From contig CM055912.1 of assembly GCA_029582155.1 (NCBI GenBank), positions 1,860,001 through 1,924,000 of the forward strand: a DNA stretch of 64,000 nucleotides, given 5' to 3'. Origin of the DNA: Panopea generosa (taxonomy: Eukaryota; Mollusca; Bivalvia; Adapedonta; Hiatellidae). Below, one piece after another: positions 1 to 64,000 of the stretch. Position numbers and translations under genes: made by a program. The notes below the pieces were generated by a model, which was not told where the DNA came from, made no database searches, and saw only the letters and a list, made by a program, of their open reading frames with translations. The stretch's first letter is position 1. Each line of letters starts with the position of its first letter.

Positions 1-103
1 CCCCTTCATCAGAGGACTCATTCAAACTCAGATCCAGATCAGACTCGGAAAACCCTGCGAAATCAGACTCATCGGAGTCTCTATCAAAGATACGGTCAGC
101 CAT
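1..103 (-). CDS. First coding exon of an unidentified acidic protein (partial, runs off left edge)
   Basis: On the minus strand an ATG at 103 opens a frame that stays open to the window edge (34 codons). It starts MADRIFDRDSDESDF and continues as a Ser/Asp/Glu-rich, probably disordered segment. A consensus acceptor (ATATTTAG, AG at 106-105) sits one base before the ATG. A strong donor (GTAAGTTT, GT at 289-288) lies 185 bp upstream, so the layout is a 5'UTR exon, a short intron, then this coding exon. The function is not recognised. It is on the same strand as the Trio-type exons to its right and, if those belong to an active gene, it sits inside one of that gene's introns. It could be a nested host gene or the gene of a mobile element. 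The gene start is well supported; identity is unknown. Confidence 0.6.
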   Translation of the reverse strand, partial: MADRIFDRDSDESDFAGFSESDLDLSLNESSDEG

Positions 104-104
104 A

Positions 105-289
105 CTAAATATGTAATGCAATTAAAACTAATTATAGCAATTAGACATAATGGTCAGGTGTTCAAAAACGAACTAAAAGTGCATTTAAAATCATCTCATT
201 AAATACCCAATCGAACATTTTTAATCTTTAAAACACAGCGAGACACTTTTTTAATCTTTCTAATTGGCAAATAGATCAAAAAAACTTAC
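105..289 (-). other. Predicted 5'UTR intron of the left-edge gene
   Basis: GT-AG intron of 185 bp. The donor reads ATTG then GTAAGTTT, and the acceptor ATATTTAG lies directly before T-ATG. The interior is AT-rich with no conserved open frame. Inferred from splice consensus only. Confidence 0.5.
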
Positions 290-545
290 CAATCCTAAGG
301 GTTTTATTACCCCTTGTATAGTCCAGTAAGGCATCATGATATATCAATCCACACCATAATACACACGAACGTGTGTCAGCTGTGGAAACATAACAGCTTC
401 AAAAGTGTGCCGAAACGTCGGCTTGCGTGTAAACAAATCAATTCTCGTGTCAAAGATCGAAGGTCACATAGGATGTAAAGTTTAACAATTAACTACTTGG
501 TGATTATTTGACCCTGATTTATTTTTAGATTCCCGCGCAAATCAT
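290..545 (-). promoter_or_regulatory. 5'UTR exon and promoter region of the left-edge gene
   Basis: This region precedes the predicted donor at 289 and is richer in CpG than its surroundings. It holds an E2F-like site (TTCCCGCGCAAA, 530-541), an inverted ACACGAACGTGTGT at 362-375, and a nuclear-receptor-like half site AAGGTCA near 470. No TATA box stands out. The transcription start cannot be placed from sequence; 300-540 is an estimate. Confidence 0.35.
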
Positions 546-783
546 GGAAAATTCCAGCAGTTTACATCATGCAACTGGGCGATGACCTCGCTTGATCACG
601 CATGACCCGTATGTTCGATTAGACGCTATTTTTATAAAAACTTTAAATAGTAACACTATGATGTCATGGGTAATTTTACTTGGGGAAATGTTATTTTACA
701 CAAATGTAAACTTCCTGTCACGAAAAATTAATTTTATGTGTGTTATTTTTGAGATTGAAATACACAGGCGTGAATTGTGATCA

Positions 784-1043
784 TGAGGCTATCGATAGAG
801 GCATGGAAAGTCGTCTCTGAGAGGCTGTCGATACAGGCGTGAAAAGTCGTCTCTTAGAGGCTTCCGATACAGGCGCGAAAAGTCGTCTCTGAGAGGCTGT
901 CGATACAGGCGTGAAAAGTCGTTTCTGAGAGGCTGTCGATACATGCTTGAAAAGTCGTCTCTGAGAGGCTGTCGATACAGGCGTGAAAAGTCGTCTCTGA
1001 GAGGCTTCCAATACAGGCGTGAAAAGTCGTCTCTGAGAAGCAT
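784..1043. repeat. 36-bp tandem repeat, about 7 copies
   Basis: The units contain GTCGATACAGGCGTGAAA followed by AGTCGTCTCTGAGAGGCT. GTCGTCTCT-like words recur at 810, 846, 882, 918, 954, 990 and 1026, an exact 36-bp period. Because 36 is divisible by three, all three minus frames stay open and give 12-residue periodic peptides (RDDFSRLYRQPL); I do not regard these as genes. It is more GC-rich than its flanks. Confidence 0.9.
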
Positions 1044-1049
1044 AGGGTT

Positions 1050-1725
1050 AATGCCATTTTAATACATTACAATTCATATAAAGAGTATCCAGTATTATAG
1101 GGAGGAATAAAAACCTAAGATGCATAAAACATGGATGAGCAAAGTCTTTTTGTTTGTAAATGGAACAAACATTCTCCCTTATAATCTGTACGACAAAGCC
1201 ATGGCCTTGGCGGAGTTGAAAGTTATTTTTAAACTGCATTTTAAAACACAAAGCCCTTCTTTAACCTGACATTGGCTGTCAATCAAACATGTTGATAATC
1301 TAATTAATGATCAATATTGGTTGCTACATTTCCTTGGACAAGATCACAAGTTTAAGTAAATGCTATATTGTACACACAATGGCAAGTGGTCAGTGGGCCT
1401 AGCTATAGTCGTTCTCGTATCAGGTCAATTAGTTGAAAATGAGACATCTAAATACCTGTAATGCTTTTAGTATGTGTTTAACAATCTGCCAGGTGGATCC
1501 TCGCATATCCAGAATTATGGTAAACCCCTTCTCTCGGACATCATCACTGAAATACGGACAGAGAAAAATAAGTTTTGAAGGTTTCTTGAAGATTATAGAA
1601 AGCAATGACTATCCATTTATCCGATATACACTTTCAATCTTTTCTTGTAGAGATGAAAGGTTACCAAACATGCAATATGTTTGAAAGATTAAAAGTGCTA
1701 TTCTAAAATGCTGTTTCTGCTTTTA
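1050..1725. other. Unannotated AT-rich stretch
   Basis: No splice-bounded exon or recognisable protein was seen. An 83-codon plus-strand frame at 1433-1684 has no recognisable domain and is probably chance. Confidence 0.4.
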
Positions 1726-1850
1726 AGGCCATAATTAATTAATTGCTAGATTATCATCCTCGCCCGCCCCCTAATTTTTATGCCGCCAAGACCCTTTATA
1801 TATTTTCATAAAAAATTTAAAAAAAAAAAAAAATAAAAAAAATAAAAATT
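1726..1850. mobile_element. MITE fragment, GGCCATAAT-terminus family (left end only)
   Basis: Starts with GGCCATAATTAATTAATTGC then TAGATTATCATCC, the terminal inverted repeat also present at 8260-8443, 20594-20744 and 56804-57020. A-rich sequence follows. The opposite terminus is not seen, so the copy is truncated or decayed. Confidence 0.6.
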
Positions 1851-2423
1851 AAAAGTAAATTCATCATAATTGCGACTATGATAAAAAGTGAAATATCCAA
1901 CTTTTGATCTTATAACCAAAAAGAGAGAAATGAACAAAAAGGATTTAAAGGAACCCAATGAGAGTTTTTCCATAAGGGATTATGATAAAGACCAATGTTT
2001 TGTCGCCGAATAATTGGGGTCTAGCCAATCAATTTTCAATTACAATCGATCATCAGCTATTACTAACAGGGTGGCATCTCCACAGGGTGGAAAATGCAAG
2101 CGCTGGGGTAAGAGCGTGTAAACACCTTCAACAAATTTTCAAGCGCTGTGTAAGGCACTAATTGAAATACATTTCACTAGTAAAACTTGTATTATTAAGT
2201 TTAAAGTCATCATATTTAGCATTTCATTTTAGGCATTAAAATTAAGAAATATATGCGAAGAAAAATAATGATTAACAGGAAAGAAAGCTTTTTCAAAGTT
2301 TTGTTTAAGAACTCAAGCGCTAGGGGAATACCATTTCTGACAGTGAAGCGCTGGGGTGCCCATGCTTAAATGGCCTGTGAAGAAGCCTGACTAACATTAT
2401 TTATTTTTCCTCTTTCAACTCAC
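1851..2423. other. Intron-like stretch with repeated AAGCGCT words
   Basis: AT-rich, no gene. The palindromic core AGCGCT occurs four times (near 2098, 2146, 2313, 2346), three of them followed by GGGG- or GTGT-like sequence. This is unusual in such AT-rich DNA. Confidence 0.3.
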
Positions 2424-2538
2424 CTTGGTACACTGGCCAGGTAGGTCATTAGATGTTTCAGGTCCTCATATTTCAAATGTTCCGGATGTGTGTGCGTCGG
2501 GAAGGTCAGAATGGGTCCACCTCGCTTGTCTCGACCAC
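2424..2538 (-). CDS. TRIO-like: Trio/Kalirin-type RhoGEF, Sec14-domain exon (exon B)
   Basis: A 115-bp minus-strand exon. The acceptor is TTACTTGCAG (AG at 2540-2539) and the donor is CCAAG|GTGAGTTG (GT at 2423-2422). With the G carried over from exon A it reads GGRDKRGGPILTFP, then THTHPEHLKYEDLKHLMTYL and ASVP, ending in a split codon (AG) that gives Ser or Arg. GGRDKRGGPILTFP is the signature of the N-terminal Sec14/CRAL-TRIO domain of Trio and Kalirin, multidomain guanine-nucleotide exchange factors for Rac and RhoG that act at the plasma membrane and cytoskeleton. The residues after it diverge from vertebrate Trio, but the LxxLxxYLAxxP pattern is kept. The exon end fits the known protein, where IPS-EE follows. 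The next exon must lie left of position 1. Confidence 0.9.
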
Positions 2539-5500
2539 CTGCAAGTAACGTAAACGACCATTTTCTAAACATCTGTACAACTCAAACCGTATCAAGAAGT
2601 AAAGTAAACTGTGACAATGACCCCCCAACTTCATCAGCCATGAGTTGAGCCTTGCCTGGTCTGCAAACTTTATGTGAGAAAGTTTCTCAGAGTTTTGTTG
2701 CAGAAAGGTTGTTCTGCTCAGATTCATTACAAGGTCTTTCTCCGCTAATAAAACTGGATATGCTATATATAACCTGAAATGTGCTGAAAATGAAGTTAAA
2801 CCCATTCTATGTAGTTCATGTATGTACTGAATGATGCAATATGTGAAAATGAGTGAAATTTAACCATACGTGTCACAAAATTAGTGAGAGTTTCTGAATT
2901 CTATTACGAATCCAAAGATGATGAGTTAATGCCTTTTCAGTCTTCAATCTAACGAATATGCCACCCTCTCCCTCAAGATGAGCTAGACAAAATATAACCT
3001 GACAAAATGCCACCCTCTCCCTCAGAATGGGTACAATACAATATTTTACCTGACAAATATGCCACCATCTCCCTCAAGATGAGCTAGGTAAAATATAACC
3101 TGACAAAATCCCATCCTCTCCCTCAGAATGGGTACAATACAAAATTATACCTGACAAATATGCCACCCTCTCCCTCAAGATGAGCTAAACAAAATATAAC
3201 CTGACAAAATGCCACCCTCTCCCTCAGAATGAGAACAATACAAAATTATACCTGACAAATATGCCACCCTCTCCCTCAAGATGAGGAAGTCTTAATATTA
3301 CCTGACTAATATGCCACCCTCTTCCTCAAGATGAGCTAGTTTAACTATTACCTGACAAATATGCCACCCTCTCCCTCAAGATGAGCTAATCTAAATATTA
3401 CCTGACAAATATGCCACCCTCTCCTTCAAGATGAGCTAGACAAAATATTACCTGACAAATATACCACACTCTCCCTCAAGATGAGCTAGTCTTAATATTA
3501 CCTGATAAATATACCAGCCTCTCTCTCAAGATGAGCTAGACAAAGTAATATCTGACGGATATACCACCTTCTCCCTCAAGATGAACTAGTCTAAATATTA
3601 CCTGACAGATATGCCACCCTCTCCCTCAAGATGAGCTAGTCTAAATATTAGCTGACAAATATGCCTGCCTCTCCCTCAAGATGAACTTGTCTAAATATTA
3701 CCTGACAAATATACCATCGTTTCTCTCAAGATGAGCTAGTCTAAATATTACCTGACAAATATACCATCATCTCCCTCAAGATGAGCTAGTCTAAATATTA
3801 CCTGACAAAAATACCACCCTCTCCCTCAAGATTAGCTAGTTTAAATACTACCTGACAAATAAGCCACCCTCTCCCTCAAGATGAGCTAGTCTAAATACTA
3901 GCTGCCAAAAATACCACCCTCTCCCTCAAGATTAGCTAGTTTAAATACTACCTGACAAATAAGCCACCCTCTCCCTCAAGATAAGAACTAGTCTAAATAT
4001 TACCTGACAAATATGCCACCCTCTCCCTCAAGATGAGCTAGTCTAAATATTACCTGACAAATATACCACCCTCTCCCACAAGATGAGCTAGTCTAAATAT
4101 TACCTGACAAAAATACCACCCTCTCCCTCAAGATTAGCTAGTCTAAATATTACCTGACAACCATGCCACCATCTCCCTCAAGATTAGAGCTAGTCTAAAT
4201 ATTACCTGACAAATATGCCACCCTCTCCCTCAAGGTGAGCTAGACAAAATATTACCTGACAAATATACTGGCTTCTCCCTCAAGATGAGCTAGACAAAAT
4301 ATTACCTGACAAATAAACAATCCTCTCCCTCAAGATGAGTTAGACAAAATATTACCTGATAAATATACCACCCTCTCCCTCAAGATGAGCTAGTCTCAGT
4401 TTTACCTGACAAATACACCACCCTCTCCCTCAAGATTAGCTAGTTTAAATATTACCTGACAAATATGCCACCCTCTCCCTCAAGATTAGAGCTAGTCTAA
4501 ATATTACCTGACAAATATGCCACCCTCTCCCTCAAGGTGAGCTAGACAAAATATTACCTGACAAATATATGGCTTCTCCCTCAAGATGAGCTAGACAAAA
4601 TATAACCTGACAAATATACCATCCTCTCCCTCAAGATGAGTTAGACAAAATATTACCTGATAAATATACCACCCTCTCCCTCAAGATGAGCTAGTCTCAG
4701 TATAACCTGACAAAAACACCACCCTCTACCTCAAGATGAGCTAGATAAAGTATTACATCATAAATATGCCACCCTTTCCCTCAAGATGAGCTAGTCTCAA
4801 TATTGCCTGACAAATATACCACCCTCTCCCTCAAGTTGAGCTAGACAAAATTTTACCTGACAAATACGCCACCCTCTCCCTCTAGATGAGCTAGACAAAA
4901 TATTACCCAACATATATACCATCCTCTCTATCAAGATAAGATAGACAAAATATTTTCTGACCAATATGCCACCATCTCCCTCAAGATGAGCTAGACAAAA
5001 TATATCCTATATGCCACCATCTCCCTCATGATATGGACAAAACAAAATATTACCTGACAAATATGCCACCCTTTCCCTCAAGATGAGCTAGACAAAGTAT
5101 TACCTGGCAAATATACAATCCTCTCCCTCAAGATGAGCTAGACAAAATATTACCTGACAAATATGCCAACCTCACCCTCAAGATGAGCTAGACAAAATAT
5201 TACCTGACAAATATGCCAACCTCTCCCTCAAGATGAGCTAGACAAAGTATTACCTGACAAATATACTACCCTCTCCCTCAAGATGAGCTAGACAAAGAAT
5301 TACCTGACAAATATAAAATCCTCTCCCTCAAAATGAGCTAGACAAAATATTACCTGACAAATATGCCAACCTCTCCCTCAAGATGAGCTGGACAAAGTAT
5401 TACCTGACAAATATACCTTCCTTTCCTTTAAGATGAGTTAGACAAAATATTACTTGACAAAAGTATGCCATCCTCTCCCTCAAGATCAGCTAGACAAAAT

Positions 5501-6050
5501 ATTACCAGACAATTATGCCCCCCCCTCTCCCTCAAGATGAGATAGCCAAAGTATTACCAGACAAATATGCCACCCTCTTCCTCTAGATGAGCTAGACAAA
5601 ATATTACCTGACATATATACCATCTCTCTATCAAGATGAGATAGACAAAATATTTTCTGACAAATATGCCACCCTCTCCCTCAAGATAAGCTAGACAAAG
5701 TATCACCAGACAAATATACCACCCTCTCCCTCAAGATGAGCTAGACAAAATATATCCTATATGCCACCCTCTCCCTCATGATGGACAATACAAAATATTA
5801 CCTGACAAATATGCCACCCTCTCCCTCAAGATGAGCTAGACAAAGTATTACCTGACAAATAAGCCACCCTCTCCCTCATGATGGAAATACAAAATATTAC
5901 CTGACAAATAAGCCACTCTGTCCCTTGTGATGGCCAATACAAAATATTACCTGACAAATAAGCCACCCTCTCCCTCATGATGGACAGTACAAAATATTAC
6001 CTGACAAATATGCCACCCTATCCCTCATGATGGACAATACAAAATAATAC
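2539..6050 (-). other. Intron between Trio-type exons A and B
   Basis: A 3,512-bp GT-AG intron in phase 1 (S-G split: TCA G | GT GGT). About 90% of it is the 50-bp array at 2953-6095. Positions 2539-2952 are unique AT-rich sequence with no further exon seen. Confidence 0.85.
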
Positions 6051-6095
6051 CTGACAAATATGCCACCCTTTCCATCAGGATGGGTACAATATCAA
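2953..6095. repeat. 50-bp minisatellite, about 60 copies, derived from Trio exon A plus its splice donor
   Basis: On the plus strand the unit runs through TACCTGACAAATATGCCACC then CTCTCCCTCAAGATGAGC and TAGTCTAAATAT. On the minus (gene) strand each unit carries GGGTGGCATATTTGTCAG followed by GTAATATT. That is the last 18 bases of exon A plus a 5' splice site. The true exon end at 6051 is simply the rightmost unit. Several units near the opposite end (about 3000-3045, 3105-3150 and 3205-3250) keep GGGTACAATA on the plus strand and would encode VPIL(R)ER, matching exon A VPILMER better than mid-array units do. A second variant near exon A has TCATGATGGACAATAC. The period is 50 (atgccaccct at 3311, 3361 and so on), with occasional short indels. 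Confidence 0.9.
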
Positions 6096-6131
6096 CTGCC
6101 TTCAGTACATGTACCTCAGTCCTGCGACCAC
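6051..6131 (-). CDS. TRIO-like: Trio/Kalirin-type RhoGEF, N-terminal exon preceding the Sec14 core (exon A)
   Basis: An 81-bp minus-strand exon. The acceptor is strong, with a long T-rich tract ending TTTTGTTTTCAG (AG at 6133-6132). The donor is TTGTCAG|GTATTATT (GT at 6050-6049). Reading with two carried-in bases gives GRRTEVHVLKAVDIVPIL then MERVAYLS and a split Gly codon completed by exon B. The protein ...DIVPILMERVAYLSG-GRDKRGG matches the Trio/Kalirin N-terminus, where a DVLP-I/L-LKEKVAYLSGGRDKRGG run is conserved. Phase 1 on both sides. An upstream exon is required because the first codon is split and no ATG is in frame early. Its 3' half is homologous to the 50-bp array that follows it. 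Confidence 0.88.
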
Positions 6132-6270
6132 CTGAAAACAAAAACAAAAATAAAAATAAACTGCAGTCACTGCATTAAAAGCCCAAGAGCTTAAAAAATC
6201 TCAACTAAAGAAAGGAGAGAAGGGTTGGGAGTGTTTATTGGATTATCATACTGCCTACTTGATTAATGAA
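6132..6270 (-). other. Polypyrimidine tract and branch region of Trio-type intron 1
   Basis: The minus strand shows an uninterrupted T-rich run of about 30 bases before the acceptor of exon A (plus strand AAAACAAAAACAAAAATAAA). This is a good splice acceptor context. Confidence 0.6.
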
Positions 6271-6275
6271 AAAAA

Positions 6276-6505
6276 CATAGTCAAACCTGTGGAAGTGGTC
6301 ATCTCTATTAAGCAGCCACTTGTCTTAAGCAGTCACATTTGCTTTTTCCCATTTTTATGTTTTCAGTGTAAATCAACCTGTATTATATAAGCAACAAAAT
6401 TTTTTTTTTTTTATCTTTTATATAATCAATATCAATGACACCATAATTATGTAGTTTTACTGGAACCAGTCTAAAATCATGATCACCTGGCTGCTTTTAA
6501 GTATA
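6276..6505. mobile_element. Diverged MITE related to the TACAGTCAAACC family
   Basis: Begins ATAGTCAAACCTGTGGAAGT and contains TTAAGCAGCCACTTGTCTTA, the same internal words as the element at 36834-36997. The right terminus is not recognisable. Confidence 0.4.
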
Positions 6506-6814
6506 TGTTGGTGAATAAGGAGCCAGATTCTTTGAAAAAAAAAGAAAGGGGGAAAACACTGTAAATCCAAATTAGGAATTTAAATCTTCCAGAGACCTTT
6601 TACAAATTTTTATGGCAATGAAGCTTTATAACAGAGACTAGAAATGTGTCTGAAAACATGAATACCCCTGCTATTGATCCGCATGAATGAATAAATGAAT
6701 GAATGAACAGGGTTTTTCAATGCTAACAGGAAAGAAGATTCCAGGTTCAATCTACATGTACAAAAACAACAAATTAACATACAGATTAAAAAAAAATACA
6801 TTAACAAATGAATA

Positions 6815-7030
6815 TGCAGAATGAAACTAGAACCCTAATACCTGCAGAACTGCAAAGCTTCAGCAAATTCTATCGTATTACTCAAATTGTTGCTTCCTAT
6901 GACATGCATGAGTCACAGTGATCCTATTCTTGCCATCACTCATATGGCTCCCTGTTACCACACAGCGGTTGGTAATTTAACCATGATAGTGAACATGACA
7001 AAATATGATAACATATTGAATGAACATGAC
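6815..7030. repeat. Dispersed repeat, copy 1 (partner at 45330-45560)
   Basis: Shares long runs with 45330-45560 in the same orientation: CACAGTGATCCTAT, CTCATATGGCTCCCTG, GTTGGTAATTTAACC and ATACCTGCAGAACTG. Both copies keep, on the minus strand, CAGTTCTGCAG followed by GTAT, which resembles a splice donor. No convincing shared protein. Unclassified. Confidence 0.6.
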
Positions 7031-7224
7031 ACCTATTCTTAGCTGGAACCACACAGGGGGCTGCTATTGACCAGAAACAAATTGTGTAAAAAACGCGCCA
7101 TAACTTCCATAAAATCTGACAGACGTTGACAAACATCAAACTTGCCCTGTATTTTATAACTAAACACATAAGGTACCCACAAAATATTCACACATAGACC
7201 CTTTCACCATTCATCCCCACCCCG

Positions 7225-7428
7225 CCAGTCTCCGTGATGGTTGATATACGACATTGCGTTTCATTATCATCATCTCCTAGTTATCAGTTACTTGCGGAGA
7301 TTAGGTGTGCTCGAGTACGGGTTAACCTTCCAGGATCCCAGGAAAGAGTGGTTAGCTTAACTGATCATCTTTTAGCCCTTGATGGCATAAAAATGATGCT
7401 AAAAGTTCAATCAATCAATCAATCAAAT
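7225..7428 (+). mobile_element. SINE family A, 5'-truncated copy
   Basis: Has the body words GTGATGGTTGATATACGACA, CTTGCGGAGATTAGGTGTGC, TTAACCTTCCAGGATCCCAG and TTAGCCCTTGATGGCATAAA, and ends in (TCAA)n. The same body occurs at 9889, 16657, 21211, 30068, 47761, 51874 and 53065. The tRNA-like head is missing here. Confidence 0.8.
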
Positions 7429-8258
7429 GTGTGTGTGTGGTGGGGGGTATAAAATCATGATTTTTTAGGTTTGGGGGACAAGACAGGATTTTTGCTTTGG
7501 GCAAGATGATGAATATCAAAGAATGGAAAAGGAGACCCTGTTTTTTTACCAAAAGCACATAATATCATAATATTAAGGCCCTGATATTGTCGCTTGTGCA
7601 TAATTTGCTACAGTTTATATATAAAAGAGCATCTAAGTTAAATGTAATCAAATGTCACAGACATCATCATAGATCAGCTGTACAACGCATCTCCAGTACC
7701 AGACAAACTTACACAGAATAGTTTACGAGTAACCTAATTGTGGTAAATGGTTCCAATTTAGATGAAACTTTTATACCATTAATCTGGTAGATGAAAGTGA
7801 TTAAAGTCGACATACAGCAAAACTCTGAGTTGCTAAGTGATACAAGCATAACGAGCATGTTTTAGTCTGTCTCACACACAAGGCAGTGTTTTTTTTAACC
7901 ATTTTGGGTAGATGACCCATATCCTTGGAATTGGGAATTTTAGCAGCATTTTCATTAAATTTGGGAAAACTTTTGCATTAAATATATTTGTTCAACTTCA
8001 TAAAAATGTGTACATTTGCCTCTCTTGCCATTTAATTGAAGATTCAATATCATACTCAATTCAGAATGGGGAAAACTTTGTTTATTTTATCAAGGAATTA
8101 TGGCAAGTTTCAATTAATAATTATTGAAGCTTTCAATTGGGAATTTTTACCACTAAATTGGGAAAAAAAATATACTATTTGCCATTGGGAATATGACCCA
8201 ATAACGGCTATAAAAATGGCCAAAAAAAAAAATTGCAAGGAGACAAAAAGATGGACCA
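7429..8258. other. Unannotated AT-rich stretch
   Basis: No gene seen. The minus strand has a donor-like GTAAGTTT near 7712 after a 34-codon open frame, but it lacks a matching acceptor or recognisable protein, so no exon is called. Confidence 0.35.
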
Positions 8259-8259
8259 T

Positions 8260-8443
8260 TAGGTTATTATAAATTAATTGCTAGATTATCATCCAAATTT
8301 TTCTTAAAAATGGGGAGGATGGGAGGTTTGTTTTTTTTTTTAATTTTTAGAATTTTTTATGTTTTTTGTTTTTTTCTGAAAATAAAAAGGGTCGAGCAGC
8401 ATGAAAATTAGGGGATGATATCTAGCAATTAATTTATTATTGC
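8260..8443. mobile_element. MITE with GTTAGGCCATAAT-type termini, complete copy
   Basis: Inverted ends: left TAAATTAATTGCTAGATTAT and right ATATCTAGCAATTAATTTAT, enclosing a T-rich core with GGGGAGGATGGGAGG. The same core is found at 56850-56880. Too short to encode a transposase. Confidence 0.75.
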
Positions 8444-8748
8444 TTTATTAAAAAAAAAAATTTTGCTGTGCTCTGACCCAGTATTTTCTATGTTGGTAGA
8501 TAAGTTACAATTTTGTTTTTGTTAGATTTTGATTTGTTTTAATTCTATTTAGAACATATTAAATGGATAGAAATCATGGAGAAAAAAAAACAACCTCTTT
8601 TAAAAACAATAAAAAAAAGTTTGAGCAAAAACTCTTTTTGTAAGTATGGCCTAAAGTTGTCTCATTGTTCACAAAATTACGAAAAAAAACCCTCTCTAAC
8701 CTTGCTGAATAGCAATGTAGATAAGACCGTCACAAACTTACAGGCTGA

Positions 8749-8893
8749 AATGTTGCTGTATGGCAATAAGTGTTACTTTCAACTATTGTTCAGTCATATG
8801 GCAATGGTGTCTACGCAAGACAGTATTCCGAGCGCTGCCATACTGCAGTATCAAGCTGTAGACACATGGTATGACACCCCACCCAGTCTCAGA
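8749..8893 (-). mobile_element. SINE family B, 5'-truncated copy
   Basis: On the plus strand it has TGTTGCTGTATGG, GTGTCTACGCAAGACAGTAT, GCTGCCATACTGCAGTATC and CACATGGTATGACACC, as in 11209-11482 and 54889-55203. The tRNA head (right side) has been lost where the GA repeat begins. Confidence 0.7.
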
Positions 8894-9115
8894 CAGAGAC
8901 GGAGACAGAGATAGAGAGAGAGACAGAGACAGAGAGACATAATAGAGAGAGGCCAAGAGAGAGAGATAAGACAGACAGACAAAATGTTCAATCTCTGTAT
9001 TTGACTCATGAAATCTGTGCCTACTATAAATATGAACTGCTCTTGTACTCACCACAGCCAGATAGAGAGAGAGACAAAGGGAGAGAGAAAGACAGACAGA
9101 CAGATAGAGTGACAA

Positions 9116-9155
<40 letters not shown>

Positions 9156-9165
9156 GGAGAAAGAA
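8889..9165. repeat. GA/CAGA purine-rich microsatellite, two blocks
   Basis: Blocks at 8889-8985 and 9060-9165 of AGAGAG/ACAGAG sequence separated by about 75 bp of unique sequence. Open frames through them (Ser/Leu- or Arg/Glu-rich) are artefacts of the repeat. Confidence 0.9.
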
Positions 9166-9170
9166 AGAGA

Positions 9171-9835
9171 TTTTCCATCCTTTTTAGGGACCATTCCATA
9201 ACCATTAATTCTAATAGGGAGTGTTAAGGTTAGGAGTATGAGCCAAACCTTCGTAAGGTTAACCAAGGTCTACAGTTTTTTGCAAATTGAATCATTGATG
9301 TGAACCTGCAGTATGTATTACTATTTACAAAGTTCAGTATAGTAACAGACAGGCAAACACCGATTTGAGATATGGTAATTAATATAATTAATTTATCTTT
9401 CATCAAATCTTTGGCTCTCATCTCATCTACACACAATTGTCAGTCTGTGCTCATTTACGTGATATCTCCTTTCAAAGTCAGAGGCTAGGTAAATAATCGG
9501 CAACATAGATGTGCTTTTTTATTTTTTTTTTTTGTTTTTTAAGGGAATATATCAGGATTTTTCAAACTTTGAAAACTTGGGCTATGTGCCTAGGTTAGAC
9601 TCTGCTTAAAAGTGCAACATATATTGTGATGTATACAATGAGTTCCGTGATTTCACTTTGATTTCAATTTAATCCATATGCACAGGGACAGCTCAAGGAT
9701 TTCAGTTTAGAGTGGCACAACACAAAATATTTCATTCACTAATGACAAGGAGATGCTTTTTATCCATTTTAATAATTATTTTATTTTTTAAAACATTTAT
9801 AGCATTTTTTTCCCCCTGATATACTCCCTTTAAAT
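9171..9835. other. Unannotated stretch
   Basis: AT-rich with a poly-T run near 9520. No exon or repeat was recognised with confidence. 9837-9875 (TTCAACACATTACAGGTTAT) is probably the tail of a family G SINE. Confidence 0.35.
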
Positions 9836-9888
9836 GGTGTTCAACACATTACAGGTTATGGCATTACGTTTATTGCTGTTGGAATAAC

Positions 9889-10110
9889 AAGGGCTAATAG
9901 GCAATCCTACCCACTCTTTCCTGGAATTCTTGATTGTTAACCAGCACTTGAACGTACCCATCTTCGCAAGTAACTTATAACTTTCCCAACGGAATAAGAG
10001 GTGAGAGATGAATGACAATGAGATGTGATGTTATATATCAATCATCACGAAGCCTATAGTTGATTGATAGTCATGACTGACTGGCAGTCAGACGCCTTAT
10101 CGGCTGAGTT
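9889..10110 (-). mobile_element. SINE family A, near full-length copy
   Basis: Reverse orientation: GGGCTAATAG, AACTTTCCCAACGGAATAAG, GATGAATGACAATGAGATG and TATATATCAATCATCACG are the reverse complement of the family body. The degenerate tRNA-like head is on the right, near GCCTTATCGGCTGAG. Confidence 0.75.
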
Positions 10111-10315
10111 TACCAGCCAGCTATATTGCTGAGTTTACCAGCCAGCTATATTGCTGGCTGAGTTTACAAGCCAGCTATACAGCTGAGTTTACCAGCCATC
10201 AATATTGCTGAGTTTACCAGCCAGCTATATTGCTGAGTTTACCAGCCAGCTATATTGCTGAGTTTACCAGCCAGCTATATTGCTGAGTTTACCAGCCAGC
10301 TATATTGCTGTTTCA
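10105..10315. repeat. 25-bp tandem repeat, about 8 copies
   Basis: The unit is GCTGAGTTTACCAGCCAGC then TATATT. It starts exactly at the tRNA-like head of the SINE at 9889-10110 (TCGGCTGAGTTTACC), suggesting it grew from the SINE end and its flank. Confidence 0.9.
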
Positions 10316-10371
10316 AGACCAGGAAATGACAGAATCATGTACTGAGACCGAGTAGATACCTAGCACTATCC

Positions 10372-10512
10372 TGTAAAAACTGAGTGCCAAGCGAGGAAGC
10401 TTCTAGGACCATTTTTTTAACCAAATCTTTGGTATGACGTGGCTAGGGATCGAAGCCACAATCTTCCACATGCGAGGCAGACCCCCTCTGTCCCTAGACC
10501 ACTGCTGCAGGT
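10372..10512 (-). mobile_element. SINE family B, head half
   Basis: Contains GTGCCAAGCGAGGAAGCTTC, GGTATGACGTGGCTAGGGAT and, at the right, GACCACTGCTGCAGG. Read on the minus strand this is a tRNA-like A box followed by a B box (GGCTTCGATCCC). The body is truncated on the left. Confidence 0.7.
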
Positions 10513-11208
10513 CTACTCAGCAACAGGGAGAGATAAGCTGTCATTATGTAATTAAATGACTTTGCCTCTGATCACTTGACCATCAAGGACCAAATCAGAG
10601 GATCAAATGTACAGGTAATATTGACAACAGACATTTTGAAAACTGAATCATTTAATTTCACCAACAGCAGCTTGTTTGTACAAGTAATCAAATTATAATC
10701 ACCCTTTTGTATGGGATTCTAGTCGATTCTAGTCGATACTCCATATTTACAGAAGAGATCGAAATTTAGAATGCACCATTATTTTGAAGCATTTCACCCA
10801 GGGGTTTTATCTGCAAAATTTCTAATTAAATACGCAGTTTTCTTTTAATGAAAACCCAATACTCCAAATGCTTGTCATTTTCTTATATATTAAATGCAAT
10901 GCTACAGTCTTGAACTATTCCCTTGTTGTAAATCAATACCGCAATTGGTGCAGATTGATTGTGGGAAATCTTGCAATTTGAAAAATAAAATTGAAACACT
11001 TGCAATGATCGAGAAGCGGTTTCGACCTATCGGACAATGTACCCAGTGACCCTTCGCCTGCTCAGAAGCCAATTGGGACATTGAAAAATCAATTGGATAT
11101 TGACACAACTTATGTTCTAACTGCTGTTTGTTTCTAACATGGGTGGGACGATGGAGAAGAGGGGGGGATATTCAATTAGACTAGTATTATTACTTTCTAC
11201 AGAATATA
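10513..11208. other. Unannotated AT-rich stretch
   Basis: No gene recognised. A 68-codon minus frame at 10902-11108 has no recognisable features. Confidence 0.35.
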
Positions 11209-11482
11209 GATGTTGCTGTATGGGGTTTAGCGTCACTTTAAACATTTTTTCTGCCATATCACAAGGTATCTACTTCAGACAGTATTCTAAAGGTTGCCAT
11301 ACTTGAGTACCATTCCACAGTCACATGGTATGAAAGCCAACCCAGTCACATTATACTGCTGAGCACCAAGCAAGGAAACTTCTAGTACCATTTTAAAAGT
11401 CTTTGGTATGACCTGGCTGGGGGATTAAACCCACGACTTTTCGCATGCATGGCATATGCTCTACCCCTTGACCACCTGTGCA
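11209..11482 (-). mobile_element. SINE family B, full-length copy
   Basis: Runs from GATGTTGCTGTATGGGGTTT (3' end) to ACCCCTTGACCACCTGTG (5' head). On the minus strand the head shows a tRNA-like B box, GGGTTTAATCCCCC. About 275 bp. Confidence 0.78.
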
Positions 11483-11694
11483 TTGTCAGAATACAGGGAA
11501 AATAAAATATAAATTTAAATCTACTTGAAAATTTTTGCCAACATGCGGAGATATCTTACTAATTCCCCTATTCAATGAATAAAATTCCTAACCATTCTTC
11601 TCTGTCCTCATTCAAATCTCTATCACTTACTTTTTCAAACTTCACCGGGTAAAGGGGTTTACAGACCCTAAACCGCTCAAGTACCCCAATTGTA

Positions 11695-11970
11695 CGCAAA
11701 CGGAGTGCACTCAGAGCGTAAGCGGAGCGCGAGCGTAGCGCAGACGGAGCGCGAACGGAGCGAAGATTGAGCGCTGACGGAGCGGACATGGACCGTAAGC
11801 AAACGCTGGATTTTGAATAATAAACGCACTCCTGAACGCATGAAATAGATCGAGTGCACTCAGACACGCTGAATGCACTCAGATACGCTGAGTGCACTCA
11901 GTAGCGCTGTATACGCTAGACACAGTAAGATAACTGATAACAGAACTATTCGTGCGCTACTGAGTGCACT
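11695..11970. repeat. Left subterminal repeat block of the 3.8-kb element
   Basis: Dense GAGCG/AACGGAGCG words and four GAGTGCACTC-type palindromes. Open frames through it are by-products of the repeats. Confidence 0.7.
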
Positions 11971-12702
11971 CGTTCATTCGGATATACTCTTTTTTTATTA
12001 TTTGATCGTGAAGTCGATACTTAAAATCGAGATAAAAAATAAATTTTCTTTCACATAAATATAAACCATTTAGTTAATATAAATGTTTTACTGTAAAAGG
12101 CATGATAAAACTTATTTTGGTCAACAATTTATCAATTATTACATAAATATCAATATTTAGCTGATCAATACAATAATGTTTAAAATACCTATTATACAAT
12201 AGACGACACATCAATGGTTATCTACGGTTTCAAGGCTAATTTAGTTGCATGTTTAAGCATGATTTGGTTTGCGCAACAAAAATATAAATAATTATATATT
12301 GTGTAAATAACAATTCGAATAGATGTAATTTGCCATGTTATTTCGATATAAATTAGTTATAGAACATACAAAACACGTACTTTATTTCGATTTAAGCGTA
12401 TACTGCTCCAAATACAAAAATATCAAAGCATGCGTGAATCAAACAAAACATAGATATGCGTAAAATTATATGATTATGATTCTATTTGTTTGGGTATTTC
12501 GGCAAAATAAAAATTACCAATTTTCAATTTAATTTGGACTTTAGTTTTATATTTTCCCCAAACATAGTTACACTGAGTTTGTGCTTAGTTGTAAACAAAT
12601 CTACGTAAACTGTTATATTACAATTATAGTGGAAACACTACACTCGTGCACATCTCATTAAAATAATAATAATAAATTAATTGTATTCTAAAATATAAAG
12701 TG

Positions 12703-12880
12703 GGTCAGTAGTACAGCGGATAGGGTGCTGCTTCAGACGGCAGAGGTCGCGAGTTTGACCCAGGCTTTAGCCGACCTCTCGAAACACAATTCAGTACCAG
12801 ATCTAATAAGGGAATGCACTGGAGAACGATATGCATAAGCTCCGAGCTTACTTGACAATCAAGCTAAATTAAATTAATGT
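12703..12880 (+). mobile_element. tRNA-derived SINE family E inside the 3.8-kb element
   Basis: Starts AGTGGGTCAGTAGTACAGCG (A-box-like), with a B box GCGAGTTTGACCCAGG about 45 bp later, then a non-tRNA body ending AAATTAATGTAAAATAAATG. It lacks a clean cloverleaf, so it is a SINE rather than a tRNA gene. Confidence 0.6.
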
Positions 12881-13194
12881 AAAATAAATGTATGTATGCC
12901 AAATTAACACGACAGACCGAAATAACACATTAGACATAGGAAATAAAAACTAGCAAACGTAAATTTCTAGGTGACCTTTTTGAGGTTGTGATTTTATATT
13001 GACTAAAGAACAGCTTTTGATCATGAGGAAGGTTTAAATAAACAAAAACGAACATGTATTCACTGGCTATAAAATAGTAAATATATTGTTTTCCCGCTTT
13101 CCTACAAAATCGATACGCCTGGTCACGTGCACATAAGCACGTAACAATAAAGCCACTATAAAAGTTGTGAAAGGGGCAACAAGTAAGAAATGAC

Positions 13195-13390
13195 AACAAT
13201 AATAATAATAATGATAATAATAATAATAATAATAAAGAAGAAAAAATACTCAGATAATAATAATATGATAATATAATAATATAATAATAAAGTAATATAG
13301 CAATAATAACAATAATATTAGTAATAATAGTAATAAATAATAATAAAATATATAATAGATATTAATAATAATGATGGTAATAATAAAATT
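13195..13390. repeat. (AAT)n-rich microsatellite
   Basis: Runs of AATAATAATAAT with interruptions, within the AT-rich core of the 3.8-kb element. Confidence 0.9.
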
Positions 13391-13434
13391 ATAAAAAATC
13401 TGCATATTTTAGTATTGATTTTGACTATATATTT

Positions 13435-13600
13435 CTTATCCAATCACATGCCGCGGGTTAAATAAAGATTCATTCATCTGGCACAAATTATAATCAAAAT
13501 GAAAATTACACACCGGCAGGGTTCTTTGTGATCAATGGACCGATAAATCACCAATTAACTATTTATTGACACACATGTGGTTCTCACAATGGGTATCTGT
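13435..13600. repeat. Internal direct repeat of the 3.8-kb element, copy 1
   Basis: Shares ordered words with 14160-14310: CAATCACAT, TTCA(T/A)CCATCTGGCA-like, GTCAATAGACCGATAA-like and TTGACAC. Diverged. Confidence 0.55.
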
Positions 13601-14159
13601 TTTTATGATTGCCATGCAACTCTGCCTTCATTATAGTAATTAAATTGTTATATTAATTGTGAACGACTGACCAGATGAACATACGCACGTATCCAATATA
13701 AAAACTGTAAACAAATTAATAAGTCAATATGTATATTATAATAATAGCTCCAATGATAATAATATTTCAAAAAAATAAAACAAATAATGAAAGTAAAAAA
13801 TAATACAAATAAAATACTACATTTTTACAAAGAATTATTTAGAGACATGTCTTTAATTTTTATTAGTTTTAAAATTGTAGGATTGTTTTATTTTGTAAAT
13901 TAACAATTCTGATCTGTTTTTATACGAAATCGCTATGGCAGCTGTGGTAAAATGACAGCCCTGAATACACATCCCTTTATACGTGTATGTCACACTTTCT
14001 ACCATTCACTCAGAACTGGCGTAGGGTTTTCGGTTCGTTAATTTAATGATATTAACATCATGATATTTACATTCTAAAGCGTTCTGAAACTTCGAATAAC
14101 CAATATCTTAAATGATTTTTTTATTTGTTGTTAATTGGCTGGCAGTTTTTCTTTCTTAT

Positions 14160-14310
14160 CTTTTCTTTTCAATCACATAATGTTGGCTCAATTAAAATTC
14201 AACCATCTGGCAATAAAAAAGAAATCATACATATCGTCCGTGGTCAATAGACCGATAAGTCACCACTTTAGCATATATCTTAATTGACACGGCTCTCACT
14301 GGCATGTGAC
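14160..14310. repeat. Internal direct repeat of the 3.8-kb element, copy 2
   Basis: Partner of 13435-13600, keeping AATCACAT, CAACCATCTGGCAA, GGTCAATAGACCGATAAG and AATTGACACGGCTCTCAC in the same order. Confidence 0.55.
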
Positions 14311-15244
14311 ATAACGTAATTAACACCACGGGTGTGTTGCTGTGTGTCATATAATTAGTGGTATAGCACAGTGGGTGTAGTTTCAAACAAGTTTAATTTA
14401 GTTTGTCATTTTAAATAATATATTAACATAAAGCATACTATCAGTAAAAGAATAATTTCAGAAACCCACTGAAAAAAGTTTATTGCAAGTATATTTATAT
14501 ACATAATGATAACGAAAATAATTATAAAAACTTAAAATATCAGAATATCTTTTTTTAAGTTTAGTGAAGCCATATTTGGACCCAAATCGAGAAAAAAAAA
14601 CTACAAGATTATTATTTTTCAAAAATCATTGATTATAATGTCGAATTGCATCGCACAGATTATAATAAAATTTTCATCACCCATGCAGTGCATATTATAG
14701 ATTATAAAGCTTATTTTAGTTTGAACATTAACAAAACCAGTGATATATCCACATGTTTTTAAGTCACTGCTTACACTGAGCAGATTTATGGATTATCATA
14801 AGGCCAACGAGGTATCAACAGTATGGAATTATTAATTAAATTTAATTATAAATAACAATTTATTTAGTTTATGTTGATGATGTATATGTAAATTTTGTGG
14901 ACAAACTTTATTGCTTTCCTGTAATAAACGGCTTACGGTATATCAAAGAAGATACTGATGCAAACAAATGTCGTTATGGATAACAGAAGCCGGTATAACG
15001 TGCGATATTCTTTAATCACCCAGACCACTGATCACATATCAAAACATAGACACTTCCGTTAAACATGCCTACTATCAATACTTGTTCAACCTTTCGCCCA
15101 GCGGGTGACATAATCTGTAGACAAACAATCGGATTATGAATTAATTTACCTTGACTAAATCCCATGGATACATTTAATTGCTCCATTGGAACATATTAAA
15201 TTAAAAAGTCAATATAGAATCAGTTTAAAGAGTTGAGATGTTGC

Positions 15245-15480
15245 GATTGGAAACCGAACTGAGCGAACTGAAAGTTGAGTGAGCGCTGAACGAAGCGAAC
15301 GCTAAATGGAGTATTAAATACAGCACTCAGCTATACAGCGCTCGTGAGCGAATACTTGCGTTTGTGAGTGCATTAAATTAACCTCGTTTAATCGAGTGCA
15401 CGCAAACGGAGCGCGAACTAAGCGCGAACGGAGTGCAAACTGAGCGCAAACGGAGTGCAATTATGGGGTACTTGAGCGGT
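15245..15480. repeat. Right subterminal repeat block of the 3.8-kb element
   Basis: GAGCGAACTGAAAG, GAGCGCGAACTAAGCGCGAA and CAAACGGAGTGCA units, inverted relative to the left block. Confidence 0.7.
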
Positions 15481-15493
15481 TTAGGGTCTGTAA

Positions 15494-15662
15494 CAACATT
15501 TTCAACACATTTCAGGCTATATAAATTACAGCATTTTATGTTTTATTGGTGAGGAAGACCATAGAATGAATCACATAAAATTCTTGAACCAAACTCGAGC
15601 CTAAGACCTTAGCGGTGAGAAGTGATCTTGAAATGATGCCTTAGACCGGGGAGAACCCTAAC
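15494..15662 (-). mobile_element. SINE family G copy
   Basis: Tail TTCAACACATTTCAGGCTAT, body GTGAGGAAGACCATAGAATG, and a head on the right where GAAGTGATCTTGAAATGATG mirrors 17640. It abuts the right end of the 3.8-kb element. Confidence 0.55.
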
Positions 15663-15734
15663 TTCATTATATATAGAAGACCTGTTATAAATCATCTGAA
15701 ATGTTCCATTATCAATTAAAACTTTCAGTATAGA

Positions 15735-15985
15735 TTCCCAACATTGCCCTCCATTGCATTTGTCCTCTCATTCCTCATCACCTTAATCTCAAATCCTCCC
15801 AACATTGCCCTCCATTGTATTTGTCCTCTCTCTCTCCTCATCTCCTTAATCTCAAACCCTCCCAACACTGCTCTCCATTGTATTTGTCCTCTCTCTCTCC
15901 TCATCTCCTTAATCTCAAATCCTCCCAACACTGCCCTCCATTGCATTTGTCCTCTCTCTCTCTCATCATCTCCTTAATCCTCATC
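15735..15985. repeat. About 62-bp tandem repeat, 4 copies
   Basis: The unit has CCCAACACTGCCCTCCATTG then CATTTGTCCTCTCTCTCTCC and TTAATCTCAAATC. CCATTG recurs at 15751, 15812, 15875 and 15938. Pyrimidine-rich on the plus strand. Confidence 0.9.
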
Positions 15986-16350
15986 CCCCTCCTGCCAGAT
16001 TTTCATCTTATAAACAACAATACAAACATTACCAGTTTCCAGGACGATTAAACAATTCTGTAAACAGTCGTCTGACAATTCCTGATAATTGCAGACGTTT
16101 TGATCATTGTACATATTCACCTGCAGCTCTGTTTATTGTTGCAATGTTTTGTAAGATTTATGATGCCACACATTGCCAGGTTACCTAGCAGACTAAAATG
16201 ATTATTTTTTCTTTAAACGGAATTTATCCTGATAGAATTTTCAACATTTTCAAAATTTAGATATTTCGGTTTGATTTCATTTGATTTCAAAAATTGTTTC
16301 ATCTTAAAAAGAGTCCAAATTATGATGTGATAATAACTAGAAATTTTTGA
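15986..16350. other. Unannotated AT-rich stretch
   Basis: No gene or recognised repeat. Confidence 0.35.
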
Positions 16351-16351
16351 T

Positions 16352-16562
16352 GCCATTTTTAACACATGACGGGTTATGTCTGATGTATCTTGTTCTGTTG
16401 GCGGAGGAAGATCTCAAAATGAATCCGAATAGAACCACCGTTCTGCCATTACTAAATGGCAAACTTTTTCATTTATTTAAAACCGAGCGATATTCGAACC
16501 CATTACCTCAGCATTGAGTGATTTGTGTTCATGTGGTGTAACCTTTGACCACTTGGACACAG
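16352..16562 (-). mobile_element. SINE family G copy
   Basis: Words TTAACACATGACGGGTTATG, CTCAAAATGAATCCGAATAG and AACCACCGTTCTGCC are shared with 17445-17685. B-box-like complement near ATTCGAACCCATTACC. Confidence 0.65.
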
Positions 16563-16633
16563 AGTTCCTTATTAAAGAAGAATTAGCACTACCATCTTTG
16601 TACATTCTCTGTTTGTTTGCATATTAAGTGTTT

Positions 16634-16650
16634 GGGGGGGGGGGGGGTTG
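16634..16650. repeat. Poly-G run
   Basis: About 14 consecutive G after TGTTT. Prone to length variation and able to form G-quadruplex structure. Confidence 0.85.
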
Positions 16651-16656
16651 CCATAG

Positions 16657-16884
16657 AGGGCTAACAGATGATCAGTTCACCTAACCATTATTTCCTACGA
16701 TGCCGAAAGGTTAAGCAGTACTTGAACACACCGTAAATTACTAATAACTTTCCCATTTGAATCAGTGGTGAGAGACGAATGACAGTAAGACGCAATGTCG
16801 TATATCAATCATCACGGGAACTGTGGATAGGCAATGATATAAAATCACGATCCCTGGATTCATGGTCAGACGCACTACAAACTG
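16657..16884 (-). mobile_element. SINE family A copy
   Basis: GGGCTAACAGATGATCAG, TGAATCAGTGGTGAGAGACG, CGTATATCAATCATCACGGG and head CAGACGCACTACAAACTGAG. Reverse orientation, near full length. Confidence 0.75.
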
Positions 16885-16885
16885 A

Positions 16886-17440
16886 GCAAAACAATCAAGT
16901 CTTTCTCACAAACAGCATTTGTTATAAAACAAATTTAAGAAGGAAACTATATTTCAAAGATCCTGTTCAAATGATTTAATGTCACACCATTTGATTGTTA
17001 ATGTATAATGTAAACCCTCATTGTCACATGGAAATACTTGTAAAATAACACTTCAGTCCTATCTAATATCTTATTATCACTTACAATACTCATATAAAGT
17101 ATTAAAATTTCACATCGATTGTAAGAATGACATCTAGATATACTCCAGAGTTCAAAGGTGACACTTTTCCTTAAACAATATCATTTTTTACATCACTTGA
17201 ATCCCCTTTAACAGCACTTGCAGTGTCAACTTATCATTCATAATAGTCTTCAAATATAATATAGCAAGATGAACATTTTACATCCACAATGAATGATAAA
17301 TGACACCAAAACACCATCAAAATATATAAAATTTTAAACTATAATTAAGCAATATAAATGCAACTATAGTCCAACCGAGACATTATGACATAAACCATTC
17401 ACTATAAATTATCAAGACGCCAACCAAGACCTCATGACAT
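16886..17440. other. Unannotated AT-rich stretch
   Basis: No gene or repeat recognised. Confidence 0.35.
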
Positions 17441-17444
17441 TTTT

Positions 17445-17685
17445 GTTTTTTGTTTTGAATGAGGTTTAACACATTGCAGGTTATATAAAGCATATCCAGT
17501 TTAATTGGTGGATGAAAAGCTCAGAATGAATCTGAGTAGAACCACCGTCCTTCCGAAAGTAACTGACAAACTTTCTCACTTAATACTTTATGGAACAAGC
17601 AGGAATTGAACCAACGACCTTAGTGATGAGAAGTTTGTGATCTTGAAATGCTGCATTAAATCACTCGGCTCAAGCCAGAAAAATT
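17445..17685 (-). mobile_element. SINE family G, full-length copy
   Basis: Reading the minus strand: head GGCTTGAGCCGAGTGATTTA with B box GGTTCAATTCCTG, body GGTGGTTCTACTCAGATTCA, tail AACCTGCAATGTGTTAAACC. The head abuts the 87-bp array. Confidence 0.7.
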
Positions 17686-18908
17686 TTATTGTTGATTTTT
17701 GTCAATCCATGTCTGGAGACCTATGCCATTTACTCACAGAGGACTGACCCCTGGCTCAAGCCAGAAAAATCTTTATTGTTGATTTTTGTCAATCAATGTT
17801 TGGAGACCTATACCATTTACTCACAGGGGACTGGCCCCTGGCTCAAACAAGAAAAATCTTTATTGTTGATTTTTGTCAATCAATGTCTGAAGACCTATAC
17901 CATTTACTCACAGAGGACTGACCTCTGGCTCAAACCAGAAAAATCTTTATTGTTGGTTTTTGTCAATCAATGTCTGGAGACCTATACCATTTACTCACAG
18001 AGGATAGACCCCTGGCTCAAACCAGAAAAATCTTTATTGTTGATTTTTGTCAATCAATGTCTGGAGACCTATAGCATTTACTCACAGAGGACTGACCCCT
18101 GGCTCAAACCAGAAAAATCTTTATTGATGGGTTTTTGTCAATCAATGTCTGAAGACCTATACAATTTACTCACAGAGGACTGACCCCTGGCTCAAACCAG
18201 AAAAATCTTTATTGTTGGTTTTTGTCAATCAATGTCTGGAGACCTATACCATTTACTCACAGGGGACTGGCCCCTGGCTCAAACCAGAAAAATCTTTATT
18301 GTTGATTTTTGTCAATCAATGTCTGAAGACCTATACCATTTACTCACAGAGGACTGACCCCTGGCTCAAACCAGAAAAATCTTTATTGTTGGTTTTTGTT
18401 AATCAATGTCTGGAGACCAATACCATTTACTCACAGAGGACAGACCCCTGGCTCAAACCAGAAAAATCTTTATTGTTGATTTTTGTCAATCAATGTCTGG
18501 AAACCTATAGCATTTACTCACAGAGGACTGACCCCTGGCTCAAACCAGAAAAATCTTTATTGTTGGTTTTTGTCAATCAATGTCTGAAGACCTATACAAT
18601 TTACTCACAGAGGGCTGACCCCTGGCTCAAACCAGAAAAATCTTTATTGTTGGTTTTTGTCAATCAATGTCTGGAGACCTATACCATTTACTCATAGAGG
18701 ACTGACCCTTGGCTCAAACCAGAAAAATCTTTATTGTTGGTTTTTGTCAATCAATGTCTGGAGACCTATGCCATTTACTGACAGAGGACTGACCCCTGGC
18801 TCAAACCAGAAAAATCTTTATTGTGGATTTTTGTCAATCAATGTCTGAAGACCTATACAATTTTCTCACAGAGGACTGACCCCTGGCTCAAACCAGAAAA
18901 AATCTTCT
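17668..18908. repeat. 87-bp tandem repeat, about 14 copies
   Basis: The unit contains TTTTTGTCAATCAATGTCTG then GAGACCTATACCATTTACTC, ACAGAGGACTGACCCCTGGC and TCAAACCAGAAAAATCTTTA. Since 87 is 29 codons, one plus frame runs open for five to six units at a time (29-residue periods containing IFVNQCLETYTIYSQ). It breaks by a one-base insertion near 18130. Probably satellite DNA rather than a gene. The edge overlaps a family G SINE head. Confidence 0.92.
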
Positions 18909-19305
18909 TCAGTTTATTTATGTCAATCAATCACCAGAGACATATATACCTACAAATGAAATGATGAACTGCTAGCTGACTGAATCACAAAGGTAAAACC
19001 AGCAGGTATAAGAAGACACGATCACATGACTATCACAAGTGTGACTAGGTATATTAAACCATGAAATAATTAGCTACCTATATTATTAAGTACAACACCT
19101 AGTAATGTGTAACTTGTTAAATTTCTGCCATTCTTCAGTTTATGTACAGTTTCCTTATCATTTTGAACGAGTGGGCAGGAGTGGGTGGCGGTTTGGGCTT
19201 GATAAGAATTTACTACTGAGTACAAAAAGAATGTTAATCCTAACCAGACATTAAAATTTATATTCAGACTAATATGTTTTTCTGAAAGTTCCATTATAAC
19301 TTCGA
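18909..19305. other. Unannotated stretch
   Basis: No gene recognised. Short minus frames have no domain features. Confidence 0.35.
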
Positions 19306-19307
19306 AG

Positions 19308-19508
19308 TTTATACTTATTTATTTTACTTCGAATGTGAAACAATTCATTACAACCTATACAAATTATGCTAGAAATCTTCCTGGGTACTATAAGCATATG
19401 CAGAAAAAGCATCTTGCTCAACAACACGACACATAGCTGTGGGAGAGGATCAAACCCAGAACCCTCCAATCCTGGGTTTGATGCTGGACCACTGGACCAT
19501 GCGCTTCA
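19308..19508 (-). mobile_element. SINE family C copy
   Basis: Minus-strand head GCGCATGGTCCAGTGGTCCA (A box), B box TTCTGGGTTTGATCCTC, body CTATGTGTCGTG and GAGCAAGATGCTTTTTCTGC, tail AAATAAATAAGTATAAAC. Same family as 48005-48212. Confidence 0.75.
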
Positions 19509-19511
19509 CAT

Positions 19512-19690
19512 ATTTTAGCTTAATTGCGGAGAAAGCTCAAAGCTTATATGAACCGCTCTTAAGTCCATTTGCTGGGTAGAACCAGTACTGAGTGTTGTTT
19601 TTATAAGAGGCATCAAGTTGAGCTGGAGATCGAACCTGCAACCTCTGACATGAGCAATCAACACTCTATACACTTCACTGGACTGCGCAG
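19512..19690 (-). mobile_element. SINE family D copy
   Basis: AAAGGCAT/AGAGGCATCA body and head complement GGAGATCGAACCTGCAACCT then CTGACATGAGCAATCAACAC, as at 58690 and 58950. Confidence 0.6.
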
Positions 19691-19932
19691 AAACACTATT
19701 TAAAATGACTCAAAACATGATATTTGTGCAATACAATTAGAAGAGGCATCAATTTGTAATTTGGCACAATTATCTTGTTGTGCTGGGGATCAAACTCACA
19801 ACCTCTGGCCTGAACAACCAACTGTCTATCCACTGCAACACTGCCCTGAAACACTTTTGAAAATGACTCACAGCATGATATTTGTGTAATACATTTTGAA
19901 GTGGCACCAATTTAAAATTTGGCAACATCAGC
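19686..19932 (-). repeat. Tandem duplication carrying a second SINE D head
   Basis: 19686-19770 and 19850-19932 share GAAACAC...AAAATGACTCA, ATGATATTTGTG and GCATCAATTTGTAATTTGGC-like sequence, about 165 bp apart. A family D head (GGGGATCAAACTCACAACCT) lies between. Confidence 0.6.
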
Positions 19933-20220
19933 CCTGCATCCATGCATATGAAGTATTGTATCTCTGTATATATAATTATATATAGGTCACGTTATTGATG
20001 TTTATCACAAAACATCAGCAGCACTAGCAGCTTCCAAACTCAATTGATTATACAAACATTAATTATGCAACGGGGATAAAATGGGAGACAGCCAGTCAAT
20101 ATATCTGAGTTGGCCAAGTGTGTGTGAGTCGATCATCGGTGTCCCAAACAGCAGTTGCAGTCAGATGAAAGCATCAGACTTCTCACTTATAAATTAATCC
20201 ACGGTTTAAATCTTTACCCC

Positions 20221-20370
20221 TTCCATGACCGAGTGATTCAAGATGACCTCTCTAGATTATAGCCTTTCACTGCCAAGGCTGGGATTTGAGCACAGCTCAG
20301 TTCAAACACTTAACCAGTGAGTTTGTCAGTTACAGCTGTTTGGGGAAGGACCACCAATCTAACATAAATC
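20221..20370 (+). mobile_element. SINE family G, plus-orientation copy
   Basis: GACCGAGTGATTCAAGATGA (head), GGGATTTGAGCACAGC (B-box-like) and GGGGAAGGACCACCAATCTA. 3'-truncated. Confidence 0.5.
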
Positions 20371-20593
20371 TGGGATTTTCTTCTACGAATATATAAATAA
20401 TCTCTTTAATGAACTGAAAATGATTTTGAATTTAAAAAAAAATATAAAAAAAATCCATTTAAAAAAAAAGAAAGTTTGGTCAGCTTTGTCTCCTTTGATA
20501 GTTTTCTGTTTTGAGTCAACAGTCATTACCTATGAATAACATTTTCAATTGTTGACCTTTTGTGTATTATCAAAGTAATGGTCTTTTAAGTTT

Positions 20594-20744
20594 AGACCAT
20601 AAATTAATTGCAGGATTATCATATGCCCACACCCTAATTTTTATGCCACCCAGACACTTTTTATTTTCATTAAAAAAAACTCCCTCCCCACTTTTAAAGA
20701 AAAATTTGGATGATAATCTAGCAATTAATTCATAATGGCCTTAA
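20594..20744. mobile_element. MITE with GTTAGGCCATAAT-type termini
   Basis: Left GACCATAAATTAATTGCAGG, right TGATAATCTAGCAATTAATT then CATAATGGCC. Interior AATTTTTATGCCACCCAGAC matches the copy at 1726. Confidence 0.75.
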
Positions 20745-21210
20745 CAACAACAGTTATTTCAACTCGATCAGCTTGCTTCAATTAAAAAATAATTCCACAA
20801 GACCTCGAACCCAACCCAGAAATTCCATTCTGCCCTCTGCATCATATTGAAGCTAGGTTGTCATCCAGCAATTATTTTTGCCATTTACAGAAATGGAGCA
20901 GAAATACAGTGCCATTAAATTTCAAACTATTTGCCAAGCAGGCAGCAATTAAAACTGTTCCCATGCCAAAAAACTTGCATAGTAGTTCATGAGTGAAGCA
21001 TTTCCACCTTCTTTTATAATTATTAGAGTCGGCTATTAGAAGCATGCAGAGTTTCTGTGGAACTGCCATTTAACAATCTATTATGACTAACTGACATCAC
21101 CTTCATGTATGATCTGGTTTCAAACAGTTAATGTTTATATAATTATCAAAGTTTTGAAGAAACAAAATTAAAATATTTTATAGTAAAATCATTATTTTGA
21201 GAAAGTGTGT
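20745..21210. other. Unannotated stretch
   Basis: AT-rich, with no recognisable exon. GTCATCCAGCAATTATTTTT near 20870 may be a solitary MITE end. Confidence 0.3.
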
Positions 21211-21492
21211 AAATTTGTTTGTTTGAACATTTAGCATCATTTTTATGCCAGGGAAGGCTAACCTACGATCAATTAGCCTAACGTCTGTTACCTGGGATCC
21301 TAAAAGGTCAACCAGTTCTCGAGCAAACCCCATCTCTACAAGTAACTGATAACTTTCCCACTTCAATCAGTGGTGAGAGACGAATGAAAATGAGATGCAA
21401 TGTCCTATATCAGTCATCACAGAGACAGCGACCAGACAGGGATCCAAACTCATGACCCCTGGATTGATTGTCAGACGTGCTATCGACTGAGC
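21211..21492 (-). mobile_element. SINE family A, full-length reference copy
   Basis: About 282 bp. On the minus strand: head GCTCAGTCGATAGCACG (A box), B box GAGTTTGGATCCCTGTC, body TCACCACTGATTGAAGTGGG and CTGGTTGACCTTTTAGGATC, tail GGCATAAAAATGATGCTAAA then CAAACAAACAAA. Best complete representative of the family in this window. Confidence 0.8.
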
Positions 21493-22560
21493 ATACTAAG
21501 GCCTAACTGTTTATTGAAAGAATAAGGAGATAGGATGCATATTTTCAAAGATCTGCAAACTAAACTGTCTGATCTCAACACTAACACCACACTAATATCT
21601 GTACAAGGTTGTCATGACAATCGTCAGTGCCATCTATTCCTGCATGGTCTCTATAATTGTAAATTCCATATTCATTTGTATGTGCTACAGCATTCTCACT
21701 GGTCAATTAGTGTTTTTCCTGATTTCACATTATTTTATTAGAATAACCTGGTTTTTGATAGATGGATATGAGAGAGCAGGTTGGTTGGTCATTATTAGGT
21801 TTTGTTTGATGTCTGGGCAGGCCATTACCTGAAACATTATCTCCGCTTGATCCTACTTGCTGATTTTATGTCTCTTCATTAATTCTTGTCTACTGGTACA
21901 TGTATCTCATAATTTTATATTGATTGGACACTCATTTTGTGTTTTTTATGTTGAACTCAATATTCGACTTTTGCAACTCTTTTTGAATAATGGAATACTC
22001 AATTGCATAGTTACAACTGTTTTCTGGTCAATTTTCTGTAAAACATTTTTTTATGTTAATACATTACCTTGCTCTTTGCTGAGCTGGTAGATGGTGTCTG
22101 TGTGTCATGGTATACTGCACTTATAGATAGTAGCAGCTCCTTTTCTTGTTATTGTTTGGTGAGATTTTGTCTATCTGCAAGCATGTCAGATTCCCTTTTT
22201 TGTTTGAACTAAAAGATATATAAACAGATACATACATGTATTGATTAGAAATCTGGAATAAACAATTATTTTATAAATATAACAAAAATATTGATTAATG
22301 TACAATTTCTAATTCATATGCTATTTAGCTATTATAATATTTACAGTTGTTTGTCTTGTAGATATTCTGGTATTACAGCCAGAAACAATATGTATTGCAA
22401 AGTTGCAATAAGGGTGTCAATGTTTAAAAAATCTAGAAACTTATTAATAAAACTATAAGTAAATTACCTTCTTTAAGCAATGTATTAAAATAAAATTATG
22501 TACTTTGATGAAGTTTGTAAATATTTTTTTTTTTAAGCAGAAAATAGTTAAAAAAAAGTT
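21493..22560. other. Unannotated AT-rich stretch
   Basis: No gene recognised. Hydrophobic open frames at 21614-21832 and 21857-22090 reflect T-rich composition. Confidence 0.35.
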
Positions 22561-22719
22561 TTTAAAATAAATAACAAACTTACCTTATTTGTAATAACCA
22601 TCTCTCTTCATATCGTAGTATAAGTGTTATAACGGCTTCAACAGAATGACCACACGTCTCAAACCACTACTTATTTTCTTATAAGGCTCCATTGTACCAT
22701 TATTGTCAACAACACTGTG

Positions 22720-23030
22720 AAAAATCAAAATTTGTAGTATGTTTCTGGGCTCAAATTCTTCACTGGTTCAAATCTGCAATTATAGACAAAAAAATATATA
22801 CTTTACCAAGATTTTTTTTTAATTTCAATGGTTTTGTGTTACCTGTTAATTTTATAGAGTCAACAATTTGACAACAATACAATTCGAACCATCAAGTCTA
22901 AAATAACACAGAATTGACTAGACATCTGATAGCAGCATCAAATTTTCAGTGGTGATTTCTAAAATACTGAACATTTAACACATGGTATAAATAAATCACT
23001 ATAATGTGAAGTCCTGAAATATGAAGAATA
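22720..23030. other. Unannotated AT-rich stretch
   Basis: No gene recognised. Just to its left, the minus strand has a strong donor-like AAATAAG|GTAAGTTT near 22583, preceded by stop-rich sequence, so at most it is a non-coding exon. Confidence 0.3.
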
Positions 23031-23340
23031 AGGGAACTTTATTACTACTACCTCCTTCATCTGTCAGGAGTATTCAAGGGAGATAATAGTGGTGTGACTC
23101 CTGAACAAGGGAACTTTATGACTACTACCTCCTTCATCTGTCAGGAGTATTCAAGGGAGATAATAGTGGTGTGACTCCTGAACAAGGGAACTATATTACT
23201 ACTACCTCCTTCATCTCTCAGGAGTATTCAAGGGAGATAATAGTGGTGTGACTCCTGAACAAGTGAACTTTATTACTACTACCTCCTTCATCTGTCAGGA
23301 GTATTCAAGGGAGGTAATAGTGGTGTGACTCCTGAAGAAG
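23031..23340. repeat. 77-bp tandem repeat with hairpin arms, 4 copies
   Basis: The unit includes AAGGGAACTTTATTACTACT then ACCTCCTTCATCTGTCAGGA, GTATTCAAGGGAGATAATAG and TGGTGTGACTCCTGAAC. ACTACTACCTCC pairs with GGGAGATAATAGT, and GTCAGGAG with CTCCTGA, so each unit can fold. Starts near 23031, 23106, 23183 and 23260. Confidence 0.92.
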
Positions 23341-24051
23341 ATTTTTGAATATGAATGCACTGAAAGTAACAAAATATAATACAATTTAATCACGACTGAG
23401 TAAAGTTGTAATTCATGTGTATATCTGTACCAGTTCTGAAATAATTCAAGTTTAAGTAAAACCTGGTATTGGTCCATATTCATGCTGTTGCCTGTAAAAG
23501 GAAGAAATATTTATATTGCTATACCTCATAGGGATTTTGTAATAACTTCATTTTGTGGCTGAAACAAATACATGTTTATGTCTTACCTGAAATTATAACT
23601 AAGAAACAAACAAAATATTAAGAAAAATCTTTGACATTACCTAAAATTAAAGTCACAGACAATAAACATGCTCTTTTATTGTTACTACATGTATATGATA
23701 ATAATAGAATTAGAGAAATATTTATCTACTGAAGAAAATCAACATAAATTGACATAACTTAACAGTGTACCAAATCTGAGAAGAAAAAAATAACTACTTT
23801 AAACACGTTTTGTGGAAAAAGCCAGTTAAGAGACAGCAGTACATAGTCTTATAACATCAAATGTATCACCAGGCTGGACAAGGAGACAACTAATGGTGTA
23901 ATTACTTTAGATGATAGTGACATACAGATGGTTGGGACTATTCACAGCCAGGTACCAGCTTCTACTTAACTGTGATCACAACAGTTTGAACCACCATTGA
24001 TAGAAAAAGCAGCATAAAATGCAACTGTAACAAGTAGTGTTAAGCACTTAC
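23341..24051. other. Unannotated stretch
   Basis: The minus strand has an excellent acceptor CTTCCTTTTACAG near 23498 followed by GCAACAGC and an ATG frame (MNMDQYQVLLKLEL...). No partner exon or recognisable domain was found, so no exon is called. Confidence 0.3.
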
Positions 24052-24123
24052 CAGCTGGTACACCTTGGTGAAAAGGAACACATTCTATGGGGCATACACC
24101 AGTCACCGCACATATAAACCAAC
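24052..24123 (-). CDS. Candidate 72-bp cassette exon (unidentified)
   Basis: Acceptor ATATTACATTGCAG and a perfect donor CCAGCTG|GTAAGTGC bound 72 bp on the minus strand. With phase 1 at both ends it reads WFICAVTGVCPIECVPFHQ then GVPA and a split Gly codon. That phase would join exon A (6051-6131) in frame. The peptide is Cys-rich and not recognised in Trio proteins. It may be an alternative cassette of that gene, an exon of an unrelated gene, or coincidence. No transcript evidence is available here. Confidence 0.3.
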
Positions 24124-25140
24124 CTGCAATGTAATATTGAAATTAGACCTAAACTATGAGGTAAAGTGAGGTTTTGCTTAGATTTGCCACCAAAGGCTAT
24201 CACCTGTTTGAGGAAATATAGTGCCAAAAGAGAAAACCAAATACTGCAAATATAAATTTGTCACTTCCTGCTGCTTGAGTGCACCTACTGGAAGTTCATC
24301 AATCTATTGCGACATGTTTACACATAGTCCCGCCAGTTGAAAGCCGCATGCAGTAATTATGTCACTGACACAGCAGAGACGGTAGCTGAGAATGGTTTTG
24401 CTAAAGTCCAGAAACAGTTACACCTTATGAATGAAATAAATAAATCAAAGTCACAAATAAATACAATCATAAATAAATCAAATTCAAAAGAAGATGCGGT
24501 CTGTTACCACACAATGGCATTCCTGCCGGTCAGTATAACAATGCTTTGTGGATGAAGAACACCACAGCCAGCCACTCAGGTGACCACAACTATGGCTGAA
24601 CAATGCAGTAAACATAAATAAATCATTTGCATGGAAACAGATTACGTGTTGAAAGAAAAACAATGTACACAAGTACACAGTTATAGAAGATGAAAAATGA
24701 GAGGCAGACTCATGTCTAATATTCTACAAAGTGAACAGCAATTGCCGACAGATGGCGACAGTCAGGCACATAATGGAGTGTCAGCAGTGAATGAAGAATA
24801 CTGTAGTGAAGCTTCTACTGAGCAACTAGTCGGCATAACTTGTCTGACATAGAGGCTTCTTATCCAACTGAACTCATCCACTTCCAGCAAACACATGAAG
24901 CATCATACTTCAGGGCTACTTAGCATGCAATATTTGTCAGAGTCAACTTGGAGTTCACAAACTTGAATTCTTCCTTAGATGGGAACTTGACCAAAATGAA
25001 GAAATACTCATCTGGTATAATAACATCAATATCACTCATCTGGTATTCATTCATTCATTCATTCATTCATTCATTCAATTAAAACGTGGAGCTAGTGAAG
25101 AAGTAAAATGTGGACTAACATGGAAATTTCAATTTCACTT
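24124..25140. other. Unannotated stretch with an (ATTC)n microsatellite
   Basis: No recognisable exon. (ATTC)n occupies 25045-25076. A 72-codon plus frame at 24337-24555 has no recognisable domain. Confidence 0.35.
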
Positions 25141-25676
25141 CACAAACTGTTAATATGCACAACTGGTAGTATTATCCATGTAACTTCTAATGTGTTTCTT
25201 GTTATGATTTTTGCATAGAGATAATTGACAAGCTGTTAACTCCAGAATATTTATATGAAGTGTTTGTTCTTGAACATTCCATACCTCCCCTGTTTTTATA
25301 GTTTTTGTGTCATTTGTTGCATCCCATCCTTTTAAAGAAGCATCCATGAATATAATAATGTCTGGAGGATGTTGTGATACTATTTTATCTATGTGGAATA
25401 TTTTGGATCCACCATTGTGAGTTAGGCTTTATGTAACTAGGAATTTTCATATATATAAATGCATCAAAATTGCCCCATTTCCTTTTCAAGTTATAATTTT
25501 TAACCAATTCAAACAGTTTATAGTGTAATGGAGCATATTCCACACCTGGTTCTGCAGCAAACAGTGCAAAACCAGCTGCAGCTGTCAACAAAAACCTAGT
25601 TATGGTTTTAATTGACACATCACTAGGTTTTTCTAAAGCTAGACATTTATTTACTGCTATTGACATTCCACAAGGT
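25140..25676 (-). pseudogene. DIRS-like (tyrosine-recombinase) retrotransposon, RT/RNase H fragment
   Basis: Two minus-strand frames, about 25672-25385 and 25372-25150, are offset by one frameshift near 25380. The first reads PCGMSIAVNKCLALEKPSD and later HYKLFELVKNYNLKRKWG and SQWWIQNI. The second reads IIIFMDASLKGWDATND, then GEVWNVQEQTLHINILEL and YMDNTTS. DAS-x-x-GWGA, INxLEL and DNTT spaced this way are typical of the RT-linked RNase H region of DIRS/PAT-type elements; here GWGA has become GWDA. No integrase/recombinase, termini or gag remain. It directly abuts the Mutator-like transposase on its right. The family call rests on motif memory. Confidence 0.5.
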
Positions 25677-25677
25677 A

Positions 25678-27024
25678 GGAGTCAAATGCAGACTATGACC
25701 AACAAAGTCTGAGGAATTATCCCCCTTGCCAGAGAAGACATGTTGGATAAGCTAAAATTAGCGGAGCAGAATAATTTAGCAAAGGATGCTGAAAACCCAT
25801 ACATAAATGTTTCTATGGGTAGCAGATATAATGGTCGATCTTTAAAATTCTCTTACAAACCTGGCCAGAGCTGTGCACAGGCATACACAGAAGCCATTGA
25901 AAATATGACTGACCAACAGTACATTATTGGCATGGCTGTGGAAAACAAACTTTGCTGGACTGGAGCCTGACTGAAGAATCGAGGCTTCGATGTCATTTGT
26001 CCCGGAGGACATGCAGAGTGCACTGCAAACATGCATTAACTCCAGCCACATTCTGAGAGAATAATGAGATATGAGATAGCGGCCGACTTGTCTATGGAAA
26101 ATTACTGGATTTGTACTGTGACAAGCGACGGTGATGCAGGATCTTACCTTGCTGGACTTCTACAAGCAGCTACACAAGACATGGCAGGTTTCACGACAAG
26201 CAGACCCCTATCATTTGGCTCTGCGACAAGAAAAAAAGGCTAAAAAATCTCAGCTTAGCAAGGAGATGGTGCCACATTTAAGTAGAAACAAGGAGACAAG
26301 ACAGCAAGCTATTTCAGTACTTTCAAAAGATTTCAAGGCGAGATGCAGTCACATAATGAAAACTCACCAGACTTGGAAATGGAGACATCACCAATATGCT
26401 CTCAAAACTACCGTCAGTAACATCTGCCACCATTGAATGCTATGCCGGAAACTGTAGCAACTGTCCATCAGAATCATTGGTCTGCACTGGCCTCTCAGAA
26501 GAAAACTGGTGGTTGAAGTCTGCTTTTCTGCCAACACACGTGATCACACGTTTGAAAATGGACCTAAATGATAAGTCAATATTTGAAGTTATACTACAAA
26601 TGAGGCTGAGTGAGAATGCTGTACGCAGTGTTATTTTGAACACATCAACTCAGAACATGGAAGCCTTCAATCAAATGGCTCTGCCAACAATGCCCAAATA
26701 AACAAATTACTCGAGGAACTTCAAGGGTCGCATGGCTGTGAATGTCCTGAAAGCAAACAACACTGTGGAAAATCTGTGACAACAAAACTCAGGCGCATTT
26801 CAGACACAGCGCTGTCAGAGCAGACATCACATCATTTGATGCATATTTTTAAAAGTACAGAATACCAAAAGGCTTACAAATTAACAAGCAAATACAAGAG
26901 CAAGCAAATTGTAAACCAGGAGAGACTTGAACACGAGCACCATCTTCTGAGAGCAGCATGCACTGGTGCATCAGATTACAAGAAAGGCCAGTTTGATGAT
27001 GATATCAAGCATGACTATGCATAA
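25678..27024 (+). pseudogene. Mutator-like transposase pseudogene
   Basis: Plus-strand frames follow one another with stops and frameshifts. 25678-26180 gives MQTMTNKV, SMGSRYNGRSLKFSYKPGQ, IGMAVENKLCW, CPGGHAECTANM and TSDGDAGS. Another frame from about 26180 gives SRQADPYHLALRQ and MVPHLSRNKETRQQA. From 26396 comes SATIECYAGNCSNCPSES, NWWLKSAFLPTH and LNTSTQNMEAFNQ. From 26776 comes ERLEHEHHLL. This order (RYN, CxxGHxxCTAN, TTDGD, ADxxHL, CYxGNCxxCP, NTxxxEAFN) is that of animal Mutator-like transposases as I remember them. At least two in-frame stops (25968 and near 26038) and two frameshifts make it non-functional. N-terminus missing on the left, where the DIRS-like fragment sits. Confidence 0.55.
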
Positions 27025-27025
27025 A

Positions 27026-27527
27026 TTTGTGCAATAGCTGGAAAGTAAACTAAGTGTCACACCAGTATGTACAGAGACACATATAACTACAATGACACAT
27101 TGTTTAATAAATAAACAACACAAAAAGAAAATAATCTGACACACAGGAGTGTGCTCTGTCTTGGGTATAGCAACCCTACTGATGATGGCTTGATGCAAGC
27201 TGAAACAGAGTTTTGGGTTAGAAATTAATATTCATGAACATATAAAGAAATTAACTACATGAAAATTAACCTACATTATAATATTAATAAGCTGACAACT
27301 GGTGAACAAGCAATTACCTAGCCTAGCCGCTTGCTTTTAACGAAACAACAAAAGTTTATCTGGGAGTTGAACCTCTCCAGTTAAATGACCCGTGCACTGT
27401 CCATTACTGAAGCAGACTTGTCAACTATCGTTGTCGTAATTACTCTCCAAATTTTCGCTGATGCACAATTTATTATTACATAAATGACTGGCCTGTTGAG
27501 ATGGTGGCACATCAAGGTCATGCAATT
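27026..27527. other. Unannotated stretch after the transposase pseudogene
   Basis: No exon or terminal inverted repeat recognised. May contain the 3' flank of the Mutator-like element. Confidence 0.3.
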
Positions 27528-27716
27528 TTATAAATAGTGCCATTCTGTGACAACTTCTGGTTCAATGCCCAGCAGAGGCAGGTCTCTTGGGTCCCCATAC
27601 CTAACTTCTCCATAACCTTCATTGGTGCAACTGGTCCACAGTATACACACTCCATTCCGATGCAGTTCTGAGTTTTCAGCCAGCTTTACAGACCATTTCT
27701 CAAAGAATTTGTCCAT
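27528..27716 (-). pseudogene. Fragment resembling a zinc-binding-loop His-Me finger endonuclease
   Basis: A 62-codon minus-strand frame from an ATG at 27716: MDKFFEKWSVKLAENSELH, then NGVCILWTSCTNEGYGEVRY and GDPRD. The pattern FxxxW....G-C-xxW....GYG-x-x-R...P resembles the N-terminal part of the zinc-binding-loop (His-Me finger, HNH-type) endonuclease family found in many animal genomes and mobile elements. The downstream His-containing catalytic part is absent and the frame drifts after RYGDP. Short, so the assignment is tentative. No splice donor is obvious at its end. Confidence 0.35.
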
Positions 27717-28054
27717 AATTATATTTCAAATTATTTTAAAAATTAAACAATTTCAAATTGAACTTAAATGAAGTTAAAACATTTCATTGGATTTTCAATT
27801 TAGCAGATGACACTTCTGAAAAGGAAGTTGGATCAATTTCTCTGATCAAGGGCATTCTGGGACCAAAAAAAACTATTTTTTTACTTTCTTAATATTTTAA
27901 ATTTGATTTTAAGTTTACCAACCTTATGCAAATGTTGTCTGTTTTCTGAATTTAAAATCCATAGCCTGTCTCCGTACCAAATTTAAGGTTGCTAACATCA
28001 AAACTCGCAAAGTTATAAAAGATTTACTTTTTTGTTGCTCTCCGCTTTACAACA
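27717..28054. other. Unannotated AT-rich stretch
   Basis: No gene recognised. Confidence 0.35.
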
Positions 28055-28190
28055 GCAATCTCCATACAGAAGCTGGCTCACCATTAATTTCACACAGACC
28101 GTAATATTAGCACTATAGACTGTCACACTTACAGATGTACTCTTAAACTCCATGAGAATTTCCAGAATTCATATTCATTTCAAGCAGAGA
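28055..28190 (-). repeat. Dispersed repeat R2, copy 1 (partner at 56385-56515)
   Basis: Its reverse complement matches the plus strand of 56385-56515 closely: TATGAATTCTGGAAATTCTC then ATGGAGTTT, GTAAGTGTGACAGTCTAT, and TACGGTCT then GTGTGAAAT. Confidence 0.75.
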
Positions 28191-28695
28191 AAAAAAAAAG
28201 TTCCATCGATGATGGTGAACACACATGTGAAGTTTCATTCATATCCAATGAGTGGTTGCATAGATATCTTGCCTAATAAAAAACTTTAACCAGAAAAATG
28301 AAGTCCAAAAAGGGTCATAACTCTGCCTAAATGCAATCCAAAGTTATGGTTCATGTCTCTGCGTGTTCCACTGATGATGGTGAACACACAGGCAAAGAAA
28401 TATTCATATTCAATGAGTGATTGCATAGATATCTCAAACTTAAACGCAAAAGTTAAACCTGGGTGTCCAAGTCCAAAACAACCATAACTCTGTCTAAATG
28501 CAACCCAAAGTTATGGTTCATGTCTCTGTGTGTTCCACTGATGATGGTAAACACACAGGTGAAGTGACATTCATATCCAATGAGTGATTGCATAGATATC
28601 TTAAAAGCAAATGTTTATCCTGGGTGTCTACAAACAATGCAGACGCCGGAGTCATGACAATAGCTCTCCTTGGACATTCATTCCGGTGAGCTAAA
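28190..28695. repeat. Bivalve-type repeat, three ~165-bp units with a terminal module
   Basis: Units repeat CATAACTCTGTCTAAATGCA, GTTATGGTTCATGTCTCTG, GTTCCACTGATGATGG and CAATGAGTGATTGCATAG. They end in CCGGAGTCATGACAATAGCT then CTCC and GGTGAGCTAAAAATG, a terminus I associate from memory with bivalve dispersed repeats. Inverted relative to 49612-50600. Confidence 0.75.
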
Positions 28696-29590
28696 AATGT
28701 CTGTTTAAGTTATTTGAAGATATTTTCTGTAAATTGTTTTGTAGATAATCACAAGGTGTGCCTACAGAACATACAATATGAATGCAAACCAAAGTTATTG
28801 TTGTTAGAAGAAAGGGAGGTTATAGGTTTGTATGTATTTGTATATTATGTAATTTCACAAGTCCATTCCTAAATTTTCTATAAGTAGAAATGTATCCATT
28901 TGGAAATGGATGTCCCTGCAATATGTCAGTAAAGCTTACCAAAAATTTAGTTGAAAAGAGCCATAATATATGTATATACAGCTGCACATGAAGTACCATT
29001 AAATACAAAGACATTTTCAAAATTAAATCATGGCAAGTCAGGTTGATGAGTGCACATATACACATGGTTGATAGGACGAACAAACAGACTTAACAGTTCC
29101 TAGCCCTTCTTTATTCTTCAAATGGCGGGGGCATAATAAACATCATTCCCACCATAGATCAAATCACAGAACAACATTTGTGTAGAACACTGTGTTAATG
29201 TCCTCTTTAAAAGTATCTTACCTGGCTTTTAAATTTGCATAAGCTAATTAAGCGATGTTGTATTTTTTTTTTTTCTTACTCCTTTCTGGTCTTCTATCAA
29301 AAGTCAAACCACAAAGCTGCAGAAATAGTATAATTCTTTTGACAGGAAATGGGAGAGTGTTTAAAATATACTTTGGTACCACTACAAAAATAGATGTGCA
29401 ATAGCAAAATTCCCTTTAAGCAGTGAAAGTTCTGTCATAGTTACCTCCCTTCACCTGACTGGCAGAGAATGAGATATCATGCAAGACAGTCTTGACTGGA
29501 TAATTTATTGCACAGAAACACCAACTGACTGTCCATTGTATCAGGAAAAATTTCAAAGCCAAGGAGTACTGTATTTAAAATCAGAAATAT
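28696..29590. other. Unannotated AT-rich stretch
   Basis: No exon called. A strong minus donor-like AAAGCCAG|GTAAGATAC lies near 29222 without a recognisable coding exon. Confidence 0.3.
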
Positions 29591-29594
29591 CATT

Positions 29595-29905
29595 GAAGGT
29601 GATGATAAACCCAGATGGTGCCCTGACACAGTTATTGCACCCTTTTGTGCCTGCTTTTGTGAATTACAGCCAATGGTTGCCAAGAAATAGCGACTCAAAA
29701 AAATTGTCTGAAAAATTCAAAGGGCTGTAACTCATTGAAAAATTATTTGTGCACAACATGCCTATGACATACACAACTAGGCTTGGTACCAATCAATCTT
29801 TCATCGAATATCAGAAAATGGTTGTCAAGAAATAGTGACCACAAAAAATATGTATGAAAAATTCCAAGAGCCATAACTCTTTGAACAATTATTCTCGCAC
29901 ATACC
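29595..29905 (+). repeat. Dispersed repeat R1, copy 1 (partner at 46735-46960)
   Basis: Shares GACACAGTTATTGCACCCTT then TTGT, GTCTGAAAAATTCAAAGGGC, AACTCATTGAAAAATTATT and ACAACTAGGCTTGGTAC with 46735-46960. The second half repeats the GAAATAGTGACC...CATAACTC module internally. Confidence 0.75.
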
Positions 29906-30067
29906 TAAATCGAGCACATACCTAAATCGAGCGGTTCGATGCAACCTTGTAAACCAATCGTATGGATTGAGTCCTTTCTGGGGTTTTACAGTCACTTAAG
30001 TGATCAAACGCCATTATTGTCCTAGTGTTGTTTTTATTGATTTAAGTTTGTTGGAATGTCTTGCGTC

Positions 30068-30280
30068 AATTTATGCCACAAGAGGCTAGAGATGATCATT
30101 TAGCCAGCACACAGAAACTCATCTCTGCAAGTTACTGGTAGCTTTCCCATTTGAATCAACAGTGGGAGGCGATTAACAATGTCGCATATCAGTAATAACT
30201 GAGACTGTGGCTGACCAGGGATTTGAACTCAAGTTGTCCAGGGATTACAACATGTGACTGGTTGTGCTAACCATGCAGGC
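30068..30280 (-). mobile_element. SINE family A copy
   Basis: GCTTTCCCATTTGAATCAAC, GCATATCAGTAATAACTGAG, and a right-hand head with TTTGAACTCAAG (B box complement) and GGTTGTGCTAACCATG (A box complement). The tRNA-like boxes are clear here. Confidence 0.75.
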
Positions 30281-30399
30281 CATATTGATTTGAGTCATCT
30301 TGAAATAAAGGCATGATATATTGCACAAAAAAGTTTTATACCAATTCTAAAAAAATTAAAAATTCTGATATACTTCCTTTATATAATAAAAAACAATTA

Positions 30400-30765
30400 C
30401 CTCCTGTAGTGTACAACACTTCCTGATGGTATAGAATCTTCTCCAGGCCCCGGAACGATAACCTCCTGTAGTGTACAACACTTCCTAATAGTCTAGAATC
30501 TTCTCCAGGCCCCGGAACGATAACCTCCTGTAGTGTACAACACTTCCTGATGGTCTAGAATCTTCTCCAGGCCCCGGAACGATAACCTCCTGTAGTGTAC
30601 AACTTTTCCTGATGGTCTAGAATCTTCTCCAGGCCCCTGGACGATAACTTCCTGTAGTGTACAACACTTCCTGATGGCCTCTAGAAACTTCTCCAGGCCC
30701 CCGAACAATAACCTCCTGTAGTCTACAACACTTCCTGATGGCCTCTAGAATCTTCTCCAGGCCCC
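30400..30765. repeat. 62-bp tandem repeat, 6 copies, with exon-like boundaries
   Basis: The plus unit is CTCCTGTAGTGTACAACACT then TCCTGATGGTCTAGAATCTT, CTCCAGGCCCCGGAACGATA and AC. Starts at 30401, 30463, 30525, 30587, 30649 and 30713. On the minus strand the array begins downstream of an acceptor (TTTCCTCTATAG near 30820) and ends at a donor-like GGAG|GTAATTG (30400). The GC content is exon-like, but the 62-bp period rotates the frame and stops appear. Confidence 0.88.
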
Positions 30766-30819
30766 AAACCCAATGATACGTCTCCATCTGCCCCATGGAA
30801 CTGGCCTCACTTCACCTAT

Positions 30820-31058
30820 AGAGGAAAGACATCATTAACAAATGTGTAGTTCTATTTCAAAGTTTCATCTCAATGTCAGATTGTTTTATTGAATTATATT
30901 TATTCTGTTCAAGATCATTGTCAGATACAGTTGGTACTTTATTACTACCTTAAAAGCGCCAATAGCAAAAACATTTTAAAAAATAGAATATCATCTCATA
31001 TCAGATCTGAATTGAACTGACTAACAGTAACTGGTCGCTGATATCTAAATTAAAAAAT
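30820..31058. other. Unannotated AT-rich stretch
   Basis: No gene recognised. Confidence 0.3.
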
Positions 31059-31377
31059 AGTCTTGTGTAACTCTATATTGAATATCAGGATGGTAGGTAT
31101 CCATAATATTCCCTACAACTGCTCTCAGTAGTGTGTATTGAGTGCGATAAACCATATAATCCAGTACTAAAAGTATGTTATTATTTTTATGCCATGAATT
31201 TGTATAACTTGTACAATGTATATCAAACGCAAGAAGAATAATAATAATTGCGTGTATGTTGTCAACTATTTAAGAAATAAGTTGAATGTATATGGTATAT
31301 TTGATTATTAAATGTATAATCATATAAATGATTATAAACATACTAAAATCGTATATATGTGCACAAAGACACAATAA

Positions 31378-31843
31378 ACAAGAGGCCCAAGTGGACCTGA
31401 GGACGCTCTACTGACTCATAGTGGCCATAGCACTTTTTGAAATTCTCCTACGCAATAGAAACATCAGAGTGGGGTCATTTTAACCCTAGTGACACCATTT
31501 CAACAATCTAAAAAACTATACTTAGTCATCATTACTTCATAAACATTTTGAAAATATTTTTGGGCCATTCATGAGAAGAAGATTTTTTAAGTTTTGGACT
31601 ATTTTTAGTAACGGTTGCCATCTTGAATTTAAGATCGAAAAAAAAAATTCATCTATATAGTCTCCTATGCAACAGAAACATCTATGCGAAGTTTCAGTTT
31701 AATTAGCCTAGTGGTTTCAGAAAAAGTGCTGCTAACAGACGACAGACGACTGATGACAGATGACAGACGTCGGATGACAGACAACAGACGACGGACAACG
31801 CATCATTGCATAAGCACTTCTGGCCTTTGGCCAGTAGAACCAA
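31378..31843 (+). repeat. Bivalve-type dispersed element (CAAGAGGCCCAAG...GGCCAGTAGAACC)
   Basis: Starts ACAAGAGGCCCAAGTGGACC. Contains GTTGCCATCTTGAATTTAAG, TATGCGAAGTTTCAGTTTAA and a CAGACGAC/GACAGA simple repeat (31737-31800). Ends CTTCTGGCCTTTGGCCAGTA, an imperfect hairpin. I associate this architecture from memory with a family common in bivalves. Non-coding. Confidence 0.7.
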
Positions 31844-32367
31844 TAACAAAGTATGATGCAAACATGTTTATATTTAGTGTAAAAGAAAGTGTTGATGCCA
31901 TACATTTGGCAACATACATCTCACGATTATTGTTTTCCTATGTGCAATCATGGATTTGTTTGTTAAAGTTTTTATTTACCCTCATACTTTGTACTGGTCA
32001 TTTTGGCGAACATGAAACAGATGATTAAAAATAAATTGATGATTATGAATGATATATGATGAATGAGTAGTGATATAAGACGATTATATACATATTTACT
32101 GCTTTATATATTTATTAATTACATATGATAATTACCTTTTCTAATTATCAGGTTAAATAGTATGAATTCCTTTTAGTTAGCTAATCTTTGTACAAGATTT
32201 ATTGATATGTTTTTTACATTAATTTGATGATTATTTGATTTCTCTATAATTTTATAAATAATTTTACTCTGATATTTTTGTGCAAGATTTATTGAATACA
32301 GTAGAGTATATCCTCCTGTTATATAACAGGATTTTATTGATTTACTTATTAATTAGTTTAACATATT
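31844..32367. other. Unannotated AT-rich stretch with an 18-bp palindrome
   Basis: No gene. TCCTGTTATATAACAGGA at 32314-32331 is a perfect palindrome. Confidence 0.4.
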
Positions 32368-32960
32368 GATAGTCTTGCGTCACTCTATACTGAATGTTAA
32401 TGACAATAATAACGTGTGTACTATTTACTTCACATGAAATGTTACATTTTGTAAACAGGTACATGTACTAAGAAATATCAATAAATAGTCACCAATGGAC
32501 TAGCATGTGAATCCTTTTCTCCCACTCTGATATGTAGGTTGAGCTACGCCAGTATATGAACTGGCAATAGTGTACATGTATATACAATAAAATTTTAGAA
32601 TAAAATAGTCTTGTGTAACGCTATATTGAATACTAATGACACTAATAACGTCATATGACATTCCCTTTCACCATTATGCAGTAATCTTTACTGATATTGG
32701 TAAACCATATACCCAAGTATATTGCTATTTATATAAAATGTTTGTATATAATTATAGTACACAATTATATATGACAAGTCTTAAAAATAGAAAAATGAAG
32801 AGTGTTCTATTTACTTAGTTTGAAATATTATTATTTTATTGGCAGGTACTAGGGTTTATCAAAAAGTAGTCCTAGACTAGTAGACAAGTCAATTCCCACA
32901 ATCCGATATGTAAGTTGAGTTACACCAGTATGAGAGGTGGCAATAATGTGTAATTTACCA
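32368..32960. repeat. Diverged direct duplication (two ~240-350 bp units)
   Basis: TAGTCTTGCGTCACTCTATA at 32370 pairs with TAGTCTTGTGTAACGCTATA at 32608, and GATATGTAGGTTGAGCTACG near 32529 pairs with GATATGTAAGTTGAGTTACA near 32904. A third TAGTCTTGTGTAACTCTATA lies at 31060. Confidence 0.6.
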
Positions 32961-33413
32961 TATACTATTTCAGCCTTGCAATATTATAATTAGTACATCG
33001 CATTGTTAAGATCTGACTGACCCCTGTTAATCTAAGTGGTACACAATGGTTTAAAATTAAATTAAAATAGAATATAGTTAAATTGTGACATTTGTAAACA
33101 AGCCCCCCCCCTCTCCGGCGATATGGGATAACAGGCTGTCACTCCTTCTGATGCAGAAATATCAAATTAAAACAATATAAATGTAAAAAATTACTAAAAA
33201 TAGTTGGAAAATCTTCCTGTTCCCCGGCCCAGTTTAGGGGGTTTTTTTTAAAAAAAACAACTTATAACAATATTATAAAAGAATTTGTACAGTATGTACA
33301 ATATATTTACAGTAAAATAGTTTATACTTTTGCACCAGAGGGGCAGCCTGTCTCCACTTGAGCTTATATTGGCTTAAGCCTAATAAATAATGTTAATTTG
33401 TGTTTTTCCGCAG

Positions 33414-33474
33414 GGACGGGAGCCCTATTTGTATTACATTTCCCCATATCTGTCGCACTGGACCAGTTTCTCAG
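33414..33474 (+). CDS. Candidate 61-bp plus-strand exon (unidentified)
   Basis: Bounded by an excellent acceptor TGTTTTTCCGCAG and a donor TCTCAG|GTAATATA. It is distinctly more GC-rich than its flanks. All three forward frames are open: one reads REPYLYYISPYLSHWTSF, another GSPICITFPHICRTGPVS. No frame is recognised, so no product is named. It may be a genuine exon of an unseen plus-strand gene or a non-coding RNA exon, or part of an old repeat. Confidence 0.35.
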
Positions 33475-33837
33475 GTAATATATAATATATCCCCTGTTCC
33501 AGGGTCAGCCATTATTATTTCTGTTATTAAAAGAATTTAATACATGTCCAAATGTAGATGCATGTACCCCATTTAGTTTTACAACTAGTAATTTTGGGAA
33601 ATTTAACATCTTTTATTGGATGGTCTTATTACCGGTATGCATTTATGCTTATTAATTAATAAAAATAAACAATATGGCTAATTGCTAAGAAATAGCAATA
33701 ATAACCATAAAAGTATGAAAACATTTCCACATATTATATTCAACAATTTGAATTTTCATTGTATATTTAAATTTTGAATTTTTTTAAAGTAAAGGGTATC
33801 TATATGATGTTTGTATTCATATTTGAAATAGGTTTAC
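33475..33837. other. Unannotated AT-rich stretch
   Basis: No gene recognised. Confidence 0.3.
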
Positions 33838-36405
33838 ATGGCTTGGTAGTAGGAGGCGGGTTAAAACCACAACCCAAGCCACATATAACTATATGTGGCC
33901 TGCATTGTGGTATCCAACCCATCCCCCACTAATGGAACAGTACACAGAACACCTGCCATCTGTAATTTATAAGCCAAGTCATGTAAATATTATTGTTTTG
34001 GCTGACCACATGGAAAACTACGGAAGTGGGTAAAATGTATTAGGGCTGTGCTACATCTGTTATATTTTGTCTGACATTTCACAGTCAAGGATGTAGCACT
34101 CCAGTGCCCTAAATACAGAGACTTGGACTGCCTTGCTTGGATTCAAAATATTTGTTATATTAAATTCCATACTATTTCCAACAAGTAAAGTCCTTAGTTT
34201 TGTTCTGTGAACCCTGTGAATTAGACAGTCCAGCAGAAAATGGTTTACACTGGGTGCAATCTCTCCCTTGTTAAATAACAAATTGCCCTTTGTTTCCTAC
34301 TAGGAGATTGACACCCAATCTCAGATGGGTAATGCACTCATCTATTCTCTTATTATAAGAATAATTTGTTGGCCATCTGAAATTTACCAGGTTTTAGGAA
34401 ATGTTTGTTTAAAATGATAATGAATATATCTCGGTAGGTGCAAGAGAAACTGAATTTGATATGTTTGTGTATTGTAAGGCATCTTTTGCTGCCCTGTCAG
34501 CTTCTTCATTTCCTGATATGTCTACAAAGTGCTGGACACCATTCCCTTGTGACCTGTAGTCCTAATTTAAGGCAATGGTTATACTGAAGAAAGATTTTGC
34601 CAAAATGTCAGGCCTTGATCTGCTAATATTGTTTTTAAGTGATGTTAGAGCAGAAATTGAGTCCAAGAACATAGCAGTTTTTATTGGTTTAATTTTTTTC
34701 TAATATCCAGCATATAGATTTTTGAATCACAACCAGTTTAGCTGTGTAGACTGACAAATTGTTGCTGAATCTCACAGAATACTGTATCTGAAGGGATGGA
34801 ATGACATATGCAGCTCCAACTTTCCCGTCATCAGGATTTTTACTACCATCAGTGTAAATTTGTGTATGTTCAGCATAATGCTGGCCAATACGGTTTGCTG
34901 TAAATGGATCTTATAAGTGTTGGCAAATCATTTATATTGAACTCGGCGGTGAGGGATAACCTAATATCAGGATTGTTAAGTGTCCAGGGTGATTCTAATT
35001 TATGTCTAAAATCTGCTATACTGACATCACCGAGATCGTATTCCTCCACCAAGTCCTGGGTATAAGCCCCAAAAGGAAGCAAAACATGTGCTTTTTCTAT
35101 ATATTTTGACTTGATGTAGTACCCGGTCCCAATGAGCTTATTCACAGGGTTCCTGACCTTCCTAGTTTGAGCCCTTGCCCAGTACTTAACTGACTGATAT
35201 TCCATCTCAATTTAAGTGAAATAATTCCAACATCTGCTTTATTATATGGCCTAGTGTGGATTGGAGTGCTCTGAGGGCTAACTTGAGGGCCTTATTTTGG
35301 ATGTTATCTAATTTTTTTTTAAGTATTGAAGAGAGTGCACAAGAATAGATTTGAGCCCCAAAGTCTATTTTTGGACATATGAGAGACTTATATAGAAGTA
35401 AGAGGCTATTTTTATCAGAGCCAAAATCTGTACCTCTTAGCATTCTCATCAAATGTAAGTCTCTCTCACACCTGATCATGACGTCCTTTATGTGACAGTG
35501 GAAATTTAGTTTCCCATCTAAAAGCATGCCTAAAAATTTGATAATTTTTTTGAAAACGATCGATGTGCCACCTAAATGTACGTCCAAACTGTGCTGATTT
35601 GAATTTCCAAAAATAATACCCACTGTTTTAAACTGACATATTTTAAACCCTCATTCTTTGGCCCATCCCCATAATAGGTCAAGTCCTGTTTGAGCTCTGG
35701 TTTGTAACAGGTTTAAGTTGACCCCTTTTAGCCATGTGCCAGAATCTTCAGCAAATTGTCTGGTAACCATGCCTGTCCCATCTGGTGTAGCAGGCAGATC
35801 ATTTATCAAAATAGAAAACTGTAGAGGAGATAATATAGCCCCTTGGGGGGTGGGGTGTCCTCTTTCTACTTATTCAGTATCTGAGAGGGACCCCCCTACC
35901 TTAACTTGAATTTTGTGGCCCACTAGGAAGTCCCTCAGATATAGTTAGCAGTTTCCTGTTATACCATGTTATTTAAGTTTAAATAAAACGCCTGAGTGCC
36001 AGGTTAAGTAAAAAGCTGCTTGTAGGTCTAAAAAGATGGCTAGAACCGAGTGTCCCCTATTTTTTGCTGAATTAATGTCATGTTGCAGACGTGCGAGCTG
36101 GTCCAAAGTGCTCCTCCCCTTTATAAAACTAGATTGACAGGGGTTAATTATATTTTTTGATTCAAGCAGATGTTCTAATCGTGCCTTTACCATCCCCTCC
36201 ATTAATTTACTAGGATGGTAGATAAGGCTGATGGGTCTATATGATTAAGGATCATTTGAGTTTCTCCCTTGTTTCCTTCCGATTACACAAGCCTGCTTCC
36301 ACGCTTATGGGGTATACACCACTATTCCACACCCGGTCATATAGTTCAAGCCATAGTTCTAGTGCTGATCTGGGCATATTGTCTCACTGAAGCAGCATAT
36401 TTAAT
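33838..36405 (-). pseudogene. Non-LTR retrotransposon (LINE) with RT and RNase H domains, 5'-truncated and decayed
   Basis: The minus strand, from right to left, encodes RT pieces in several frames: SALELWLELYDRVWNSGVYP (about 36365-36310); MEGMVKARLEHLLE, IINPCQSSFIKGRSTLDQL and LAIFLDLQAAF (36202-35969); TPQGAILSPLQFSILINDLP and RQFAEDSGTW (about 35850-35740); FLGMLLDGKLNFH and LLYKSLICPKIDFGAQIY (35623-35207). RNase H follows: QIYTDGSKNPDDGKVGAAYV, VYTAKLVVIQ and VDISGNEEADRAAKDAL (about 34880-34440), then a LRLG/VNHFLLDC C-terminal knuckle region. RT followed by RNase H fits the I/Nimb-type group. Catalytic positions are damaged: FAED replaces the FADD/YADD box, LDLQAAF lacks the AFD aspartate, and RNase H AEL is AKL. 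Several stops and frameshifts make it dead. The 3'UTR with a CCACATATA hairpin extends to about 33838. Confidence 0.85.
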
Positions 36406-36833
36406 CAAGGATGACCTCTCAACTGGCCAATCAAAGAGTGAGTACCTGTAGCAGATGACCTGATAGCCAATGAGATGTCACCATATGATTCTCCAAATGT
36501 CATCTACAGCTTGCCAATAATTCTACAGAGTCAGAACATCTTGTTTGCAAATCAGCCATTTTGTTTTCCCTTATAACAAAATAAACATAAATTATCAAAA
36601 TAATGCATCTGAAAATGATGATCAATGTTGAATCTATAATTAGCTGAAGATGAATAAAAAAATTGTTGCATATCTGTTGATATCTGTTTAACCCTAGAGT
36701 AAAGATCTCTTGCTGTGATGTCATTTGTGGCTCTTTCAGTTTGAACCCCTTTAGATATGAGTTTCTATGGTAACTGCCTGCCAGAACAGTTATCTCATGG
36801 TTATTGCTATTCTCAGAACACAGTAAATCAACA
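36406..36833. other. Unannotated stretch 5' of the LINE
   Basis: No gene recognised; the upstream part of the LINE is missing. Confidence 0.35.
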
Positions 36834-36997
36834 TACAGTCAAACCTGTCTTAAACAGCCAGTTAAGCGAAGGAGCAGATGTGGCCTTTTAAGAAAGGTGA
36901 TTGCTTAATACAGGTAAATTTGCTCAGAATTGCAGAAATGGGAAATAACAAATGTGGCTGCTTAAAAGAGGTGGCCACTTACACTGTTTTGACTGTA
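36834..36997. mobile_element. MITE with TACAGTCAAA termini
   Basis: The left end TACAGTCAAACCTGTCTTAA and right end CACTGTTTTGACTGTA are inverted copies, as are the internal AACAGCCAGTTAAGCG and CTTAAAAGAGGTGGCC-like words. 164 bp, TA at the ends. Non-coding. Confidence 0.65.
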
Positions 36998-37794
36998 CTT
37001 GTTATATTTTGGTACAGTATACTAGAGTAAGTATCCATCATGAGTATCGGGTATATAACTGAGATAACAAGCTTCCAACCCCAGTATCTCTGTGTTTATA
37101 GAATGTCTGGAGACCTCTGTTCTAATAAAATGAAACATTCTGCTCATAGAAGTTGAGTGTTTTCCCAATGGAGGAAAGTTCTATCTTTCATGTTTTCTTT
37201 CTCACATTCCCTGACAAAAATCTTTGATGAAATCTATTTGTGACATCTATTTCCTTATCCACAAATGGTCATCATATTGAGATGTTGTCCTTCTCATTGC
37301 TTAGTATTATGATAACTAGGTATAGTTGAAGTTAAATTTGAAGTGTAATATTTAAACAATGTCCAAGTAGATTAACTGGTTTCATTTCTGGTACATTTTA
37401 GTATGTATTTTTAAATGTCGATTTCTTCATAGTAATATCTATAAAATTTTGGGTGTTAAACACGCATTTAAAATGTTTGTGATGACGACCATTATCAAGG
37501 AACTTGGCAAGAGCCTCGTCCCTGCATCTAATTTTAACCCCTTATGAGAATTTTTTCTAGCACGGATACTCACGACAGATTTTTATAATCTGAATCTAAT
37601 ACTCAGAAATGAATCTTATAGTACACCATTTTTAAAGTTACAAGTTTGTTTTCCAATTAAACAGCTGCTTTTTACCATCAATTTTTGGGAATGATATGAC
37701 CTTCTTTAAAATCATTAAGAATTTTACAGTTATTTAATTTCATAACTTACCTAAAAGTGGCCTCACCTATACCATTGATATTTTTTCAGTTATA
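36998..37794. other. Unannotated AT-rich stretch
   Basis: No exon called. A minus donor-like TTTTAG|GTAAGTTATG (near 37750) has no coding sequence before it. Confidence 0.3.
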
Positions 37795-39132
37795 TGTTAA
37801 AGCTGAGCCACCACACTGCCTGATAAATTACAGCTGAGCAACAACATGGCCTGATATATTACAGTTGATCAACCACACGGCCTGATATATTACAGCTAAG
37901 CCACCACACTACCTGATAAATTACAGCTGAGCCACAACATGGCCTGATATATAACAGTTGATAAACCACATGGCCTGATATATAACAGCTGAGCCATCAC
38001 ACAGCCTGATATATTAAAGCTGAGCCATCACACAGCCGGATATATTACAGCTGAGCCACCACACTGCCTGATATATTACAGCTGAGCCACCACACTGCCT
38101 AATAAATTACAGCTGAGCCACAACATGGCCTGATATATTACAGCTGAGCCACCACACGGCCTGATATATTACAGCTGAGCAACCACACTGCCTGATAAAT
38201 TACAGCTGAGCAACAACATGGCCTGATATATTACAGCTGAGCCATCACACTGCCTGATATATTACAGCTGAGCCACCACATGGCATGATATAATACAGCT
38301 GAGCCACCACACTGCCTGATATATTACAGCTGAGCCACCACACCGCCTGATATATTACAGATAAGCCAACAAACCACCTGATATATTACAGCTAAGCCAC
38401 CACACAGCCCGATATATTACAGCTGAGCCACCACACCACCTGATATACTACAGCTAAGCCACCACACTGCCTGATATATAACAGCTGAGCAAAAATATGT
38501 CCTGGTATTTTACAGTTGATCAACCACACTGCCTGATATATTACAGCTGAGCCACCTCACTGCCTGATATATTACAACTGAGCCACCACACCACCTGATA
38601 TATTTCAGCTGAGCCACCTCACTGCCTAATATTTTACGGCTGAGTCATAACATGGCCTGATATATTACAGTTGATCAACCACATGGCCTGATATATTACA
38701 GCTGAGCAACCACACTGCCTGATATATAACAGCTGAGCCACAACATGGCCTGATATATAACAGCTGAGCCACCACACGGCTTGATACATTACAGCTCGGC
38801 CACCACACCACCTGGTATATTACAGCTGAGCCAGCATATTGCCTGATATATTACAGCTGAGCCATCACACTGCCTGATATATTACAGCTGAGCCACAACA
38901 TGGCCTGATACATTACAGTTGATCAACCACATGGCCTGATATATTACAGCTGAGCCATCACACTGCCTGATATATTACAGCTGAGCCACAACATGGCCTG
39001 ATATATAACAGCTGAGCCACCACACGGCTTGATACATTACAGCTCAGCCACCACACCACCTGATATATTACAGCTCAGCCAGCACACTGCCTGATATATT
39101 ACAGCTGAGCCACAACATGGCCTGATATATTA
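37795..39132. repeat. 31-bp tandem repeat, about 43 copies
   Basis: The unit is GAGCCACCACACTGCCTGAT then ATATTACAGCT. Variants alternate ACACTGCC, ACATGGCC and ACACCACC, giving local higher-order patterns. It joins the next array directly at about 39133. Confidence 0.95.
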
Positions 39133-42100
39133 CAGTTGAATGGACCTTACAATGCAGAAAGTACTGTATATACTTGCAGAAAGCACTGTATATTTATATA
39201 TCAGGTGTGGTCCAATGGCGGATTGCACCAGTAAATGGACCTAACAATGCAAAAAAAACTGTAACTTTATATATCAGGTGGGTCCAATGGTGGATTGCAC
39301 CAGTAAATGGACCTAACAATGCAGAAAGTACTGTATATTTATATATCAGGTGAGGGCAAATGGCGGATTGCACCAGTAAATGGACCTTTCAATGCAGAAA
39401 GCACTGTATATTTATATATCAGGTGTGGTCCAATGGTGGATTGCACCAGTAAATGGACCTAACAATGCAGAAAACACTGTATATTTCTATATCAGGTGTG
39501 GTCCAATGGCGGGTTGCACCAGTAAATGGACCCAACAATGCAGAAAGTACTGTAGATTTCTATATAAGGTGAGGGCCAATGTCCGACTGCACCAATAAGT
39601 GGACCTAACAATGCAGAAAGTACAATATATTTATATATCAGGTGTGGTCCAATGGCAGATTGCATCAGTAAATTGACCTTACAATGCAGAAAGTACTGTA
39701 TATACTTGCAGAAAGCACTGTATATTTATAATTTTATATATCAGGTGTGGTCCAATGGTGGATTGCACCAGTAAATGGACCTAACAATGCAAAAAGCACT
39801 GTATATTTCTATATCAGGTGTGGTCCAATGGCGGGTTGCACCAGTAAATGGACCCAGCAATGCAGAAAGTACTGTAGATTTCTATATCAGGTGAGGGCTA
39901 ATGTCGGATTGCACCAGTAAATGGACCCAACAATGCAGAAAGTACTGTATATTTATATATCAGTTGTGGTCCAATGGCGGATTGCACCAGTAAATGGACC
40001 TTACAATGCAGAAAATACTGTATATACTTGCAGAAAGCACTGTATATTTATATATCAGGTGTGGTCTAATGGCAGATTGCACCAGTAAATGGACCTAACA
40101 ATGCAGAAAGCACTGTATCTTTCTATATCAGGTGTGGTCCAATGGCGGATTGCACCAGTAAATGGACCTAACAATGCAGAAAGTACTGTATATACTTGCA
40201 GAAAGCACTGTATATTTATATATCAGGTGTGGTCCAATGGCGGATTGCACCAGTAAATGGACCTTACAATGCAGAAAGTACTGTATATACTTGCAGAAAG
40301 CACTGTATATTTATATTTCAGGTGTGGTCCAATGGCGGATTGCACCAGTAAATGGACCTAACAATGCAGAAAGCACTGTATCTTTCTATATCAGGTGTGG
40401 TCCAATGGCGGATTGCACCAGTAAATGGACCTAACAATGCAGAAAGTACTGTATATACTTGCAGAAAGCACTGTATCTTTCTATATCAGGTGTGGTCCAA
40501 TGGCAGATTGCACCAGTAAATGGACCTAACAATGCAGAAAGTACTGTATATACTTGCAGAAAGCACTGTATATTTATATATCAGGTGTGATCCAATGTCG
40601 GAATGCACCAGTAAATGGACCTAACAATGCAGAAAGTACTGTATATTTATATAAAAGGTGTGGTCCAATTGCAGATTGCACTAGTAAATGGACCTTACAA
40701 TACAGAAAGCACTGTATATTTATATATCAGGTGTGGTCCAATGCCGGATTGCACCAGTAAATGGACCTAACAATGCAGAAAGCACTGTATATTTCTATAT
40801 CAGGTGAGGGCCAATGTTGGATTGCACCAGTTAATGGACCTAACAATACAGAAAGCACTGTATATTTATATTTCAGGTGTGGTCCAATGGCGGATTGCAC
40901 CAGTAAATTTATATAACAATGCAGAAAGCACTGTATCTTTCTATATCAGGTGTGGTCCAATGGCGGATTGCACTAGTAAATGGACCTAACAATGCAGAAA
41001 GCACTGTATATTTATATATCAGGCAAGGGCCAATGGCGGATTGCACCAGTAAATGGACCTTACAATGCAGAAAGCACTGTATCTTTCTATATCAGGTGTG
41101 ATCCAATGGCGGAATACACAAGTAAATGGACCTTACAATGCAGAAAGCACTGTATATTTCTATATCAGGTGTGGTCCAATGGTGGATTGCACCAGTAAAT
41201 GGACCTAACAATGCAGAAAGCACTGTATATTTCTATATCAGGTGTGGTCCAATGGCAGATTGCACCAGTAAATTTATCTAACAATGCAGAAAATACTGTA
41301 TATTTCTATATCAGGTGTGGTCCAATGGCAGATTGCACTAGTAAATGGACCTAACAATGCAGAAAGCACTGTATATTTATATATCAGGCAAGGGCCAATG
41401 GCGGATTGCACCAGTAAATGGACCTTACAATGCAGAAAGCACTGTATCTTTCTATATCAGGTGTGATCCAATGGCGGAATACACAAGTAAATGGACCTTA
41501 CAATGCAGAAAGCACTGTATATTTCTATATCAGGTGTGGTCCAATGGCGGATTGCACCAGTAAATGGACCTAACAATGCAGAAAGCACTATATCTTTCTA
41601 TATCAGGTGTGGTCCAATGGCGGGTTGCACCAGTAAATGGACCTAACAATGCAGAAAGCACTGTATATTTATATATCAGGTGTGGTCCAATGGCAGATTA
41701 CACCAGTAAATTTATCTAACAATGCAGAAAATACTGTATATTTCTATATCAGGTGAGGGCAAATGGCTGAGTGCACCAGTAAATGGACCTTTCAATGCAG
41801 AAAGCACTGTATATTTATATATCAGGTGTGGTCCAACGGTGGATTGCACCAGTAAATGGACCCAACAATGCAGAAAGCACTATATCTTTCTATATCAGGT
41901 GTGGTCCAATGGCGGGTTGCACCAGTAAATGGACCCAACAATGTAGAAAGAACTGTAGATTTCTACATCAGGTGAGGGCCAATATCGGATTGATTGCACC
42001 AGTAAATGGACCTAACAATGCAGAAAGTACTGTATATACTTGCAGAAAGCACTGTATATTTATATATCAGGTGTGGTCCAATGTCGGATTGCACCAGTAA

Positions 42101-44765
42101 ATGGACCTAACAATGCAGAAAGCACTGTATATTTATATATCAGGTGTGTTCCAATAGCGGATTGCACCAGTAAATGGACTTAACAATGCAGAAAGTACTT
42201 ATATACTTGCAGAAAGCACTGTATATTTATATATCAGGTGTGGTCCAATGCCGGGTTGCACCAGTAAATGGACCTAACAATGCAGAAAGTACTGTGTAGT
42301 TCTATATCAGGTGAGGGTCAATGTTGGATTGCACCAGTAAATGGACCTAACAATGCAGAAAATACTGTATATTTATATATAAGGTGTGGTCCAATGGCAG
42401 ATGGCACCAGTAAATGGACCTTACAATGCAGAAAGCACTGTATATTTATATATCAGGTGTGGTCCAAAGCCGGATTGCACCAGTAAATGGACCTAACAAT
42501 GCAGAAAGCACTGTATCTTTCTATATCAGGTGTGGTCAAATGGCGGATTGCACCAGTAAATGGACCTAACAATGCAGAAAGTACTTATATACTTGCAGAA
42601 AGCACTGTATATTTATATATCAGGTGTGGTCCAATGCCGGATTGCACCAGTAAATGGACCTAACAATGCAGAAAGTACTGTGTAGTTCTATATCAGGTGA
42701 GGGTCAATGTTGGATTGCACCAGTAAATGGACCTAACAATGCAGAAAATACTGTATATTTATATATAAGGTGTGGTCCAATGGCAGATGGCACCAGTAAA
42801 TGGACCTTACAATGCAGAAAGCACTGTATATTTATATATCAGGTGTGGTCCAAAGCCGGATTGCACCAGTAAATGGACCTAACAATGCAGAAAGCACTGT
42901 ATCTTTCTATATCAGGTGTGGTCAAATGGCGGATTGCACCAGTAAATGGACCTAACAATGCTGAAAGTACTGTATATATTTGCAGAAAGCATGTATATGT
43001 ATATATCAGATGTGGTCCAATGCCGGATTGCACCAGTAAATGGACCTAACAATGCAGAAAGCACTGTATATTTATATATCAGGTAAGGGCCAATGGCGGA
43101 TTGCACCAGTAAATGGACCTAACAATGCAGAAAGCACTGTATATTTATATATCAGGTGTGATCCAATGGCGGATTACACAAGTAAATGGACCTTACAATG
43201 CAGAATGCACTGTTTATTTCTATATTAGGTGTGGTCCAATGGCGGATTGCACCAGTAAATGGACCTAACGATGCAGAAAGCACTGTATATTTCTATATCA
43301 GGTGTGGTCCAATGGCAGATTGCACCAGTAAATGGACCTTACAATGCAGAAAGTACTGTATATTTATATATCAGGAGGGGGCAAATGGCGGATTGCACCA
43401 GTAAATGGACCTTTCAATGCAGAAAGCACTGTATATTTATATATCAGGTGTGATCCAATGGCGGATTGCACCAGAAAATGGACCTTACAATGCAGAAAGC
43501 ACTTTATATTTATATATCAGGTGTGGTCCAATGGCGGAGTGCACCAGTAAATGGACCTTACAATGCAGAAAGCACTATATCTTTCTATATCAGGTGTGGT
43601 CCAATGGCGGGTTGCACCAGTGAATGGGCCCAACAATGTAAAAAGTACTGTAGATTTATATATCAGGTGAGGACCAATGTCGGATTGCACCAGTAAATGG
43701 ACCTAACAATGCAGAAAGTACTGTATATACTTGCAGAAAGCACTGTATATTTATATATCAGGTGTGGTTTAATAGCGGATTGCACCAGTAAATGGACCTA
43801 ACAATGCAGAAAGCACTGTATATACCTGCAGAAAGCACTGTATATTTATATATCAGGTGTGGTTTAATAGCGGATTGCACCAGTAAATTAACCTAACAAT
43901 GCAGAAAGCACTGTATCTTTCTATATCAGGTGAGGACCAATGTCGGATTGCACCAGTAAATGGACCTAACAATGCAGAAAGTACTGTATATACTTGCAGA
44001 AAGCACTGTATATTTATATATCAGGTGTGGTTTAATAGCGGATTGCACCAGTAAATGGACCTAACAATGCAGAAAGCACTGTATATTTATATATCAGGTG
44101 TGGTCCAATGCCGGATTGCACCAGTAAATGGACCTTACAATGCAGAAAGTACTGTGTAGTTCTATATCAGGTGAGGGTCAATGTTGGATTGCACCAGTAA
44201 ATGCAGAAAATACTGTATATTTCTATATCAGGTGTGGTCCAATGGCAGATTGCACCAGTAAATTTATCTAACAATGCAGAAAGTACTGTATATTTCTATA
44301 TTAGGTGTGGTCAAATGGCGGATTGCACCAGTAAATGGACCTTAAAATGCAGAAAGCACTGTATATTTATATATCAGGTGAGGGCCAATGTCGGATTGCA
44401 CCAGTAAATGGACTTAACAATGCAGAAAGTACTGTATATTTCTATATCAGGTGTAGTCCAATGACAGATTGCACCAGTAAATGGACCTTACAATGCAGAA
44501 AGTACTGTATATACTTGCAGAAAACGCTGTATATTTATATATCAGGTGTGGTCCAATGGCGGATTGCACCAGTAAATGGACCTAACAATGCAGAAAGCAC
44601 TGTATATTTATATATCAGGTAAGGGCCAATGACGGATTGCACCAGTAAATGGACCTTACAATGCAGAAAGCACTGAATCTTTCTATATCAGGTGTGGTCC
44701 AATGGCGCATTGCACCAGTAAATGGACCTTACAATGCAGAAAGCACTGTATATTTATATATCAGT
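39133..44765. repeat. 73-bp satellite-like array, about 75 copies, with higher-order structure
   Basis: The unit is TGGACCTAACAATGCAGAAA then GCACTGTATATTTATATATC, AGGTGTGGTCCAATGGCGGA and TTGCACCAGTAAA. A subset carries an internal duplication (GTACTGTATATACTTGCAGA then AAGC). Another subset has CAGGTGAGGGC or CAGGCAAGGGC instead of CAGGTGTGGTC. Blocks of five units are duplicated about 365 bp apart (40980 and 41345) and about 386 bp apart (42268 and 42654) with almost no change. Open frames through it are artefacts of the period. 5.6 kb, the largest feature in the window. Confidence 0.95.
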
Positions 44766-45329
44766 GTACAATGTGCAGCCGACATGTTTTAATGTCCCAT
44801 GTCAACTATTAGGAGGAAATCATTTTTGAAGCACGACATAAATAACATAAAAAATACAATTGTTTCAACTCTTATTTATTTTAGTTACATTAGTACTCAT
44901 TAACAATACAGCAATATATATGTTTTCATGATTTATGCAAAGTTCGCAGTCAACATTGAAGGAAATATGAAGCAAGTAAAGCTGCTTATTGTATACTTTC
45001 ACATTATCCCTTTAGTGTTTTATATGATATAAAACTGCTTAATCTTATGTTCCAATGTGAAATTTACTGTAATGATATAATAAAATATTCTTACTGCTTG
45101 GACAACTGTATGGGTGACAAGTTTGGATTTTATAATAAACAACAAAACAACTTTTTACAAAAGATATTTGGCAAGGTGTAAACTTGAACATATATTTATG
45201 CAAATACAAACGTTGTGGCCAAGTTTACAGGTACAAGAGTGGGACTCGCGCATGACACATCGTCATGTCATGTTGATCATTTGTAGCAATATTAATAAAA
45301 TCTAATTTTGCATGACAAATTTACATACC
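44766..45329. other. Unannotated AT-rich stretch
   Basis: No gene recognised. Confidence 0.35.
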
Positions 45330-45560
45330 GGACATGAATGAATATGCAGAATTAATTTAAAACTTTTATACCTGCAGAACTGTAGAATTCCTTTTAATAT
45401 ATAATTGTATAACTCAAATTGTCTCTTCCTACTACATGCAAGAGCCACAGTGATCCTATGCTTGCTGTCCCTCATATGGCTCCCTGGAACCATACAGAGG
45501 TTGGTAATTTAACCTCCATAATGAACGTGACAAACATGATAAATTGAACAAGACATTCAT
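45330..45560. repeat. Dispersed repeat, copy 2 (partner at 6815-7030)
   Basis: Same orientation as copy 1. It keeps AATGAATATGCAGAAT at the left, TACCTGCAGAACTG, ACTCAAATTGT, CACAGTGATCCTAT and GCTCCCTG. A 63-codon minus frame crosses it, but copy 1 has stops in the corresponding frame. Confidence 0.6.
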
Positions 45561-46734
45561 TCGGAGGATTCCTTCTCTGCATAGATCAAAAGTGATTCTA
45601 TTCTTAAAATCACATGGTACATATTAATGAGATACTTTATCTACTATTCTTCTATTAAATAATTCTTTTGTCTATTTGTTAATGAGATAGTGACTGAATT
45701 GATAATAAAATTAGAGTGGTAAACTTACAACAGATCCCCATTCTAAAAGTAGACTCGTTTTAGTACTGCTTAACCTTCACATCATCATTCAGACAACTTC
45801 TAAGAAAAAAATAAATATTTTATTGCATGTACACCTATAAAACAGATCAAACTATAATCAAAATAAGATCAAGTTACCGGACTCAATTAAAACTTCACAA
45901 AATATGTTCATTTTACGCGAGAAATCCAGCCTAGGCATCTAGCCCAAGTTAGCATATTTCCTCTCTAGTAGAACTTCGCGTTAACATGTTTTTTTTTTCT
46001 TCCAAAATTGATTTCTGACAATGTCAATGATTCTTCAGCTTCCTGGTATAAGGTTTTGTGTTTTTGTATAAATAAATACAATAATCCTTATTTTGTTAGA
46101 ACGTCAAAAATATAATGCACCACAACGCTGAAAGAAAGAGAGAGAATAACATACAATTTAAAAAAAAGAAGAAGCATTTCTTCAATAGGTAATTCATAAT
46201 GGCTTACTTCCAGTATTGTTTCCCTGTATTTATTGTATTAAACACATCAAACGTGTTAATGAAATAAATTGAAAAGAGCCATGTGAATATGGACTGCACT
46301 CAACTATATTTATCATCGTACATCAGTGTCAGTTTCATATAAAAAGCAATGAAAGTATATGAAATGATTATAATGAAATGGTATAATACTTTATTTTATT
46401 TAAAGAACAAACATTTCAAACTCCTTTATACTTGAAACATTATTTTTAACAGTCTATTTGCATAATAACACTGCAAACAAGCACATATCTGTGCACCAGG
46501 CATAAACAAAACATATTTATTGTCTGGAATATGTTGAACTGAACCAATCATGTGCTGTATGTGTTGTACAAAATATTGTATTAAAATATGTAATGTGTGT
46601 AGTAAACAAAGATTGTCATGTGTGATACATACCTTGAAGAGTTTTTGAAACATTTTTTAAGTGTGCATGTTGGGGGTAGATTCTTTATTGTGGTTACAAT
46701 GCCTCCAAAGTAGGGTCGTAACTAGAAATATCAC
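45561..46734. other. Unannotated AT-rich stretch
   Basis: No gene called. The minus strand has TTCAAG|GTATGTAT after a short ATG frame (MFQKLFK) near 46653. Its phase does not fit the Trio exon and no partner was found. Confidence 0.3.
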
Positions 46735-46960
46735 TTATGTTGACACAGTTATTGCACCCTTTTGTTGCTTGCTTTGACAAAATGAACCCATTAGAATGAC
46801 CAATCACTTTTGTGAAGTGTCATTGAATTCCAGCCAATGATTGCCGAGAAAAAGCGACCACAAAAAATAATGTCTGAAAAATTCAAAGGGCCATAACTCA
46901 TTGAAAAATTATTCTCACGCAACATGCGGACAATATGCACAACTAGGCTTGGTACTTAGG
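46735..46960 (+). repeat. Dispersed repeat R1, copy 2
   Basis: Partner of 29595-29905, with an extra GACAAAATGAACCCATTAGA segment missing from copy 1. Confidence 0.7.
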
Positions 46961-47760
46961 ACAAGGACACCACTCACTGAAATTGTCTAAACAGAAAGTA
47001 CACTAAACAGAAACGCATGCATTCATTTTCTTCATATAATTACTGATTTTATTTTTTGAATATATAGAAACGAAATAAATTTAATTTTTAAGTATGTCTT
47101 GAACCTGTTAAATACACAGGGATATTAGTAATTATAGAGTTTGTCTAGCATGTGGATGCTTGCTAGTTCAATCCCTACTATGAACAATTCACCTTCCTTC
47201 CAATTTGTAAATCTTTTACTGAACAAAATGCTGTACGACATGCCATTTTTACAGAAGCAATATAACTGCATATTCATTTTAAACTTAAAGGAATAAGTGT
47301 AGTGAAGAGATCATGAATAATATTGACAAACTCTTTAATCATGAGACCACCATTAATACTGCTTACTTTTTCACCAAACTTGCCATACCCATACCCTACT
47401 TTCTTTTTTTTTTCTTCTCTAGATACCAGCAGAGGTCTCCTCAAAAAATTGTGGTGCCGCTGATGTTCAGGTTGTGAACTGAAATAATGAAAAGCTTTTC
47501 ATTCATGGGTCCTTATCATCAAGAATTTTCAATATATTATCATAGGATGGTTACTTATAAAATGTTTGCACACATGGTCCCATCATGATTAGATGAATGC
47601 AACGCAGACGATAAATTTTAGAATCTACCCAAATGCGCAAAGACGGACAAATAACTAAATAAAATTAAAGTACATATTAAACATATTAAATTACGATTCA
47701 AATCAAATAAATATAGAATTTGTAATTGGTAATTAATATATTAAATGCTCAATTTCAGAA
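46961..47760. other. Unannotated AT-rich stretch
   Basis: No gene recognised. Confidence 0.35.
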
Positions 47761-48236
47761 AAGTCTTACTATCAATCCAGGGGTCTTGAGTTTGAATCCC
47801 TACCCGGCAGCAGTCTCCATGATGATTGATATATGACATTATGTCTCATTATCATTCGTCTCTCACCGCTGATTGAAGTGCGGAGTTTTCAGTTTCTTGC
47901 GGAGATTGGGTGTGCTCAAGTACAGGTTAACCTTTCAGGATCCCAGGAAACAGTGGTTAGGTTAACTGATTGTCTGTTAGCCCTTGATGGCATAAAATGA
48001 CCCTTAAGTGAAGTGCGTGGTCCAGTGGTAGAGCACCGAACCCATGATCGGAGGGTCGTGGGTTCCATCCTCCGCCACGGCTATGTGTGGTGTCCTTGAG
48101 CAAGACTCTTTTCCACATATGCTAAGTACTGGTTCTAACCAGGAAGACTTTGATTTGCCTAAGTTGTAATAACTTGTTTCACAATCGAAGTTAAATAAAT
48201 AAGTTTAAACTAAAAATGACCCTAAATATTCAATCA
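47761..48236 (+). mobile_element. SINE family A copy interrupted by a SINE C insertion
   Basis: Head AAGTCTTACTATCAATCCAG and B box GAGTTTGAATCCCTAC, body TCACCGCTGATTGAAGTGCG and TTAACCTTTCAGGATCCCAG. It breaks after GGCATAAAATGACCCT and resumes at 48224 with AAATATTCAATCAATC. Confidence 0.8.
48005..48212 (+). mobile_element. SINE family C, recent insertion with 11-bp target duplication
   Basis: A box GTGGTCCAGTGGTAGAGCAC, B box CGTGGGTTCCATCCTCC, body CTATGTGTGGTGTCCTTGAG, tail AAATAAATAAGTTTAAAC. Flanked by AAAATGACCCT at 47994-48004 and 48213-48223. A tRNA-derived retroposon rather than a working tRNA gene, because the 3' body is unrelated to tRNA. Confidence 0.85.
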
Positions 48237-48676
48237 ATCTATTTCAGAAATCTTTGCATTCTGTCCTGTTAGCTCAAGTTACATAGAGTTACTAGTTACT
48301 ATGGTTTCCATCTGGTACAAACGGGAAGGTCTGACAGAACGACCTTTTACCAGTTCTTTTTTTTAAATATATTCACGAGAGGTAGACTTACATAATGAAA
48401 ATATGTCCTCATATTAAGAATTAATACATTCCCATTAAGTATACATATAAATCGATATGTATATGTTTATTGTTGTTAAACATGCATGATAAGAAATATT
48501 CAATTGCACATACGATATGTACAAGAACCATAAAAAAGGCCAGGGCCTAGTCACTTTATGAGAAATATAGCCTGAACAAGTAAACACATTTCTACCATTT
48601 GATCCAAAGTTTTTTGTGGCTTTACACGCTGAAAATTTTGTTTTTACTTCAAATGTTCTCAGTGCTTCGTAATTAC
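48237..48676. other. Unannotated AT-rich stretch
   Basis: An 87-codon minus frame (48435-48698) continues past the candidate donor at 48676; downstream of there it looks non-coding. Confidence 0.3.
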
Positions 48677-48698
48677 CGAATTGCAGGAGGGGCATCAT
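48677..48698 (-). CDS. Candidate first coding exon of the Trio-type gene
   Basis: On the minus strand an ATG-ATG at 48698 opens MMPLLQF and then a split Gly codon (G|GTAATTAC, GT at 48676-48675). The phase is exactly that needed by exon A at 6051-6131, giving MMPLLQF-GGRRTEV in frame. Immediately upstream is a CpG-richer block with a canonical E2F-type site. The donor is only fair, and a 42-kb intron is assumed. Treat as a hypothesis; the peptide itself is too short to recognise. Confidence 0.28.
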
Positions 48699-48860
48699 GC
48701 TACCATGATTAGCGCATTTCCCGCGAAATTAAAGCTTCCCCCAACTTCCCTCTTACAATAATCTTCGTAAATCAAATGCTTCGAAAATGTGTGCAAGCGC
48801 CTGGATAAACACGGCAAAAATCAATGACGTAGAATGGTACCTTTCGGGGATTGCAGCCTT
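48699..48860 (-). promoter_or_regulatory. Candidate promoter: CpG-richer block with E2F-type and CRE-like sites
   Basis: Contains TTTCCCGCGAAA (48718-48729), an E2F consensus, and TGACGTA near 48824. It lies just upstream of the minus-strand ATG at 48698. CpG is clearly denser than in the surrounding AT-rich DNA. Confidence 0.35.
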
Positions 48861-49611
48861 TGGCCCGATCACGGATTGAATCTAGGCTTTCCCGAAAAAA
48901 AAGTGTCTGATAATAATTGGATTTTTAAAGTTTATATCAGTATTGTTTGCAAGCATTAATGGTAAAAGTGACGTTCGTAACTATTGAAACTGAAATATAC
49001 AACGCATGAATGATGACAACGGGTTCTCGGCTGTTATTTTCTTGTTTAAGTCGAAGAATCGTTTGACATGCCATGATTGTTATTGTTGCGAAAAGTAGCT
49101 AATTATTGAAGATTTAATCTATGTGAGATGATTGTACTGAACGTAACAGCTACATATTAAATGCAGCATATTAACATTTGATGACACTGTAACTTATTAA
49201 TAGTATGACTTACAACATAATCATGTTTGCTATCAGTGTTGGTAAGAGTGGCATTCGTAACTATTTAAATGTATCTCAGCAATAATGACCTGTTCATACT
49301 TAAACATTTATGATAACTGTTGTAACAATAACAGTTTTTATGCTTATTGTATTTAATCACATAAATGTGTACAGGTACATAACTGTCCATGTGACAGCTT
49401 ATTTCTTAACGTCCCCTTTGTTCTGTCACCAGAAACACAAATTTGGCTATTGTTTTTGTTTTGTATTCATCAATTTTCAAATTTTTGTCATCGATGACCC
49501 CTGGCAATGATATCTAGGTAAGTTATTTACTCTTAGTTCACGATAAAATGGACATACTATTGTAACTTATACAAAATGGTATCTGTTTCAACGGAGTTTG
49601 TATCTGAGACT
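48861..49611. other. Unannotated stretch
   Basis: No gene. A plus-strand donor-like ATCTAG|GTAAGTTA lies near 49515 without a convincing exon. Confidence 0.3.
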
Positions 49612-50600
49612 TTCAATGTTTGTGTTCAGCATCATCAATGAAACACACAGACAAGAATCATACCTCTGGATTGCATTTTGGTACAGTTATGGCCCTTTTT
49701 GGATTTAGACACCCAGGTTTAACTTTTGCATTTAGTTGTGTTTAAGTTTAAGATATCTATGCAACCACTCATTGGATGTGAATGGAACTTTGCATGTGTG
49801 TTCATCATCATAAATGGAACTAACAAAGACAAGAACCATAACTCTGGATTGCATTTTCACATAGTTATGGCCCTTTTTGAACTAAGACACTAAGGTTAAA
49901 CTTTTGCGTGTAGTTGCATTTAATCTTAACATATCTACGCAACCACTCATTGGATGTGAATGAAACTTTGCATGTGTGTTCACCATCATTGATGGAACAC
50001 ACAGAGACAAAATCCACAACTCTGGATTGCATTTTTACATAGTTATGGCCCTTTTTAGACTTAATGTTTCAGGTTAAAGTTTTTTTATCAGGTCAGATAT
50101 CTAAGCAATCACTCATTGGATATGAATGAAACTTCACATGTTTGTTCACAATCATTGATGAAACACACAGAGACAAGAACCATAACTTGGGGTTGCATTT
50201 GGCAAAGTTATGGCCCTTTTTTTGGACTTAATTTTTCAGGGTAAAGTTTTTTATCAGTTCAAATTTCTATGCAACCACTCATCAGATATGAATGAAAAAA
50301 TCACATGTTCACCATCATTGATGGAACACACACAGACAATTACCGTAACTCGAAGTTGCATTTTGGCAGAGTTATGGCCCTTTTTGGACTTAATTTTTCA
50401 GGGTAAATGTTTTTTATCAGGTCAAATTTCTATGCAACCATTCATTGGATATGAATGAAACTTCACATGTGTGTTCACCATCATCAATGGAACAAACACA
50501 GACAAGAACCACAATTCGGGTTGCATGTTGGCAAAGTAATGGCTCTTTTGGATTTAAGTTTTCGACTGTAGACACCTAGTTTAAACTTTTGTGTTTAAGT
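49612..50600 (+). repeat. Bivalve-type repeat, six ~165-178-bp units
   Basis: Repeats AGTTATGGCCCTTTTTGGAC, GCAACCACTCATTGGATATG, AATGAAACTTCACATGTGTG, TTCACCATCATTGATGGAAC and ACACAGAGACAAGAACCATA. GTTATGGCCC recurs near 49686, 49863, 50041, 50207 and 50371. Inverted homologue of 28190-28695. Non-coding. Confidence 0.85.
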
Positions 50601-50846
50601 TTTGGTGTTTGCCTCCAATCTCAATCTTTGCATGGGTGGTGAGTTTTATCCCATCGGCGAGCTTTGTTGTCATTTGACAACCTTTGTTCATATTTCCACT
50701 GCTAGTAATAATTTTCTAGATAAAGCAAATACTAATCATGATATTTATTGTTTGATTTTTCAACTACATCATTACAAAGATTAAATGTTTCAATTGTTGT
50801 CTAACTGTGGCCCCAAAGTTGACAACAGTTTCTCTTCTTATTTCAG

Positions 50847-50954
50847 GCTGTGAGAGAGGCTTTTCTTAGTCAGGTTCTCTGCCCTAACCTGATAAATTGG
50901 GCTCATTTACCAATAATGGTGTCCTCTAGCAAAAGAAAACAAGATGGCTTATGA
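50847..50954 (+). CDS. Candidate plus-strand terminal exon (unidentified)
   Basis: A strong acceptor TTCTCTTCTTATTTCAG is followed by one open frame of 35 codons, AVREAFLSQVLCPNLINW then AHLPIMVSSSKRKQDGL, ending TGA at 50952-50954. The other two frames close at once. Composition is protein-like but no family is recognised. It could be the last coding exon of an unseen gene or chance. Confidence 0.22.
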   Translation, partial: AVREAFLSQVLCPNLINWAHLPIMVSSSKRKQDGL

Positions 50955-51873
50955 TAGATGAAAACAGTAAAGGTAAAAAGTATTTCTTGATTTGCGTACA
51001 AGTGTCAACTTTGCAAGGTTTAACCAGAATGTTTACATGTTGAGAATTTGAAAAAATCAATCACATCATCGGAACACTCAATTATTATTCTGCTTCCATT
51101 GTATTTGTTTACACCCCAGTACGAAAAAAAAATTTCATTTTAAATGTATGTTATAAAGTTGTGAAGATCGCCTCTTTTGTTAACTAATTTTAATTGTAGT
51201 GTATTATTGAGGGCATTAACAAATAAACAAAGTAATGCAATCGTAAAGGGTTTTTCAGCATCTAATTTTAACAAATATAGGATAAAATCATCACTTGAAG
51301 CGGTTTATTTTGTTAAAAAATGTAGAATTTGTTTGAAGCAAAAAGTACGAAAAATACCCTATGAGGTTGCTCACCTTTGAGAAACCCGGTCTAAAAGTCG
51401 GCGCCTTCAAAAGTCGGATACTAAAAGTCGGCGCATATGTTACTACAGTCCTGTTTATTACGGATGTTTTAAAACTAAATTATTAGTGTCTACTTTTGTG
51501 AAATTTATATTTATATGGAAATACACAGATACCTAATGAAAATATTCTTCGTTACGGAATCAAACATTAAAAATACAAACGTATCAATTGTATTAACTTT
51601 GAAATATGACAAGCTGTCCTTAAAAAAAATCATTTTCTATATATCCGTGTGTCAATTTTATACTTTGTGATGGATGGAGTATCGCAATTGATACACGAGG
51701 GTATCCGATGATGTATTAATGAACATAAAACTTAACACATGATGGCATACTCATTTCTTGTTACATGTGTTTCTAAGAGAAACACTGAAATATATCTATG
51801 TTTTTTATTTGAATTAGCTATGATTTTCTTACAAAAATTGCTTAATAAATGGCCACTACCAGTATTTCCCCAT
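50955..51873. other. Unannotated stretch
   Basis: No gene. AAAAGTCGG occurs three times in 51391-51436 (TAAAAGTCGGCGCC, CAAAAGTCGGATA, TAAAAGTCGGCGCA). Confidence 0.35.
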
Positions 51874-51958
51874 GGCGAGCGTATTACTATCAATCCTTGG
51901 TTCGTAAGTTTGAATCCCATCCAGCCAAAGTCTTCGTGATGATTGATATATGACATTA
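51874..51958 (+). mobile_element. SINE family A, head fragment
   Basis: ACTATCAATCCTTGGTTCGT and AGTTTGAATCCCATCC (B box), then GTGATGATTGATATATGACA. 3'-truncated. Confidence 0.7.
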
Positions 51959-52147
51959 GTTGTATCCCTATTGTCGGACACTATCGATAATTGGTAGGGT
52001 TCAGTTGAAGTCAATGACAATAGGTTGTGTTCGCTTACAATCAATTGTTGCCATGTTATAACCATTTCAGTTATTTTCTTGCATTCCCCTTATTTCCAAA
52101 AAAGGGAGGTCACTCTTATTGACATGTGTTAAAAAAAGCGACTTGAT

Positions 52148-52440
52148 ATGAGTGAAGAAAATCACGATAATTTATTCTCTTATCCGGAGGGGGGGGGGGC
52201 GGGTGGGGGTGGTAAAGCGAAGTCTCAAGTGTGGAAATACTTTCTATTCAAAAAAATAAAGGATGGAGCTCCATCGAAAACTACACTGAATATGATGATT
52301 CTTGCTGTACCAGCAAGTTTTGTACCATCAGATTGGCAGGTAACATACTTTACATAGCGAACAAAAAAAGGTCTAGAATTAGTGCTGACCTTGTAGACAT
52401 GATGATTTTTCTGAACATGAACAGTAAAAGATATTGGTAA
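52148..52440 (+). pseudogene. Internally deleted hAT transposase: BED finger joined to C-terminal dimerisation tail
   Basis: From the ATG at 52148: MSEENHDNLFSYPE, a Gly run from poly-G, then SQVWKYFLFKKIKDGAPSKT, the start of a BED-type zinc finger (VWxxFxF..DG). Directly after it come MMILAVPASFVPSD and, one frame over, LAGNILYIANKKRSRISADL then VDMMIFLNMN. These match the end of the hAT C-terminal dimerisation domain (VPATSxPSE..FS.AGNI..KRxxL..ENVxxLxFLxxN). The whole catalytic core, about 500 residues in usual hAT transposases, is missing, and a frameshift lies near 52325. A deletion derivative, unable to transpose by itself. Confidence 0.6.
52184..52212 (+). repeat. G-rich tract (G-quadruplex potential)
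   Basis: A long G run followed by GCGGGTGGGGGTGG, within the hAT remnant. Four or more G-tracts are adjacent. Confidence 0.7.
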
Positions 52441-53064
52441 AGATTAGCTAGTAAAGTTACACAATATTTCCAGTTTTTGGGGAAAAGTTACATTTTGTTG
52501 AATTATTACCAGTAGTTACCAACAGCTTTGGACATAATTGTTGAATAAAGTTACCTACTAAGTTACTAGTATATTATATTACCAGTTAGTTGCCATATGC
52601 ATTGATTTACTTTCAGTTCACTGACACTTTAAGATCATGTAATCTCTTGTGGTCATTTTTTGTCTGTCAAGTCTGGCCTAGGATGTTATTCTGTTTTAAA
52701 GTTAGTTGCTTCTGGAGAATGAAATATCTAATAATCTCAAGCTCATTTAAATATATGTATATGTATACAATTGTATATGACTATATGGCAGTATATATGC
52801 TAGTAATGTATATCAGCATCTTGGCATCATTATATTTCATTTAAATAACTTGATAACTAAAATGCTTTTTAATTTAACAATATTTTATTGACAATTTAAA
52901 TCATGTAAACTATTTATACAGTACAAAGTAGCATATAAATGATAATTTGTTAAGATTCCGTGTTCCTAATGCCAAATTCAGGGTCGTCTCTCACAGAAAC
53001 CCATAATGAACCAAACCGATTGTAACCGATTACGGATTGTAAAAATGTTATCCAATTCTCAACA
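52441..53064. other. Unannotated AT-rich stretch
   Basis: No gene. Variants of AGTTAC (AAAGTTAC, CAGTAGTTACC, AAGTTACC) recur between 52450 and 52590. Confidence 0.3.
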
Positions 53065-53262
53065 CTATATGACTTTATGTCTCATTGTCAAGTCTCTAAC
53101 TGCTGATTCAAGTGGTAGTTATCCGTTACTTGCTGAGGTGGGTGTACTCGAGTACTGGTTAACCTTCCAGGATCCCTAGAAAGAGAAGTTAGGCTAACTG
53201 ATAGTCTTTTAGCCCTAGATGGCATAGCAATGACTCTAACTATTCAAACAAACAAACAAATG
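53065..53262 (+). mobile_element. SINE family A, 5'-truncated copy
   Basis: TTATGTCTCATTGTCAAGTC, CTTGCTGAGGTGGGTGTACT, TTAACCTTCCAGGATCC and TTAGCCCTAGATGGCATAGC, ending CAAACAAACAAA. Confidence 0.75.
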
Positions 53263-53420
53263 GCGCCTCAAGACCTTGAATCCTTTGATTTTGTAGCAAC
53301 CTGTATATACATACTTATGTTTACTAAAAAAGAAATATTCAAAGCTAAAATGTTTACCATATATCAATATTAGTTCTGAGTCTTATATTTGCTACAGTGC
53401 AGACTGACCTTCCTGTTCAA

Positions 53421-53640
53421 GTATGGGGGAGGGGGAGCAGGGATTAAACAAGAGAAAGTAGTTATTAATGTCACTGTTAATGATACCCAGTGGGGGGAGG
53501 GGGGGAGCAGGGATTAAACAAGAGAAAGTTGTTATTAATGTCACTGTTAATGATACCCAGTGGGTGGAGGGGTGGGGGAGGGGGGAGGGCAGGGATTAAA
53601 CAAGAGAAAATAGTTATTAATGTCCCCAGTGGGGGTTGTT
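53421..53640 (+). repeat. 70-81-bp tandem repeat with G-quadruplex motifs, 3 copies
   Basis: AGCAGGGATTAAACAAGAGA then AAGT and TTATTAATGTCACTGTTAAT then GATACCCAGTGGGG repeat, with (GGGGGAG)n between units. Gly/Pro-rich open frames across it are artefacts. Confidence 0.85.
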
Positions 53641-54115
53641 TATTTGAGAGGTCATCAAGTCTAGCTGGGTGCGAATGGCCTACATTAACAGTAACATTAT
53701 TAACTATTTCATCTTGTTTGTGCAAATTATTAGCTTGATTGCAAAGAAAAATAAGAGCTTATTTGACTGGCTTTTGAGTCCACTTCAAGAGTGAAACCAT
53801 ACTTGGTGGTGTTTATTTGAGAGGCCATCAAGTATAGCTAGGTGTGAATGGCCTTCTTTCTGTCCAGTGCACTGCTCCCCCATTATTTTGATTGTATGGA
53901 CCTTATATTCATTTGCAATAGAAACAGTGACACCTTAGTTTTATTTTAAATAGCATACGATCAAATGTAGAGATGTGAATAAGTGAAGTTGACAGGTCAT
54001 TGTGATATGATCAAGGACATTGAACAAAGTATAGAGAGTTCAAGAATTTTAGTTATTAAATAAGATGCTATACGACTTATAAACACTGTATCATTTTTTT
54101 TCCTTGTACTTTCAG
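53641..54115. other. Unannotated stretch
   Basis: GTTTATTTGAGAGGTCATCA (53635) recurs as GTTTATTTGAGAGGCCATCA (53812), followed in both by AAGT-TAGCT and GAATGGCC: a short direct duplication about 177 bp apart. No gene. Confidence 0.4.
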
Positions 54116-54295
54116 CAATGCATTCATGTGCAAAGACAAACCTGCTTGCACTGAAAGCAAAGAGAAAGTTGCATCTTTTATCATTCACAGTTAGGCTAAG
54201 AAGTCTACTCCAGTAAAATAAAAGAAAGCGAGAGTTCACTTCTCCTACAGTTATTGGTCTAGTGAGTATATAATAAACTTTATTTGATGAAAAAA
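54116..54295 (+). CDS. Candidate plus-strand terminal exon with polyadenylation signal
   Basis: A very strong acceptor TTTTTTTTCCTTGTACTTTCAG precedes CAATG. From the ATG at 54118, 32 codons (MHSCAKTNLLALKAKRKLH...) run to TAA at 54214-54216. Another frame reads NAFMCKDKPACTESKEKV to a TAG. AATAAA is at 54272-54277. The combination of acceptor, short frame, stop and polyadenylation signal resembles a last exon, but no product is recognised. Confidence 0.25.
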
Positions 54296-54888
54296 ACTTG
54301 AATTTGAATTTATTATCAATTCATTTTCAAGTTCTTGTGTGATGGATATGAAATTATTCATGAATAACTTAAATACATTTGTACATTACAAAATAGTTGA
54401 AGACAATATTTTTTTATATTATTATATATATGAATAGCGCCATATTTTTGTAATAGTTGACGTATCTTGCTAAAGTTTTCAATATATGTCCCATATACAT
54501 TTATTTCAAATACAATAACACTATTGTGCATTGCATAATTGATATAAATAAGTTATGGCAAAAGTCTACATACTTTTTGATCCCACCTCATATAAAAATA
54601 AATACCCAGTAGGGTGTAAATCTAAACACAGATAAATATACATGTGGGAGCATGTGTACCATGTTTCTACCTGAACGTCAGTATCTATGTGTATGACCAG
54701 ATTCTACACTTGAATGTGATTTCTTTAACAAATTAGTTGTAGGCTAATTAATATTCAGACATGAGATGAAACTTGTATTGTCAATTGGTTACACTTTTCC
54801 TTCTTGGAAAGAGATGCCAAGAATGAAAACTTTACTGTAACAATTTAGGCTTTAGATTTTTCTTATAGATGTCTTCTAGATCTTTGCT
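54296..54888. other. Unannotated AT-rich stretch
   Basis: No gene recognised. Confidence 0.35.
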
Positions 54889-55203
54889 ACAACTGTTGTT
54901 GTTGCAAAGTGTTTAGCATCTTTTTCAACAATTTTGCTGTCATGTCATGGCAGTGTCTACTTGAGACAGTATTCCAAGTGCTGCTACACTGGAGTATTAT
55001 GCCGCAGACACATGGTATGATACCACACTCAGTCACATTATAACGACACCAGCCATAGAATTATCCTCTAAATACTGATCATAAAGCAAGGAAGTTCCTT
55101 GTACCATTTTTCAAGTATGTGATATGACCAGACTGGGGATTGAACCCACACACAATACTTCTGCATACAAGATGGACGCTCTACCACTAGACCACCGCTG
55201 CAG
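54889..55203 (-). mobile_element. SINE family B, longest copy
   Basis: About 315 bp. Minus-strand head GCAGCGGTGGTCTAGTGGTA then GAGCG (A box), B box TGTGGGTTCAATCCCC, body AAGGAACTTCCTTGC and ACCATGTGTCTGCG-like sequence, end CTAAACACTTTGCAACAACA. Confidence 0.8.
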
Positions 55204-55486
55204 TGCTACAGATGCAGTTGTATGGTAACAACGTTTTTATTTAAGTTGAAACATTCATTTTTGTAAGTAAGTCAAGCAATGGATTATTGTTATCTAATTG
55301 TAATTAAGTCTCTTTTCATTTTGATCACTTACACTGCTGACCCTATTTATTACACTGTTCAAAACTTCTTAAATAAGGTTTTATTCCATTCACAGCAAGT
55401 TAATCTGCATGACACATTGGTGAGATTCTTTGAGTTCTTCATTAGTGGAGTAAATACAATTACATTTGCTGTACAACATTGAAATG

Positions 55487-55790
55487 AAGGAAAGAGGATG
55501 TTGTAACAGAAGTAGCGCCTTAAGCAAGAAGGGTTATACGGACCTGAATGCATTTGATTGGTGCAACATTTTAAATGAACTCAACAATAAGCAAAGCTTT
55601 TTGTCAGAAGTTCTTTTAGTTGTTACTCTTCCCATTGGAAAAATTGGAAAGCTGAAAGCAACAGTAGATTTGGTGCAGTTGATAAGGCATCATGATGAAG
55701 GTCAGATTTCACGAGCTGTCTTTTGTTCAGTACGTTGTTACAGTAGCACTGGCATATGAACAGACAAACCAAAAGCAGTGTGTGACTTTA
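55487..55790 (+). pseudogene. Fragment of an unclassified mobile-gene protein family
   Basis: The plus frame reads GCCNRSSALSKKGYTDLNAF then DWCNILNELNNKQSFL, EVLLVVTLPIGKIGKL. After a frameshift near 55710 it continues in another frame as LSFVQYVVTVALAYEQTNQK. I recognise this block, with its WCxIL-EL---QPFL and VTVPIGKIGK words and the VVTVALTxEQTHQK continuation, as part of a long uncharacterised protein present in many copies in mollusc and cnidarian genomes, possibly related to DUF6589. Only about 100 residues remain. The copy number elsewhere and the family name are from memory. Confidence 0.4.
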
Positions 55791-56384
55791 ACGGTGGCCC
55801 GGGGCTATGATAAATTGCTTCGGGCTATCATAAATTTGAAGTTCATGGACCGTCGGGCCATGACAATATTTTTGCGATTTGAAAACAACATACGCTGCAA
55901 CAATAGCGCTGATATATACCCGGTTTTAGGTTGTTGGTATATAAAGGTGAAATATTCAAATCGGGAAACTTTTCAAAAAAGTGATGTTATTTTACTGTTA
56001 TAAATGTACAGTTATTTTACTGTTATAAATGTACAGACGATAATCTGGACTTAGACCAGGAACCAGGGGGTCAAAATGGTAGTACACGAAAGTAGTTCCA
56101 TAGAAAATTGACAGTGGTCGTTCAAGATGGTATGAGTGTGAAAATGCACTTGACAGGTGCTATTGCAATGTGAACTTGTGAAGGGAATGTATTTTTCCAG
56201 AGACTGGTGCAAAATTGAGTGGACTGGTAGCTATAACACACAGATGGGACTATTTCTTAGATGGTAAGAATTTTGCATAATTTGGCTGATTTGACCTCTG
56301 TATGTGAAATAGGGACACCTACTTTCGCTTTGAGCAAAATTGTGAAATTGGAAGCAGTTAATGCCCATGACTTTAACTGTTTTT
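55791..56384. other. Unannotated stretch with GGGCTATGATAAATT repeat
   Basis: GGGGCTATGATAAATTGC and GGGCTATCATAAATTTG (55800-55840), and GGGCTATGATAATTCTGC (57135) with AAGTTCATGG(A/C)CC shared at 55845 and 57173, suggest another short dispersed element. No gene. Confidence 0.4.
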
Positions 56385-56515
56385 TTTGTGTTCTGCTTGA
56401 ATTTAATATGAATTCTGGAAATTCTCATGGAGTTTGGAGTACAACTGTAAGTGTGACAGTCTATTATGCTCATACTACGGTCTATGTGAAATTTATGGTG
56501 GGCCAGCTTCAATCT
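56385..56515 (+). repeat. Dispersed repeat R2, copy 2
   Basis: Reverse-complement partner of 28055-28190; see that entry. About 125 bp with only scattered differences. Confidence 0.75.
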
Positions 56516-56803
56516 ATCTGAGAAACTTTTACAACATCCGCCATTTTGTTTTATAAGGTATCGAGACACGCATGCGTGACTTTCTTATATCAGTTTAAAC
56601 ATCGGCGGTCCATGTTTACGATGCCCTTTCCGGTTTTCGGGGCAACATTTAAACGGTTATGGAAAAATAAATTGACATTTAGAAAATTATACTGGTTCAT
56701 TTTGAAAGAAACAGATTATGCTAAAAAAAAAAATAAATTAACATTATTTGAGAAAAATGTCTTAAGTGTCCATTAAAATGTTTTAATTTTTTTTTTAATT
56801 TTT

Positions 56804-57020
56804 AGGTTAGGCAATTACAAATCAATTGCAAGATTCTTGTCCAAATTGTTCTTAAAAATGGGGAGGATGGGAGGATTTTTATTTTTTATTTTATTTCTTA
56901 AATTTTTTCCTATTTTTTTTTAAAAAAAAATTATGAAAATAAAGTGTCGGTGCAGCAGGAAAATGAGGGGGGCAGGCGGGTGGGAATGATAATCCAGCAA
57001 TTAATTTATTATGGCCTAAC
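56804..57020. mobile_element. MITE with GTTAGGCCATAAT-type termini, largest copy
   Basis: Left GTTAGGCAATTACAAATCAA then TTGC, right CAGCAATTAATTTATTATGG then CCTAAC. Core GGGGAGGATGGGAGGATTTT is shared with 8260-8443. This copy best shows the outer GTTAGG/CCTAAC ends. Confidence 0.75.
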
Positions 57021-57240
57021 AGAAATGCTTCTAAGAACAAAAAACATAGCTTTGTTTTACAAGAGTATAATGCTAAACATGTAGCTCGATAAGTATTAAA
57101 ATTAATAATTTTAGTGTTTTTCATTGAAAATAGGTAGGGCTATGATAATTCTGCTGGGGCCATGACATTTGGAAAGTTCATGGCCCTGTGGCCACGATAT
57201 AAAAAGGTGGATGCCGCATACTGCAAAAGGTATTTTGTTA

Positions 57241-57711
57241 TATTATTTTTTAATTAAGTTTAACATTATTCCAGGGTATTCATTTTATCAATAAAAACTG
57301 AGTCAGGGACCTTTTGGACAAAAGTCTAACCACTGCTGTAATTAAAGAAAAAATATATTGTATATTCTGTACAAAATAAAATTACTAAATAAATTCAGAT
57401 GACAAATCAGTGTCGCAAAATATACATTTCAGAGTTGAAACAAAATCTCAGGTGTCCAATGAAAACACTGATTACTTTGTTGACCACTGTTACATTGTTT
57501 AAAATGTGTTAAAGGATACACTGGTAATTATTTTATGATCTTTTAAAAATAAGCAATCACTGGCTTTCATGTTGGTTTTTTCTGTTTATAACTGTTGAAT
57601 AAAATATTGGACAATAGTCTTTACTGTGATTAGTAAAAAAGACATTCACTTTACATTACTGTTTGATCGCCAGTTACAATGCATGCATGGATTTTTTAAA
57701 ACTTAATAGGG
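57241..57711. other. Unannotated AT-rich stretch
   Basis: No gene recognised. Confidence 0.35.
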
Positions 57712-57780
57712 TCCTCCGTGGCCGGGTGATCTAAGACGCCGCTAAGGTCCTAGGTTCGAGTTCCTCTCGCTCCAAAAACT
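57712..57780 (+). mobile_element. tRNA-derived SINE family F head
   Basis: GTCCTCCGTGGCCGGGTGAT then CTAAGACGCC (A box) and CTAGGTTCGAGTTCC (B box). No tRNA-like 3' half is folded, so a SINE head rather than a tRNA gene. Confidence 0.55.
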
Positions 57781-57794
57781 TTATGTCAAAAATT

Positions 57795-57855
57795 GTTGTT
57801 GTTGTATGGTGTTTAACGTTGCTTTCAACAATTTTTCAGGGTTTTTTTTCAAATT
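57795..57855 (-). mobile_element. SINE family B 3' remnant
   Basis: TTGTTGTTGTTGTATGGTGT then TTAACGTTGCTTTCAACAAT, as at the left end of 54889-55203. Confidence 0.55.
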
Positions 57856-58238
57856 AAAGAATAAAACTTAAGATTGAAAGCCTTGTTTTAATATTTAAAA
57901 CAAAAAAGATTTGGTCCAGTAAAGTGTATTTAATTATAAACCAGTCATCATAGGCAATCGGAACATAGCTCTGCCATTTCCGTAAACGTTCGAAATAACC
58001 TTGGACAATGGTGTAGTACTTTTCACAAAACAAGTGATCTTAGTGATTTTACCCGGCGAATTATCTTTTAAACCGGTAAATAACAGTAAAAAGGTATATA
58101 TACGCAAACATCAATATAATATAGTATTATGTTTGTATCTTATTACGATAAATTGAAGGAATCAGAAAAAGAATTACTAAAATAGATAATGCTTATGTTT
58201 TTGCTTATTAAACCTTTACTCCGTATGTGCAAACAAAG
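57856..58238 (+). promoter_or_regulatory. CpG-richer block upstream of a plus-strand ATG
   Basis: CpG dinucleotides (TTCCGTAAACGTTCGAAA, ACCCGGCGAATT, AACCGG) are denser here than nearby. Precedes AAAGATGGCAGCGCCC. Promoter role is inferred. Confidence 0.25.
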
Positions 58239-58275
58239 ATGGCAGCGCCCACAGCCCAGCCTCCACAGTCACATT
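58239..58275 (+). CDS. Candidate first coding exon, plus-strand gene (unidentified)
   Basis: ATG at 58239 in the context AACAAAGATGGCAGCGCCC, close to the AAGATGGCGGC motif often found at animal starts (YY1-like). It reads MAAPTAQPPQSH to a donor-like CATT|GTAAGA at 58276. Unspliced, the frame continues to TGA at 58317-58319. A stronger donor TTTGCG|GTAAGTAAC lies at 58391, so this could instead be a 5'UTR exon with a short upstream frame. No product recognised. Confidence 0.28.
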
Positions 58276-58319
58276 GTAAGATGATTGTGTTCAGTTCTCC
58301 AGATATAAATCGTGCTTGA

Positions 58320-58689
58320 ATTTTCTGTTCAAAGATAAACAACCGGAACGATCCATCTATGATTTAAATGCTACAGTTGTTTATTTTGCGGTAAGTAACG
58401 TTATACATATATTTACAGAAGCCCTAATAGATACATCATAATTATAATGCAGGGTCGGACTGAGAAGTTCTATGTAGCTAATATACCTATCTACTTATAC
58501 TGCAACAACCTCTTGCAAGGATAACGTACATACTGTATGATCATTTGAACCTGAACAGCTGAAGCTGAAAGGGGTTCAGTACCTAGTAAATATCAGGTGG
58601 GGGTCTTTATAAAGATTTTTTGTACTGTTTTATTTGGGGGTCAGGGGATGATGGGGTATTTGCTAGTAAGTAATAATTTCACTGAATTG
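58320..58689. other. Unannotated stretch
   Basis: Includes the donor at 58391 noted for the previous entry. No other exon recognised. Confidence 0.3.
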
Positions 58690-58822
58690 AACTTGAGTTT
58701 GCTTCCTGAGTAGAACAAGTACTGAGGATTAATTTTTGAAAGGCATCAGGTCGAGTTGGGGATCAAACCGGCAACCTCTAGCATGAGTGGCCGGCACTAT
58801 CCATTACACTACCGCCTGCTTA
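58690..58822 (-). mobile_element. SINE family D copy
   Basis: Minus head GGCGGTAGTGTAATGGATAG (A box), B box GCCGGTTTGATCCCC, body GCCTTTCAAAAATTAATCCT and CAGTACTTGTTCTACTCAGG. Confidence 0.7.
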
Positions 58823-58889
58823 AATTGAAACCTACCAGGTTGAAGTTAAAGGTTAAGTCACATACATGTAATATAAAAATTTGTATTGA

Positions 58890-59200
58890 TGTCTGGTCTG
58901 TAGTTTTGCCATTATACCCACTGCAACAAAGTTTTCGAGGGGTAATAAACCAGTACTGGTTTCATAATGATTGGGAGTACTGAGTGTGATTTTTGAAAGG
59001 CATTGGGTTGAGTTGGAGATCAAACCTGCAACATCTGGCATGAGCAGCCAACACTCTATCCACTGTTGAGGTCACACTAAAAGGTTCAATAGCTTTTCAC
59101 ATAATATAGAAAGTGGTATATATGGTTGTGTGCAATTTTGCCATTATACCCACTGCAACAAAGATGTAGAGAGGTATACTGGTACTGGTTTCATAATGAC
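58890..59200. repeat. Direct duplication flanking a second SINE D copy
   Basis: TTTTGCCATTATACCCACTG then CAACAAAG and ACTGGTTTCATAATGA occur at 58907-58965 and again at 59133-59200, 226 bp apart. Between them, 58950-59065 is another SINE D (head complement GGAGATCAAACCTGCAACAT). Confidence 0.7.
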
Positions 59201-59751
59201 CATCCGCAGATAAAATACTGTCTAGCCTCTACTTCCTTTCTTGATACATGTATCTTATAAATTTTCCATAGTTGTTGCCATTGGATATTAATTAAAAGAG
59301 TGTACAAATATTGAATAAAAGTTTGCCAATTCAATGTGGGTTTATTCAAGTCTGCTTATTGACGACAGTTTAAATTTTACAAATTTAATATTTAAAAGCA
59401 AACATTTTGAAGCTAGAATTACTCTTAAGACTTAGAAATAAAACAGGATTGTGATCATAATTAATGTACAGTGCTTAAATGTAGCTTCAAAATGCATCCT
59501 TATAGTACAATGAAGTACATCTGTCTTTAAGATGGAAGATGTTGGTTCAATTCCAACTGAGGATATCTGTTGGAGGCTTTTAACTATGCATTGTAAATCA
59601 TTTTTGAATTTATGAAATTAATGAGGGTAGTGAATAAAGCTTTTATTTTTAAGTAAGTTTTGTGTTTATTTCATGAATGATAGCATAATTTTTAGTTTGA
59701 TCCGGTGATGAAAAACAGGCTAGTCTGAAGCTTGAACTAGACTAGGCAATG
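59201..59751. other. Unannotated AT-rich stretch
   Basis: No gene recognised. Confidence 0.35.
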
Positions 59752-60356
59752 TTTTTATGCCCCGCCATTTTCAGTAGGGGGCATATAATATCAGCTGCCC
59801 GTATGTACGGAAATATATCTTTAACCAAATTTGGTGTGTGACTTCACTTTCAGGTAATACAGGTCAAGTTCTTATTTCGTTCCGGTCTTATGATTTTTGA
59901 TGTAGTTATGCCCCTTTTTGGACTTAGATTATTGACAAATGTCAAGAATTGATTTCCGCTCGATATTTCTTGAAGGATTGGATTCATTTGATTCATATTA
60001 GGTAGAAAGACGTATGGTGATAAACTACAGCTCAAGTTCAATTTCTGTCTAAACCCCAGCATGTTTAATTAAGTGTTCTGGGCTCTGATTTTGGTGTTCT
60101 GGCCTCTGATTGGCTGATAGTTTCCGACCTCTAAAGTCTTTATTTATGGACCGATTTTGACGAAAAATTATAAGGCCCAGGTCATGTTCAACAATGGATG
60201 GAATTGGCACATATTAAATAGGTGATCTGGACTCTGATTGGCTTACGGTTTCTGACCTCTTGCGATAGTCAAACTTGTTGAAATTTGCGATAGTTGCCAT
60301 CTACAATGTAGCTACAAAGCAGGGGCAACTGTGTCCCATGGACACATTTCTTGTTC
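59752..60356 (+). repeat. Bivalve-type dispersed element with 5' hairpin (ATGCCCCGCC...GGACACATTTCTTGTT)
   Basis: Starts TTTTTATGCCCCGCC, with an inverted partner GTAGGGGGCATATAAT. The interior has GATGTAGTTATGCCCCTTTT and twice CTCTGATTGGCT. Ends AGGGGCAACTGTGTCCCATG then GACACATTTCTTGTT. I associate these ends with a common bivalve repeat. Non-coding. Confidence 0.65.
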
Positions 60357-61296
60357 ATCTATCGATGAAAACTCAAAATTTAACTTTCCATTCTTGTATA
60401 ATTTACAACAAATTTTCAAACTATTTCAGATGAAAGAATATTTATGATATTAATTTTTTATATTAAAAAATTCAGGAATATACATGTATCTAGCTACCAA
60501 TTCAATGTCATTGTTTGAACAGCAGCTTTGTCCACAATCATGTTGAATAAGCGCAGCCTTGCATACTTTCATGGCTACCTAGACAACAGTAAATAAAGCA
60601 TGAAACGTAATGTCCTACAAGCAAAGCAACATCATGGTGCCAGTGAAATGCAAACTGGTACTTTTTAGCACTACCCATCTTCAACTGATTTTCATAAAAA
60701 AATGAAGTGCAGTTTCTATATAGTTGATACAGACTGAATGATTGTATGCAATCATTTAAAATTTTTTTTATATAAATCTTCACCTCACTGAATGGAAAGT
60801 GTATGGGGTTTTGAAAATTTAAACCATAACAAACATTTAAAACAAAAGTCTACTTCAGTGCACAATTAAAAGCCTTTATACGAAAAGTTAATGGAAGTCT
60901 ATCAGTTTGTCAAAGGTCAGACTTGAACTGACATCTCACTCCTAGAAGGAGGTTGTACTTTCTTGTACTACAAAGACTTTCTCCCTGATAGACCTCCTGT
61001 GTCAATCTGAATAAAAAGTATTACTTCTTTTCTGTATATCAATTTCTATAATAAAAATCATATTTAATATTGATACACAGAAGTTACAGAACAAATGTTT
61101 TTAAACCACTCTTTAATTGATATTAACACAAACAAACACTGTCATTTTTTTCTCAAAGATTAAACACTTGTTGAGACTACAGTGTAAGCCTTTAAGATAA
61201 ATGCATAAAATATACACCAATCTGTATCAGTATGGTTTATTGAGGATGGCTACCATCACAGATCAATTATGGGGTGAATAAATCAGACATATACAA
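60357..61296. other. Unannotated AT-rich stretch
   Basis: No gene. 60905-61000 has a weak tRNA-like pair on the minus strand (GTCAGTTCAAGTCTGACC), possibly a decayed SINE head. Confidence 0.3.
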
Positions 61297-61299
61297 TTT

Positions 61300-61781
61300 T
61301 TTGAGTGCTCAAAATAAAAAAATAACACACACAACAAGTCCTACTCTGTTTGAAATGAACACAGATATATTATCTTATATATATATAAAATGAAAATAAA
61401 ATGACAGATGAAAGGATATGTGTACAGAGTTTGGTCAAAATTGTTGTGAGTCCCTTTAATTTGAGGATGAAAGGGTATGTGTACAGAGTTTGGTAAAAAT
61501 TGTTTTGAGTCCCTTTAATTTGATGATGAAAGGATATGTGTACAGAGTTCGGTAAAAATTGTTTTGTGTCCCTTTATTTTGAGGATGAAAGGATATGTGT
61601 ACAGAGTTTGGTAAAAATTGTTTGAGTGATCAAAATAAAAAAATAACACACACAGCAAGTCCTACTCTGTTTGAAATGAACACAGATATATTATCTTATA
61701 TATATATAAAATGAAAATAAAATGACAGATGAAAGGATATGTGTACAGAGTTTGGTCAAAATTGTTGTTAATCCCTTTAAT
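61300..61781. repeat. About 322-bp segmental duplication at the array edge
   Basis: 61300-61459 and 61622-61781 share TTGAGTG-TCAAAATAAAAAA, CACAC-CAAGTCCTACTCTGT, TTGAAATGAACACAGATATA and (TATA)n then AAATGAAAATAAAATGACAG, followed by the first 60-bp units. Confidence 0.85.
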
Positions 61782-63000
61782 TTGAGGATGAAAGGATATG
61801 TGTCCAGAGTTTGGTAAAAATTGTTTTGAGTCCCTTTAATTTGAGGATGAAAGGATATGTGTACAGAGTTTGGTAAAAATTGTTTTGAGTCCCTTTAATT
61901 TGAGGATGAAAGGATATGTGTACAGAGTTTGGTAAAAATTGTTTTGTGTCCCTTTAATTTGAGGATGAAAGGATATGTGTACAGAGTTTGGTAAAACTTG
62001 TTTTGTGTCCCTTTACTTTGAGGATGAAAGGATATGTGTACAAAGTTTGGTAAAAATTGTTTTGAGTCCCTTTAAGTGGACAATGAATGGATATGTGTAC
62101 AGAGTTTGGTAAAAATTGTTTTCTGTCCCTTTAATTTGAGGATGAAAGGATATGTGTACAGAGTTTGGTAAAATTGTTGTGAGTCCCTTTAATTTGAGGA
62201 TGAAAGGATATGTGTACAGTTTGGTAAAAATTGTTTTGTGTCCCTTTAATTTGAGGATGAAAGGATATGTGTACAGAGTTTGGTCAAAATTGTTGTGAGT
62301 CCTTTAATTTGAGGATGAAAGGATATGTGTACAGAGTTTGGTAAAAATTGTTTTGTTTCCCTATAATTTGAGGATGAAAGGATATGTGTACAGAGTTTGG
62401 TAAAAATTGTTTTGTGTCCCTTTAATTGGAGAATGAAAGGATATGAGTACACAGTTTGGTAAAAATTGTTTTGTGTCCCTTTAATTTGAGGATGAAAGGA
62501 TATGTGTACAGAGTTTGGTAAAAATTGTTGTGAGTCCCTTAATTTGAGGATGAAAGGATATGTGTACAGAGTTTGGTAAAAATTGTTTTGTTTCCCTTTA
62601 ATTTGAGGATGAAAGGATATGTGTACAGAGTTTGGTAAAAATTGTTTTGTGTCCCTTTAATTGGAGGATGAAAGGATATGTGTACAGAGTTTGGTAAAAA
62701 TTATTTTGAGTCCCTTTAATTTGAGGATGAAAGGATATGTGTACAGAGTTTGGTCAAAATTGTTTTGTGTCCCTTTAATTTGAGGATGAAAGGATATGTG
62801 TACAGATTTTGGTAAAAATTGTTTTGAGTCCCTTTAATTTGAGGATGAAAGGATATGTGTACAGAGTTCGGTAAAAATTGTTTTGTGTCCCTTTAATTTG
62901 AGGATGAAAGGATATGTGTTCAGAGTTTGGTAAAAATTGTTTTGAGTCCCTTTAATTGGAGGATGAAAGGATATGTGTACAGAGTTTGGTAAAAATTGAC
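61397..63000. repeat. 60-bp tandem repeat, about 25 copies
   Basis: The unit is TTTGAGGATGAAAGGATATG then TGTACAGAGTTTGGTAAAAA and TTGTTTTGTGTCCCTTTAAT. The period is a multiple of three, so minus frames give a 20-residue repeat (THILSSSN...); not regarded as coding. Confidence 0.95.
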
Positions 63001-63470
63001 AAATGGTGGATGACAGTGATGATCTACTAACCATAAAAAGTAGTGTTTGCTGGATATAAATATGGGAACTTTATGCCAGTACAATATGCCATTATTATTA
63101 CTAAACATATATATACAATCATCATCGGATGCCAACGCATAATCCATTTTGATACTCTCCATTCATCACAGTCCTGTGGGATATAACACTAGCTTTGCAT
63201 CGTTTTTACCAAGCCACAATGCAACTTTATGATTGGTTCCTTCAAGATTTCATAAAGGAAACATTATCTAATTGCTACACTAGTTTCAAGCAAACAACAT
63301 TTTGATAAGACAAAAAAATGTAAGATGTATTTTGTTCTGTTCTGTTCAAATAAAACAATGCAGAGTAAGCGTAATTTCAGATCCGTGATAGATGGCGAGA
63401 ATCAGAATTGTCACCCGTGGGTATCCGACAATATATAATATGGAATGACAAATCGAGGAGATTATGCTTT
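63001..63470. other. Unannotated stretch
   Basis: No gene recognised. Confidence 0.35.
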
Positions 63471-63487
63471 GTTGGACCGACTGTTGT

Positions 63488-64000
63488 TCAAGAGGATATC
63501 CTAAAACATTTATATCTCAAGAGGATATCCTAAAACATATATCTCAAGATGATGTCCTAAAACAAATATCTCAAGATGATTTCCTAAAACATATATCTCA
63601 AGATGGTGTCTTAAACATATCTCTCAAGATGGTGTCCTTAAACATATATCTCAAGATGTGTCCTAAAACATTTATCTCAAGATGGTTTTCTAAACATATA
63701 TCTCAAGATGGTGTCCTAAACATATATCTCAAGATGTTTTCCTAAACATAAGTATACTTCAACATTGTGTGTTAAAACATATATCTCAAGATGGTGTCCT
63801 AAACATATACCTCAAGATGATGTCCTACAACATATATATCTCAAGATGATGTCCTAAAACAAATCTCAAGATGGTGTCCTAAACATATATCTCAAGATAG
63901 TATCCTAAACCATACATCCCAAGATGGTATCCTAAAACAAATATCTCAAGATGGGTCCTAAACATATATCTCAAGATGGTGTCCTTAAACATGTATCTCA
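63488..64000. repeat. About 26-bp tandem repeat, about 19 copies, continues past the window
   Basis: The unit is AAACATATATCTCAAGATGG then TGTCCTA, with length variants. It reaches the last base of the window. Confidence 0.95.

Follow-up and report, generated by a model that had tools for sequence, protein, structure and literature searches.

In the 64,000-nucleotide window analysed here (the whole stretch C19:1860001-1924000, within a searched assembly of 1.474 Gb in 39 contigs), the last bases of an exon of a Trio/Kalirin-type gene and the splice donor that follows them recur dozens of times in the next intron, raising the questions of how such an array arose and of what so many potential donors mean for splicing. 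The explanation that accounts best for the findings overall, and that we consider highly probable, is that the array was born from the end of the exon, grew and was dispersed through the genome, that the copy in the window is rearranged, and that the array is tolerated in the copy of the gene on contig C18.

Array units and the end of exon A

Analysis of exons A to C of the window (Table 1) revealed a match to the Sec14 domain of Kalirin (7ur2_A, E 1.8e-33) in a single alignment spanning both exon junctions, so that the Sec14-like domain found at the N terminus of Trio and Kalirin is present in the window copy; Pfam CRAL_TRIO and CRAL_TRIO_2 gave matches on these exons only below the cut-offs. 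Exon A is bounded by the acceptor TTTTCAG and the donor CAG/GTATTA (a slash marks the exon/intron junction in splice motifs). In the intron that follows, Tandem Repeats Finder reported an array at 2955-6082 with a period of 50, 62.5 copies and 83% matches, which agrees with the definition of a minisatellite given in PMC11506328, head-to-tail units of 10-100 bp. A wrap-around parse starting from the exon tail resolved the tail followed by 62 units, the final one partial, in agreement with the array of about 60 intronic copies reported in the preliminary description of this DNA.

Table 1. Positions of features in the window and of the C18 GEF exons, and numbers of exon A copies by contig. Positions are those of the window unless a contig is named.
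Feature	Position or count	Strand	Evidence and remarks
Exon A, Trio/Kalirin-type copy	6131-6051 (81 bp)	minus	GRRTEVHVLKAVDIVPILMERVAYLS(G); Kalirin Sec14 match jointly with exons B and C
Exon A 5' splice site, CAG/GTATTA	6042..6053	minus	
Exon A tail, 40 bp, homologous to the repeat unit (first copy)	6051..6090	minus	wrap-around parse and shuffle test
Minisatellite, 62 units of ~50 bp (exon tail and 12 intronic bp)	2955..6050	minus	repeat finder and parse
Distal edge of the array	2955..3239	minus	units 57, 59 and 61: exon-like start ATTGT(A/T)C(C/T)CATTCTGAGGGAGAGG
Exon B (GGRDKRGGPILTFPTHTHPEHLKYEDLKHLMTYLASVP)	2424..2538	minus	Kalirin match
Exon C (DDVREKGFTIILDMRGSTWQIVKHILKALQ)	1456..1546	minus	Kalirin match
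End of homology to Trio copies	1..1045	none	then 36-bp minisatellite 785-1038, piggyBac-like flank, inverted D-F
C18 RhoGEF exons	C18:52455862 and C18:52620362	plus	RhoGEF search
Exon A copies, several per contig	at least: C26 3, C20 5, C21 4, C24 5, C13 2		
Exon A copies, one per contig	at least: C5, C8, C9, C10, C16, C17, C18, C19, C25		

The units resemble the end of the exon. When the last 40 bases of exon A were compared with the array without gaps, 32/40 agreed at the best position, against an average of 20 and at most 27 in 2000 shuffles; for the first 41 bases the best value was only 19/41. These values bear out the proposal that the unit is homologous to the exon end plus donor and that the real exon end is the first unit, the repeated segment consisting of 40 bp of exon and 12 bp of intron. 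At the far end of the array units 59 and 61 retain GTACCCATTCTGAGGGAGAGG, and unit 61 still spells VPILRERVA, as had been noted, within the open reading frame at 2873-3073; the last unit closes with CATATTCGTTAG, after which comes ATTGAAGACTG. One 26-mer had been thought to occur in every unit, but exact copies of GGGTGGCATATTTGTCAGGTAATATT number 8 in the array. Near-identical decoy donors had also been described, which holds insofar as CAG/GT is present in 47/62 units and GT in 53/62, but the commonest decoy, CAG/GTAATA, is stronger than the true donor, and 45 of the 62 decoys score above the latter (rough scores, obtained with a human-type matrix). Elsewhere in the window, at 37792-44764 and 61407-62998, there are further large arrays, with units of 31, 73/95 and 59 bp.

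Copies of the segment across the assembly

Dispersal of the array to at least 28 places formed no part of the preliminary description. A search of the assembly with the array returned 350 matches, and those listed fell, by inspection, into 28 clusters, every one of which adjoins Trio exons; no cluster lying away from Trio exons was seen among these matches. In one of the 28, on C12, the array is accompanied by later exons but exon A is absent. When the body of exon A with its upstream intron was used as the query, the end of exon A was located in at least 28 copies, including that of the window, on 14 contigs (Table 1), a lower bound because 40 of 5685 candidates were scored. Among the 18 loci of 10 kb that were fetched, 17 contain exon A and 14 contain exon B, and over 19 arrays the size ranged from ~6 units (C12) to ~150 (C26). 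The upstream flanks of the copies on C10, C17 and C25 are 99-100% identical to the C21 flank, and the corresponding arrays comprise 123, 114 and 126 rows, with 128 in C21. Eleven of the places are on large contigs (C5, C8, C9, C10, C12, C13 twice, C16, C17, C18 and C19), and seven of these are no more than 4 Mb from the end of their contig, a cut-off chosen afterwards.

The copies vary in how much of the gene they retain. A frame-shifting deletion or a stop in exon A, B or C was found in at least nine of the 18 fetched loci (L011, L013, L015, L016, L017, L018, L019, L022 and L026). Four copies on C24 have exons A-F colinear, with exon B matching in two frames, and exons A, B, C, E and F follow one another in order on both C16 and C8, the C8 copy having a stop in F.

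In the window copy, position 1045 marks the end of homology to the Trio copies, as seen in the five fetched ones that extend so far. A piggyBac-like transposase frame (DDE_Tnp_1_7, E 3.4e-51) sits between exon C and exons D-F, which are inverted and lie beyond the frame on the opposite strand (F at C19:1855378, part of E at 1853811 and D at 1850833); the first part of exon E is lost. The window copy does not run intact into the following exons and GEF domains, D-F being inverted and E truncated, and none of the 34 RhoGEF matches found is on C19. The Trio-type gene first recognized here is thus confirmed for exons A-C, which match Kalirin, but not for D-F, which are inverted with E partly lost. 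From this arrangement the window copy is probably non-functional as Trio, and because the copy is rearranged its splice choice probably matters little, although a short product may be made from exons A-C, all of which are open. The same inverted order of D-F is seen in three copies on C26, suggesting that the inversion is probably older than the split between these copies and that on C19; the rearranged copies, three on C26 and one on C19, seem to have been duplicated later.

The piggyBac-like frame was noted in examining window positions 1-1045 and a fetched locus at C19:1852001-1860000 (L029), and an open frame from MADRIFDRDSDESDF, at about window position 103 on the minus strand, may be the start of the piggyBac-like transposase. 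The 36-bp minisatellite at 785-1038 (7.1 copies, 90% matches) lies right at the end of the homology.

On C18, exons A-F are colinear and open as exons, and two RhoGEF exons lie 86 kb and 251 kb past exon F on the same strand as A-F. Their best PDB matches are different chains, 7sj4_A (E 1.4e-15) and 6d8z_A (E 1.5e-11), both belonging to Triple functional domain protein, the second match being narrowly ahead of RhoGEF 25 (E 1.5e-11 versus 2.1e-11). We take the two exons to encode GEF1 and GEF2, the first and second GEF domains of Trio. Two Trio-type GEF domains are therefore found downstream of the C18 copy, which is the only copy found with such exons among the 34 RhoGEF matches; none of the 34 lies near another copy, the nearest being 1.8 Mb off on C13, in a search that sees only well-scoring exons.

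Decoy donors in the C18 gene

It is in the C18 gene, whose array has 16 units and not 60, that the question of decoy donors arises. Fourteen of these 16 units keep GT and 11 carry a donor that agrees with the true one at all nine bases compared. Among the 13 arrays examined with both ends present, none is shorter. It had been proposed that use of a decoy adds multiples of 50 nt and usually shifts the frame. The effect would not be merely a frame shift, since the frame of the exon, continued beyond the donor, runs into a TGA that ends 26 nt further on; this holds for 14 of 17 copies, that on C18 among them (in L024 the stop is at 104 nt; L011 and L012 were not parsed). The TGA falls inside the first added unit, so that use of a decoy in the C18 gene would insert an in-frame stop in the mRNA. 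For this reason the array is most likely tolerated in the C18 gene: the true donor is followed by 11 decoys that equal it over nine bases, and exon definition would select the first donor, since it is this donor that delimits the 81-nt exon.

If decoys had been selected for or against, their donor positions might be expected to differ from the other positions. In 1342 units pooled from the arrays (rows of fewer than 38 letters were left out), column conservation was 0.875 for GT, 0.90 for CAG, 0.90 for exonic positions, 0.918 for positions +3 to +6 and 0.842 for the last intronic positions. In these pooled data the donor columns therefore show much the same conservation as the other parts of the unit, and neither conservation nor purging of donors, considered as signs of function, gave a clear signal. 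This pattern is what passive turnover, in which decoys are neither removed nor maintained, could give, and lends no support to the earlier suggestion that the array is a length-dependent regulator of the gene.

Comparison with published systems showed that the phenomenon has a known relative in human IFI6 (6-16), which is the closest known case. The minisatellite of this gene supplies several splice donors, two of its downstream units being used (Turri, Cuin and Porter 1995; PMC4526556). The two loci are alike in having a minisatellite with multiple donor sites, and donor-like sequence is likewise found here in repeat units at an exon end, in the form of the 47/62 window units with CAG/GT and the 11/16 C18 units that match the true donor. 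In IFI6, however, downstream units are reported to be able to serve as donors, whereas the Trio units are candidate donors, ~50 bp in length and derived from exon plus donor, whose use would add a stop; furthermore, unlike the array described in that report, the Trio array is dispersed with its host segment. The 38-bp repeats in intron 6 of TERT also form an intronic array of variable copy number and affect splicing (PMC3948165), but their distance from the exon-intron junctions exceeds 1 kb and, as the title of the report indicates, they act via RNA pairing, whereas the units described here are copies of a donor. Among the matches listed in our literature search, none described, for Trio or for a bivalve, an array of donors derived from an exon.

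These precedents, the use of two downstream IFI6 units as donors and the effect of the TERT repeats on splicing, lend some plausibility to functional decoys in C18, in which case some transcripts would use a decoy, gain the TGA and be degraded, and the length of the array would set Trio output. Such a role would agree with the nine-base identity of 11 of the 16 C18 decoys to the true donor and with the stop that ends 26 nt beyond that donor; the shortness of the C18 array would agree as well if length matters, although one array proves little. Nevertheless, GT columns with a conservation of 0.875, compared with 0.84-0.92 elsewhere in the unit, argue against it, and we consider it unlikely. Quite unlikely, too, is that the array of the full-length Trio gene acts as a length-dependent dial, in which identical donors would compete, a share of decoy choices would meet the TGA and the number of units would set the amount of functional Trio. 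Such a dial fits the fact that none of the 13 complete arrays examined is shorter than that on C18, and, if the dial were real, the dispersed copies would provide neutral controls of array drift without that role.

Whether or not decoys are ever chosen, the arrangement bears on how donors are recognized. A classic way to probe how the spliceosome decides between equal donors is to present it with a single 5' splice site copied in tandem. The C18 Trio gene appears to be a natural test of this kind, with a true donor and 11 decoys identical over nine bases, set at ~50-bp steps, and a stop that would mark every wrong choice.

Origin of the array

Comparison of the exon with related proteins indicated the direction in which the array arose. 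Named vertebrate Trio/Kalirin proteins align with up to 99-100% of the exon A-F peptide, as does P0001, a 74%-identical sequence known as protein only, whose exon tail LKAADIVPILRERVAYLSG is identical to the C18 reading. Because the exon tail is conserved with vertebrate Kalirin, the exon came first and the array was derived from it, consistent with the coding sequence being ancestral, as first proposed. The converse, that the array overwrote the exon, was rejected in view of the conservation of the tail in Kalirin and P0001.

The other copies of exon A also resemble the units. In the 17 other fetched exon A copies the donor reads CAG/GTAATA in 16, like the commonest unit, and CGG/GTAATA in one, and in other copies the exon tail plus donor has the commonest unit form. 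The GTATTA donor of the window was seen in none of these 17, and its ATGGA is shared with four fetched copies (L009, L010, L020 and L025). In addition, likeness to the exon declines away from the array ends, with a negative correlation in 18 of 19 arrays and p < 0.05 in 12 of 19, although the arrays are related and the tests are not independent (unit rows of fewer than 38 letters were again left out). Highest likeness near the ends is what would be expected from old edges and a turned-over middle. Together, the Kalirin conservation and the exon-like edge units support an origin of the array from the end of Trio exon A, in line with the exon-seeded birth of a satellite suggested at the outset. 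Trees were made for the flanks only, one of 18 rows and one of 13; the units, which at 50 bp carry little signal for a tree, were instead compared with the exon according to their position.

One feature counts against birth by simple tandem duplication, which does not predict it: the last unit stops exactly at the coordinate of the exon/intron junction. The distal end is kept in 14 of the 19 arrays, namely that of the window (at ~2953) and those of 13 fetched loci; it is lost in L022, L023, L025 and L026, and L024 has an assembly gap (500 N) at this place. In all 14, the 12 intronic bases are missing after the last unit: the unit closes with CAG or TAG, ATTGAAGAC comes next (in four arrays, ATTAAAGAC), and the junction reads ATT(G/A)AAGAC where GTAATATTTTGT would stand. 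A plain tandem duplication would leave the 12 intronic bases in place, so that one must assume either that a deletion placed precisely on the junction came later or that the array was born by a different mechanism.

We propose that a segment of an ancestral Trio gene, made up of the last part of exon A and the 12 intron bases next to it, was duplicated in tandem, probably by slippage or unequal exchange, giving rise to the minisatellite. Units in the middle would then have turned over, with edge units keeping more of the exon form. Later the array-bearing part of Trio was dispersed to at least 28 genomic places, one of them, in rearranged form, being that of the window. Such a history is similar to intron gain by tandem duplication, as it has been described, in that duplication across an exon/intron boundary multiplies splice signals, but there one duplication leads to a new intron, whereas here dozens of units lie within an intron. 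If this history is correct, the locus would offer a clear example of a minisatellite born from the end of an exon and spread as a passenger on duplicated segments, reaching lengths of ~6 to ~150 units.

Because the array matches listed all lie beside Trio exons, the array was most likely born once, in the ancestral Trio gene, and then spread as a passenger with the Trio segment. It is very unlikely that the array is instead an independent dispersed repeat, for example Helentron-like cargo, that landed beside the exon end or overwrote it. Its presence on many contigs is compatible with such a repeat, and in the oyster Crassostrea gigas satellite-like repeats are carried by Helentrons (PMC7492417), a case that is similar in that tandem arrays are spread genome-wide as passengers. 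The carrier here, however, is a duplicated gene segment in which up to six exons were found; moreover, the exon tail is conserved across animals, 0/28 clusters among the matches listed lie away from Trio exons, and many copies extend well past the array, through exons B to F.

Least probable of all is that each unit is a recursive splice site, with TTTGTCAG/GTAATA serving as acceptor and donor at once, for although the unit has AG/GT at one point and an A/T-rich stretch ahead of it, the stretch before AG is short and interrupted by purines, a weak acceptor context, and the AG/GT site shows no special conservation.

A second array, with 47-bp units, is present in intron B-C of other copies, for example with 60 copies in L011, at 5081-7904. 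We considered it as a parallel exon-seeded case and dropped it, as its unit is unlike exon B by eye. The window is without this array, and its homology to the other copies breaks at 1865/1871.
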